Shown here: positions 1 through 64,000 of the stretch, one piece after another | Numbering within the stretch: the stretch's first letter is position 1 | Layout of the letters: every line of letters begins with the position of its first letter | NCBI GenBank assembly: GCA_023053545.1 | Contig: JAKZAN010000004.1 | Coordinates: 8,494,001-8,558,000, forward strand | Direction of reading: 5' to 3' | Origin: Lepidurus packardi | Lineage: Eukaryota > Arthropoda > Branchiopoda > Notostraca > Triopsidae | DNA length: 64,000 nt | Notes under the pieces: generated by a model | What the model was told of the DNA's origin: nothing | What the model saw: the letters and a program-made list of their open reading frames with translations, nothing else | Database searches by the model: none | Translations under genes and position numbers: made by a program

Positions 1-3000
1 GTAATACAGAATTCAGCAGTAAGTTTATTAAAGCAAGAACACTTTAAAGATAATTAAAGCAATTGTACATTAGCTTAGTTTAATATGCTTTAATATTTCA
101 AATAACTGATCATTATATTTTACGAAGTCTTAAAAAGTGTGAATAATAAACAAAGAGAACCGAAAACCAGGAAATGAGATACTTTTTGTGTCCAAATTAG
201 GTTTGCGACGTCATCGGTTAAGCGAAGCAAGCCAAGAGCTGAAGCTAATCTATCTTTTGAATTATTGTTAGTATTATCACTACCATTATTATTATTTATC
301 AACGCTGACTCTTCTGGGACAAGAATTTAGTTCCTAGTAAATATACATTGTGGCATACAAATCTTTCAGATTAATTACAAATCGTGTAAATGGACCACAT
401 AAGGTATAAAAACCTGTAAAACCTGAACTTCCTAGTTCAAGATACTCTTCTGCGTCATCAACTCAAAATTGTTATATGGTTATTATTATTGTAATTAACA
501 TTACCATTGTTTTACGCTTCAACTTTTATTGTCCAATGTTTTATAGAGGTACTCCTGGCATACGTGTAGCCAATCTAGGATTAACCGAAATTATTTATCT
601 AGGTTTCAGCGTAGCTTCATTCATACAAGTTCAGACAAAGAAATAATAAACTCAGACGAATAAAAACAATCCTTCAAACCTTACCAAGAAGCGGTCAAAT
701 GGAACCAAGAAAGGCTTACAAGCTCGATAAATCCCAACTTTCTTTTCAAGAGACGCCTATGACGTCATCGTCGACTCGCAGAAAAGGCCCACAAATTTAA
801 ATCCATTTCCTGAATTATAATAATAATTGTTATTATTAGGAATTATTCTTGCCTATCGTGTTGCGTATCAGCCTTCATAGGTTTCAGGCACATTTTGTTA
901 AGGTTTTATTACTAGCATCTGTCTGTTAAGATAGGTTGAGGAATGTATGTCGAAATGCATCAAGGAACGTATGTTTCAAGTCTGAGAAAAGCTAAAAGAC
1001 CAATAGCAAAGCTTTATTTTAAGAGCGTTAAGCCTCTGTTGACAACGCAATTGAAGGTTTGAGCGTGTCAACATTAGGTCCGTCCTACTCACGTAACTAG
1101 GTTCACGGTACATTTTGAGGTTACTGTAGAATACCTTTTGGGGTTGTCCCTCCTGCTCCTCCGGAAAAAAAAAAGAAAAAATACAAGAAGCTGTTCTTCC
1201 CTCCCAAAATTTCTACTGGATCTTGTCTCTTGGCCTTTAGATAGGCGAACCAAGAAGCATGGCATCGGTAATTACACTAGTTAATTATAGAAAAGGTTTA
1301 GGCCATAAGAAGAGGCTTCTTTAGTGTCAAGAACTCTTTTTTTTTTCGAAAGAAGTTGGTTACGTGGTCTGGTTACTCGACTCGTATTTTTTCTTTTGGG
1401 GGGGGGGGGGGGGGGGGGGGGGGACCCTTTCCTTTTAATTGGATCAACGTTGGAGTATAGCCAAGATACCTGTAAGGCTTTTTTATTTTATTTTTTTGGG
1501 GGCTCGACAATGAATTCCTTTTGAGGAGCAAAGCAGACCAAATGGCCAACAATGAATGGTTCAACTTGAGCTCCTGCTGTTGTGAACACTGCGTTTCCAT
1601 AGCAACGCTCCTTAGAGTCTTGACTAGGTAGGTGGGGGAGAAGGGGGGTAGGGGGTTTATCCCGACAGATACTTGCCCAGATTGGTTACACGACAACAAT
1701 CAAAAGCCCTGGGAGTTGGTTGAAGGGGACAAAAAATAGAAAGAGATCCACTCCCCTCTGATTCCCTCTTTGCTTGCCATCATCGTAGTGGTGATGACGT
1801 CATGGTCTGAAAGGAAATTATGTTTCTTCTTTTCTTTGGGCGGGGGGGGGGGGGGGTAAAAAATGAAGGGGGGTCATTAGGTTCAGCAGATGGGATCCGA
1901 AAGTCAATCACGATTTACAGGTATTTTTTGTTGGGGAAGGGGGTGATTGTGTTGTCCCTGGCAGGTAAAATAGTATTTTCCAGGCAGGTAGTTGGTATTT
2001 CATTGTTTTCCCACCTGAGATGGGTTCCGTTTGCAGAACTGTCATCAAGGTAATTTATTCAGCCTGGGAGCGATAAGTAACCCGGGATATGCATATCCCA
2101 TGTTAGGCTGATGGAACACAGGGGATGATGGGGACAGGAAGAAGATAATTTCCTGGACAGAACTTTCTATCGAGCAAAGAGGCATATATATGCAGCAAAC
2201 ATGATAGGTTTTCGTCATCTATCATGGTGAAGATGTCAAAGAGTCGAGCAGATCCACTACTGTACTTTGCTACTGGGAAACCTGATGGAATTACAACTAT
2301 TCCTAGCGGGGATCCAAGACCAGTGGCGAAAATGCCAGATCATCCCCAAAACCATCAGTGGCAAATTCTTAAATGTACAATTCCCAGATTGTAATTTTAA
2401 AGGGGGGCAAGATAATGCATAGAAATAAATAAATAAAATACGTTAACAAATAAAAACATAAGAAATATAACTAAATACAGAAAATATAACTAAATAAATG
2501 GAGAATATAGATGCAGTAAATATGGAAACGTTAAATGTTATTATTCAAATGCCAATCCTATTCTTCTGATTCTGTTTTTAATTAGCGCATTATCAAAATG
2601 AATTTTTGTTTAAAAAAATTATAAAAATTATTCATCGTCGGTTTCGTTAATTGTTGATACATTTTTGGGAAAGTGATAACCCAAACATGTATGAACAACG
2701 AACGAGGAGAACAGGCGCGAGCCTACGTCGCGAATGAAAAAAAGTTTGATAAAAATGCCTATTTCTTTATAATTATAGTGGGTTCATTTAAATCATTGCA
2801 AGCTTAATTAAAGAGTGTCTGAGTGGAAAGGGATTTTGAGATTAAATTAGTAATAATTTACGCTAATAATAAAATATGTGTATTTGTGTGTTTGAGAAAT
2901 TGTGCAATATTCAGATTTCGAGATCTTGGACTATACTTTAAAGTTGTTAGAGAGTTTTGGGTCACCGGAAATTACAAGGTCCTCCCCAGAAAGGTGGAAA

Positions 3001-3993
3001 AAAGCGACGTTTTCAACTTTCTTGTGTCTCTTTTGCATATAATGACAGTTGGCAATGGGAGTTGAAGTTCGCTGGAGCAAAAACACCGTTTTCAAGTTTC
3101 GACGCAGAGGTCGGTCCGACTTTTGGACCTCTCTCGCGCTGGAAGTTGATGATAGTGGGTGTTTGCCAGGACTTTTTGACAATGTTTCAGGTTCTGGAGA
3201 GAGGGGCAGATGTCCGCCCCCTTTTGCAAGGAACCCCAAAAAGCTACCGTTTGCTTCAGACCACGCCGCTTTCTGAATGACATCTCTCCTGCTATGTTAT
3301 CAGCAGGAGAGCCAAGATATAATGTGCGTCGTGTACAGAAATTGCAACTCTAATCGTTTCCCTCCGCCATTGTTATGGTACAGTTAAGCTATACACGTTC
3401 ATCCCGAGCAATTGGAAGCAGAAGGAAACGAATTGCCCTCCAAAACATGCTGGATGTCGAACATTTGCTTCCCTTTCTGTTGTTTCTACCCCCAAGGTCT
3501 TCCAAAGTCCTCACAAATCTTCCAAATCGAGTTTATTACTTCCAAAACTCTAAAAGGAATTCACTGAAATATTTCCAGGCAAAACATATGAAGTACTAAG
3601 GAAAAATAGTTTAATTAGGTTAATCTAGATATATGAAGTGCACGTCTTCTAGAAATTGTTTATTACAGATATCTTTTTAGAAGTATAGTTATAGTTCTCT
3701 TTATACGTTAATTTGCATCAAGTACTTTTATACGTAAAAGTTAAAAAAAACGAATCACCAAGTTTGTATTCGTCGTTTTTTAACTTTCACACCATCTATG
3801 AACGATTTCAAGCATCTTTTCACTTCGCTGTGAGGATTATTTAAGTCTTCCGTTTCCGGTTTTTTTTTTCTAATAGCTTTGTACTGTATTGAATGTTAAT
3901 AGCTAATACTCAAGAAACTCGCATGGAATTAGTACAAGCGAGTGTGGGATTTTTTTTTCTAATGTCTAAGTTACAATGATCGCAAGACATGGA
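1..3993. other. Non-coding stretch, no supported gene
   Basis: No reading frame here has both family resemblance and splice structure. The stretch holds a 26-base G run at 1398-1423, a 15-base G run at 1842-1856, two full CRE octamers (760-767 and 1795-1802) and a relaxed RFX X-box-like site at 1593-1606. A short open frame at 2149-2394 (about 57 codons from its ATG at 2224) looks tidy but matches nothing I know. Around 2.95-3.28 kb several frames are open at once, which fits locally higher GC better than a gene. The 3' untranslated end of the V-ATPase gene probably occupies the last few hundred bases. Confidence 0.6.
1398..1423. repeat. Poly-G homopolymer
   Basis: An uninterrupted run of 26 G on the plus strand. 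A second run of 15 G lies at 1842-1856. The length makes both runs prone to sequencing error, and the open frames that cross them (glycine or proline runs) are not credible genes. Confidence 0.95.
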
Positions 3994-6900
3994 TTATTCT
4001 TCAGGGTCTTCTTCCAAGACGTGTTTGAAGGAGAAAGGCACGAACAAGACACCTGTCCCGGCATAGAATTTGCTCTGGAATTCCATCCTGTAAGATCCGA
4101 AACGAAATGAGTTTTGTGAGTAGAATTCATTTTTCATGGATTTTATTTTTACGATTTTTACCTTCGTTTCATTACTTCTTTAATTTTTAACTTAAACAAT
4201 AGTTTGCCTCTGCCATTTATGAGTTGCATTTTCTGTCGTTTGTCGTGAATTAATGAATTGATCAAATTTCAAGAAGTTAAAAAAAAAACTTTGTTTTATT
4301 TCACAATTTTAATTTGATTTAGTGCATTTTATTGTATTATTTATTTAGGCATTTTCTATTATTTTGTGTTTTTTGATATTCAAAACTGGTGTCTCTTTGT
4401 ATTTGCTGATGGATTTTCGTTTGATTTATTTTTAAGAGTTAGTTAATTCAGGAAAATGAAGTAGAAAAGCTTACCAATGCAGACGCAAAGTGTGAAGGAA
4501 GGCAGAAAGTCCTTCCATGATTAGCAAAATAGCCAAGGTTGCGCTAGCCCAAAAGGCAAACACGAGATAAAGCATGATGGCGCCCGTGTAGCCTGTTGAT
4601 GTTAAACCCATTCTAAGGACCATGGTCCACAAAACTTCGGAAAGTTCTAACGCGTTTAAAAAAAAAAAAGAGGATAATTAAAAGTCGTCTGCAGAAAAAA
4701 CATAAAAGATAAGATAAGAAATTTTATTTACGAGCGTGCGCCAAGGAAAGAGCCCATAAACGAAGATACGACGCGGTATGTGATACGGAGCCCAACACGT
4801 ATTCAATCGTGTGAATACTCTGGTGAATCATTATTTCACTAAACTCGAATTCTTCCTCGTGTTCGCCGTCATGGACCAGCGCTACTGTACTACCCCCTCC
4901 TTCACCGGCCAGTGCTTGGTTCTCCTAAGTGGGACATTTTCCTTTTGTGAAATTCTTTGGGGAGTATTTAGGGAGAAGTAGTTGGTTCAGTTACCTGGTG
5001 TTTGACGGCTTTGTTGTTCCGGCTGCGCAGAACAAAGGGTTTGCCTAACAGCATTATAGGGATACAAATTAAAGCCAAGAGAAGTAAAATGAGCTGGATG
5101 GTAGCCTAAAAGGGCGAAAAAAAAAGGTTTGTCAGGGACTTATTGTTGGGGTTTAACAAGAATTGGTGGTGATACTTTGTAGGGAGGGTGAGACAGTGAG
5201 GTAGGAAGTAGACACAAGGACTCCGTGAACCCGACACAAGGATGCTAGGTCCATAATCTTTTAAGGGACGGGAGAAAGTAAGTTATAAGAATCCGGATAC
5301 CGATAGAAGGACGCCAACCTGGCCTAACCAAACCTAGCCTGGCCTTGTGTCGAATTTTGTAATACGGCTTAAGCACTTTCTAATCTCGTTGGCGCTTAAC
5401 CAATGAGCAGAGACTTCTTAAACTCGAGATTCTATTGGTCCCTTAAAAAATTACGGACCTGGCGTCCCTCTGTAGTGGCCTGGCGTCCTTATGTCGGGTA
5501 AGCGGCGTCCTTTTGTCGAGTCGTCCTTGTGTCGCGTTGCCAGTGAGGTTTGGGTGAGTCAGGGGATTTGGGAAAAGTTTTCGTTCCATTTCAAGAATGA
5601 AATTTGGGATCTCGAACAATAAAGTTTTCGAAACTTGGTCGCAATTCTTGAACAGTGAACTTGGCTAACTGTTATAGTCTTCAACAAGGAAATCCGGGAG
5701 TTGTGACGTAACTCTTCAACAATGAGCGCTTGCAACTCTCTTTACTTTTCAACAATGAAAAAAGGGATTGTCGTAATACTTCAATATTTTTTTTAATTTA
5801 CATTTCTTTAGTTCTGAGTGAGTTTTGAAGTTTAAAATCGATAATTCTGTCAAATAGGTTCAAAATTACACCAATGAAAGGGTTGAAGCTAACTTGACCT
5901 AGTTCTATTCGGATATGTGATGATTTGGAGTCTGCCATGCAAATGCGGAAGTAAAATATACCTGATTATCGAACATGTAACCATCAGGACGACAAACAGG
6001 TGGAGGTTCATCAGGTTTTTTCATAAGAACCATTCCAATGAAGAGAATTAAGAGGGATGGCGCGCAGTAACTGCCAAAAATCACTAAAAAATGACAGAAA
6101 ACTTCCATAAATTCTAGAAAGATGCTTAATTATTTCGTACTTACCGTCAGGTGAAGAAGCCGAATAAACCCACCACTTGTAGACAATTAGGAAACAAAGG
6201 TACCCAAAGAGCGCCATAAAGAAGATCATTTGAGGCACAAATTCCACCAAAATGAAAATCTTGTTCTTAAAGTACCTGCAAAACCATCCCAACATTTAAA
6301 ATCCTCACAAATAAAAGATAATTCAAGTTTTTTCTTATAGGAAATAGAGACCATTTAACTAGAGACCCTTAACTAGAGACCATTTTTGAATGCTTAAAAC
6401 TGAACAAGATTTTGATTCAAATTTGCTTGTCAATATTTACTGTCGAGAGGGATATTTAAGAGAATTGCCTTCTTACGTGTTATTCCATATGCTGAGCATG
6501 ACTCCAAACGTCATATGAAGAACTCCAATTAAGACTGAAATCTTCATTTTGTAAGCGTTCAAAAAAACGATCTTGTTTTCAGCCAATTGCCAAACAGGAT
6601 CAATTCCAAAGGGATAACTGTGTCCCGAGTAGGTGATATTATCAGCCGGGTCCAACATTAAAGACTTAAACGCAAAGATGGTCTTATTGTCATAGTCTGC
6701 TCTCCAGGATGATCCGAATATGTTAAAGGACTTGGAAAATGCATCGTTGTAAATCATTCCAGTGTACATGGAGCTGATTCCCATCATAAGGACGATATAG
6801 CGTCCACCGAAGAAAATGGAAGCAATCTGAAAATATTTCAATTTTTTTGTCAATTTATTTGCTTTTTCACATGAATTATCTTAATTTAGTTTACCTCGTT

Positions 6901-9513
6901 CTTAATTTTCTTGGCTCCGAATTTCTTTTCGTTCAAGACCAAAAATAACGCAAAAAGCGTCATAATTAAACCATGACCAGCATCGCCAAACATTACCGCG
7001 AACAAAAGCGGAAACGTCGCCACCGTATACAAAGCTAGTAAAATGCGATTTAAATTATTATTTAATTAGGGAAAAAAACAATTATTTTTTGTTATGGGTT
7101 ACCTGGATTGACTTCGCGATAGGCAGGGATTCCATAAGCGTTAATTAAATTCTGGAATCCGTTCGTGAACTTGTTGGTCCTTAGGAAAGTAGGCGGGGTC
7201 GATTTGGTGACCATGGCGTTAATTACTGGAACAAAACTACTTCCACATTCTTTCTAAACGGAGAAACAAAAATCAAGAAAGTGAATTTGAATGTGAATTT
7301 GGGCGCCCAAAGTTTCCTTTGACTTCTCTTCAGAATGGGTAGCTTTAAAAACAGAAAGTTTATTTTGAACCTAGTTTGTCAGAATCGAAAATTCAAGAAA
7401 AAAATAATAAAGATTAAATGGAAAGATAACTAACTGCTGCTTCCTGCAAAGCCATCTGCACAGCATTCATATCTGCTGACGGCAGCCAACCTTCTCCAAT
7501 TAGACATTGGCTGGTGACATCCAGGTTGAATTCGTTGAGCGTGGTATAAATCGCTTTGACTTTCAAAGCCTGGGCCCTCCAGTTGTTGATTTTTTTAGCG
7601 GCTGCCTGCAGAATCCGGAAACGGTGCTCCCTAGTTTGACGCAACACCTGTCCGATAATAAAAAAGCACAACAAAAAAAGTTTTGTTTTTATTTTTAATG
7701 GACTTTCAAATTGTGAACTGACGCTCTTACAGTTTCCAAGTCTTCCAGCCTGCTCATAACACCAATTAACATTTCGCGACGCTCAGCAGGGTTTTCCGGA
7801 CAAGGGTAGCAGGTGGCACGGAAACCGTCGCAAATTTTCTTAACCCGAGCCTGTAATTGCTCACCTTGGTAAAAGATAATGAAGGTGGCTTTCTGCTGAA
7901 GTTCTCCCTAAAACCAAAGAAAACAAAACAGACTTAGCCTTCTTTCTACCAAGCCGAAGCTAAGCAACGACTTAATATGGTCGTAGCCACCAGGAAGTAA
8001 ACAAAAAAGAGCGCAAAATCTATTTTCTAGTGATGTTTCTCCTTCCATCATGTTTGCAGTAGTAATTAAGCTATTTAATTAAGCTATTAAAGTAAGTAAT
8101 TGCAAGAAATAGGGTCACGTGGGTTTGACGTCAGAGACGCCAGTATCCATGGTACCCTAAAACTTGGCTTACTGCTTTAAGCCTGGAAAAAAACAGTAAA
8201 CTGCGTTCGAAAGCACCCTAAGTCGCGTTCGTGACGTAATGCGACCCGAAAGTTTGAATGCCGATGACTCGTGAACAGCTATTCACGAAAATTTGAAACG
8301 AAATGCAGCATTTTTAAAAGAAGTTAAACTGTAGGTGTCCATCCAAATACTAACATGCGATTTTGGTGGCTATTACTGACGTTTAGAAATGAGTTTGAGT
8401 TACCGTCGCTGCATTTTCGACGAGTTCTTCCATTATGGACTGGCGAAAGAAGGCGTTACCTCTGCAAACGCGCCATAACATGCGTTCAAATGCAGGCAGA
8501 CGCTCAAGAGCGACTACTCCTGCCACTGACCTAAGGAAATGCGCGAAAATTAACCAAAATTAGGGAGAAAGAAAAGAATTATCAAGTACATTCTGAAAGT
8601 TAGCCAAAAAATTGCGAAAAAATGTCCCAAAATATAGGTTTCAGGCTTCCTATGCCCTAGCTTATAGATGGCAAAGAGTCACAAATGGCACAAATGGCAA
8701 TTGTTACTTTTTACCAAAGCCTTGCATAAGAAAGCAAAAAAGGAAACAAAAAGGGACATTTTTCTAGAAAATTTACCGAAGTGTTTCGTGATTCACTCGA
8801 CCGGTTTCGGGCTCCAGCTCCAAGTCGTGATCAATGTCAGCCATTTCGGACTACAAAAACGAGTTTAAAAGACTCAATTTTTTATATTTTCTTAAGGAGC
8901 TTGTACTTTATCGAAAAATCCTTCCGTTTGGTTTAGAATGCTTTTAATTTCGAGCAATTCTCCATGGTTCCGTTTCATGGCGTCGGCATTACGATTGACT
9001 TCGCGGACTTCTGTTTCCAGTTTTTCCAAAATCGCCTTTTTATGGATAAATATAAATGAAGAAAAAAAGGAAGTATAATTTTGTACATATTTTTTTATAA
9101 TTTCAAGCAAAGGTTAAAGATTTACCTCCAAATCGATAAGCTCTCTAGGCTTAGGAACCTCCACATCGGCCATTTCATCGATTGCAATATCATCTTTAGT
9201 TACTTCATGATCCAAATAGGTTAAAACGCGTTCCACTTCATTGCAACGTTTGACTTCGGTTGCGAATTTGCGTTGAAAGGAACTAACGTTCGGATTAAGC
9301 TATACGAGAATTATTTGAAAAATTAGAAACTTAAAGCTAATTCAAATTTATCACAGATTTCACTCCTAAAAAGATTGAATTCGGAATTCAACTTACGTCG
9401 CGGAATTGAACAAGACCTAAATCCCCTAATTTAGCCACGCAATTATAGGCAGTTTCACTCGAAATGAAAAACTGACACAAGGTCATGATCTCACTTTGAA
9501 AAATGCTCCCCAT
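3994..9513 (-). CDS. Vha100: V-type proton ATPase 116 kDa subunit a (V0 a)
   Basis: Membrane subunit a of the V0 sector, which forms the proton half-channels of the vacuolar ATPase in endomembranes. Sixteen exons: 9397-9513, 9126-9299, 8907-9035, 8777-8850, 8404-8530, 7731-7907, 7435-7647, 7103-7253, 6895-7034, 6477-6826, 6145-6275, 5962-6083, 4995-5105, 4732-4924, 4475-4646, 3994-4087. All phases agree and give 824 residues (family about 830-840). The N-terminus [16 protein letters not shown] matches the family, followed by a coiled cytosolic arm and GDAGHG before the first membrane segment. [20 protein letters not shown] contains the essential proton-carrying arginine, about residue 727. 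The last exon ends in acidic residues. An M-box E-box lies 160 bp upstream of the ATG and a CACGTG site lies in intron 5. Intron 12 holds a fold-back element. Which paralogue this is cannot be told. Confidence 0.97.
5211..5533. mobile_element. Fold-back / MITE-like element in V-ATPase intron 12
   Basis: The largest V-ATPase intron carries a roughly 320-bp element with imperfect inverted ends. GACACAAGGAC at 5211-5221 is matched by its complement at 5523-5533. The inner blocks around the words CCGACACAAGGA, AGGTCCATAAT and TTTTAAGGGAC are mirrored near 5439-5500. The right arm contains additional GGCGTCC-type repeats. There is no coding capacity. I did not find a convincing target-site duplication, so the family is unknown and a non-autonomous DNA transposon is an inference. 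Confidence 0.6.
8114..8133. promoter_or_regulatory. CACGTG E-box next to CRE octamer in V-ATPase intron 5
   Basis: GTCACGTG (8114-8121) is followed four bases later by the full CRE palindrome TGACGTCA (8126-8133). GTCACGTG is the core of the CLEAR/MITF-TFEB element that controls lysosomal and V-ATPase genes in animals. Function here is inferred from motif and location only. Confidence 0.35.
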
Positions 9514-9986
9514 TTTTTCAGATTTTTTTGGGGGGAATTTTCAGTGTTTATAGGAAACCAACTTCCCTTCGGAACTGAATAATAAATTAAACACCCATGA
9601 AAGAAGACCCGTTCTTATCTTGGGTCTTGTGACTTGGAGATATCTTTCCCCACTTGAAGAACTAGCGGGAAATCACGTGCAGGATAAACACGTAATCGCT
9701 CGTCAATATTTTAAAATCCTTATCTCTTTGTATTCTTTTGCCTGTAAATTTACATTATCTTCAATTTAGTAATATCCTTCGGGTTCATTTTTAGCTCAAA
9801 TTTCCGATTTTGAATGAGCTATTTGGTCGAAAACATGTTTTTCCTATTTGGAGAGGTTTGGTTTTAATGTTTGAGGGATATATTTAAAGTATAGAGCTTC
9901 TAATGAAATGCTTGAATGAAATAGTGAATTAGTTTATTAGCTTATTTGTCTAAAAAAAAGACCTGATATGAAAGAGCAGTGTCAAT
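9514..9986. promoter_or_regulatory. V-ATPase upstream region with M-box
   Basis: This 473-bp spacer lies between the V-ATPase start codon and the stop of the upstream sulfotransferase, which is on the same strand. TCACGTG at 9673-9679 lies about 160 bp upstream of the ATG and matches the M-box bound by MITF/TFEB factors. No open frame of interest was seen. Confidence 0.4.
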
Positions 9987-11577
9987 TTAGGTTTCCAAAT
10001 CGAGGAGTTGCAATCGCAAAAGATTTTTCGCGAAATTATAGAATTCGTATTCTTGACTCAATTCTTGATGAAGTTTCGATATCACTTTCTCTGACAATTT
10101 CTTTCTGGGTTTGAGGTTCTGCTTTACGTGTTGTCTATAGTATCCTAAACGAAACAGACGTATTGCTAATGTAACAGAAATAAGTTTAAGGAATTTTTTT
10201 TTATTTTTTAAAAATAAATTTTCAATTTTTTTACCTTCACTGAAGTAAATCGAAGTAGCATTCCGAAAATAACGCGGAATGAAATGTTCCAGTACTTTAA
10301 GAGTGAGTTCGAAATCTTCCAAAACACCCAAAACTGCGTATTCGTGCAAAGCATTCACTTTAGCCTGCTTTAAGGCCCACTCATTGGACGCATTCCTAAA
10401 TTCCACCAAAAAATAATGGTTGAAACATCCAACGTTTTTTAAGTTCATATTATCTTAAATTTCTGCGTACAAGCAATTCGAACTCTGGCCACAGATGTAT
10501 GGGATCGCTCTATAAAAAACTGGGTCCATTACATTGGAATTAATGGCGCATTCCGGGTCGTTGTTCAATACACAACCTTCGAAACTTTTACTGTACCATT
10601 CTAATCCTATATGAAAAAAAAAATAATTAATTCACTAAAATGGCAAAACTATAACTATAAAAATTACATAATTAGATATAAACGAACTTAGTTCATTAGA
10701 CTAATCAAAATCTCACCGCTTCCGTTTCGTTTTGCATCAAACTCCCGTATAATCGCAGCTACTTTCAAAGGATCCGAACGCCGGTATAAAAACGCAGAGT
10801 ATTCTCTGTCAATCGGGTCTCTTAACAGGTTGATATAAATTGGCCGGAAACCACGTTTATACCTAGTCTTATAAGAATATTATTGCGATTACCGTCATAA
10901 TATTTTTCCGCCAAGAAAATCAGACGTTTAATTTACCTCTCAAAACGAGTGAAATTAAAGTACAAAAAGTGGCGGTCATAACTCTGGGCGTGGTTCTGGT
11001 ATTCGCACCAACGAACAAGATTCTTTTGTTCTTTTGGAGTCAACAATCTTATTAAGAAAAGTAATTAAAATTAAAGAGCGAATTTAATTCATGTTGTGCA
11101 TACATTTTAAATAGTTTTTTCAAAAAGATACGTAAGTATTTGTCTTACCTGGAATTGAATTTATTATTGGAATAACTGAATCAATAATAAGACTACAAAT
11201 GAAAGGAAGGAAAGAGGTGAAAATTAAAATTATGTATAAGAAAGCATTGATTCTTACCGATTCCACGGTGTTCGGTAAAGGTGCTTTTCGTGTCTGAAGT
11301 GATTAACTTCCGCGAGAGTTTTTAGTAAATAAACTAAAGTTTCCCCTCCGCTTCGGGGCACACGATTAAACACTAAACAGGAAGTTGGTTCAGCTGGAGT
11401 ACGATTATGTAGCGTGCGAATGAAACTCGTGTTCACTTCTGGAATATGGAGCTGTTTTTTTGTGAAATTTCGATAGCACCAGAACCCAATTAGGTATAAC
11501 CCGAGAAGTAACCCAAGTGAGCAGGATTTAACTCGTTTGAATGCCCAAAACGGGCGAAAAACCACACACATTCGCAT
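9987..11577 (-). CDS. Uronyl 2-O-sulfotransferase / pipe-type heparan-dermatan sulfotransferase
   Basis: Golgi type II sulfotransferase that would transfer sulfate from PAPS to the 2-O position of uronic acid in glycosaminoglycans or related glycans. Exons: 11258-11577, 11149-11175, 10937-11047, 10717-10862, 10471-10606, 10235-10395, 9987-10165 (about 359 residues). A hydrophobic anchor lies at about residues 20-37. The 5'-phosphosulfate loop appears as VFNRVPRSGGETL and the 3'-phosphate region as YINLLRDPIDREY. The later YICGQSSNC and the WALKQAKVN block match UST and pipe better than HS2ST. Exon 2 is only 27 bp but is required by phase. Intron 5 uses a weak donor (GTACGC). The last exon may instead begin at 10144; both acceptors keep frame. 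Drosophila pipe acts in dorsoventral patterning, but this role is not shown here. Confidence 0.9.
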
Positions 11578-13390
11578 TCTGAAAGGTTTTGAGAAGGTCT
11601 AATGCACAACTTGACTGACTTGCGATGGTTCCAGAGTGGCTGAACTTGGTCTCCGAACGCGGAAAATCCCGCCAACCGTGAAGAAAACCTCCAAAAGAGG
11701 GTTCCATAACATCCTCAACGTACCCTCCAACGTTTTAGTTGAGCTTACGTAGACAGTGAAGGCTAGTTTTCGAAAGTTGAAGTACTCAAAGCAACCGAAA
11801 AGTTACTTTACCTCTTTTTTTAGGAATCCAAACGTGATTTTTGATATTATAAGGACAATTACCGGACACTCTTTGAAAAGAAGTACTTAAAGTTTCAGTT
11901 GTATTAGCGATACGAAGTTTGTTACAAAAAATATCGTCAACCTTTTCTTGAAATTGATTTTGGATTTGCAGCCAAACGCCATCTGGTGAGCCCGAAGGCA
12001 GAATATATACTTATTGGCTGATTCTAGGATGCAATGCATTCAGGTCTTCACAAATAAATGTTGCAATTCTGAATTTCTCTCAACAACTCTTAAGTGTGCG
12101 TAATAAGAAGGCTTCGGTTAAGTTAAAAAAACGCTTTTCAAGTAAGTAAAGTACAATTTTGAGTAAGACCGGAAAAATTAAGACATGGGATCTATTTGTC
12201 TGTATAGATAGGTTATCTTTGTCAATAGTTTTCTTCCGTAAATTTTTTACATTTAGTTCCAAGTTATGAAAATGTTAAATAAATCATATACAAGTATAAA
12301 AAATGAACCCAATTATATAGTTTTTCTTATTAAGATATTTAAAAAAAATAATGTTTAAAATATCTCTTTTCGTTTCTTCTAATTTCTTGTTTCAATTGTA
12401 TTAATCTAAATTCAGAAATTGGTATGACAGCCTCAGAGCCATCTTTTAACAAAAAATATCAACAACTTGCAGTACATCGTGGCCTTAAATCCGAAAGTAA
12501 GTGACGAAATATATTAAAATCTTCTTCAAAACTTTCTTAAAACCTTACTCATTTTGATTACAAAATGCAACCTCAAATGAGTCTGATTTACTGACTAGTA
12601 CAGCCTCATTATATAATAGTCTGAATAATTATTCCGATTTTCAGATTAGAGTTTGACATTCGGCCAGTACGTTCCGAAAGCAAAGAAAGCGAAACAAAGG
12701 GAACGAGTTTGAATTCAAAGCAAAGCGCAGCGCAAATCAAAACTATTGCATGTTTGAAGGTGAAAAGGTTTCATCAGATACTAGTTGAGCTAATTAGCAT
12801 ACGTTTTACCAAGGTGCGGTTGCATTATTATCGGAACCGATTTGCGTCTGCAGATATTCTAAAGCGACAAGAAAGTTTATAGTACACAGATTTGGATAAC
12901 TCAAACCTCACGCTTTGCTGTCAACCTGTTTGGCGGTTATCAGTTCTTTCAATTTACGACCACGCAAAGACTAACAATTGGCCCCTATACTGTACGTATA
13001 CTATTTTTTTTACTACTCTCAGATATATTCAAGATATACCTTGATAGAGGTTATACAAGATACCTTCTATCTCTGGCAACTCTTCAGAACATCCGTGGTA
13101 GTTGCTGGTATCCTTAAAAGGACGAAATTATCTTTGGGAAACACTATAAATCAAAAACAACTACAAAAGTGTGTATGCTAGTTCTTCTGTACACAAGGCT
13201 TTATTTACCATGCCACACGCAAAAATTGTAAATCACATTGCTGTTGTCTTATTTTATTTTCTTATAGTTTCAAATGCAAATCCTTTCCGAAAGGGTTTTT
13301 CACTTATATCTTTCAAACCTTCTTTAGATAAGCATCTTTCGTTCTCCCCCAACGAAAACGTTTCTTCAAGAAGCCAAGTAGTATGAGTCA
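11578..13390. other. Intergenic, nothing recognised
   Basis: This 1.8-kb AT-rich spacer separates the sulfotransferase start from the 3' end of the PVF gene. It should hold the sulfotransferase promoter. Open frames here are short and have no codon pattern or family match. No repeats or RNA genes were recognised. Confidence 0.6.
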
Positions 13391-16300
13391 TCATCCTTCC
13401 AGCAAATTTAACCAGTTGGCATTCTGCTCCGACTTTTTCGGACATCTTCCCAATATATGGATATAATTGCCATATACGCAACTGGGCTTTTGACAGATCT
13501 TTTCTTCCACACACCTGAAACACGAACATGAAATACCAAGAGTGAAAACAAAGTCAAGAAATTCTGATCAAGTTTCGTTAACTCACCCTCGGCTTTTGAA
13601 AGAAAGGAGCTCGTGACCTTTCTTGATCCTCAAGCATGTCCGTTGGTCCATGAAACAATCACAACTGCAAACGTTGCCCAGATTCGTTCGAGGGGACATT
13701 TCAGCCGGACAGACGCAACTACAACAATGAATTAATAAGTAAGGCGGTATACCCCAGAAAAAGGGCGAGGAGACGCAACTACAACAATGAATTAATAAGT
13801 AAGGCGGTATACCCCAGAAAAAGGGCGAGGAGTTCCTGTAAAGGCAGGGAAAACAAACCGAATGACGCGGGGGGAAAGGCGGGAAACCTCGGCATGTTTA
13901 AATTTGAAAAAAAGGCGGGCAAAAGTAAAAAACGGGTACGTTTGAAAAGGAAAAGGCGGGAGAATAAGCCTTACTGGTTTAGTTTGCTGGAATGATTGGA
14001 GGATTTCGCGGGATCCTTGGTAGGTTGGTAGAGGATACTACTCTTTTGGTTCCCCAAACTGGATTTACCGATTTCTTGAGTTTTGTCGGTACGGGGTCCA
14101 TGTTCTTGTAGACGGGGCATATGCTCAGCGAGTTGGTCTTGACATTCGCATTCAGTATGGTTTTCGAAGGTCAGATTGTTGATCACTCCGCGGGATCCAT
14201 TATGGATCGGTAATACCTAAAGGGGATGTCAAAGCCGGAATAATTTATTTACTAGTTTTTACTTTATTCTTGTTTGAATTTGAGTTTAAGGACAAAAAAA
14301 AACAAGGAACGGAATTACAGCGTTATGACAGCTGGATGTTGTAAAATGTGCAAATTTAGTGCGGTGAAAGGCGATGGATGGACGGGCTGCTAGAAAACCG
14401 GTAATATCTTGAGGAGAGTTTTTGGCCCGCTAGGGCGCTACTCGAGATATATGTTTGAGATAAGGATACATACTATATACTGTCTATGTATATAAAACCC
14501 AAAGCATTTGCAAGCAGGTTGCTTTGGGGAAATGAAATGAACTGGAGAGAGAAAACTTGCTCCCGCTTCCATGTCTTTTGCGACGATGATTGATAGGACA
14601 ACTTGATAATGATCTTGGCTTGAAGGTACGGTATTACTCTCGCTTTATTACTAATCTTTTTTTTTTTTTACTTTGGAAATGAATTGACAGAAAGTTTACA
14701 CTAAGGGACAGGTGTAATGAGAAGTGGAGGAAAATTCTGGTTCGTTCGCTTCTTGTTTTTAATGATTTTTCTCATCCTTGGGTTACACCTGTAAGGGCTG
14801 TAAGGCAACAAAGACAAACGAGCAAGCTAATGGCTGTAAGGCAACAAATGAAAAACAGTGTTGTACAGAACACTTTCTGTTTGGAGAAAAACGTAGAAAT
14901 GTTTCTATGCTAAATCATCCGAAATTGAAGTTGATGGAAAGGAAATACGAACATGTATTGTGACGTCAGACGTTAGTTTAGAAATGGAGAAAATAGTGCT
15001 CAAGAATTGTTGGTTTAATTGGTAGCGTCATTGACTTTGACCGAATTAGGAATCTTTTTTTTCTTTACTTTTATTCTAAAAATTAGGATTTATTAGTATT
15101 AATACTATTTTTACTATTATTAGTAGTTTCTGAGGGGAAGTTCACTACTTCTTTTCATTCTTGTCGAAATACAATTGGTAAGGATGAAACAAATAAAATA
15201 GCCCATCCTGACTGGGTTTCTTTATGATCTTTTGCGAATGTGAAAAAAGTGGCAAAGGGGAGGGTCCTTTCCGCGATGATGTCATTGAGTACGTGCTAAG
15301 CATACCTAGGTAAGATCGTGTATAGTAATTAAAGTGTAAGTGTAGGCATTATGAAGAAAAGCTCGCTCAGAATTCTTTAACAATGAAAAAAGTGGCGTCG
15401 AAAGCTACCTGGCTTCGTCGATTCGTCATGGGTATGTTAAGTTAGTCATTTATTTTGAGAAAAAGGAACTCATAGGAAGCTAGTTATTATAGAAATCAGC
15501 TAATGGATTGAGCAAATAAAGAGAAGTCAGAAACAAGTAACAAGTGAGGGAAGCGTATGTTTAACTGACGTCACTTCTCGTAATGTAAGTAGCAAATAAA
15601 CAATAGCTCATAATTTGGGAAGTAAATACACTTACACCTTCTGCGCTTTAAAAACATTCTGAAATCGCAATCAAAACACTTATCGAGATTAGCAACTTAG
15701 CTATGTTACTCTACTTAGATTAACTTGAAATTTTGAAGTTAGAAAAGTAAAATATTTCAGATAGAAATAGAGATTTTAATTTAAAGTTAACTACAACTTA
15801 CAGGTTCAGAAGTAGCTCAAAAACTAGTTTGAATACTGAACGTTGTAACATTACTAGTGAAATGTCGTCAACATAATTCGGTAATTTCGCTAAATTTCCC
15901 TAAAATAAAGCAAAAATTTATGTATCCCATCATTTCCATGAATATCATAGTTGTTAAGAATTGTATAGGAAGAAATGTAAAGTACAAATCTTACATAGAA
16001 GGGCAATTCCACAGTTTGCGTCTCTTTGGGTCCACAGGTGAGAGTTTCATGACAGCAGCCCGTATCCCTTTTGCATTGGTGCAAGAAAGTGCACTGGGGC
16101 AAGTAGATGAGCCCCGGGTTGGGGTAAAAATCTTGTACCCGTATCACATGAACGGAAGGGATTCTGCATGCGCCTTTACGGGACATGTGTAACATGTGGT
16201 GGCTCACTTGCTCAATCTCACCTAACCAGAAACAAACAATCTACCGAAAAGCCGTCTTACAATATATATATATAAAAAAGTTAATTTATTATTTTCGTTA

Positions 16301-19300
16301 TATTCATCCTTAAGAGGATTAGAAATGCTTGGGAAACTTAGGAATTGTTGGAATGCGTGTTTAGGATGCACTCGGCGTGAATACTTTGTAAACTTCTTAT
16401 GAGTCATTTACTTACGTTGGTTTGCCAAAAGCGGACAAGATTCGACAAGACAGCTAAAACCGGTTTTTCTGTTTTATTCTTTTTTATTAGAGTTCTCGTG
16501 TTCCTATTTTTTTATTTTTTATTCTTTTTCTAAAAATAACTATTTATTTATCCTTGTCCAGAAAACATGGCAGCTTAGCCTCTTAGAAATAATAGCGATT
16601 GCCACATACGGCGCAACAAACGAGAAACAACATAATTAGCGTTCAATGCTCATCTCTTGTTTTTCTAATTATTGGGTATTTCTAATCGCCTCATTAATTC
16701 TAATCCCCTCCCCAGTTGTTACAAAACTCCTTGCGGGATTCGTGCCTCGCTTTGGCAAGCAAATTCTATGAATTTTCGTTTTTTTTTTAAAAAAAAAAAA
16801 CTTTTCCTGCATAAAAAAGATTACGGATAGTTTTCTTAGAAGAATAAGGGAGGAGACAGCGTTCTGTTATATCCCTTTCCCCTACCCGGTTTTAAATGTA
16901 CATTTTTAATAATAAACTTTGGCAACAGGCTTATGCCTATACGCCAATATAAAAAAAAAAAAATAAAAAAAAAATAAGGGGGGAGCTTTAATTACGATTG
17001 TTGTTCGGATGCCTCGGTTCGCGATTGTGTTTTTTCGGCTTCTTGACACGTGGTTTTTGGCTTTTGCCCGCTGCGGATTTGGCCAAATTGGCCTTGATGT
17101 CGACAAGTTTGGGTGCTTTTGGGGATTCCGGGATTTCCAGCGACAAATCCCGCTTGGTTGTGGTAATATCCTGTGTTATCCCGGATGCCTCGGTGGTACT
17201 GCTGCTCAGCATTCCCTGTGGACAGCAAAACAGAGCCAATCAAAACCACAAAATTTAAAAGGAAATAGAAAGAGAAGCTTAGGAGGCAAAATAATGGGAA
17301 AAGAAATATACACAAGAATATCGCATTTTAATCAAATGAAAACAAGACAGGTTTCGTCAAGGAGTCACATTTTGTGCTTGCGGAATATCACAAGTACATG
17401 AGGATCTCATTAATGTTGATCCCCCGGAATATCACATTAATCATTGTACCGATAGTATACAGAAAAACTCAGGGAGAACATGAGTAATCGCTCTAGACTC
17501 GGCATTTTGGCGACGCCAGTTCTCGAGGCTTCTGGAACCCGACGAATCTGATTAGATCTGGGTGGCTTATCCAAAGTTCGCCTTTTTTATTTTATTTACT
17601 TGGTACGTATTTTATAAGTCAACCCACGATTTACGACTTGGACGTAGGGATAAACATAGGGGTTTTATTTTGCTTATTTTTGTGGAGATTTTAAAAGTAG
17701 TCCAATATGACGTTCTATTGTCTTTTAAATATTGAGATTTTCTTTAATGTTTTTGGGTGTTTTTTTTATAGAGATTGTGGGTATTGTATGACAGCGTTTA
17801 AAAAGAGACGCTTCGCGTTAATTTTGTGGAAACACTGAAACAGAAAGGATTTTTTTAAAATTAAGATTAGGTTACATTAATTGCAGTTTATTACAATTTA
17901 ATATAATTTATTAAGAATATTGGCATGTCCTATACTTGTAACGCGGTTTACGAAAACATCATTTGTAATTTTGCAAAATTCCAGTAGTAACGTGTCTATA
18001 GACTACAGTTATGGCATTAAAATTCAATTATTATAATATCGCCGTTGTTATGGTAATATAAACACTAATTATGGTAATACTAACACTAATTATCATAATA
18101 TTCACATGTGTAATATAGAAGGTTTTTTATTTGGATATTAAAATGTCTGAATTACACTCTTCGCACTTTTTAACAAATGGCGAAAAAGTTTTTTTACCAA
18201 TGTGTTATAGTATAAGAACGATTTTTATTTATCGTTTTCCTCACCAAGAAGTGCAAACGTCTGTAATTTGGTCTAAATTAAATCCTCTCTCATACTAATT
18301 AAGTCTTACTAAAGATAGAAGAGAAGAAGTTGTTGTTCTTCTTTGAAACTTGAGAATATATTTGAAAGCAGCGGTTAAGAAGTTATGAGTTTTCCTTCAC
18401 GAAAAGTGTCATTAAGCTACACGATTTGTTCTATTTTTAGATAGAACTCTCTCCCCTTTTTCATTCTTTCTTGTTCTATAACATGCGAAAACATCTGTTC
18501 AACGCCAAATGTTTGCCCTTTTTGTTCGAAAAGTTTGAAAATAACTGTGCAAATATAGAACAAGAAGAATATTAATTACAGTAGTAAAAGGCTTTAACGA
18601 CTTTCAAGGCAGTTTCATTTTACGGAACCATTTATTCTTGGCGCACACTTCATTTGCGTTGCCAGAAAATATAACAAGAAATAACTCCAATTAACGCAAT
18701 CATTAAGCGCAGTAATTTTCCAAAACAATTTTGGAAATAAATTCTAACATTAATCTAAACTTCAACGTTAGAATCAATCAACAATAAAACACTAACCTCC
18801 TTGGCCTGGTGATAACCGTTAAACCAATTAGATCCTGATTCAATAAATTATAGTAATAAATTATGAAAAAAAAGTTTCAAAGACGAATTCCGAGTTCCAG
18901 TTTGAAACTAACATCAACTTATTTAAAACTAAACAGCAATAAAATGGAACTTCAACTCAACCTTCAAACAAAGTTAATTAAATTGCCTTAATAACAGTAC
19001 TCACTATATTCAACTATATAGTAGTCAACCTTTCAATTGAACTTGAACTAAATTTGAAAATCGAAATTGAGCCTAAACATAAATTAAAGTAATTCTACTA
19101 ATTAAAGGTACGTTATTGCTCAACACAACTTAGCCTTGTAATTAACGTACTATTACAATAAAGGAACTGTTTTTTCAAGCATGAAGACCTGGAATAATAA
19201 ATGTAAGTTAAAAAAATCTTCCAATTCGTTCAACAAGACGGCCTCGCATAAACCTCTTTAATTAACGCCATAATTAATGACAGTTTTTCTTGCCCTTTTG

Positions 19301-20372
19301 CTTTACTGAGGTCTAAATTTCCTCTCCACCTGCTTTAGCTATTCTTGGATGGTTCGAAACCTTTCTTTGACGGTTTACAAACTTTTGCTCAGTGAACAAA
19401 CTGTTCAAGTATTCTAGAATCCCCAAAAAACTAATTCCCAATTCCCAGCACGTTCCTCCGACCAACCAGTATTCATCTTTTTTGTGATCACGCGTCTCCT
19501 AGTGTGCGAGAGTATGTGTGTCTCTTTCCTTTGTGAAAAGTCTCGACCACTTCTTCAACTCTTCAACTTCTCCCTTCATTTAACATCCAAAAAATCATCG
19601 CAGCCTGATACAAAAGCCACATCTCGACATCATTTCAGGCCTAAAAGAATTCCATCTCACCTCTATGGAATTTCTTTCTTAAAAAATCTCAAACCTTAAT
19701 CTCTTCACTATAATTTTTCTCTTAATGCTCTTCCTAATTCTTCTAAATTTTGTCCTAATTATTCTAAAAATTCGTCCTACTTTTCCTGCTTATTCAAAAT
19801 GACTCTTAAAGTTTCTTAATTTATCGTTTTAATCACAAACCTTCGCTTTAGTTCTCGTTTTTCATGTAGTCTTTTGAACTTACCAAGCCTTGGGCTAAAT
19901 TATGCAAATCGTGAAGATTCGCCAGAGTAACTGCACTAGTCTGTCCTCCTTTTTTCTGTTTCTTTCGTTCACGTGCCGACTCCAGTTCGGCTCGGCCCGG
20001 TATTTCGGGTTGCCCCCCATTTAAAAGCACTGCAGCAGTGGGAGTTGCTACAACCACTTCATCTACTTCACCACCACGAGGCCTACTCTCACGATGCTTG
20101 GGAGTACTACTTCGACTCTTTGTAACGTCTTCCTTTTTGGATGCATAACTGCTGGGTTGGATCTTCTTGAGCAGTTTTTCCAAGTGCGAGTACTTTTCCA
20201 AGTGTTTTAACGACTCCTTAGAGTAGGTTCCACCGGTTTGGGTGATCAAACACACCCCTGCTAGGATCACAGTCCCTATCAGCATCATAATCTTCATTTT
20301 GAACGTCACTTGAATCTCTTTTCTCACCCTCATGAACCTATTTTGCACTGTACTAATCCGAGTTAACACCAA
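13391..20372 (-). CDS. Pvf: PDGF/VEGF-related growth factor (PVF)
   Basis: Secreted cystine-knot ligand for a PVR-type receptor tyrosine kinase. Exons: 19884-20372, 16996-17215, 15995-16221, 13975-14216, 13587-13718, 13391-13514, all in phase (477 residues from the first ATG, 452 from the ATG at 20297). The second ATG begins a clear signal peptide (MKIMMLIGTVILAGVC) and is the likelier start. A long basic, Ser/Thr-rich pro-region follows and ends in a lysine/arginine stretch. The knot domain lies at about residues 255-337: CRIPSVHVIRVQDFYP, then LPQCTFLHQCKRDTGCC, then NHTECECQ. The canonical P-x-C-x4-C-x-G-C-C signature has two extra residues before G-C-C. The C-terminal exons add a CSCDCF...CLRIKKGHE tail and further cysteines, as in insect PVFs. 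Intron 4 carries an exact 60-bp duplication over its acceptor. Confidence 0.9.
13711..13830. repeat. Exact 60-bp tandem duplication over a PVF splice acceptor
   Basis: Bases 13711-13770 are repeated without change at 13771-13830. The unit includes the 3' splice site and the first 8 bases of PVF exon 5, so the intron now has two identical acceptors 60 bp apart. Because 60 is a multiple of three and the intervening reading frame has no stop, use of the upstream acceptor would insert 20 residues. Confidence 0.95.
14217..15994 (-). other. PVF intron 3
   Basis: This 1.8-kb intron splits the cystine-knot domain. It contains two full CRE octamers (14961-14968 and 15566-15573) and a small direct repeat of GGCTGTAAGGCAACAA at about 14796 and 14832. 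No coding exon was recognised inside it. Confidence 0.7.
17216..19883 (-). other. PVF intron 1
   Basis: A 2.7-kb AT-rich intron between the signal-peptide exon and the basic pro-region exon. I found no additional exon, repeat or RNA gene in it. Confidence 0.65.
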
Positions 20373-23369
20373 AACTTAACACCAAAGCTTTTAACGGTTA
20401 AAATAAGTCAACCGTGTCACAAGTTGTCAAAGTGTCACAAGTTGGGATTTTTACACTATTTTTAAATAAACGAAAATTGAATTTGAACACATTGAAACTA
20501 CAGTACATGAAATTAGTCTATGTCCACGCTTGTCCACGAATTGGAAATAGAATGAAACTTTTCAATCACATTGAAATGACATGAAACACACTCCAAGTTT
20601 TTGCACAAGAATGCAAAGTAAAATTACCCAAATTGAAGGTGGAATTTTTTGCAGATTTTTGTATTTACTTAGTTTTTTAAGAAAAGAATGTAAGGTAGAT
20701 ATTTTTTAAATAGGAGGCAGTCGGGAGTTAGATCACGGGAGCTTGAGGTCCAGGTCCTTGCTGTGGGACAACATGATGAAAAAGCGATGGCTACTCCTTG
20801 CGTACTGAGCTGAGAGCGTGGAACCGGCGTCGTCTCATTCTCTCACATGTAAATCGTGTACTGTGGTGCTGTAGCCTGATGAAGAGCGAAGGAAGTTGTT
20901 GGTGGGAGAGTTTGTAGAGGATTCCGGGGCATTGCCAAGACTCACTAGTTTTCTTCGAAGAGCCATGCCCCTTGATAAAGAGAGCTTTAGGCTTATATAT
21001 CTTCTGGTCTTCTTCTTGGTTCCTTTTTGTCTTCTTCTTTTCGGAACCAAACTTGTGTAATAAAAGTTTGGGGAAAGACGTGGGTCGTTATAGAGCATGT
21101 GTGTCAAGTTGCTGAGGCCTTGATTATAAATAGGGGATTTATTTTTCGGATATTTTGATTTGGACCTCCCCGAAAAGAAAGAACGAGAGACGTAGAGGGG
21201 ATTAAAAGAAAGTCGCATGTATAATCGATTCAATGTGCTTTTTCGGTATCGGGACCTATCATACCATATAAGCGAACGGCGCGACATCAGTCAAAAAAGC
21301 TTCTTGGGATACATATATAGATGTATATACCTGTTCCTTTTATATTTATCCGAAAAAACAACATTAGATATGCGAACAGCTCTAGATACGCCGTAAACAA
21401 AAGTCTAAAGGGAGAGAGCGAGACGAAAAGAGAAGAAGGGCAAACTCTATAGAGGGTCCAACACGATTTTGAAATGTGAGTTAGAGGATTTTTTTAAATT
21501 TTGTTTTCGGGAGGAAAGTCATTTCCGTTATTTATTCTGAGGTTTACGTCATCGCTGCAAAGGTTGAATAGCTAGGGTAGAGGGTATCTTTCATTTGAGA
21601 GGTTATGTATGTATTGTTAGTCGAAGCTTCTTCGGGGGGCTTATCGGAGAGTTTTTGAAATGGGGCTTTCCAAGAGCTTTTATGTTTTACGGTTATAGTT
21701 TGATGAATGTTTTACGAAGGTTGGGAAAATTCATTGCTAAGGATTTCATCTTTCAGAAATGAATTGAGTGAATCGTGCGCAAAGGTGAGTTTCAGTAGTG
21801 GAGAAAGGGAATTGTTGCGTAATTCTTGCTCTGAATGCAATTGTAAAAATTAAGGCTTAGAAAATTAAGTTAACTCTATTGGCAAAAAGGGGATCCTTTT
21901 GTCGCACTTTCAATTCTTGAATTGTTGCTTTAAATATGTGGTATTAGTATAAATGAGGAAAAGTTAATATAAGGAGATTCTAAGTTTCAATTGCAAAGTA
22001 ATGTGTAGAAGGTCAATTAGGTTTAATTGTATGAGTAGTTTTAGAAATATATTTGAATTATAGACTGTAGTGTAATGGTATTTGGTCAAGATTGGTACGT
22101 GATAAGAAAAGGGAATATTGTAATTCAGTTTCTTGTTTTAATTACAAGTAATGCAAAAACGGAAGGGGTATTTCATTGTAGTAAATGGGGTTTTTTTTCA
22201 CATGTTGCGTCATAGGAAAGCAACAAGTAGTTATAATATATAGTTTAAGAAAGTGTTGTGTTACTTTTATGCTGTACTATTATGTATAAAAAGAAAGTCA
22301 CTATTAATTCCAGTTTTTAATTGCACTGTTACGTGTAGTCGTAGTAAGAAAGCATTTACATTAATTTGACTAAGTAATTTCAGAAGTTCAACTAGGTCAA
22401 TCTCTAGTTCTTCTGTTGGAACTGTTTGAAATATAACATCTATAATCCTAAAGCTATTCTTAAGACTAAAGAGAAATTGGTATAAATGTTAAACGCCTAA
22501 TTAAAACCTAACTTATAACAAGTTGCAATTGTTATTACGCCAGCTTATTTCAAGATTCTGGTTTCAATTGGAAACAGCTTCACTTATAACTATAAGAAAG
22601 TATATAATGCTTATCAAAGTTCTAATTAAAAATTTATGTACAAGCATTTCTAATTTTGATTAAGCGAACGGTTCGAAAATGTCAAGTTTCAATGATTTTA
22701 AAATACACTTTTTAATTACAATATGCGGGCGTTCTATTGTCCAATTATAGCCAGGTCTCGCTTACTTTTAATTATTCGAAATTTCAAAACTTCAACAATG
22801 GTTTCACTTATAACATCCCAAAGATATTCCAAATCGGTCAAAGTACGCAAACAAAGCTTTACTGACAATAACTAACATCAACTTCTTTGCCAAAGTTTCT
22901 CTTTGTATTCCCTAATCTATTCTTTACATTCTGTTGATTTCACGTCGTCATTAACTATTCTTTTCCCAAATTCTCTTTCAATAGCGATTCCTTTGTTCAG
23001 AAACGATTTAAAAGGTCCTCTAGATTACGGTCTTGTAACGCAGTGAATGGCGTTCATACATTTACAACCCATGCTGTAAACCATAAAAGTAGACTTGTAT
23101 TGCAGTACAGCAAATTTATTGACTGAAAACATGTCGGAAAACAGACACGGTAAACACATATCCATCACATTAAACCATGATTTGGCGATGAACACTTACA
23201 CGGATTAGCCACTTCATACTTTATTTCCTTTCTCATTGTATTTTTATGTTTATTTCTTTTTCTTCTTCCTTTTCTTACGAATATCTTTCTTATTCCCCCC
23301 CCCCCCCCCCCTTAATCCTGAACACCGAACCGTTTGGCTCCTGCTGCTACATAACACCTTGTATAGAGG
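20373..23369. other. PVF upstream region / intergenic
   Basis: This 3-kb stretch separates PVF from the Rab gene and should hold the PVF promoter and 5' leader. A 150-codon minus-strand frame (20835-21287) begins MSRRSLIWYD. It encodes a basic, Ser/Tyr/Arg-rich product without recognisable domain, signal peptide or exon partner, and I treat it as probable chance or leader sequence. A 17-base C run lies at 23295-23311. Confidence 0.5.
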
Positions 23370-25531
23370 TCATTTGGTACAGGTAGAACAATTACCATAC
23401 TTCGTTTTCTTTCTCAGATTGGCATCAGGCTGTTTGTTACCGCTTGTCAACTCTGTCGGGAACAAATAAATGCCATTACCAAAATGTGATACCCTCACCA
23501 AGAGTGAAAAAAGAATTATACGTAAAATAAAAACAAAAACAAAATCCTTCAACTTACTCACTATGTCCATACCGATGGGCGTCGCCACTTGGCTGCTCAC
23601 CGTGACTTCATTGGCGACACTAGTGTCGAACGTAAGCGCCGAAAGTCTCGTAAAGAACTGGTTCACGTTCAACCCCGTTTTGGCGGAGACGATCCATAAT
23701 TCAGCTTGCAAGGCCCGTGCCATTTTTATAGCTTGTGGCTCCACATGGCTATAGGCGGCGTCTGACTAAACGGGGATAAACAATCGTAAAAAATTGGGGG
23801 GACTGCTTTTATTGAACGGAATTGTTTGTCATATACTGCCCATACGCTTTCGGGAATTACATTATACGGCAATACAAATAAAGAGAGAAAGAGGCAAGAC
23901 AAGTTTTATCTTTGATTTCCTCAACATCGCCAATATTTATGTTATACGGTTACCATAAGGTCGCGTTTGGTACCCACTAGAAAAACCAAGGGCCTTCTGG
24001 TATTTGCTCGCAAGGCGTCTTCCAGCCATTTGGGACAAGATGACAGCGAATAAATGTCAGTCACGTCAAACACGATGACCACCACTAGACAAATAAATAT
24101 TTTATTAGCACCCATAGAATGTACGGAACCCAATTCCGGATGACGTTACATTCTTAAAAAAATATGAGATTTGTTAGTGAACTTGGGTAATGAGTAAAAT
24201 AAGCACAGAAAATTTAGACAAAATAATTAAGAAAAAACGAAAGTGATTTTTTATTAAAAAAAAGGGAAAATTGTAATTTTAAAAGAAAATCTGGGAAAGT
24301 GTAGTTAGTTTGACAAAAGAAGCTATCAAAGTGTGTGAACAAATTTCGAAGATTTGTCGAAGAAAAAAAAAGACAAAAAAAAATTCGCAAAGACATTTTA
24401 GAAACACTTGAAATTTGGACTTTAGAAAAACAGATTTTTTTTATTTAAGTTTTGTAGAAAAAATGGTTTAGTGAGTTTGAGATAATACGCGTTAGCCGGA
24501 GACTTAGAAAAAAAGGTATACTGTTGTGACGTCACTGTCTATCAATTTTGCTGCGCTATATTCTCTTAAGAGACTAATTATGTCTAATTATTGACGTCAT
24601 CGTCTACAGGCCAAGCGTATAAATGTGACAAAGATTTAGTATCGGAAAAACACAGAGTTTAGTTTGGCTGATCCCTCGAAATTAGAGTAGAATTTTTAAG
24701 AGAAAAAAAAATAAAAGGAGGAAAAAGTTGACGGGAACCAGAAAATGAGCTTGATTAATCCTTATGTTTATTCGTGTCGCAAAAACCGCTCAACCTTGAA
24801 ACTTTGTTCATCTTCCGAGAAAACGAAAATTGAGGACTTGCCATGTGCACTACGATAGTATGAAGCTGCAATGCATTTGAATCTTTCTTGCCCAGCCGTG
24901 TCCCACCTAAAAAGAACAAAACCCAAGAAATTCAATATTAAATTGTTAAAATATTAAACCTTAAACTCAGTGAACTGAACTTGAATTTAGGTATAATATT
25001 CATTTAACTTAGCGATTTAACTACGGTGTTAATAAACGTTAGCGATAATTCAATTATGAATTAATCACGAAACTATGACTTAAGTAGATAAAGATTAGTT
25101 TAACATAATTTAGATTAGTTCGATTTGGCATTGTTAAATTAAGGGAACAAAGTTCAATTTAAAAGCGTTATATGAAAGAAAACTCACATTTGCAAATTGA
25201 AGGGAATTCCCAAAATATCGAATCGTTCCACCTCGAAATCGACCCCAATTGTGGCCTTGTAATTGCTATCGAAACTATGGTAACAGAACCGAGTAATCAG
25301 GCAGGTTTTCCCCACAGCGACGTTCCCCAAGAAAATCGCCTTGGAGATTTTCAACCCCGCTCTAATCGTTCGATTAGAAGAACACGCCGACTTGACTGAA
25401 TCTTGGAAATCCTTATGTGAAAGATACGGAGAGACGTGACTAAGAAGAGGTAAAGGCAACGTGTTGATCCTTCGTTCTTCCGGCGCTTCTTTTAGCAGCA
25501 TTCCTACGATTCCACGCGGATAACCACTCAT
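23370..25531 (-). CDS. Rab34: Rab34/Rab36-type small GTPase
   Basis: Membrane-trafficking GTPase; vertebrate Rab34 acts at the Golgi, in lysosome positioning and in early ciliogenesis. Exons: 25188-25531, 24842-24906, 23954-24084, 23562-23765, 23370-23429 (about 267 residues). An extended N-terminus of about 65 residues is typical of Rab34/36. The P-loop is GNVAVGKT, switch I leads into [14 protein letters not shown], switch II is [11 protein letters not shown], the G4 motif is the family's GTKRDL variant and G5 is VSAKTG. Intron 2 has a GC-AG boundary (GCAAGT donor), required by phase. The last junction is ambiguous: 23562/23429 gives phase 0, but an alternative donor GTATGG with an acceptor nearer 23446 also keeps frame. 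The tail ends GNCSTCTK, so its two cysteines are not in a usual CC or CXC prenylation motif. A perfect X-box lies about 160 bp upstream. Confidence 0.92.
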
Positions 25532-25683
25532 AGAACGAAAAACTCAAGCCAGAAACTAATCTAGTCCAACAGCGTTCGCAACCTCAGAACGTAATTTCGC
25601 TACTAAAGTAGATATACAAACAACATCATTGCGATCCACCTGCTCGTTGCTAAATCCCCTATGTTACCGTCTGTTGTATTCTG

Positions 25684-25696
25684 GTTGCCAAGCAAC
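25684..25696. promoter_or_regulatory. RFX X-box upstream of Rab34
   Basis: GTTGCCAAGCAAC fits GTNRCC-N1-RGYAAC exactly, the palindromic site of RFX transcription factors that drive ciliary genes. It lies 153-165 bp upstream of the Rab34 start codon, in the short gap before the stop codon of the CFAP97 gene. The motif is read directly; binding is inferred. Confidence 0.6.
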
Positions 25697-25807
25697 GTTC
25701 CTCACTTTTTGTTCCCCTCGATCAATCAAACGCACACAGGTTCGTCTATTATTGTATTGCAACTCACCCAAGCTTCCCAAACACTAACAAAGAAAATCAT
25801 GGTTGAT

Positions 25808-26619
25808 CTAACGACCGCTGGATTTCGAAACACTGCTTACAACCGATGCTCTGGAATTTGTTCGCAACGAGTTCACTCCACTGGACCGCCATTGCACGAT
25901 GTTGGAACTCGGTTTCACTTCTTGTAGACGTTTAAAAATGCCCTAGGTTAGACCAACAATGAATATTATGGGGGAAAACCGACCGAAGAGGACGGTTCAA
26001 CACTGAAATGTCAGCAGTGGAAACTTACCCAGTTGTCTTGCTCGATGTTTCGCTGCTGTTCAACTTTGTTAATGGCCCAGCTGCTCTTAGGGGCAAATTT
26101 AGGCGGAACTGGTTGGGGGATAAACGTAGGGTTTCGAGGTCTTTTTTGAACATCAAGAATCTTTTTGAGGAGAAGTTGATTGTCGCGTTCAATTTGCCAG
26201 ATTCTTTCGCTCGAAAATGTGAGGTTCTTTGGTTTGGCAGGCTTAGTTCGATTCGCTGTTTTCGGTTTGTTGCGAGTGAGTTTGCGGAGCTCTTGGATTG
26301 CTTCCTTGAGTAGTTTGACGTCTAATGAACTGGAATTGTTGTCTGGAACAGGATTAGGGTCGACGTAAGCTGTAGGGGGAACTGGAGTAATAGGAGGAAG
26401 TTCTTGAAGTAATTCCTCCGCAGGCTGGACGACAGGCATGGCGTATTTACGTTTAGCTTTGAATTGCGCCAACATTTGGCGACTGAAATCGTCCCCAGAC
26501 CGGCGAGCCGGTCTGCGAACGATGATGTCGTCGTCGATATCGTCGGAGCCATCACTGTCCAATGAATTCCCTTCAGTTTCACTAATTCGTGGGAAATTAT
26601 GATTAACACTCGAGCTCAT
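25808..26619 (-). CDS. CFAP97: CFAP97/hemingway-like cilia and flagella protein
   Basis: Two exons, 26029-26619 and 25808-25942, joined in phase 0, encode about 241 residues. The N-terminal half is acidic then basic (SDGSDDIDDDIIVRRPARR) and low in structure. The CFAP97 domain spans the junction: NLTFSSERIWQIERDNQLLL is followed by a proline-rich linker and then NRNIEQ-type helix sequence continuing across the splice into GIFKRLQEVKPSSNIVQW. The domain shows the family pattern of paired I-x-R/Q-D/E-N motifs and KPS. Hemingway in Drosophila is needed for sperm flagella and chordotonal cilia. The gene lies 277 bp upstream of Rab34 on the same strand. The protein is shorter than vertebrate CFAP97 and closer in size to CFAP97D proteins. 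Confidence 0.87.
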
Positions 26620-26913
26620 GACTGCGACCGGTCTGTATGAAACTGAATTGTTTCAGGTTTTCTTGGCTAGATGGCGTAAGCTGCTAACATGTTCCAGCAT
26701 AGCTCATTAGAGGGCGGAAGCTCCTTGAAAGCTAGCCAAAAAAATTACCTTTACTACAACGATTTAAATAGAACTAAGGAGGAAAACCTATTTTGAAAAA
26801 TTGCGGAAATTTTTAATAAAAACGGTTTCATTTGTATTCTTGCTTAACTGAGCGAACGAAACATAATCAGGTAAATAATTAATCAATCACAAATCTCATA
26901 CAAAACCAAAGGC

Positions 26914-29900
26914 TCACTTCGTAACTTCGGAAATACATGGACTAACAATGGAAGCATCTGTCTTCTCGGAGGAAAAAGACATTTCTTTAACGAGGGAAAT
27001 ATCTGCTTTCTCGGAAGAGCAAGATGTTTCATTATCATCAACTCCGGAAATATCTGGCATCTCGACGGATCCCGGCATTTCCGAAATCATAAAATGCGGC
27101 GGAGGAAGAGTCTCCTCTTCCAACACGTTTGTAACATTCCCACATTCGATGAACTCGATAGTTTGATGTTCTTCCATGAAAATTTTAAGGTTCATCAGTG
27201 ACGCCATATTCTTCTCAAACGGGTCTTTTGACATTTCCGAGAGCAAATCCGCAACACTCGTCAAAAGTTCCATTGCTTTGGCATGCTTTGCTTCTTTCGT
27301 AAGCTCCTCCTCTTCTATATGCTCCACCTCCATTAACATATACTAGAAAAGTAAAGCAGAAAAAGTAACATTATAACCTGAAATTGAAATACTGACATCT
27401 CATAAAGAAATTATTACTTCAGGGTCATCTTGATGCTGCTTCCAACGTTTGTTGCAAATCGTTTCTCCCATTGGCGCTTTTCGCATTTTTCTCACATGCA
27501 TAATATGTTGACAAGGTAATTCATGAGTGTTGAAAAACAGACACGTGCAGGTCTTCATCTCGCTCGAAACACGATACGTAGCCCCGCCTTGTTCATTCGT
27601 AGTCACTTCAATCCATTCATTATCCTAAAAAGTATAAACAAGTCATTGAATCACACATAAAACAACCAAATCAAACTAACTAGATACATATAAATTCAAA
27701 AATATCGCTAATTAATGAACAACAGATTCAGAAAAAATATCATTAAAATATAAAATGTAGTATAATAAAAATCGTAAATAAAATGAATACATTTTGATGC
27801 TAAATCTAACACTTTTTGTATTTTTTAACTTCTTGAATCTTTTCAACGAAAATCTTTTTGAAAAAACGTTGACGCTTAATAAGGAAGAAAGGTTTACCTC
27901 CTGAGCGATTCGAAGTCCTGTGCCCGATTTTTTGAAATGTGAAAAGACCAATGCAGCAGCAAATGGAGTTAATTCACCCAAAAAACTGTTGAAATCCGAG
28001 TTTTTGGTCTGAGGTGATTTGATATCACGCTCCATGATCTGCATGCCTGATTCCTGGGCGTTCCCTTTCGTAATATTCAAGACGCCCTTAATGACGCAAG
28101 ACACCGAACTGCCAATTGGAAGCGCTTCCTTGACCAATTTGTGGAATTTATCCATGCGATTGGTAGTATTGTTCTGGAGGGTAAATAACGTTTTCCGGAA
28201 GGCTGTGGCCCACAATTCCGCTTTTCCAAACCAATCAAGGAAAATTGCCCCTACTTGTTCTAAAGTAGTCAGACAAAATAAAGACAATTAATTGAAAAAT
28301 AGAAATACATAAAAAAAAATCTAGGCAAATAATGTATTGATTATTTACCTTAGTTGACTACTTTAAAAGAAAAATAAAAAATTTTTACCATGAGTTGTGA
28401 GTTTGCCTTGATACTTTTCAAACTCTTCAATATTGGGTGTATTCATTGCTTTCTTGAATTTCTGCAGTAATTTCCGTTTTTGAGCCAAATCAAGGGTAGT
28501 TTTGCCCAAAAGAGCTTCCACAATCTTACTAGCGTAAGACTGGCAAATGACGACGCGAGCATTGGTGAAAATCGAAGAGTAGAATGCCATTTCGTCGCCG
28601 TGTTTGTTAATAATTACTGTTCTGGTCTTGCTAAGGTCATTATTCTAAACAAAACAAAATAAATAACCAAAGTTTCCTTTTAAAAAGTCTTTAAAATCAG
28701 CTTAAAAATTTCTAGCGTAAATAGTTTTTAATTACCTTTGTGAAAAGTTCAAGGCATGATTTAACTGCACCAAAAGACTCGTTTTTGACCAGAAAGAAGG
28801 CTGCAGGTTGACTATTGCCGTTATTGTCCACCACAATAAGGGCGTATAAGGTCATTTCCCCTTTGCTGACGGCATACGAGCCGTCAATGAAGCAAACGTC
28901 CCCAAATTTGGAAAAGTGAGACCGCTGCTCTTTCAATTGGAGATAGATGCCATGCACAGAAGAATCTTCGGAATGGAAAATATGAGCAAAGTTTAGCGGA
29001 TCTTGTGAAATCTCCTCCAAAAGGCCACAAGTGATCTTCCAGTCTTTGCCAGGTTCCACAGTGGTAAATTTATGTTTCAAATTATAAATGTCTTTGGTCT
29101 TCAAATGCACATCAAAGTTGCTCAGCACGGACTTGCGAATAGTGGAAGGGGTCACATTAGCTTCCAGACTGGCTTTAATGAACGATTGCGCTTCAATACT
29201 CAACCGTCTAAATGAAGAGGAAAAAGCTCATCGAATTAAAATTACCCAGTAACCGAACTAAAATGAACCTAATTGAAATACATTATATTTTCTATGTCTA
29301 TTTACTTGGTGCGGTGGTAGAGTTTGATATGCTCAGCTGACATAACATGGTTCGCGTGTTTGGCGTTCAATTCTGTAATCACAAGCTTCTTGAACTGCGC
29401 AATATAAGTAACCGTAAAGGTGAATGGACAATTCTTGGCAAAAACGTTCTGGTTAACTCGTAGCAACTTTTCGCATCTCGCACGATGTACTCCATAATGA
29501 ATGCAGACAAAAACCACTCTTCGATATTTCATGGACTCGTCAATCTTGTTTTTTAACTACAAAATCCACAAAGATTCCTTGTTGGTTTCTGTTTGTTATT
29601 GTTCGTTATAAACACAAGACCAAAAAGACCTTACGGCTTGATTGTAGGCTTTCACAGTATTGCAATTTTCAATCCGCAAAGGGAAAAAGTGTTCTGTTTT
29701 CAAAGTATTGACCAGGTCGTTCACTTCATCGTAGCTGTTAAACTCACGTCCAATATAAAGGATCTTCTCCAGTGCCACTTGGCTTTCATCTTTCTCTGGT
29801 GCTGAAAATTAGATGCATACAAACTGAAATCAATTTTATTACAGTAGTTTAAAATAATTACCTGGAGTGTCCGTTTTGCGATGATTTTCCGCTTCAGCAG

Positions 29901-30066
29901 CTTTCGCCTTTTGTATTCGTAATACATTCATGTTTGTATATCGGGCAGTTAGTTCAACACGACCGGCAAATTTCTCTTTACCCACAAATTCCTTGCTGGC
30001 TGTAATGCTTACGTGAGGGGCGATAGCGTAAAGATGGCTGTTGTGGCGTGGTTTTTTCTCAGTCAC
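26914..30066 (-). CDS. ZSWIM3-like SWIM zinc-finger protein of Mutator-transposase ancestry
   Basis: Eight exons: 29862-30066, 29635-29801, 29306-29556, 28736-29207, 28389-28644, 27898-28259, 27418-27624, 26914-27342. All are in phase with no internal stop, about 780 residues. An N-terminal FAR1/FLYWCH-like block has CEKLL...KNCPFTFTV...HANHV. An RNase-H-like transposase domain follows, with FGDVCFIDGSY and ALIVVDNNGN, then ARVVICQSYASKIVEAL. The SWIM finger is CTCLFFNTHELPCQH (CxCx9CxH). The last exon is acidic. The arrangement fits animal ZSWIM1/ZSWIM3 proteins, which derive from MULE transposases. The 5' end is uncertain: the open frame begins with GTG after a stop, the first in-frame ATG is deep in exon 1, and TTAG at 30066-30069 could be an acceptor for an upstream exon. 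No inverted ends were seen, so this may be a domesticated gene. Confidence 0.83.
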
Positions 30067-30529
30067 TAACGGTAACTATTGTCACTTTTGCCGGGGCATA
30101 TTCTCATTCAGCGCCACGGCCTGTCGTGGCAAGTTCGGTACTATTAGAGATATTAGATGTATTATCAAGTGTATACGCTTGATAGTATCTCTAAGTTACG
30201 AATGTAATATGTTGAAGTATTTAAAATAGTTTAGTGCCTTAAAATGAATTTAAATTTTGTGTATCCTAAATTTGATTAGGTTACGTTAAGGTAAGTTAGA
30301 GAAGGCACCGCAACAGGCGTCAGCCTACGCGGGTTAAATAAAAAAAAAAAAAAAAAAAAAGTTAGAGAAGGTTAGATTAAATTAGCCTTCGTAAAGAATT
30401 TTTTAGTTTATTAACTTTTTTAAGTAGTATTTGAGAATTTAGCATACAGTTTCTTTCAATTGATAGTTTCACATTTTACCAGGTTTCGCGTGATTTCGCT
30501 CGAAAGGTTTGCAGGATCATTTCTCGTTT

Positions 30530-31290
30530 TATCTATACCCTTTTCAACACGTTCTTAGTGACAAATATGTGTAAGGTGTCCCGCTGTCAAAAATGACATT
30601 AGTGTGTCGATTTTAAAACAATGCACTTTTTTCAGATCATGACCTAAGCTAACCTAACCTAATTCATTTCCAATCCAACCACCAATTTTCAACTCGAGTG
30701 ACATCAGCTTGTCACTCTTTTTTTCGGAGAACGTTTTGCAACAATATGATGCACGTTGTGTCATCTTATGTCCGGGTTTTAAACCGGAGAGCCTGGACCT
30801 TTTTCAACACGTTCTCAAGATTTAGTTACATACGTACGTAAAGTGTCAAGCATGACACTAGTGTGTCATTGGCAAACAATGAATTCTTCTTTTTTCAGCT
30901 AGTGGAGTGAAAGAAAATTCAAATTTTAGCGACTCTCATCAACGAAAATTGATGAGAATCGTGAAGCTAACCTAATCTAACCTAACTTAATAACCTAACC
31001 TAAGCTAACCTAACTTAATAACCTAACCTAAGCTAACCTAACCTAATCAAACCTAAACTAACCTAATCAAACCTAAACTAACCTAACCTAAACCTAACCT
31101 ATCCTAACTTAACCTAACCTAACCTATCCTAACTTAACCTAACCTAAACTAATGTATTTACAATCCAACTACCATTTTTGAATTCGAGTGACACCAGTTT
31201 GTCATTCGTTTTCCGAGAACGTTTTGAAACCATAATACACACTAGTGTCATTTTTATCTCGGATTTCCGAAAGTGGAGAACCTGTTGACC
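30530..31290. repeat. Diverged tandem repeats associated with CCTAA blocks
   Basis: A unit starting CCTTTTCAACACGTTCT occurs at about 30538 and again at about 30798. Each copy is followed by a conserved GTGTCA...ATGACAYTAGTGTGTC block and a TTTTTTCAG tract, and leads into CCTAA-type sequence. A second shared block (CAATCCAACYACC...TTCGAGTGACA...GAGAACGTTTTG) follows at about 30672 and about 31162. Copies are clearly diverged, so this is an old tandem or dispersed repeat. Confidence 0.75.
30966..31151. repeat. Degenerate interstitial CCTAA (TTAGG) telomere-like array
   Basis: About 185 bp made largely of CCTAA with variant units such as AGCTAA, CTTAATAA, AATCAAA and CCTATC. A shorter block lies at 30641-30663. 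TTAGG/CCTAA is the ancestral arthropod telomere repeat. The interruptions show an old interstitial array rather than a live chromosome end. Confidence 0.8.
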
Positions 31291-31751
31291 TTTTTTCTGA
31301 CAAGTTTATCGCCATCTAGCGCTAGTTGTCGTACATATCTATCAATCAGCTGCTCTTGTTGTATGTAAGACCAAGTCGCGTGACTTTTACTGTAGGCAGC
31401 GTTGAGCAGGTAGGTTTTTTTTTTATTTCACATCAAACGGATTGGTTACTGGTATAATATATTTATATAGAGAAAGTAAGACGTTGAAATTAGTATTTAT
31501 TATGAGTTCACATGTTCGATGTTGATCACGACCTTGGCCGCAGGGTAGCCAGATCAGCAGACTAAAGTAGTAGAAACTTGAGAGAGGAGTCAAGAGTGTT
31601 GAACAGCGTGGTGAAAAGCCGTGACACTGTTTTCTGTATTTGTTTGTTATAATTTGGATGATGGCAAGAAATATATCGATTAAGCGTAAACTAACTCGAG
31701 TGTTCATTAGTCTCATTTTTCCCACGTTATCGGAGAATAACAGTAGCTATT

Positions 31752-31755
31752 GAAC
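31752..31755. repeat. Left target-site duplication GAAC
   Basis: GAAC immediately precedes the left terminus and the same four bases follow the right terminus at 44587-44590. A 4-bp duplication is usual for Gypsy-integrase-related transposases. Confidence 0.8.
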
Positions 31756-31770
31756 TGTTGCGACCCAAGT
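31756..31770 (+). repeat. Left terminal inverted repeat
   Basis: TGTTGCGACCCAAGT, exact complement of 44572-44586. Inward of this, CCCGAGTTCGAGCTCGGG and ACCCAAGTTCGTACTTGGGT form short palindromes that resemble those near the right end, but the perfect repeat stops at 15 bp. Confidence 0.85.
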
Positions 31771-32576
31771 TCGATATCTGCCCGAGTTCGAGCTCGGGCA
31801 GCCCAAGTTCGTACTTGGGTAGACACTGAACTTGGGACGCGAGGCATCTGCCCAAGTTCGATGCTTAAAAGTATGAACTTTATATTTGACGTGACACATT
31901 TTGCAGAGGCGTGGCATTTTCCAAAAGAAGGGTGTAGCTTTCGGTGTGACTTTATCTACTTGCAAACATGATCCGTTGGAGTCGCTCTTAATTGTATTTT
32001 CTCTCCAGTATAAAGCTTATTAAAATTGTTATTCTTTCTTATTCAACCCGTGAACAAAAATATAAACAAATGGTATCTCTTTTAACGGAAAAGATTTAGT
32101 GAACTTATGTGAAGTTACTTAACTTAGACAGACACAGATTCATTTTAAATGTATTTTGTATTTATATATTTCATAGAAATCGAAGGATGCTTAAAACTTC
32201 TCATTCGACATCCAAACATAGACCTTCGTTGTGTCAAATCTCCTACTTTCTATTCAAGTTTGTACTTGTGAATGTAACCCTTTCTTAGTGATTACACCGT
32301 TGCGTTTCATGTATTGTTCATGCAGTTAAAATAGTGAATAAAGTGTTAATAAACTTTTTTGTTGTTGTTAAGAAAAGGAGACCGCGTTGCTCGGTCTCTT
32401 TGTATTCGCGTATTAAATAAAATCGATACATATGATAGAATAATAAACTTGATGAAATTAATTAACTGGTTTCTTTTTGTTCTGAAAATGCGATGGAAAA
32501 AGTGCTCTCTCTACATAATACTGAACTTGAGCTACCCAGCATAAGTTCGAACTATTGGGTAAACATATAGCTCAAG
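31771..32576. other. Left subterminal region of the transposon
   Basis: About 800 bp between the left terminus and the left arm. It contains short palindromes of the CCCGAGTTCGAACTCGGG family at 31776-31810 and one weak copy near 32527-32560. No gene was recognised. Confidence 0.6.
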
Positions 32577-32948
32577 AATTCCCCATAAGCGTCATGTTTT
32601 GAGAGAGTTTTTATAAGATTTAATAGCACACTTAACCTGTTGATGTAATAAATTAAGTGGTTTATCTTTGTGCTGTGAACATGCTATGAGAAGGGGCTTT
32701 TTCTACACAATACCGAACTCGGGTTCCCAAAAGTTAGAACTCTATCGGTAATAGCCCTATATTGTTCAAGAATTGAGACAATATTGTAAAATTTGATTGA
32801 ATAAAAATCTTGCTTATGATTTTAAAAAGTTTGAGAGACCTTTCGTAAAATTGTATAAAATAATAAGCTTGTTGATGTAATAAATTAAGTGGTTTCTCTT
32901 TTTGTCGTGAACTAGCTGTGAATAGTCCTTTCTCTACGCAATACTGAA

Positions 32949-33411
32949 CTTGGGCTCCCCAAGTTCGAACTCGGGTAACCCGAGTTCGAACTCGGGGAGC
33001 CCAAGTTCAAGAAATCCCCATAAGCGTCCTATTTTGAGAGAGTTTTTATAAGATTTAATAGCACACTTAACCTGTTGATGTAATAAATTAAGTGGTTTAT
33101 CTTTTTGTCGTGAACTAGCTGTGAATAGTCCTTTCTCTACGCAATACTGAACTTGGGCTCCCCAAGTTCGAACTCGGGTAACCCGAGTTCGAACTCGGGG
33201 AGCCCAAGTTCAAGAAATCCCCATAAGCGTCCTATTTTGAGAGAGTTTTTGTAAGATTTAATAGCACACTTAACCTGTTGATGTAATAAACTAAGTGGTT
33301 TATCTTTTTGTCGTGAACTAGCTGTGAATAGTCCTTTCTCTACGCAATACTGAACTTGGGCTCCCCAAGTTCGAACTCGGGTAACCCGAGTTCGAACTCG
33401 GGGAGCCCAAG
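32949..33411. repeat. 203-bp tandem repeats centred on 57-bp palindromes (left)
   Basis: Near-perfect palindromes of 57 bp lie at 32949-33005, 33152-33208 and 33355-33411, spaced exactly 203 bp. Each half reads CTTGGGCTCCCC followed by a GTTCGAAC core and CGGGT. The palindromes could form cruciforms or act as repeated transposase-binding sites. Confidence 0.9.
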
Positions 33412-33936
33412 TTCAAGAAATCCCCATAAGCGTCCTATTTTGAGAGAGTTTTTATAAGATTTAATAGCACACTTAACCTGTTGATGTAATAAATTAAGTG
33501 GTTTATCTTTGTGCTGTGAACATGCTATGAGAAAGGGCTTTTTCTACACAATACCGAACTCAGGTTCCCAACTTTGAACTCTATCGGTTGCCCTATGTTC
33601 AAGAATTGCCTGCAAATGTCTTTTTTTAATATAATGGTGCAATATATACCAAATGTGTGTATATTTTCAAAAGTTTGGTTCACTCGGGTATGTTCACTAA
33701 ATGGAATGCCTATATTTATTAAAATTTCATTTGAACTTATGTAGCAGACAAAGCAAATAAATGCTTAGCATCGAAATTGAAAATATAATATTCGTATATG
33801 TGATGTAAAGGGAAGGGAAGTTAAGGGGATTCGTAAATGTGAAGAGTGCGCAGTGCATTTAAGGACAAGGATTTCCCCTATTGGTCGGAATATAACAATA
33901 TAAGTACAGTCTATATATTCAATATAAGTACTTGGG

Positions 33937-34390
33937 ATGACCGTATTCCACTTCTCATTTTACTGTGGTCTTACTAAGAGCGCGAAGCTTGTTTACCATG
34001 GAAGGTATATCCTCCCATCTCCTGTGAAGGCGTTTGCTACCAATTTCGTTTTTTCTTTTCTTACAGGAAAATGCAATTTAATTGATAATTGTGAAGAGTG
34101 TCTTGGTGATGGCGACTGTGCCTTCATGGTTGGACCCAACGACGGGGACATCGTCTGTTTCAACGAAGATACGGGGCACCCGCTGGCACCCTACTATGCT
34201 CGTATTGAGCATTGCGGTAGTAATACATTTTCTTTTAATAGAATATGCTAAATTCGATTCTTTAGATGAAAGTACCTACATTCGAGTGGCTACAAGCCTC
34301 GTCGTTCTTGCAGTTTGTGTAATTTGCGTACTTGGAGTTATGGTTTACTGGTACGCTCTGAAATGCTTTAATTACAAAACTTTATCCTAA
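33937..34390 (+). CDS. Small PSI-like cysteine-rich single-pass membrane protein (cargo copy 1)
   Basis: Likely exons 33937-34216 and 34266-34390 (134 residues), joined in phase through a 49-bp intron with GTAGTA donor and TTTAG acceptor. The core reads KCNLIDNCEECLGDGDCAF, then cysteines about every 12-25 residues, then a single strong membrane helix (VATSLVVLAVCVICVLGVMVY) and a short tail. The order PSI-like C-x5-C-x2-C-x5-C module, then one helix near the C-terminus, recalls PTTG1IP-type proteins, but this is a weak resemblance. The 5' end is uncertain: a possible acceptor (CTTACAG) precedes the core at 34065, and no convincing signal peptide was found. An identical copy lies in the right arm. 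Function in the element is unknown. Confidence 0.55.
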
Positions 34391-34929
34391 TGATTTGTCG
34401 TTATAGTAAACGACGGCGTAATCGACGGAATGAAATAGTATAGGAAAATTACTCATGCTTTTGATCCTCTTCATGCTTTTGTGTTTCCGGTTTTTGTAAT
34501 CCAGTTTACGATTTGTAGTTTAATCGGACATTGTATGCTTTTGATTTTTTCAATGGTTTTTATTGTGCTTTTATCATATTTTGTGATTTTTCTCAATTTT
34601 TATGTCTAAAAACTTTGAATACATAAGTTAACCTTGTTTTCATCTATCTTGTCTGTTCGGTGAAATGTTTTAACAATTTACGCAGCTCCTTTTCCGAAAT
34701 AAATTTTCCGTTTATTTACTCTTTTCGTTACCTCCTGACAACACAAATTTTACACGTTTTCCGAAGGTTTTGCCTTCGAAAGGCTTGGAAAGATACGGTC
34801 CGAAAGGGTTGGAAAGCAATGCTATATCGGTTCTTCCGTCCCCCAGCAACCATCGTCGCATCCCAGCACTCAACCATCGTCGTTCTGATTTGAGGTCACA
34901 CAGTGCAAACATTGTCGGCTTTTCAAAAT

Positions 34930-37900
34930 TTAGCTTTCGTCGCTGTTTCCACAAGTTCCACAAAACCAGTCTTTATCCTTGTGCTCCGCCATGTGAAAAT
35001 TCGTTGCACAAAGGTAATGAAACCATGACAAGCATCGGTCACACTGTACAGTTTTGTTTTTCGCCGGTAGACTGCATGCAGGACAGCAAAATAGCTTTTT
35101 CCCGCGCTTTTCTGCGATGAACTTTTTTACGGTAATCTTGGCTTGCGGTGTGAGGTACGTATATACTCGGTTAAATTCTTTGTTAACCCGCTGGTCAAGA
35201 ACTCCATCCGAGATAGCCCGGGAATCTAATTTTAGATCGCTATTGTCGGCCTTTTCTAGTTTTTTAATTCCTTTGTCCAGACTCGATTCCTTCAGAAGCC
35301 ACGATAACACTAAGTGCGTCTTTTCTGTAGGCAGCATGTTTTCAAACTTTAGTGGTCCGGCTCGCAATTTTCTCGACGCCGGAACCGAAGGATGTTTAAA
35401 ACTGGTCGCACGTACCGTTGTGCGATTGCCTTGTTCCTTTTGTGTTACGGCCCAATTTAGGACAGTAGTAGCATGAGACGACTGCTGCTTCCCAGCCTTA
35501 GATTTGGAATCCATCGCTAGCTGCCGAAAAGTAATGGTTTAGGTTAGGTTATAGCAGAGATGTCTTGTTTTCTACCTGATACTCGAGCAATTTGTATGGA
35601 CTTCGGTTAGTCGAAGCTTCAATTGTCACAGCATTGGAAGCCCAAAGAAGACAGATCTTTGCATCGCGCAGAATTTCTAAATCATCGGGGGTGTGAGCAA
35701 TAATTCTATAGCGGTACCAGTAATCATCCAAATCACGATCCAGGATTACAGTGGGGTAATCCAAGGCCCCCGTTTCCTTAATACGCTTTTCCATTTTATT
35801 GTTTAATTTCCATTTTTGTTCCAACTATAAAAGGAATTTTAGGGTGAGGAATTTGTGCCATTGAATACCTTACGTAGGGGATGGTAACATGCTCCTCAAA
35901 GTGATGCATGTTTGCCTGAATCCATGCATATGCAGCATATAACGACGGTAGCACCGTGCGTAAATGCTTGAGTTTCGTGGAATGAAAAAGCGTCTCCAAC
36001 TTATTAGTAACTGTCGAGCAAAAAGTAATTAAATCTTAATCGGGTAAGTTTGAATTCTTCAATAAAATTACCTTTTCGTACAACTTGGTTTGAACATAAT
36101 CGTCCTCTATGACATGTCGTGCTGCATCGAAGAGATTTTATTGTACGGGAGAGGTCAGTTGGATCCAGCAAATTAACGGTCGTTCGACAAGGACAGAATT
36201 TTGGTGCGCAATAATTATCTTTGCATTGGCAGTTGAATTTTTTAAATAAATCATCCTCAGTTAAGGGCTGTGGTTCGTCTTCCATAGGGATAGCCTCCTC
36301 GTTGACTGCTTAAATGATTGAAAAGTAAAAATCAATCAGCAATTTAGGAGGAAGAATCAAAATGCGTACCCATGTCTGCATCAGTGAATTGTGGTTCAGC
36401 GGACTGAATCGCTGACTGGTCATCGAGTGGTCCCGCTTGTGTTTCTGTTTTGAATAATTAGAGTAGTCATCTTCGCGTTTTTCTTTGCAGCAGTATGGTA
36501 ATAAACTTACCCATGTTCTCATCGATAAGATCACAAGTCCTTCCGTTATGGCACAAAGCCGACCAACACGGAATGTCAGCCTTCTTGCATTCACATTCCT
36601 TACTGTTTATACATGACTCCGTGCAGTCACACATGATTCGGTTATTCTGGGTTGGGAGGCCTTTCCCTACATGTAATTATATATTGTTGTATGGAACGGG
36701 ATTAAATGATATATTCACAAAATTGATTTACTTTTTGAACAGTTCTTGCTGCAAGTGCATTCCATATCACAGAATGCTCGACAGGAACAATCTTCTGCCA
36801 CATCGCAGCCTTCAATGCAGTCACACCCATTCGAAGATTTTTTTGCTTGATGTTCTGTACCGCAGAATAAGTTTGACATTGTTATATTCATTTGCAACTC
36901 ACTTAATTCTCGTGCTTCGGCATTGTTGCAAGCTTGTTCGCCATGGCAAAGTTCGGTACATCTCCGTGAGGCCTGCATGCACTTGCAAAATTTTTTCAAA
37001 CACATCTTACGGCAGCTACAAGAAGTCGCATCTGGATCATAAATAAATAAGTCGGGACTTTAAGCCTTGTATCTCTCTTAAATAATTTATGTGCTTACCA
37101 GCTTGATCCCAAAAATGGTCTTCAGAGACTTTCAAACGATATTGTAGTCCTTGCTCCGACAACACCTGCATTTCATCTACCGGAATGGATCTGTACGGTT
37201 CGTGATATTCAGGTTTGCAATAGTCGTTCGAATCGTCAGAGTTCACATCTCCTAAAAGAAAAACAAAACCTTACCCTCTTCGCCCCAAAACAAAGTGAAG
37301 AAATTACCAGCAAGGTTATATGCGGAGCCGATCACTTCGTTTACTTTAAACCTCAGAGCTTGAAAGTATAATTGTGTAACTGCCATACTTGTTTCAGAAA
37401 GCGCCTGGTTTTGGCAGTACCTTCCACCATGACAAGCCGATGTGCAATTTTTTAACGTTCGGTTACACCTGCACCGCTTAGTTTCACAATCACTTTTACA
37501 CTCGCAAATGTCTACTTTGCTTTTACCGCCGTAAAAAAGTCGAACCGCCGTCCTTAGCGGTATAACTTCGTAACTTTTACAATGGTAGAGTTGCTTAAAT
37601 TTCTGTTCATAAAGCTCTAAGTGATTTTCCGTATATGACTCCCGAAGTACCCCGTGGAACGACTGGACGGTGTAGGTTCGGTATGTATCACCGCTCACTC
37701 TGATGACTATACCTGGAAGGCGGCTGCTCTCCAAGCTTGTCCGGTCTTTGGTGGGAATTAACACGGTAACGTGGTTCCCTACTTCTAGCTTGGTTGTGCG
37801 TTTGCACGGATTTAACCCAGCCTTTTGATTCATAGTTTCATGGCTATGGGATAATGCTGCTGCCGCTTGGCTGCGGACAAAGCGGAAGATGGCCAGACGA

Positions 37901-39707
37901 TCCTCGTTTAGTGGTGCAACACCGTCAAGCTAAAATAAAAATACATAAAAAAATTAAATATGATGAACCATGGCAGTAATTTTGTTTTCTTGGTGGAAAA
38001 GTGCACGCAGGTAGTACCTCTGAGTCCGTTTCAGCGACTTCAACATCCGTGCAGATCACACCACTTCTACCGCAGTAGGCTTCGATGACCGGATTGGCAG
38101 TTGACGTGGAAGCTAGCGCAAAAGGGTCCTCTTCAGGTTCCATTAACTCCTGAGTCGGCGATTTCAGGCATACCACATCTCCACCGCAGTAGGCTTCGAT
38201 GACCGGATTGGCAGTTGACGTGGAAGCTAGCGCAAAAGGGTCCTCTTCAGGTTCCAATTCCTGAGTCGAAACAGATAATTTTTCAAGTGATAGCTCAGGA
38301 ACATTGGAAGGAACAACATCATCATTGGAAGAAACTTACAGCATCAAGGGTATCTAGAAAAATGAAGTCCGCTGACAGAGTAGGAAGAGGTTCTGATCCG
38401 TCTTCCTCGCTATCTTCTGAATCAGGACCCAATGGCAGTTCCGTAGTGGTATAATCAGCAGCTGGTGTTGGGTTTAGTTCCGGTCTTCCATAAGGTACCG
38501 GAGCTTTCCCAAACATGACCGCGAATGAAGATAGTTGGCCAATGGGTTGTGATCTTCTCGTATTCATTTGATCTGAAAATAAAATACAACATTATTCCAT
38601 TACAAACCCAAATCCCTCATTGTTTAATCAAAAGAATATTACACTGAACTACTGGCAGCCAGTAGAGCCAGGTTCTTTGTTGCTTGTCGGTCAGCGTGCG
38701 GTTACGAAGCAATTTCTTCAGCTCAGCGTTGGCCCGCTCAACTACTCCTTGGCTTTGGGGATGTCGTACCCTTCCAAAGATATGTTGTATGGGCCAATTA
38801 CTTAAGCCCGCTGCCAACGCCTGTGAAATAATATTAATCTTCCTTTAGTATCCGTTCATGTTCATGTTAACAGTATTACTTGATCCCGAAATTCAGTTCC
38901 ATTATCTGTCTGGAGCCTTTTTGGGGGTCCAAACACGCTGAACACGTATCTCAGTAAGCCTTCATAGATTTCCGTCCCATTTTTTTTGCGCATTGGCCAT
39001 AGAATATGGAAACGGGACGCCAAGTCTACATACTGGGCTATGTAGCGATACCCGTCGACAACCGACTTCTTCGGCAGAAGGACCAGATCGAGCTACCAAA
39101 GAAAAAATAAAATCTGTAAGCTTTTCCCCGTATCTTCTCAGGACCACTTACCTGTCCTTGTGACATGACATCACTGGCAACCACGTGCCTCATGGGAGTT
39201 GCATTTGTTTGGACTTTTTTGGTTGCACAGTACGGGCACATTTGGGTATATTCTTCAACTAAAAAACGGGTTACTCCATAGTAATACGCTTGCACCTAAA
39301 ACAATGTTATAGTATGGTAAGCTTGATATATTGCTTAATTAACTTACATAATGAAACGCCGCCCTAGGTGACGTATGATTCGTGTCATTTTCGTGCACCT
39401 TCTTGATGTAATCGTACATTTCTTCAGCCCGGACGACGCGCTTGAAAGGTTGACGCGCGTACCCTTTTGCCATACTTTGGGACGGCTCAGTAAAGCACGC
39501 AACGTATTCCTCACCGCTTTCGTCAGTTTGCAAAATAAATTTTCTACTTATTTCATTACTTAACGTCGCCCCTTCTTTTTGTTTATGCAATTCGGCAAGA
39601 ATCTTCTGATATTTCTCATTGGTGATAATCACCGAGTTGCGAACTCTGGCTTTTTGTCGTACCACTAAATCAAATTTCTCGCAATCCACAGGACCAAGAC
39701 CCTGCAT
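34930..39707 (-). CDS. Integrase-type transposase with CXC clusters and PHD finger
   Basis: Fifteen exons, all in phase without a stop: 39348-39707, 39152-39295, 38880-39092, 38643-38820, 38340-38572, 38018-38260, 37308-37929, 37099-37251, 36732-37031, 36511-36666, 36370-36444, 36072-36305, 35874-36010, 35576-35824, 34930-35520 (1,295 residues). H2C2 finger: His near 105-119, CPYC at 140-143. Catalytic core D170, D231 (QTDNGTEF) and E267 (GVVERAN); D231 and E267 are separated by exactly 35 residues. A KLEVGNHVTVLIPTKDR block and then C-x-C...CHGGxxC clusters follow, at least four, as in KRBA2/SCAND3-type proteins, which I recall having one. A C4HC3 PHD finger ends the protein (about 1244-1295). 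The start is the first ATG in the first open exon; an acceptor-like TTGCTTGCAG at 39744 leaves a 5' exon possible. Exon 6 contains a 114-bp in-frame duplication. Confidence 0.88.
38036..38260 (-). repeat. 114-bp in-frame tandem duplication within transposase exon 6
   Basis: The block encoding EPEEDPFALASTSTANPV and the following IEAYCG occurs twice, offset by 114 bp (38 codons). About 80 bp of each copy are identical. The linker between the integrase core and the CXC region is therefore locally repeated without loss of frame. Confidence 0.85.
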
Positions 39708-39953
39708 TTTAAACTTAATGTAAGGAGCAGAATTAGCAAACTGCAAGCAACATGATAACTAAAAAAGAAAGGACAACAACTTAAAGACAAGTTTAATCTC
39801 ACTATCACATTAATATAGAGGCAAGAGCAACACTCAACACAACACAACCGAAGCACACATGCAGCAGGTCAGACGAGCTGTACTTGCGCCCAGAGCTAAA
39901 AATCGGTCTTCAAAATTGGCGAGCGAAATCGCATTTCGCTCGCAATTTTAAAA
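39708..39953. promoter_or_regulatory. Transposase 5' region with hairpin at the arm junction
   Basis: This 246-bp stretch lies between the transposase start and the right arm and should contain its promoter or leader. An inverted repeat at 39912-39949 (AAAATTGGCGAGCGAAAT paired with its complement, one bulged base, 3-base loop) stops four bases before the arm begins. Confidence 0.6.
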
Positions 39954-42133
39954 GAACTTGTGGAAACAGCGACGAAAGCTAAATTTTGAAAAGCCGACAA
40001 TGTTTGCACTGTGTGACCTCAAATCAGAACGACGATGGTTGAGTGCTGGGATGCGACGATGGTTGCTGGGGGACGGAAGAACCGATATAGCATTGCTTTC
40101 CAACCCTTTCGGACCGTATCTTTCCAAGCCTTTCGAAGGCAAAACCTTCGGAAAACGTGTAAAATTTGTGTTGTCAGGAGGTAACGAAAAGAGTAAATAA
40201 ACGGAAAATTTATTTCGGAAAAGGAGCTGCGTAAATTGTTAAAACATTTCACCGAACAGACAAGATAGATGAAAACAAGGTTAACTTATGTATTCAAAGT
40301 TTTTAGACATAAAAATTGAGAAAAATCACAAAATATGATAAAAGCACAATAAAAACCATTGAAAAAATCAAAAGCATACAATGTCCGATTAAACTACAAA
40401 TCGTAAACTGGATTACAAAAACCGGAAACACAAAAGCATGAAGAGGATCAAAAGCATGAGTAATTTTCCTATACTATTTCATTCCGTCGATTACGCCGTC
40501 GTTTACTATAACGACAAATCATTAGGATAAAGTTTTGTAATTAAAGCATTTCAGAGCGTACCAGTAAACCATAACTCCAAGTACGCAAATTACACAAACT
40601 GCAAGAACGACGAGGCTTGTAGCCACTCGAATGTAGGTACTTTCATCTAAAGAATCGAATTTAGCATATTCTATTAAAAGAAAATGTATTACTACCGCAA
40701 TGCTCAATACGAGCATAGTAGGGTGCCAGCGGGTGCCCCGTATCTTCGTTGAAACAGACGATGTCCCCGTCGTTGGGTCCAACCATGAAGGCACAGTCGC
40801 CATCACCAAGACACTCTTCACAATTATCAATTAAATTGCATTTTCCTGTAAGAAAAGAAAAAACGAAATTGGTAGCAAACGCCTTCACAGGAGATGGGAG
40901 GATATACCTTCCATGGTAAACAAGCTTCGCGCTCTTAGTAAGACCACAGTAAAATGAGAAGTGGAATACGGTCATCCCAAGTACTTATATTGAATATATA
41001 GACTGTACTTATATTGTTATATTCCGACCAATAGGGGAAATCCTTGTCCTTAAATGCACTGCGCACTCTTCACATTTACGAATCCCCTTAACTTCCCTTC
41101 CCTTTACATCACATATACGAATATTATATTTTCAATTTCGATGCTAAGCATTTATTTGCTTTGTCTGCTACATAAGTTCAAATGAAATTTTAATAAATAT
41201 AGGCATTCCATTTAGTGAACATACCCGAGTGAACCAAACTTTTGAAAATATACACACATTTGGTATATATTGCACCATTATATTAAAAAAAGACATTTGC
41301 AGGCAATTCTTGAACATAGGGCAACCGATAGAGTTCAAAGTTGGGAACCTGAGTTCGGTATTGTGTAGAAAAAGCCCTTTCTCATAGCATGTTCACAGCA
41401 CAAAGATAAACCACTTAATTTATTACATCAACAGGTTAAGTGTGCTATTAAATCTTATAAAAACTCTCTCAAAATAGGACGCTTATGGGGATTTCTTGAA
41501 CTTGGGCTCCCCGAGTTCGAACTCGGGTTACCCGAGTTCGAACTTGGGGAGCCCAAGTTCAGTATTGCGTAGAGAAAGGACTATTCACAGCTAGTTCACG
41601 ACAAAAAGATAAACCACTTAGTTTATTACATCAACAGGTTAAGTGTGCTATTAAATCTTATAAAAACTCTCTCAAAATAGGACGCTTATGGGGATTTCTT
41701 GAACTTGGGCTCCCCGAGTTCGAACTCGGGTTACCCGAGTTCGAACTTGGGGAGCCCAAGTTCAGTATTGCGTAGAGAAAGGACTATTCACAGCTAGTTC
41801 ACGACAAAAAGATAAACCACTTAATTTATTACATCAATAAGCTTATTATTTTATACAATTTTACGAAAGGTCTCTCAAACTTTTTAAAATCATAAGCAAG
41901 ATTTTTATTCAATCAAATTTTACAATATTGTCTCAATTCTTGAACAATATAGGGCTATTACCGATAGAGTTCTAACTTTTGGGAACCCGAGTTCGGTATT
42001 GTGTAGAAAAAGCCCCTTCTCATAGCATGTTCACAGCACAAAGATAAACCACTTAATTTATTACATCAACAGGTTAAGTATGCTATTAAATCTTATAAAA
42101 ACTCTCTCAAAATAGGACGCTTATGGGGATTTC
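39954..42133 (-). repeat. Right inverted arm
   Basis: Mirror copy of the left arm, about 5.0 kb away across the transposase gene. It begins at 39954 with the sequence of the last codons and stop of the transposase, present here as a fragment without its gene. It contains two 203-bp palindrome units and the second membrane-protein copy. Confidence 0.92.
40522..40975 (-). CDS. Small PSI-like membrane protein (cargo copy 2)
   Basis: Mirror-image copy of the 33937-34390 gene, exons 40696-40975 and 40522-40646, with identical predicted protein. Both copies point inward, towards the transposase gene. Perfect preservation of frame in both copies is explained by the near-identity of the arms and is not by itself evidence of selection. 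The same doubts about the 5' end apply. Confidence 0.55.
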
Positions 42134-42195
42134 TTGAACTTGGGCTCCCCGAGTTCGAACTCGGGTTACCCGAGTTCGAACTTGGGGAACCTAAG
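41501..42195. repeat. Palindrome repeats of the right arm
   Basis: Matching 57-bp palindromes lie at 41501-41557 and 41704-41760 (203-bp spacing), with a further, slightly diverged copy at 42139-42195 at the outer edge of the arm. Same structure as the left array but one unit shorter. Confidence 0.88.
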
Positions 42196-42239
42196 TACGG
42201 TATTGTGTAGAAAAAGCCCTTTCTCTGCGCAAAACAACA

Positions 42240-44042
42240 GAACGCAAATCAAACATCTGACCTTCACAGACAGTCGCCAACGTAGCATAGAGAAACTCGA
42301 CACCGCAATGCTAAAATTCATCAAAGAAATGCAAACAAAACGAAACGACGAAAATAGACAAATCAAAATTGAACTGGACGCCATTAACAGTACCTTGAGA
42401 CACCTAACATTGAGATACCTAAGAGACACTAATGAAGGCCATTTCATACGAAGATTCAACCCCCAACTTAATTCCGAGGAAAAAACGGGGAATCCTTAAC
42501 GGTGGAGGTGAAGTCTTGCGCTGGCTTTTTGGCACCCTTAGCAGCAAAGATCTAGAAGACATTAACCGAAAATTCAGCAGGATAACAAAGGACAATAGAA
42601 TGCTGTATCATTTAGAAGAACAACAGGCTACATTACTAAACGGCACGTACCTGCAGGTCCGGAAAAATGTGGACGCTATTTCAAAAATTACGAAAGCAGT
42701 GAGTAGCCTTGCCAGTAGTGTTGAAGACCTCGAAGCTGTGATTTCAGAATTTGGAGATTTTTATGCGTTTACGTGGAATTTTGCTCGAAAATTGGACAAC
42801 GCTTATCATACCCTTGGTACCATTATACTTTGGTTACACCAAAACGTTAATAACATGAACACGGGCTTGTCAACAATAGCGTCAGGACGACTTTCACCAA
42901 ACATAATTCCTCCAACAGAGCTATGGCAAATTCTTCAAGAAGTAAGCCGCTACCTATCCCGCAACTGGGTCGTAACAAAGGCGGCAGAACCAGGGAACAT
43001 GTGGACCCATTATCAGGAATTCCGGGTGCGTTCAGCAGCAACACTCCAAGGCACACTGAAAATCTTCGTGGACATACCACTACAAGATTTAAGTACTACA
43101 CTTGATCTATATCAACTAATAGCTCTACCGACTTTTTTACCTGGAGGGAATTTCTCAGTTGACACAATACGATTATCTCGGCTTAACAAGCGACAGACAG
43201 TCGTATGTTGAATTTACTTCCTCAGAATTGGCAGAAACTTGTACAACAGGATCAGCGAAGATTTGCTCCACCAGTAAAGCCCTCAAGCGTGGCATCCATG
43301 GGCGCTCTTGCTTGTATGCTGCGTTCTTTAATGATACTGTCTTGATTGCGGAATTGTGCAAAAAGACAGTCCGAATAGACGGCAGGCCATGGTGTCATTA
43401 CCTTGGGAAAAACAAATGGATCTATTCAATACCTCAACCAATGCAACTTACAATATCTTGCCCAGAAGAACGACGTCCAGAAGCCTACAGCAAGAGTTCC
43501 AGTGTCCAGCTAAATGATGTGGGCATCTTAGAACTACCGGATGGCTGCTCAGCTCACTCCGGGTGGTGGACCTTTCCGGCAAACTTGGAAAAACTTAATA
43601 ATTATACAATCCACACCAGCACTATAGACGTAAAAAATATCTTTTCCGATTTAGATTTTAACTTACCATATCCTGTTGTGCAACTCCCAAAACCAAATCA
43701 TCAAGGATTAACGCAAATTACCAAAGACATTTTGGAAGACCTACAGAAAAAAGTACATTAGACCCAAATTGGGAAATCAGATACAAGTTGTTCGAAAAAG
43801 CAGTTCAAGATTCAAAACCTATTTTTAATAATCTGAGTGACGAAATTTCGTATGTCTGTCTGACCCAAAGCTTCTTGACCCAATTTTTACTATACTGTTG
43901 GGCTGTTGTGATTACTGCCGCCACAGTATTTGCCCTCCCTGCCATCATCTATATGTTTTTGAGGCTTAGATGGCTGACAAGAAAACAAATTGAACTACTT
44001 CGTCTCTGGCAAGCTTACTTGATGTTGATGATAAATAAGTAG
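42240..44042 (+). pseudogene. Degraded F-type envelope glycoprotein gene (errantivirus/baculovirus F-like)
   Basis: Relic of a class of membrane-fusion envelope genes known from insect errantiviruses and baculoviruses. The coding signal runs through successive plus-strand frames: up to about 42499 (helical, N-terminal part), 42432-43211 (furin-type RKKR site followed by a glycine-rich hydrophobic segment and a heptad-like helix), 43159-43761 (cysteine-rich ectodomain), and about 43745-44042 (transmembrane helix and short tail). Frame changes occur before the cleavage site, in the 43159-43211 overlap, and at an A run near 43746-43752. The last two could in principle be sequencing errors, but no signal peptide was found and the 5' part merges into palindrome repeats. 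The gene therefore appears truncated and non-functional. It lies wholly inside the transposon, between the right arm and right terminus. Confidence 0.83.
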
Positions 44043-44571
44043 GGTATAGTGAATTATAAATTCCAACTTGTAATTCAATATTATTATTATAATAACCATA
44101 CCTGGATATCCAACTTCTGCATGCTATACGTTTGAGCTACTGTTATTATATGAGTGAACATTAGTTACCAACAAACTTTTCAAGTACTGTACCCCAAAAA
44201 CAATAATAAAAATAATGATACATATAAATTGAGGAGTGACAAGCACAACTCTACTCTTTAGTGATGAAAGTCGACACAAGTGGCGTAAACTGCAATTCTA
44301 AGTAGCCCCTCCTACATGCAACGCCTCCAAGTAAAGTAGTCTACACTCCACTGTAAACAAAACTTGTCATGTAAACTTCGAAGATAAATATTTAAATAAG
44401 TTGTGAAATTACTGCCAAGGTAATAATGCCAAATTAAAGATAACTAAAGCAGTAAACTGTATTGTTAATTTCACTTGCAAAAACTGTGTAGGTGTGGAGA
44501 ACTTTAGTGTCAAATATTGCTACCCGAGTTCGAACTTGGGTTACCCGAGTTCGAACTCGGGTAGAGGCTCT
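44043..44571. other. Right subterminal region of the transposon
   Basis: About 530 AT-rich bases between the envelope relic and the right terminus. Apart from the palindromes at 44521-44564, nothing was recognised. Confidence 0.6.
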
Positions 44572-44586
44572 ACTTGGGTCGCAACA
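44572..44586 (-). repeat. Right terminal inverted repeat
   Basis: Exact complement of the left 15 bases, followed by the GAAC duplication. Just inside (44521-44564) are two copies of the ACCCGAGTTCGAAC-type palindrome. Confidence 0.85.
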
Positions 44587-44665
44587 GAACCGCAACTTGA
44601 GACGAAAACGTTTAGATAAAAGTACCGCTATTGAATATTTTACACAATCTCTTTTTATTATTAGG

Positions 44666-46348
44666 ATGAATAGAGCTTGCGAAACACCTCACTTGGACAT
44701 AAGAATATCTCAGGACCATTTAGTAGAAGGAGCTTTAGAGATAGCAACAATCCTAAGACCTCTGTGGCCCCAAGATAAGATCCAAACGACAGTAACTAAT
44801 CGTTGTTTAATTAAACTATTATTTCTGTGACCTAAGAAAACATTATGCGCTGTTTAAGGTGTTTAAAAATGGGATTACCAATAAGCTAGTTGGAGTTTTC
44901 TTGCCCAGTAACGAAAAACAAACGATCCTGATTCGGGTTTATGGAGAGAAAACTGAGCAAATTATCGATCGATATGTCGAAATCTATAATATAAAGGTAC
45001 TTTTCTATATATAGCTTCAGAAAAATTGACCCCTTCTTCATCAAGATTTTCTTGGCAACAATAGGTGTTGCAAGTAGAAGGCCTTGCTCCTCAATTATTC
45101 GCCACTTTCCATAACGGATTGTGCTACTCTTACTTTGAGGGCTCGACTTTATCAGTGGAAGCTGTAAGGGATCCTACTTTATGTCCCTTAATAGCGTCAC
45201 GTCTTGCCAGATTCCATAACTTCAAACCCGATGCCCAGATCGATGGTAGGAAGCCAGTCGTACCAGTTTTATGGGAAAAACTCACCAAGTTTCTGGCCAT
45301 GGTCCCAGAGACTTACTCGGACAACGTGAAACAATCAAAGTATGCCCTCTTTAAAATATTCAGAAAGCCTTCTAAGCTGTTTTGATGGGATAGATTTTTA
45401 ACGCACGTGCCTAGCAAAGCATTGTTGTTTGCAGAACTGCGTAGACTTGAGACCAAACTTAGTCAATTAGGAAGTCCGGTGGTGTTTTGCCACAATGATT
45501 TATTGCTCAATAACATCATCCACAACTCCAAGGATGGTTCGGTAGAATTCATCGATTTCGAGTATGCCGGGTTTAATTACCAGGCTTTTGATATTGCTAA
45601 TCACTTCTGCGAATTCGCGGGTAGGTTCCAAGTCTTAAATAAAATACACTGACAATGAACAATTTTGTGTTCATCGTCAGACAAGATAACGATTATTAGC
45701 CATTTAAAGTTAATAGACAGTAATAAAAGTTTAGAAATAAGCTGGACAATTTTCTAAGACCAACAATGAATTGTTTTCAAAGCGAGAAGAACTTTCATTA
45801 TAAAATTGGAAACTTTCATTGTTGACTTAGAATCATTGTTGACTAAATATAGCTTCATCATTTTCACTGTTTGGTATTCCTGTAACTTTCAGTGTTTGCA
45901 AAAATAAGGAAAAGGAAAATATCGAAATTTTTCGTGCGTGAGCAATAGTGTCTAAAGCCTTGTTATTTGTCCTTCCTTTCTTTTCAGGTGTCGATGATGT
46001 TGATTACAACAGATTCCCTGATGCGGGTTTCCAGCGGGAGTGGCTTCGGAATTACCTGAAGGCTTTTTTAGTCCAAGACGACGTAGATCATCACATAGAA
46101 GCATTATTTTGCCAAGTTGAGCAATTTGTGCAAGCCTCTCACTTCTTTTGGGGCGTATGGGCTCTAGTCCAAGCAGCTTATTCAACCATCGATTTTGATT
46201 TCTTGAGGTAAGTCAGAACACCCTTCCCCACATAAAAAAAGATTGGTAATAATAATAGTATTTTTCAAAGAGAAATATTAATAGTGTGTCTAATTTTAAA
46301 AGTTATGGTATTCTACGACTGCAAGAGTACAAAAAATGGAACATGTGA
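44666..46348 (+). CDS. eas: Ethanolamine kinase (easily shocked / ETNK)
   Basis: First enzyme of the CDP-ethanolamine pathway, phosphorylating ethanolamine with ATP in the cytosol. Exons: 44666-44791, 44859-44996, 45065-45339, 45394-45620, 45988-46207, 46303-46348, all in phase, 343 residues. It begins MNRACETPHLDIRIS and contains the FKNGITNKLVGVF substrate-entry loop, LIRVYGEKTEQIIDR (nucleotide lysine-equivalent region), the Brenner motif CHNDLLLNNII with catalytic Asp at about 215, and the metal site FIDFEYAGFNYQAFDIANHF. The last exon (YGILRLQEYKKW) is short but expected in the family. A TTATTATTAG acceptor sits directly before the ATG, so a 5' untranslated exon probably lies upstream. 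The 12.8-kb transposon ends 79 bp upstream of the ATG (75 bp after its duplication) and may separate promoter from gene. ETNK rather than choline kinase is supported by the NGITN and HNDLL contexts. Confidence 0.94.
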
Positions 46349-46956
46349 CTTCTAGTGAAGTTGAACTTTGGAAAAACCTGGTTTATCGCAGCGCATTCCA
46401 AACTTTTAGGGGAAAAACTGCATGTAGAAGTAGCATTAGCAATGGGTTTTCTTAAAATTGTACCTTTTTACGTTCATGTTGACAATAAGAACACTTTAAG
46501 GGGGGTAAAAGATAAACAAATCTGGTCGTTAGACAATTTTAGCAGTTGTATTGTAATCTTGCGGGCACTGTTAAACGTCTAGAAACATGATCATGTGGAA
46601 TGGAATACCGAAAAAACCGTCAAGCAAACAATACAAAGACGAAAAAAACAAAACCCGAATGACTAGGTCTCACACTGATAGAAAACTGGATAAGACTTAG
46701 GAACATAAACAAGGAATTGGCCATTTTTTTTTTTCATAGTGAAATCCTAAACTCTACATTTTGTTCCCCACCCAACGGCGAAGTGAAAAAATCAAACCAA
46801 GAAATCGAATGACTAAACGAAAAATTAAAAGAAATAAAGTGCGCAGCAATTGGGTATAGCAGCTTCAAACCAAAACTTTTTTCATTTTTTTCTTTGCCTT
46901 TGCGACTAGGTCGTTTTAAATCCAAGTTTTCTTTTGTTGTTTTTTGTTTCTAGTCT
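46349..46956. other. Convergent 3' intergenic region
   Basis: About 600 bp between the stops of ethanolamine kinase and arfaptin, which converge here. Open frames of up to 75 codons have no family match. It should hold both 3' ends. Confidence 0.65.
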
Positions 46957-48680
46957 TCACTGTTCAATCCAGGATGGCGCAGCAGTATTAGGCGCCTTAA
47001 GCTTGATGTTAAACTGTTTTAAAGTGGCGTCTAATGCTGTTTGATTGCCCGAGAAATAGGCAGATATAGCATTATGGAATAGCAACAACTGCTTATGCAT
47101 CACTTTAACCTGATCAAAACACAATTAGCATGAATTCTGGAAGAATTTTTAAAGAATTTTCAAGTATTTAGGGGAAAATTTACTCGGTTTTCGTTCAGGA
47201 ATTGCAATTTGATTGAGACGTCCGAGCGTAGTTTCTCGAATTCTGACTTGTGGACGTCAAATTTGCGCTGAGCTTCTTCCAATGCGATAGAAGAGACTTC
47301 AGAACGTGGGGCTTGGGTCAAAACCTCCAAATCACAACGATAAGCATCATATTCCACCCTAGAAACGAGAAACATCGTTAGTTTTACTCATTAACTCATT
47401 TTACGCAATCAGAGAGTTTCTATAGTAATTTCTAACCTTAAGTCAAGCGTTTTTTAAACAAGTTCTTAAAATCGAAATTGCCTTTGAGTTTTACTTAATT
47501 TCTTCAATTTTAAGATGTTAAGTCAAGCGAGTTTCCTTAAAGTTCGATGTAGGACATAGAGTTTAAATACGGTTATAATGGGTTAAAGTGAAGCTGAAAG
47601 GAATTTAATTTTAGTTCAGAACATTAGCTCAGTCTCGAGAAATTTGAAAGGAACTTAGCAACAGAAACTGGATTTTCATTCAAGTATTTTGTTACCGCGC
47701 TGTTTCGTAGCGTTTGACTGTCAGCAGAGTATCTTCAATCGTCTTATTGCAGAGTGTGTTGACCGAAGAAACGAAGAAATTCAACGCGCTCAAAAGCACT
47801 TCTCCATTACGCGACAAATTCCGCTGCGTTTCGGCATTGTACAAGAATTCGTTTTGCAATTCCGGGGATTTCTGGGCCAGATCCGCCATTGCTTCTCCCA
47901 AACCATGCTAAACCATCAGAAATTAATATAAATTATGTCTCGCTTTATCTTCCTGCTTTTAATTCAAATGGAAAACAATTTTCAGGCAAATTTGCCTTTA
48001 TCGTGACCTAACAAGAAAAGATGTAATTTATAAAAAAAAAAAAAAAAAAAAATGACAAGAGGTTTTATTTACTTGGGTGTTGACTACTTGCTGAAAATGT
48101 GATGCTAAGGCTCGAGCCAGTCGCAGTAAGTTGAGATACTTGCGTTGAGTTTCCCTTAGATAATCAATTTGCGTTTCCAATTCAGTATCCACTGTACGCG
48201 TGGATTTACCTAATCTCTCCGAGATTATTTGCTTGGTACACTTGTAGGTTGATATGCTCCATTTCTTGATAGATTCGAGCTTCGAAACGGGCCCCAGCAA
48301 ATCTCCGTTCGTTGCCACTAGAAAATGAACGAACAATTACACGAATTAGCAGAAAATAAACAACTTCTGATAAAAGAATATATTCTTTATGATAAAAGAA
48401 ATGTGTTCAATGGATATACACCTTGATTGGGAGCCGGTAATGGCATACTCTGACTTCTGGGAATGGCGTACTGGCTTTGGGGCAATCCAGCTTGAGTAGT
48501 TTGCATTTGCATGGGCACAGAAGGTAAAGTAGCTGGCGGTCTACTGTCTTCGCTAGTTTGGCCTTCCACTACTGAGGCATACACTTGATTCACATGAATG
48601 TTGCCGGATTCATTAGTGATCAGAGAGCCAGGGTTTTCGCTCCTCAATGGAGTAGAATGTTGCACTGCTACTTGGGCCAT
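46957..48680 (-). CDS. Arfip: Arfaptin (BAR-domain Arf/Rac-binding protein)
   Basis: Crescent-shaped BAR dimer that binds GTP-loaded Arl1/Arf/Rac at the trans-Golgi and helps shape secretory carriers. Exons: 48422-48680, 48073-48317, 47696-47907, 47184-47358, 46957-47109, all in phase, 347 residues (family 340-375). The N-terminal about 90 residues are polar and Gln/Pro-rich. The AH-BAR region starts [18 protein letters not shown] and continues with [59 protein letters not shown] and the C-terminal [20 protein letters not shown], all near-diagnostic of arfaptins. The protein ends AAPSWIEQ. The gene is convergent with ethanolamine kinase. No abnormality was seen. Confidence 0.96.
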
Positions 48681-50244
48681 TTACGAATTAGGCTAATAAT
48701 GTCAGGGTTAATACTAAACGATTGCTTTCTTATAGGATTAACGACTTACGGGAATGGGCGGCGAAGTTTTTTTTTATTAACAGTAAGTTTCTTATTGAGT
48801 ATGTTTGCCACCGTGACAACAGCTAAAAGACACGATTTTCAGAGCCGGCAAGCGAGCGCTACTAGATTTAGCGTTCACTGTTACGTTCTGGATCAATAGA
48901 TGGCAGTAGAGTGGCAGAAATTGTGTGAGATAATTTTAGAGGAATTTCGGATACCGTATTACAGGAAATTTCCAAGAAAGATGGATTAGTTTTCAGGCCT
49001 ATAGGATAGATTTAGGATTAGATAAATTTTTAAGTGGTATTGTTTGGTGTATATGAAGGCGCACCAATCCTGCTCATGAATCGGCATGCACATTAACTTT
49101 ATACCGTATTCCCAATTTACGTGCATTATTTTTTACACAATTTTTTTCATCCAAATGGGTTCCGAAAAAATAGGAAAAAGTAAGTTCCCAAATTTCGCTA
49201 TAAGATGTTTTGTGAAGGGAAATACAAATGTGCGCTTTAATTTTGTCAATTTATTCGCATTTTCATTCGCTTTTTGCATTTATTTGCATAAATGGAAATA
49301 CATAAGGGAATAGATAGGTTCCCAAATTTCGCTATCAAGATCGGTTTACAATTCCAAGAAAAGTGATCATGCATAAGTGCTTCTCCTTGAAGTCCACAAT
49401 TTGTTTTGACATAGAACGCGTCTCTTGCGTAAGGTCGTCTGTTAACCATACCAAAAATTGATTATATTTCTGACACTTTCACTGTCACGTTTCAACGAAA
49501 ATCACGTTTCACTAAACAATCACAACAAAGATAGCATACATAAATTGTTATTGTAAGAGTCAATCTAGGGATATTTAGTACAAGTATGCCGGAAGGGCGG
49601 CTCTATTTAAAGGAAAGCATATAAACCTTGAGATACAACCATTTCGTATCTGTGTTGTGTAAATGGGTATACCATGAAATGTGTACATTGAGATGTAGCT
49701 TTTAGGTAGTATCCATCTCTACCTGTCAAAATACACCATAACTTAACTGTGCTCTGGTATCAAAGTACCAAATGAACTCGAAAACACTGATTAGGTATTG
49801 ACAACACGAGGCACGGAGACCAGAAAAGTCGAGAAGAATACAAATCGACCAACACAAGTAAGTTGGAAGTCCGCCGAGTAAGAAGTGATAAATCCGGAGG
49901 CAAAGCAGTCTATTGCTGCAGACCCGCAGATTCCAGAGTGCCACTAGCCTTCCAGCCAAGCTGACCATTCGGTTTCCATTACTTCAGGTAGAAATATTCG
50001 AAGTGTACAGTATAGCGTTACCACAATGTGATAACGACTAACAAGGGTATCAATGCAATACATCCTCTCGAAAGTGTAATTTGGGTTGCAAAAGAACAGC
50101 ACAGTTGCACATAAGAATTCGGTAGCATTCGTTTTAAAGTCACGTAAAGCTAACACTAGGTTTTTCTTCAAAGAAATAGATAGGTTCAATAAAAAATTAA
50201 GCAAATAATTAAATTTTATGTTCATAGTTTTTGAAGAGCAAAAT
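48681..50244. other. Divergent intergenic region
   Basis: About 1.56 kb between the arfaptin and glutamine synthetase starts. It contains a direct repeat of GTTCCCAAATTTCGCTAT at about 49183 and about 49320, 137 bp apart. A CATAG at 50224-50228 may be the acceptor before the glutamine synthetase start exon, implying a 5' untranslated exon within this stretch. No other gene was recognised. Confidence 0.55.
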
Positions 50245-51787
50245 ATGTTTCAACCGAATCCTGGAACCAATAAGACAGTTCTGGACCGCTATATGCGTTT
50301 AGAGCTGCCTGAGGACATGGTGATGGCCACGTACATTTGGATTGATGCTACAGGCGAAAATGTACGAGCCAAGACTAGAACTTTGAACTTTGTTCCTAAA
50401 ACTCCTAAAGGTACAAAGTAAACTTTTGGTATTTGTACTTATGCCTTGATTTATAAACATGTACAATTTTATCGTTTGACATTTTAAATGTAAGCTTAAT
50501 ATCATAAATCTGACTTAATGCTCTCTTAATATGCTGAGAAATCTTTAGGATTATTTTCAACTAATTTTTTTAATTTAATTTTTTTATTTTTAGAATTACC
50601 AGTTTGGAACTTCGATGGTAGAGCAACCTATCATTCCAAAATGGACGAGAGCGACACCGAGTTCTACTTGTGTCCAGTTGCGATCTATAGAGATCCTTTT
50701 AGCTTGGGTAACAACAAATTAGTGCTTTGTGACACGTACAGGTGCAAAGGAAAACCGCTCGAGAAAAATCATCGCCACAGCTGCTTGGAAACAATGGAAA
50801 AAGCTGCGGATCAAGTCCCATGGTTCGCTATTGAGCAAGAATACACTCTTTTGGACTTAAACAAACACCCACTCGGTTGGCCTAACAATGGCTTTCCCGC
50901 ACCTGAAGGCCCCTACGCTTTTGGTGTAGGAGCCAACTATGCTTTCGGCAGAGATATTGTTGAAGCACATTACCGCGCTTCTTTATACGCTGGAGTCAAC
51001 GTATCTGGAACTAATGCTGAAGCGATGCCGTCTCAGGTAAAGTAATAATCAAGTCATTGCATTACAATTATTAAACTCAAGCATTACATTATTAATAATT
51101 AATTCAAATAATAATTCATTCGTATAATAATAATAATAATAAAAACATTCTTATTATATTTATAAGTATTATTGTTATTAGTAAAAGTAATAATAATAAC
51201 AGGCACTTTTGCTTTACAGTGGGAATTCCAAGTGGGACCGTGTGAAGGCATTACTGTGGGAGATGACTTATGGGTTGCTCGTTACATTTTGCACCGCGTC
51301 GCGGAAGATTTCGGAGTTCTTGTATCGTTAGACCCTAAACCCATGAAAGGCAACTGGTCCTCATCTGGAGCCCATGCAAACTTCTCGACTAAAGCTATGC
51401 GAGAAGAAAATGGCATTATTGAGATTGAAAAAGCGATTGAGAAACTTTCGCGCCATCACATTCGTCATATCCAAGCCTACGATCCCCATGGTGGAAAGGA
51501 TAATGAGCGTCGGTTGACGGGTAGCACTTTTACTTCGTCCGCTGTGAACTTCACTGCAGGTAAAGTGCACAAAGAAGAAACAAATGAAAATTTTCTTAAA
51601 CTATCGACAGTTGTATACTATTTCGATTGAATATGTAGGCGTTGGTAACCGTGGTGCCAGTATTCGTATTCCTCGCCAGGTTGCTGATGAACGAAAAGGT
51701 TATCTGGAAGATCGCCGTCCGTCAGCCAACGCTGATCCTTACCAAGTTACGGAAATGATGGTTCGCACAATTTGCTTGGATGAGTAA
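50245..51787 (+). CDS. Gs: Glutamine synthetase (type II) with altered catalytic residues
   Basis: Eukaryotic glutamine synthetase joins ammonia to glutamate using ATP. Exons: 50245-50410, 50594-51036, 51220-51559, 51639-51787, all in phase, 365 residues (family about 370). Recognisable blocks: [19 protein letters not shown], the metal-site [61 protein letters not shown] (His and Asn retained), [10 protein letters not shown] and [12 protein letters not shown]. Two changes stand out. The loop that reads DGSST in the family reads DGRAT at residues 63-67 (Asp63 kept, serine lost). The flap that carries the catalytic Glu (human Glu305) reads [11 protein letters not shown], with Phe307 in its place. 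The metal ligands appear intact. This may be a catalytically impaired paralogue. The start codon was chosen because it gives the usual short N-terminus. Confidence 0.93.
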
Positions 51788-53220
51788 GAGAAAATATGCA
51801 CCCGTGGAAAAACACAGAGCAAAAAATTTAGCACAATTTTCAACTTCCACCCTAAATCGGACAAATGAATTTAGATTCGCAGAGTAGATCGAGCAGTGAT
51901 TGTTGTGCTTGTGTCTAGATGGCGTCTGAATAGTTAAAGATAATAATAGATAATGCGCTTACCTGGAAGTAGCAATATTGTTTTGCTACCAAATGAGTCG
52001 AGTTATTTGAAACTTCTTGTCAACGATTGTAGTGAAATAAGGAACTGATTTCTTTAGCATTTTCCAAGCAGAAGTTAAGGAACGTTTAATGAAGCGTTCG
52101 TCAATCCATGAGAAGAGTTTTTAATTGTTGCATGTAGTTTTTGGCATCGCATATCTGAATTCTTGATCAACCGTTGCTTTTTGGTAACCGGAAGCACATG
52201 ATCAAATGTTTGTTGTGGGCCTTAGCCGAGAGATGACGGGAAAGTGCATTTCGGGGGAAAATTAGAATTTGTAAAGATAATGAGATTTTATTTTGAATTT
52301 GGATTCTATTACTTTTTGAAAAAATTAATACTCGAAAACGAGTTATAAGAGACGTAATCAAGATTTAATAATAAATTATTTTTTTTGCACAAATCAGGTA
52401 GAAATATGTAAGGAGAATCAAGATATCTTGAAGAATTATTACCCCGCAAGAGCAATAACATTTTGGGAGCCTATCGAACTTTTAAAGAACTTGAATTCCG
52501 CAACATGTCTTTTAGTTTCGTGTTCAGAATCCATGATTAAGCTAATTAGGGGGAAGTTTTGTAGAAATGTATGTTACAAATTATACTTCTCATAGGAAAA
52601 TCCCTTACTTCTGTATTACGTTTTCTGCATTGCACAGGTTTTTCGTAATCTCAACGGACATCGTGGTATGCCAGTTAAAAATTCGTAGAAGCGACTTGTG
52701 TGTAATATTCCAATATAAAAATCAGAACATAAAGGATCTTATTATTGAAATTGGCCAAGTAGCAAATTAAACTTTTATTTCACTTTACAACTAGGGCAAA
52801 TAGTAGAAAAGTAAAAAATATTGCAAAATGATCATTAATATTGGTTTTCTATGTTATTTCCTTCGCCGTGTTACTGTTATCTATTCTTGTCTAACAGTGA
52901 ACTATACTTTACTGTAATTATATTTGCTTACAAACTTTTGCCTAATTATGTTCAATTAACTAAACTATAACCTAATGTTCTTAAACAGCGTTTAACTTTA
53001 ATCTGGCATGTTTATTTAACCAAACTTCAGTCTAGTTACACTAAACTGCAAGAATTACATAGCTAACAAAATACTATTGCTAAAAAAAACATTGCGCTTT
53101 AATCTCCCATTCCCAAGCGGTCGTTTAATAATCCGCATGTAAGTAAAAAAAAGGAACATTCTTCTTTAAATAAAAGAATCTTTCAATCCCATACTAATTC
53201 ATTTTTAATTTATTTTGCAG
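51788..53220. other. Intergenic, nothing recognised
   Basis: About 1.4 kb of strongly AT-rich sequence after glutamine synthetase. No gene, repeat or RNA was recognised; the proximal part should hold the glutamine synthetase 3' end. Confidence 0.6.
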
Positions 53221-53965
53221 GTCAGTCTCCATAACTCCTGTAGCTGTACAAAACGGACATTAGTAGCACACGATGGCCTCAAGTAACTCGATTCCTTTGT
53301 GCGAGTGTGAACATGCCTCTATGTCTTGTTCTTCTTCTTTTTCCTCCACTTCTTCTTCCTCTGTTGCTCCTACTTCTACTTCTCCCACCTCGGGTAAAGC
53401 AGCATTAGGCAATTCGCCCCAATCTTCCTCCCACCATTTCTCTGCCGGCACGTTGAGCGCTGGGGTTGCGAGTTGCATTGCACTAGCAGCAGCAACCGTC
53501 CCCGCACCAAACCGTACCCGTGACGCAGCCCAGGCCCAGGCCAAGTCGAAGGCAAAAGCGAGGGAGGAGAGAGAACGTCATTGAGAATCCGCCACCACCA
53601 CCGCGGCAGTAGTAGAGCTGAGCGAAAGCTGCTTGCAAGTCCGGGACTTTAAAGCTTGTTTTGTGTGTGGGTGCGAGGGTGGCTTGCTTTTTACCCCCCT
53701 CTTTTTTCGGAATTGAAATATTTCCTTTTATTTTCTACCAGATTATACGTGTTTTTGTGCAAAAAATGTGCCGGAGCAGGTTTTGGCGTCGCGTGTGAAC
53801 GAACCTGGACCATGGTTTGCTAAAAACATTTCAGTTTACATTCTATCACTTCCTTTTTACCGACTCTTAAGGGCTCAGGTCATGGCAGAGTGGACACCGG
53901 TTTAAATTCCCCATTATTCCCATTGAAACGAAATCCGCACCTTATACCTGACGCAATGGCCATAT
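53221..53965 (+). other. Possible 5' exon of a plus-strand gene
   Basis: TTTATTTTGCAG at 53209-53220 is a good acceptor and CATAT/GTAAGTAAA at 53965/53966 a good donor, delimiting a GC-richer 745-bp block. It contains a 103-codon Ser-rich open frame (53273-53584, beginning MASSNSIPLCECEH with a good start context) of unknown identity. A later ATG at 53955 (MAI, phase 1) lies just before the donor. It could be a leader exon with an upstream open frame, or a first coding exon. No family match; low certainty. Confidence 0.3.
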
Positions 53966-56900
53966 GTAAGTAAACCCTTAAATTAAGTTTTGTTTTTATT
54001 TACTTTGAAGAATGTTTGGTAAACTTTACTGGTATTTTTAGAAGACTGAATGGCAAGTTTTTGGAGATCTGTACTATTTTTATTTGCTTTCGTAATGTTT
54101 TGAGATAGTTTAATACGATTTTAGAGTCTTTTTGAATATTTTAGGACGCTTAGAAAAGTGTAAAGAATGTTTGTAGTCTTTTAAGTAATTTGTAAGCATA
54201 TTCAAGCAAGTTTTGAAGGTCTTTTTAAGCCCCCAAAAATGTAAAAAAAAAAAGTAATAGCTGTAGGTTAGATCAGACTTCTCATGGCTATATGGGTTGG
54301 TATATATTCTCGGTGTATTATGAAGGCTTTTTGATGGTTCGTGATGACGATGATGATGATGATTGCCGTGCCACTTGTGAATGTCTTCGACCTTTCGGCC
54401 CTAAAACTTTTGCCGAATCCGTCCAAGCGACCCAACGTAACCAGCTCCTTGCATAGAGTTTACTTATGCAAAGTTTATCGATTACTTTAATAAGGTGCTT
54501 TCTCTCTCTCTCTCTCCTTCTCTCTCGCTCTCTCTCTCTCGCTCTCTCTCTCTTCTACCCTTCTACCCACCATCCACCTTCATTAAAGGGTGGAGGAAAG
54601 GGTTTTCTACAAGTTTTGAGATTCGGAGAGAACAACCCCTTTTCATATGTCAAAGTTTTGGATCATTTCCTGCTGTCAAGTTTCCGAATCTTCTTGAAAA
54701 CTTGTCTCCTTTCAACCATCAAATCGTTTACAGGGGGATAATTTTTCGTTAATTTTGTTTTCCTAAGTTTTCTTACAATTTCCCCAAAATTTCAGAAGAA
54801 TCTCCTGAAATTCCTTGGACAGGTTGACTAATGTGAGGTTATTCGGCGTGCCCTTTGTCTCATTGGGTTGCCCTTTTTTTTTGCTTCCCTCCGTTAAGGT
54901 ACCCCGCCCCCTCGATGCCAATTTTTTTTTTCCTTTTTCTGACACATTTCAGCCACAAGTGACCCCTTTTGGTACCCGCTCTCTTACAAACCACCCTTAA
55001 CACGAATTACTTGGAACTGGGGAAAAAGTAATATATAACAAGTTTCAGTTATCGGTTTTTGCCCCTCTTGCTTTCCCAACTCGCTTTGGGACAGCTAAAA
55101 AGACAGTTTGGAAATGAAGTCTTGTCCATCTGAAACCTTTTGGCGGGATCATAAGGGTTTCTGGGCAAGGAAAACGAGAGAAAAAGAGAAGCCCCGACCT
55201 TTTTTACCTACTTGGGACACCTGTTATTATAGGGGTTGCTGGAAAAGTAAAAAGGGGACCCAAAAAGGATGTTATCTGGCACGGTTTACAAGAGCTAATA
55301 ACCCTTTTTCATGCATATTACATTAGCTAGAGGTGCGACAGCACCTGCTTTTTGCTTCCTTTAGCAAATTAGCTTATTTGTATTGAAAACCGTTTGTAAA
55401 ACTTTGCCATAAAATAAAAGAAAGTCAAATAAAACTCGAAAGCTTCTAAGCCTTTTTTGCGAAAGGGTTTTCTCTATAGCTCGTAAACAACACGGGGAAA
55501 TTGCCTGCGTGCAGGATAACGTGTTTACGGTACGGTACCGTGCCGTATTACCGTATTTTGTTCGACGCGGGGAGGAGCTCGAGATATTCGTATTTAACCA
55601 CCTTTGAACATAAACAAACCCCAACTTTCTACTCCAAAGTTTGTTGTTTTATATTCTTATAACTGAAATAGCGTTCTATCCATAAAGACATAGAGCAAAA
55701 CTTGCGTTTAAAGTTTGTACTTTATTTAGGAATGAAAATAAGGTGATTTTCGTGCTTTTTAGGAGTTTCCTAGCTAATAGCTACTTCGCAGGATTTTACT
55801 CAATTTTCACGATTTCTACTTTTTGTGGCGGAAGGGATTCGTCTATAACAAGGAGGGATAAAGGTCAGCGTGTTTATTACATTGCGAAGTAAGGTGAAAG
55901 GTTTCCCAGCTCACGTGAATAGCAACTAGACGAGTTACACACGTATAAAAGGAAAGTAGCCATATTAATTCCGTAAGGTTGCACAGTTAAGGCTTCCTTT
56001 GGCGTTATAGGGGGGGGGGGGTATAATTAACCTCCTTTTGGGGCCTGAAACCGTTTTCCACGTGTGGTTTAATCTGTCTTGGGCTGGCAAACTTTCTTTT
56101 CTTTTCAGTTTTGGCGAAAACGTGTATAAATATAGAGGTTATTTTCCAAGAGAGAAACTTTGGTAACATCCTCTCTTGTGTTTCACCCTCAACTCCAGCA
56201 CCCTCCCTCCACCCCACCCCCCACCTTACGCACTCCTCTAGATACATATTGCAAAGAGGCAAGTCATTCAATTGGTTCTTAGGGTTGGATCGATAGCCAC
56301 ATACGTCGTTGGGACATAGGAGTTAAAAATCAATAAAATTGGGTCATGTGCGGGGGTTGGGGGGTAAAGGGAGTGAAAGAGCACGTAACCGAGGGAGTGC
56401 ATCTCTTTTAAAGGGGGAAGAGAGTTGTTTGGGTCTGCGTATAGAGAGAAAGATGATTTATTTTGGGGGCAGACACATTGATGGATGAACCCTACATCAA
56501 GAGGGGGTGCGAATGCGCGGGAGGGATTCGCGAACGTGCCAATCCTAAACGCTAACTAAGGTCGAACTAGGTCAGCAACCCTGTAAAAGCCAATGGGAAC
56601 GGCGTTAAAACCTAGGTCACATCTGCGCAACGTCCCCATGGGAAAGGGGGAATCTTTTGTGCGAAATTATGTTGCCAATTTTAGGGAGTTCCCCAGGCCA
56701 GGTCACGTGAGGAACCAATCGCCGAGTTTTGGCGCGCTTGACAAAGGGACTGCGCGCCAAACGCCAACGCAGACGCCACGCCACGCACCGGAAATGGCGA
56801 ATTGGCGCCAAAACTTTTCGCAGCCCAGCTGACATCCGAGTAGGTTGCAAACATGCGCTTTTTAGGGTATAATTGTCGCTAGAGCAAGAGGGAAAGTTTG

Positions 56901-59900
56901 TTGTTTGCAATTGTGCGAAAGGTTTTAGGGTTGAAATTGCACCCTTTGGACTGCAATAAGTAAAGCCAGCAAAGGCAAATGGGTTTATTGTGGATCCATA
57001 TATCCTCACCTATAAGTAACCTTTCGGTCTGGTTAAATTCCCTTTTACAAGCAACACAGCTGCTCTTATGACATAAAAATTGGCCGTTTTTCGAGAACAA
57101 TTTTCTGTCCAAGTTCTCCCCCAAAACTTCCCAACTCAATCTACACACAACAGTGAGATATATACCAGTCACAAACTTTAGGGTTTCCAACACTTCTCAT
57201 GTAACCCCTTATGCACCCCCTCCGGAGTCCTACCCAACAATTCAAGGGTTAAAATGGACAGAAGCCTGCGGAAAAAAAGACCCAAACCCCTAACGCATCT
57301 GGCCGCATAGTTAGATTCCTCCTGGAGGAATCCCCTTTAATCTTGGAAAAGTTATAGCTAAAAGGTCTCTCTCTCTCTCTCAGTCGCTTTGGCTCTTTCA
57401 ATCCTTTTCGATGTTAGCGCACCCCTTTTTCTTCCACATTTACGCCCTCAGCTGCGGTCTTGATAAGCCTTTTCCGGGGGATGAGGGATGAAAAAGCGGG
57501 GGTGGTTTTAGTTATTACATAAAGTAAGAGCTATGCGCCAGGTGATGCATTTAAGGTACTATTTTGCTACCATTCTTGCGTCGTTTTGTGTTTGTCCATT
57601 TCGCGTCATTGATAAACGGTCGATCACCCATTATTGAGAAAATTGTAAGATGAATTCTCGGTTTGTAATTGAGGAATAAGGGGAATAACCAGATTGCATA
57701 TGCTTGTCAACAGTGAAACTTGGCCGCAACAATGAAAGCTAGGAATCCTTTAAAGCGGCGAAAACAACCTTTCCTTACTCACAGAAAAGGGAGATTTCAG
57801 TGTTGTCAACCATGAAAAGTCGGTAGCGAGCTTTCGGTCTTGCCCTGTTTTTCATTGTTGTCAAGTTTTCCATTGTTGTCTTGTATGGGAAAAGGCTTAT
57901 AACTCAACCTTACTTCATCTCAACGTATTTCTCTCCGTTCTGAACCATTGCCACTCTTTCCAATCCCGGAATTCAACGTTGTGTGACTTAATTTGCTCCC
58001 TAATTTGCTTATTAGACTCAATAAGTTAAAAATGCAAGTTAACTTTCCATTCTAGTTCAACTCTTTCCAGGGTCTAGCTGAACTACCCTTGAAAAGTTCA
58101 TTTCTGTAGCATTTCCAAGTTCCGAGTCGCGTCCGAAGTTTCAACAATGAATTCCGCACTTTATTTGAATTCCAACAAGTTTGGGGATCAGATGCGCCAT
58201 GGAAGTTTAGGCTGTGTGTAGTGGGTTAATTGGAAGGTCGTCTTTCCCCCGAATCCAAAACGTGCGTCTAACTGGATTTTCTGAATGCGTGGCAAGCATG
58301 CGCATGCGCCTTTTCGCAACTCCATGAACATAAGCTCCGTAAGAAGTGAGAAGGGTAAATTTAGGAGGTGAGGCAAACGTAACTAAAACTAGAAAAAAAG
58401 AAAGAGGAAAGAGAAAAAAATAAACTAAAAGAAGAAGAGAAAGAAGAGTCTCGTTGATCGATTTATGTGATGTTGGACAGGCAGGGGTTTGAACTGCGCC
58501 GATGCAAACGTCCGAGAAAATTCCCTTCTTGGCCGCATGGTCACTGAGTGGCTTGAAGTTTCGAGCTTTCGGAGAGATGTGCCGAACTATGTGCTGTTTA
58601 ACCGGTTCGCTTTCATGTTCAATGACTCGTAAGCAGATGGTCATTCGTCCTCGGAAATCCTTTGCCCCCTTTTTTTTTGGCATGCCAAAATCCATCCCTA
58701 AAATTCTGGAAAATTACATTCTGATGAGCTACAAAAGGGTTCAGGGTTTGCAACCTGTGGTTCGAACCCTCCCACTCTTTTTTTTTATTTTCGTAAAAAA
58801 GTTAAATCGAAAAGGAACAGGGCCCTTGTCCCCCTTTTTTTATTGAAAAACTTGTTCGGGATTCCCTCTGTAATTTTGACGTCAGGGTCTGTGACGTAGC
58901 AGGTTCCTTCTTTTTTTTTCTTTTTTTTACGAGTCCTCTAAAAAACAAGGAACAAAAAAGTAGAGTTTCAATGGCAAGAGGGGGAAAGTTCCGGGACTTC
59001 CCTTTTTTATGAAGTGCGTCGCTGTATCCTTGACGTAGCACGTGGCGGCCTTGTCATTTTTTATTTTCCTTGTTAAAAAAGGGAAGAAAATAAAATGGGA
59101 AGAAAAAACGTAGTAATTTGTCATTTGAACCCCAAATCAGCCTCCTTTTGTATCGTATAATCTATCGTATATCGTATAAGTCTTTCTAATTTGCCTATTC
59201 TTTGAACAAAAAAGTTATAATCGTGACAAATTCCAGAAACTAATGCGATTGTTTTCTTTTTCAATCGACTTAAAGCATAAACCAATTTGGTTTTATTTCA
59301 TTGGAACTAATTCTATTTCATTTGAAGGAATCGAAGAAGAGCTTTTTGATCTCATTATTTCCCGTGAATTGAAGAAAAACGGTCTTATTTTTCTTCACAT
59401 TAAAATACCATGAAGCTAGTATTATTCATGAGGATTATTCACTGAACCAAATTGTTATCTAATGGGAAGGGGTGGTTATTACCACATTATTACATCCTTT
59501 GAAGGGGGTGTAGTTTGAACTTTCTGGGCGATTTTGAAAGCGAAGGAGCGGTTGGGAGGGGGGGTAGTGGTACAGTATTACATAGCAAAATGCTGTGGCA
59601 AATGCAACGCTGAGAGCGAGAGAGAGCGAGAGCAAGCAAAAGCGAGCTTTAAGATGAGTTAAGCAAGAGGAAAAGAAAAGGCGATAACAAGCAGGAATTG
59701 GGGTCAACGGTTTGCTGAAATAGGCTTTGGAACTCGGTGCTGTGGGTTATTTCGTGGGTGGGAGGGTATGTGAAGGGTGGGGGAAGATAGTTACGTGGGA
59801 GGGGTTAGGCGATGGGGTAAAAGAAAAGAGGGGCCTTTAGTTTGAAAGATTGCGCATTTTCAAAGTCCGGCCCCTATTAGGCCTCCAACGCAAGACACAG

Positions 59901-62900
59901 CACACACATACACACACACACGTCCGTTTCTGGGGAACATGTAAACAATTTCGCCCCTGAGGGCTGCATACGCTGGCTATAGAGAGTAAAAGAGAGAGAG
60001 AGACCGAAGTTGCATAGAACGAGTTTGAGGCAATTTTAACGGACAAAAGTTTTCCTTTTGGCGTTTCCGTGCATGGGGAAAAAGGTTCGGTTATGCGAAA
60101 ACCCCTTGGACTTGGCAGGTTTATCTTTACCTTTAGCTGGGCGAAAGGAAAAAAGGGCAGGAAAACTAAATAAGATCCCTTGATGACGATACAGAAACGT
60201 GATTACAGGACCTTTGGGCTCCCGTATATACCCCAAAAGCCCAACCAAGCCGCTTATAGACCTTTTAAGAGAGTCACATTTCCTTCACGACTCTCCACAA
60301 AATTTTGCAGATTTTCTGCAAAAACCGTTGACAGTAATATAGCGGAGGTATAACTGTAAAGGCTATAGTAGGGTTCATTGTTCGGAAAACTGGACTAGAA
60401 ATTGGAAACAATGAAATTTACTCTTGGTTATTTATTTCTTTATGGGACTTTTAATGATTAAATGTCGGTAGTGATTTTCGCAGACATTTTTGCAAATATC
60501 CCGAAAAATGTCCTAGAACAATGTAGCAGATATAGGCTTTACACCAACATAGCATACATTGTTGAGATTGTTGCGCTAGAAAAGCGCAATAATGAGATTT
60601 ATACAGGTTTTAGGATTTTTAATGAGGTGACGCTCGTTCGCGATATCGCAAAAGCTTTGGCAAAATTACTCGAAAAGCTTGTGACAGTAATTTAGAAGAG
60701 ATAGATGGTTAATAGGATGTGAAGTAATAATTTATTATTGTTGTCAAAGGAATTTGGGGTTTGGAATCTAGTTTTGGTTTTGTGCGAGATTTCCGGATAA
60801 GTCGGCCAAGTTGATGGAATCCAGGAGCTGGTAGCATGGAATCGCGTTCGTACGTGTAGAAACAAGTTAGATTTGATGATTTAAGGATGTTGGCTGGGGT
60901 AATCTACCTTGCAAGTTTGTCTGTTGGATGTCCCAAGGGTGCTCAAGGTCATTTTTTCCATTCTTCCCCATCGCTTGATGGTTGAGAATTTCGTCAGCGT
61001 TCAAGCAAAGTGAGCATGTGAGCATATCATCGCCTAGCCTTCCTTTTTAACCGTGTAAGTTGCTGCGGTTCAGGTTCTCCTAAGATTATATAATAGGACA
61101 CTGAGAAGGTGTTTTTCAACCGTGGCTCCACACGTTAGTATTAAAGCATGGAGGGATTATAAGGTGAAAGTATGCACTTGTGTAGCCTTCCGAGCTGCCA
61201 AAGTTGATCTCACACGTTTTATTCCCCAGGGACGTCCTTGCAAACAGTTTCAAATTGTCAGGACTCAATTCCTTTTTATATACGTATTGTTGTGTACCCA
61301 AAGCACTTCTTTTTCACCCTATCTGACTTTAACCGTTTCTTTGCCAAAATATAACAACCCCTTGAAATGTTGTTGAGACGGCAAATTCGCGAGTGTAACG
61401 AACTTTTACTCTGTTTGACATCAGGAGGGGCACAAGCCATAAAACAATTTACGCTTTAATGGCTTTGTTGTCGTAAGCCTCCTCCGACCTAGTTGAGCCC
61501 TTTTCTTCAAAAATTTCCTCTTTACCCTCCTTGTCAAAGTTTGAACCCGCTAACCCGAAACCCTTCCGTCCAAACGTCCGAAAACGCAGGGAAAATCGTT
61601 CGCAAAGTACCCTCGGTACCCGTTAACTTTTCCCCCTCCGGGCTACAGATGATGTGACATTCGTGTCGTGCACAAGTACTAGTACTGTTACTGTACGTGT
61701 GCTTGCTTCCTCAAACTTGAACCCCTTTGTAGGCCACCTGGAAATCTTAACCCATTTTCCACAATATTCGCAAAGGGCGTAACCCACCCAGCCGGCCAAA
61801 AGCTTGATGACGTCACGACACGGGAAGCTGAAGGTTGGTTGGTTGGTTCTTAAAGGGGAAGCGTGGAAAGAGGGGGATGATGCTAAGAAAACGTTCGAAA
61901 AAAACTTTGAAAACTTTTCTGGTTATCCTCCAAAAGCTGTTTTCGCTTTTCTAAAACGCTAAAGATACGAAAAGGAGAAAAAGAGGAGGAGGAAGAAAAG
62001 AAGAAGAGGTGGGGCCATAGTCTTAGCTTTTGGACCCTAAACGCTTTAGGGGCCCCTGGAAAATATTTTGGGTGGGAACATGTGGGTGTCTCTCTTTACG
62101 CTGTATGTTCTTCTACCTTACTTGCGTGATGTGTACATGTTGTATGTGCTACGTCACCCACATCTCTCTATATGCCGTATAGGGGGTGTAAAAGACAGTA
62201 GTATACCCCATCAACCCGTCTTTAAAACAGACCTACTTTTGCGTGTACACGGTTGCGAACGTTTTCTCTCCTTCTCTCTTATGCCTCTCTTTCGCTCTTA
62301 TCTTCGCCTCTTATATGCCTACACTGCCTATATGCCTCAAACGCGTAGAATCTCCCAAGTTATCCTTGACTTACTCCAGTACCCTTGCCAATTTGCTTTC
62401 GCAATCGCAGAGGACTCGACCTACTTCCTTGTTGTTTGAAGAGAGAGAGACGGAGAGAGAGAGAGAGAAAAGAGAGATTTTACACTCTTTTGGTTTAGTG
62501 TTGGGGTTAGAAATAAAGTAGTTGAGATCCCAAAGAGGTATGGGTTACATGTGTTAACGGGGTTTTCTCAAACTCGAACAATTCTTTTGAAGACTTTCCG
62601 AGTAAAGGAGATAAGACTTGAATAATTGATTCGCGAGATTTATACATTTATATTTAGTAAGCAAGTGTTTCTGAACCGATTTTTCTAAAGTTTTAATTTG
62701 TCTTGGGAATCCTGGACGTTCAATCTTGACTTTTTTTTTTCAATTAGGCAAGCTTCTTTTTGAATCGTGGAGATTCGGCAAAACGTTCTAGAAAATCACC
62801 ACATCCCCCAGCAGTGCATTTGTTGATCTTTAAGTGGAATTTGGATTTATAAGAGAAACTGAACCCGGTGCAATGGTTTGAAATATTAGAAGAAAACTCA

Positions 62901-64000
62901 GAATTTTGAAATTTGAAATTCAGAATTGCGAATCCTGATGAAGTCCGCCTACGCTACAAACGTAGCCCAGCATCTTTCTCAACAACCTTCGAATCACTCC
63001 TAGCGAAGATCTCCGCCCGCGCCCCAGGTAAGTCAGGTTTTTCTTATTATTGTTGTTATTATTGAGTGAAGTGGGGAGTTATTTTCTAGAGCTGAAAGGG
63101 AACCCAGCCCAAAGGGGCGGAGCCTAGAATGGTAACCTAAGTTTAGGCTTCCCCATCCCTTTATGGGGCGGTGGATGGAAAGTCGTTTCTTTTAAGATTA
63201 CGTTTGAAGTTGAAGTGACTTTTCGTAAAAAAAAAAAAAAAAAAGCTCTTGGTAGTAATATAGGGGGCGTTGCAATCTAGTAACTGGTAGTAGTGATTTC
63301 TTCGGTCTTGCTGGCATACATTTGCAAAGTGAAGTAAGCGAGCGATTTTAAAGAATTTCGAGTATTTTAGAGTTAAAAGCCATGTTTAAATTGATCGAAA
63401 ATTAAAGTGGGAACTAAGGATTGACACAAATTTTGGTCGTGTTGCTTGTTTACTATAAATTCACAATATAAAAGTCAATTTGCGAAATTACGTTAAAATA
63501 GAAAATCCAATTTTAAACACCTAACATTCATTACGTTAGCAAATTCTGGCCTTTTAATAATGCGCGTTAGTTACATTAGCAGATTGGGATTTGTAAAAAA
63601 AATAGCACAAAATAATGTTAAAGATACGTGATTCATCGATGTGTAATTTCGATCTTTTTCTCGATATTTTCGAAAGACCATTTTTTCGGCTTTGATAGGA
63701 ACGTGCTGAGCTCGTGACTATTCTATTTTTTAACAGCCGATCCATCGGTATTAAGAGCAAGGGGACGTTTTTCTGCGTTTGTCATGATTTTTTTCTAGCG
63801 CTTGATGCTTTTTGGAGGTAAAAAAAATAAAAGCAAAAAAAATACATCTGATTCTATGATTGTGTATAACAACTCGTGCCGGGTGCAAACTTCTAGCACT
63901 GTAATTCTTTTACTTTTGTATCAAACCAACGGTTCGGCATCGGCACCCACTTTGGGTTTACCCAAAAAACGAGGGGATTCATCTGTAAAAAAAAAAATGG
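53966..64000. other. Long region without a supported gene
   Basis: About 10 kb with locally higher GC and many purine or pyrimidine tracts. Open frames are scattered, mutually overlapping and unlike known families. It contains CT/GA microsatellites, G runs and several copies of a CAACAATGAA-type motif (57.7-58.2 kb). A strong donor CCCCAG/GTAAGT occurs at 63027-63033, preceded by an open frame from about 62964 in phase with the donor at 53965. This could be a large first intron and next exon of a gene continuing beyond the window, but this is speculative. Confidence 0.4.
54499..54555. repeat. CT-rich microsatellite
   Basis: Imperfect (CT)n of about 57 bp with GCTCT interruptions. Complementary (GA)n tracts lie at about 59611-59635, 59990-60002 and 62440-62478. 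The Ser/Leu-rich frames crossing them are artefacts. Confidence 0.9.

What the first reader, a model, noticed from the sequence alone, without database searches (positions are those of the whole stretch)
31756..44586. Apparently intact 12.8-kb integrase-type DNA transposon with cargo
Perfect 15-bp inverted termini beginning TGTTG and a 4-bp GAAC duplication define the element exactly. The transposase frame is complete over 15 exons, with a D-D-35-E core. No reverse transcriptase, capsid or DNA polymerase is present. Ginger-type transposons are usually described as carrying essentially a transposase gene; this one also carries inverted arms with membrane-protein genes and an envelope relic. Such a composite is not one I can name.
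Basis: partly seen in the sequence, partly recalled or inferred. Interest (0 to 1): 0.88.

Follow-up and report, generated by a model that had tools for sequence, protein, structure and literature searches.

The report
Large integrase-type transposon with flippable core
This is a recently mobile 12.8-kb jumping gene, probably from a small crustacean, that carries a retrovirus-like integrase, has a middle section that lies flipped over in some copies, and drags along the broken remains of a viral-type envelope gene.

Summary
The same ends recur in this genome: at least 21 full-length left ends (≥99%) and 19 right ends (≥98%). Of 18 paired insertions, 17 have an identical 4-bp duplication. Three paralogous empty sites carry one GGCC where a filled site has two. 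It is an integrase-type (Ginger-like) DNA transposon whose modelled transposase (16 exons, 1,280 codons, D-D35-E) is open in the window copy. It fits neither Ginger1 nor Ginger2: targets are weakly TG[GNNC]CA and OTU/Ulp1 were not found.

The Baculo_F-type envelope is broken in the four copies whose frames I listed and shows no purifying selection, though four places keep a long open stretch. I read it as a passenger. New variant of a known kind.

The parts
31752..31755 (.). left target-site duplication GAAC
   Evidence: identical 4-bp flanks in 17 of 18 paired copies
31756..44586 (.). whole transposon, 12,831 bp
   Evidence: exactness of the ends shown by the empty sites of another copy
31756..31823 (+). 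left terminal inverted repeat; first 15 bp perfect, 55 of 68 identical to the right end; holds two palindromic CCRAGTTCGNNCTYGG units
32569..34958 (+). left internal inverted arm, with 203-bp tandem repeats (about 32830-33530)
   Evidence: I1, I2, D2; inner 1,353 bp identical to the right arm
33928..34390 (+). left-arm ORFs of a small predicted membrane protein (Cys-rich stretch, one hydrophobic segment, by eye); two overlapping frames here, one 154-codon frame in copy C2:8430189, which differs only by a 2-nt gap over 701 bp
   Evidence: no homologue found, no Pfam family above cut-off
34933..39707 (-). transposase gene, 16-exon model, 1,280 codons: H2C2-like finger, rve core D170-D231-(35)-E267, linker, barrel-like module, CxC repeats, C-terminal PHD finger
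   Evidence: PHD passes its cut-off in the last exon alone, and is not listed in the full-length scan
39954..42140 (-). right internal inverted arm, with 203-bp tandem repeats
   Evidence: inner 1,353 bp identical to the left arm
40522..40984 (-). right-arm copy of the membrane-protein ORFs
42255..44042 (+). envelope relic of Baculo_F type in several frames (pieces about 42255-42499, 42423-43211, 43123-43761, 43662-44042; the two middle pieces match the family)
44519..44586 (-). right terminal inverted repeat with two palindromic units
44587..44590 (.). right target-site duplication GAAC

Best explanation
A recently mobile, integrase-type (Ginger-like) DNA transposon family. Shown: exact ends, a 4-bp duplication at a weakly palindromic TG[GNNC]CA target, near-identical copies, an open transposase frame, and short copies without the transposase core that have their own target duplications. 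Inferred: the D-D35-E transposase binds the ends (perhaps through the palindromic CCRAGTTCGNNCTYGG units), joins the TG...CA termini to target DNA with a 4-bp stagger, and excises by cut-and-paste. The internal inverted arms recombine. Shown: 2 of 11 core-bearing copies have the core inverted, and in the three copies compared the arms are identical within a copy, while one copy differs from the other two at 3 sites, the same in both arms. Inferred: homologous recombination and gene conversion cause this. Both arms carry the end of the transposase frame, so a flip leaves the gene open. Deletions with breakpoints in the repeat regions gave the 4.3-5.4-kb non-autonomous copies. The envelope region derives (inferred) from a gene of the kind found in Gypsy-like retroelements, was acquired before the family spread, and is now a decaying passenger.
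For: 21 full-length left ends at 99-100% and 19 full-length right ends at 98-100%. 17 of 18 paired insertions have identical 4-bp flanks. 9 of 43 matches run across the joined flanks of copy C1:4385836 to the end of the query; the 3 that I read carry a single GGCC. Copy C3:6607576 is 99.97% identical to the window copy with a stretch aligning as inverted between element bases 1320 and 10082. Core orientation is as in the window in 9 of 11 copies and inverted in 2. Arms: 0 of 1,353 differences within each of 3 copies, 3 between copies. Five 4.3-5.4-kb copies and one 213-bp copy keep both ends and have matching duplications. The transposase is open in the window copy and in copy B. rve 5.9e-12. 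In a 7-row tree the core falls with two CxC-tailed integrases and an OTU-bearing one, away from three Gypsy-type ones, 98/97. Target columns: T 14, G 11 and C 12 of 18.
Against: One of 18 pairs does not match (AAGG/AGGT, C2:7191717-7204552). One matching pair (C2:8015212/7991759) spans an assembly gap and a second left end. No empty allele of the window insertion is held, and excision was not observed. Core orientation rests on one 541-base probe plus end positions in 8 of the 11 copies; only 3 were aligned over their length. The inversion could be an assembly effect in a repeat-rich element, though two copies at different loci show it. In copy C2:7191717 an exon has a one-base gap. The tree has 7 rows, the window branch is long, and the Gypsy label of two rows is mine.
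Confidence: 0.88

Rival explanations
1. A virus-like element in which the envelope is, or recently was, working cargo that helps the DNA transposon pass between cells or hosts, as proposed for fusogen-bearing Mavericks in nematodes.
For: The envelope region is in the three long copies compared and in all five 4.3-5.4-kb copies. One search lists four places of this family that match over residues 1-464 to 1-512 of the 512-residue query with no stop inside, one in an open frame of 541 codons. The 512-codon stretch matches Baculo_F at 4e-20. Two short copies have about 630 bp more at the start than the window copy, with a frame that looks by eye like a signal peptide. Precedent: Maverick fusogens (one passage of PMC10680173).
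Against: In the 4 copies whose ORFs I listed the gene lies in more than one frame. All 8 aligned rows differ by gaps that are mostly not multiples of three, counted against the alignment. Variable sites give 24 nonsynonymous to 3 synonymous changes against 2.57:1 expected without selection (P = 0.03 for so few synonymous), so there is no sign of purifying selection. No capsid or DNA polymerase domain was found.
Confidence: 0.08
2. A composite of separate insertions (an older long-inverted-repeat transposon made of the arms and core, plus a retroelement fragment) that merely lies between two fortuitous ends.
For: Arms, core and envelope have different apparent origins (inference). The palindromic units of the ends recur inside the arms.
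Against: The outer ends carry the duplications in 17 of 18 pairs and match empty sites exactly. The whole 12.8-kb unit recurs at 99.6-99.97%. A composite origin in the past is likely, but it now moves as one unit.
Confidence: 0.03
3. A degraded Gypsy retroelement or provirus whose integrase and envelope remain.
For: Integrase and Baculo_F-type envelope can occur together in this genome: one of the two distant envelope loci I looked at (contig C254) has a Gypsy-type integrase C-terminus upstream.
Against: No RT domain in the ORFs scanned and no LTR-like direct repeat at the ends. The ends are inverted repeats. The integrase lies away from Gypsy-type ones in the tree and is split by 15 introns in my model.
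Confidence: 0.02

Closest known systems
Ginger1 DNA transposons (Bao et al. 2010, PMC2836005; parts 1-3 of 5 of the text read)
   Same: Integrase-like D-D-E transposase with zinc finger, TGTNR start, 4-bp duplication, TIR within 40-270 bp, introns in some families; a PHD finger in one family; the OTU-bearing relative P0004 falls on the same side of the tree.
   Different: 12.8 kb against about 2.6-7 kb; 15 introns (model) against 0-4; no CCGG/CCGT target; no OTU or Ulp1 found; CxC repeats; inverted arms; envelope relic.
Ginger2/Tdd (same paper)
   Same: Integrase-type core, 4-bp duplication in the metazoan families, TIR length.
   Different: RTATAY target not seen (TATA in 1 of 18 duplications); about 2.7-6.7 kb in its table, apart from a 252-bp non-autonomous family; no arms or cargo in the parts I read.
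Integrases with a CxC tail: P0001 (Didymodactylos carnosus) and P0002 (ENA, unnamed)
   Same: Core, barrel-like module and C-terminal CxC motif align; 27-28% identity.
   Different: 708 and 788 aa with one CxC motif at the end (by eye) rather than several; their surroundings were not examined.
Galileo / Foldback transposons (PMC3688188, abstract)
   Same: Internally repetitive inverted repeats that may hold several transposase-binding sites.
   Different: P-superfamily transposase; there the repeats are terminal, here the arms lie about 0.8 kb and 2.4 kb inside the ends.
Turmoil-1 of C. elegans (PMC2572040, abstract)
   Same: Protein-coding sequence carried in inverted repeats.
   Different: Captured pieces of known host genes in terminal repeats; here the source is unknown and the arms are internal.
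Maverick/Polinton with fusogen (PMC10680173, one passage)
   Same: Integrase-bearing DNA element with a viral-type fusion gene.
   Different: No DNA polymerase or capsid domain found here; the envelope is broken in the copies whose frames I listed.

Membership tests
Integrase-type (Ginger-like) DNA transposon, wide sense | terminal inverted repeats plus duplications at many insertions | tested here: met
   17 of 18 pairs; empty sites
Integrase-type (Ginger-like) DNA transposon, wide sense | rve-type D-D-E transposase without reverse transcriptase | tested here: met
   no RT domain in the ORFs scanned
Integrase-type (Ginger-like) DNA transposon, wide sense | cut-and-paste excision | not testable with these tools
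   no excision product or second individual at hand
Ginger1 | CCGG or CCGT/ACGG duplication | tested here: not met
   0 of 18 pairs
Ginger1 | C-terminal OTU or Ulp1 protease domain | tested here: not met
   not among Pfam matches of the 1,280-aa model at E up to 0.1; the paper notes one Ginger1 family without them
Ginger1 | GPY/F and YPYY motifs | tested here: inconclusive
   a barrel-like module aligns with P0001 and P0002; no canonical motif seen by eye, no Pfam match there
Ginger1 | TGTNR start and TIR of 40-270 bp | tested here: met
   TGTTG; 68 bp at 81-82%
Ginger1 | transposase groups with Ginger1 transposases | tested here: inconclusive
   on the side of OTU-bearing P0004, 98/97, but 7 rows, a long branch and an unresolved fork
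Ginger2/Tdd | RTATAY target | tested here: not met
   TATA in 1 of 18
Polinton/Maverick | DNA polymerase B and capsid genes, 6-bp duplication (6 bp recalled) | tested here: not met
   no such domains in the ORFs scanned; 4-bp duplication
Gypsy/Metaviridae retroelement | LTRs and reverse transcriptase | tested here: not met
   no LTR-like direct repeat at the ends; no RT domain in the ORFs scanned
Baculo_F envelope family (PF12259), for the relic | profile match above the curated cut-off | tested here: met
   34.9 and 27.9 bits for two window pieces against 24.1; 72.4 bits for the 512-codon frame of L078

The most novel reading that the evidence does not exclude
An integrase-type DNA transposon acquired a complete retroelement envelope gene, used it for movement between cells or hosts during its spread, and has only just lost it; its core works as an invertible cassette whose orientation affects transposase expression.
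Probability: 0.08. Interest if true: 0.88.

Novelty: new variant of a known kind. Interest (0 to 1): 0.55.

Why it matters
It extends integrase-type transposons to a 12.8-kb, multi-exon, recently mobile family whose core lies in either orientation, and shows a DNA transposon multiplying a viral-type envelope gene. That is a concrete case for asking how DNA transposons pick up viral genes. The near-identical copies with open transposase frames and the paralogous empty sites make integrase-based transposition testable; Bao et al. 2010 call the excision mechanism of Ginger1 unknown.

Tried and rejected
Structure of the arm protein's Cys-rich stretch: predicted from a single sequence with mean pLDDT 44.9, useless, so no fold search was run. 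Homologues of the arm protein: none found; a PSI-like cysteine pattern was considered by eye, but Pfam gave no support. Empty allele of the window insertion: none, only the two flanks themselves. Literature: eight searches (Ginger1 with integrase; Ginger with envelope; KRBA2 with Ginger; Mavericks with fusogens; envelope-bearing DNA transposons; internal inverted repeats) showed no title or abstract start that reports such an element; I saw the listings, not the full papers, and the library holds open-licence papers only. Passages of PMC6431247, PMC12863088 and PMC3424704 gave nothing on it. tRNA and Rfam scans of the window found nothing. Splice sites were chosen by hand, without transcript support. 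The arm-protein splice model has one improbably short intron of 25 nt, so whether that gene is broken in the window copy is undecided.
Full report
What was checked. The ends at 31756 and 44586 begin with a perfect 15-bp inverted repeat and are flanked by GAAC on both sides; the imperfect repeat is 68 bp long, 55 of 68 identical. The window lies in a 108.6-Mb genome that can be searched. A host gene about 6 kb to the right, glutamine synthetase, is closest to Daphnia sinensis (75%), and most other named best matches are crustaceans and insects, so the host is probably a branchiopod crustacean (inference).

Copies and boundaries. The left 145 bases recur full-length at 99-100% in 21 places and the right 187 bases full-length at 98-100% in 19; both lists are capped, so these are lower bounds. 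Pairing ends gave 18 insertions: 17 have identical 4-bp flanks and one does not (AAGG/AGGT). One of the 17, C2:8015212/7991759, spans an assembly gap with a further left end inside. Ends seen but left out of the pairing for want of a partner: L010, L011, L012, L019, L022, L024, L028, L033, L034, L043 and L054. Diverged or truncated matches that the end patterns did not find (L025, L026, L029, L051, L052, L053, L055) were not paired either. The flanks show a weak symmetrical preference, TG[GNNC]CA: T in 14, G in 11 and C in 12 of 18 at three columns, binomial P 1e-5 to 1.3e-4 against window composition, not corrected for the number of columns. Copy C1:4385836 sits in a repeat. Of 43 genomic matches to its joined flanks, 9 run across the junction to the end of the query; many more cross it by only 16 bases. 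The three that I read carry a single GGCC where the filled site has GGCC on both sides. The window insertion is in sequence for which the search found only its own two flanks.

The transposase. A hand-made splice model gives 16 exons, 15 GT-AG introns and 1,280 codons without a stop. Pfam finds rve at 5.9e-12 and a CXC match below its cut-off. A PHD finger passes its cut-off in the last exon scanned alone but is not listed in the full-length scan. D170, D231 and E267 are invariant with the two best CxC-tailed relatives. The best solved relatives by sequence are foamy-virus (PFV) integrases, 1.5e-10. Copy B is also open; copy C2:8430189 has a stop in the last-but-one codon of the model; copy C2:7191717 has a one-base gap in an exon. 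Between the window copy and C2:8430189 there are 8 nonsynonymous and 6 synonymous changes against 2.58:1 expected without selection, too few to conclude. In a 7-row tree the window core falls with P0001, P0002 and the OTU-bearing P0004, away from three Gypsy-type rows (98/97). Its end branch is long, and the Gypsy label rests on an RT domain for P0005 but on my own reading for P0003 and L091.

The core in two orientations. Copy C3:6607576 has the same length and 99.97% identity, but a stretch between element bases 1320 and 10082 aligns inverted; the exact breakpoints lie somewhere in the arms. Across 11 copies with the integrase core, coordinates show 9 in the window state and 2 inverted. This count includes both copies of the gapped C2 region and one on C6 whose left end was not found. 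The second inverted copy (C3:7592035) is displaced by about 203 bp, one repeat unit. The inner 1,353 bp of the two arms are identical within each of the three copies compared; two of these copies agree, and the third differs from them at 3 sites, the same in both arms. Recombination and gene conversion between arms are the simplest causes (inference). All 16 palindromic CCRAGTTCGNNCTYGG units found in the window lie inside the element, in the ends and the arms; that they bind transposase is a guess.

Short copies. Five copies of 4.3-5.4 kb lost the core and inner arms and kept the ends and the envelope region; one 213-bp copy keeps only the ends. All six have matching duplications, so they moved with help from elsewhere (inference).

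The envelope relic. Two window ORFs match Baculo_F above its cut-off, and a 512-codon open stretch in L078 matches at 4e-20. In the four copies whose ORFs I listed (window, L078, L080, L079) the gene lies in more than one frame, and the 8 rows aligned differ by gaps mostly not multiples of three. Against a pure relic: four places of the family match over residues 1-464 to 1-512 of the query without a stop, in open frames of 478 to 541 codons (two of the four are L078 and L080). Two short copies carry about 630 bp more at the start. Of 27 variable sites, 24 changes are nonsynonymous and 3 synonymous, against 2.57:1 expected (P = 0.03), so there is no sign of purifying selection; the rows are not independent, some being nearly identical, and one reading frame was assumed throughout. 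In the whole genome, 48 of 98 matched stretches are distant relatives at 23-42% identity. Of two such loci that I looked at, one (contig C254) follows a Gypsy-type integrase C-terminus and the other (C5) follows an unidentified ORF. Gypsy-like elements are thus a likely kind of source; the donor itself was not found.

The arm gene. Each arm holds ORFs for a small protein with a cysteine-rich stretch and one hydrophobic segment. Copy C2:8430189 has one 154-codon frame and differs from the window only by a 2-nt gap over 701 bp. No homologue or Pfam family above cut-off was found. Its role is unknown.

Placement. It works like a Ginger-type transposon in the wide sense. It fails two defining features of Ginger1 (target; OTU/Ulp1) and one of Ginger2 (target) as given by Bao et al. 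2010 (parts 1-3 of 5 read). I therefore call it a new variant of integrase-type DNA transposons, not a member of either group. Eight library searches listed no title or abstract start that reports such a composite; open-licence papers only.

Noticed in passing
L085 (G000:C5:11286667-11288900): A 423-codon open frame (cut by the end of the locus) with no Pfam match and no PDB match lies about 1 kb upstream of a distant Baculo_F-type envelope gene; by eye it recalls a nucleoprotein of negative-strand RNA viruses, untested.
   Followed up: partly
window 45065-46211: Choline/ethanolamine kinase exons; the first one recognised lies about 480 bp from the right end of the element, which may sit in the gene's upstream region.
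   Followed up: partly
window 28712-29227: ORF with a ZSWIM1-3 RNase H-like domain and a MULE match just below its cut-off, perhaps another transposon-derived gene.
   Followed up: no
G000:C2:836895, C2:690623, C3:2804842-2811814, C4:4276383: Diverged relatives at about 75-86% DNA identity, which point to older waves of the family.
   Followed up: no
window 33888-34586 against L084: The arm gene region shows no mismatch over 701 bp between two copies, while their transposase genes differ by about 0.5%; homogenisation between copies or constraint, undecided.
   Followed up: partly
G000:C2:7991759-8015212: Two left ends and one right end with an N gap between them; a nested insertion or an assembly artefact.
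   Followed up: partly
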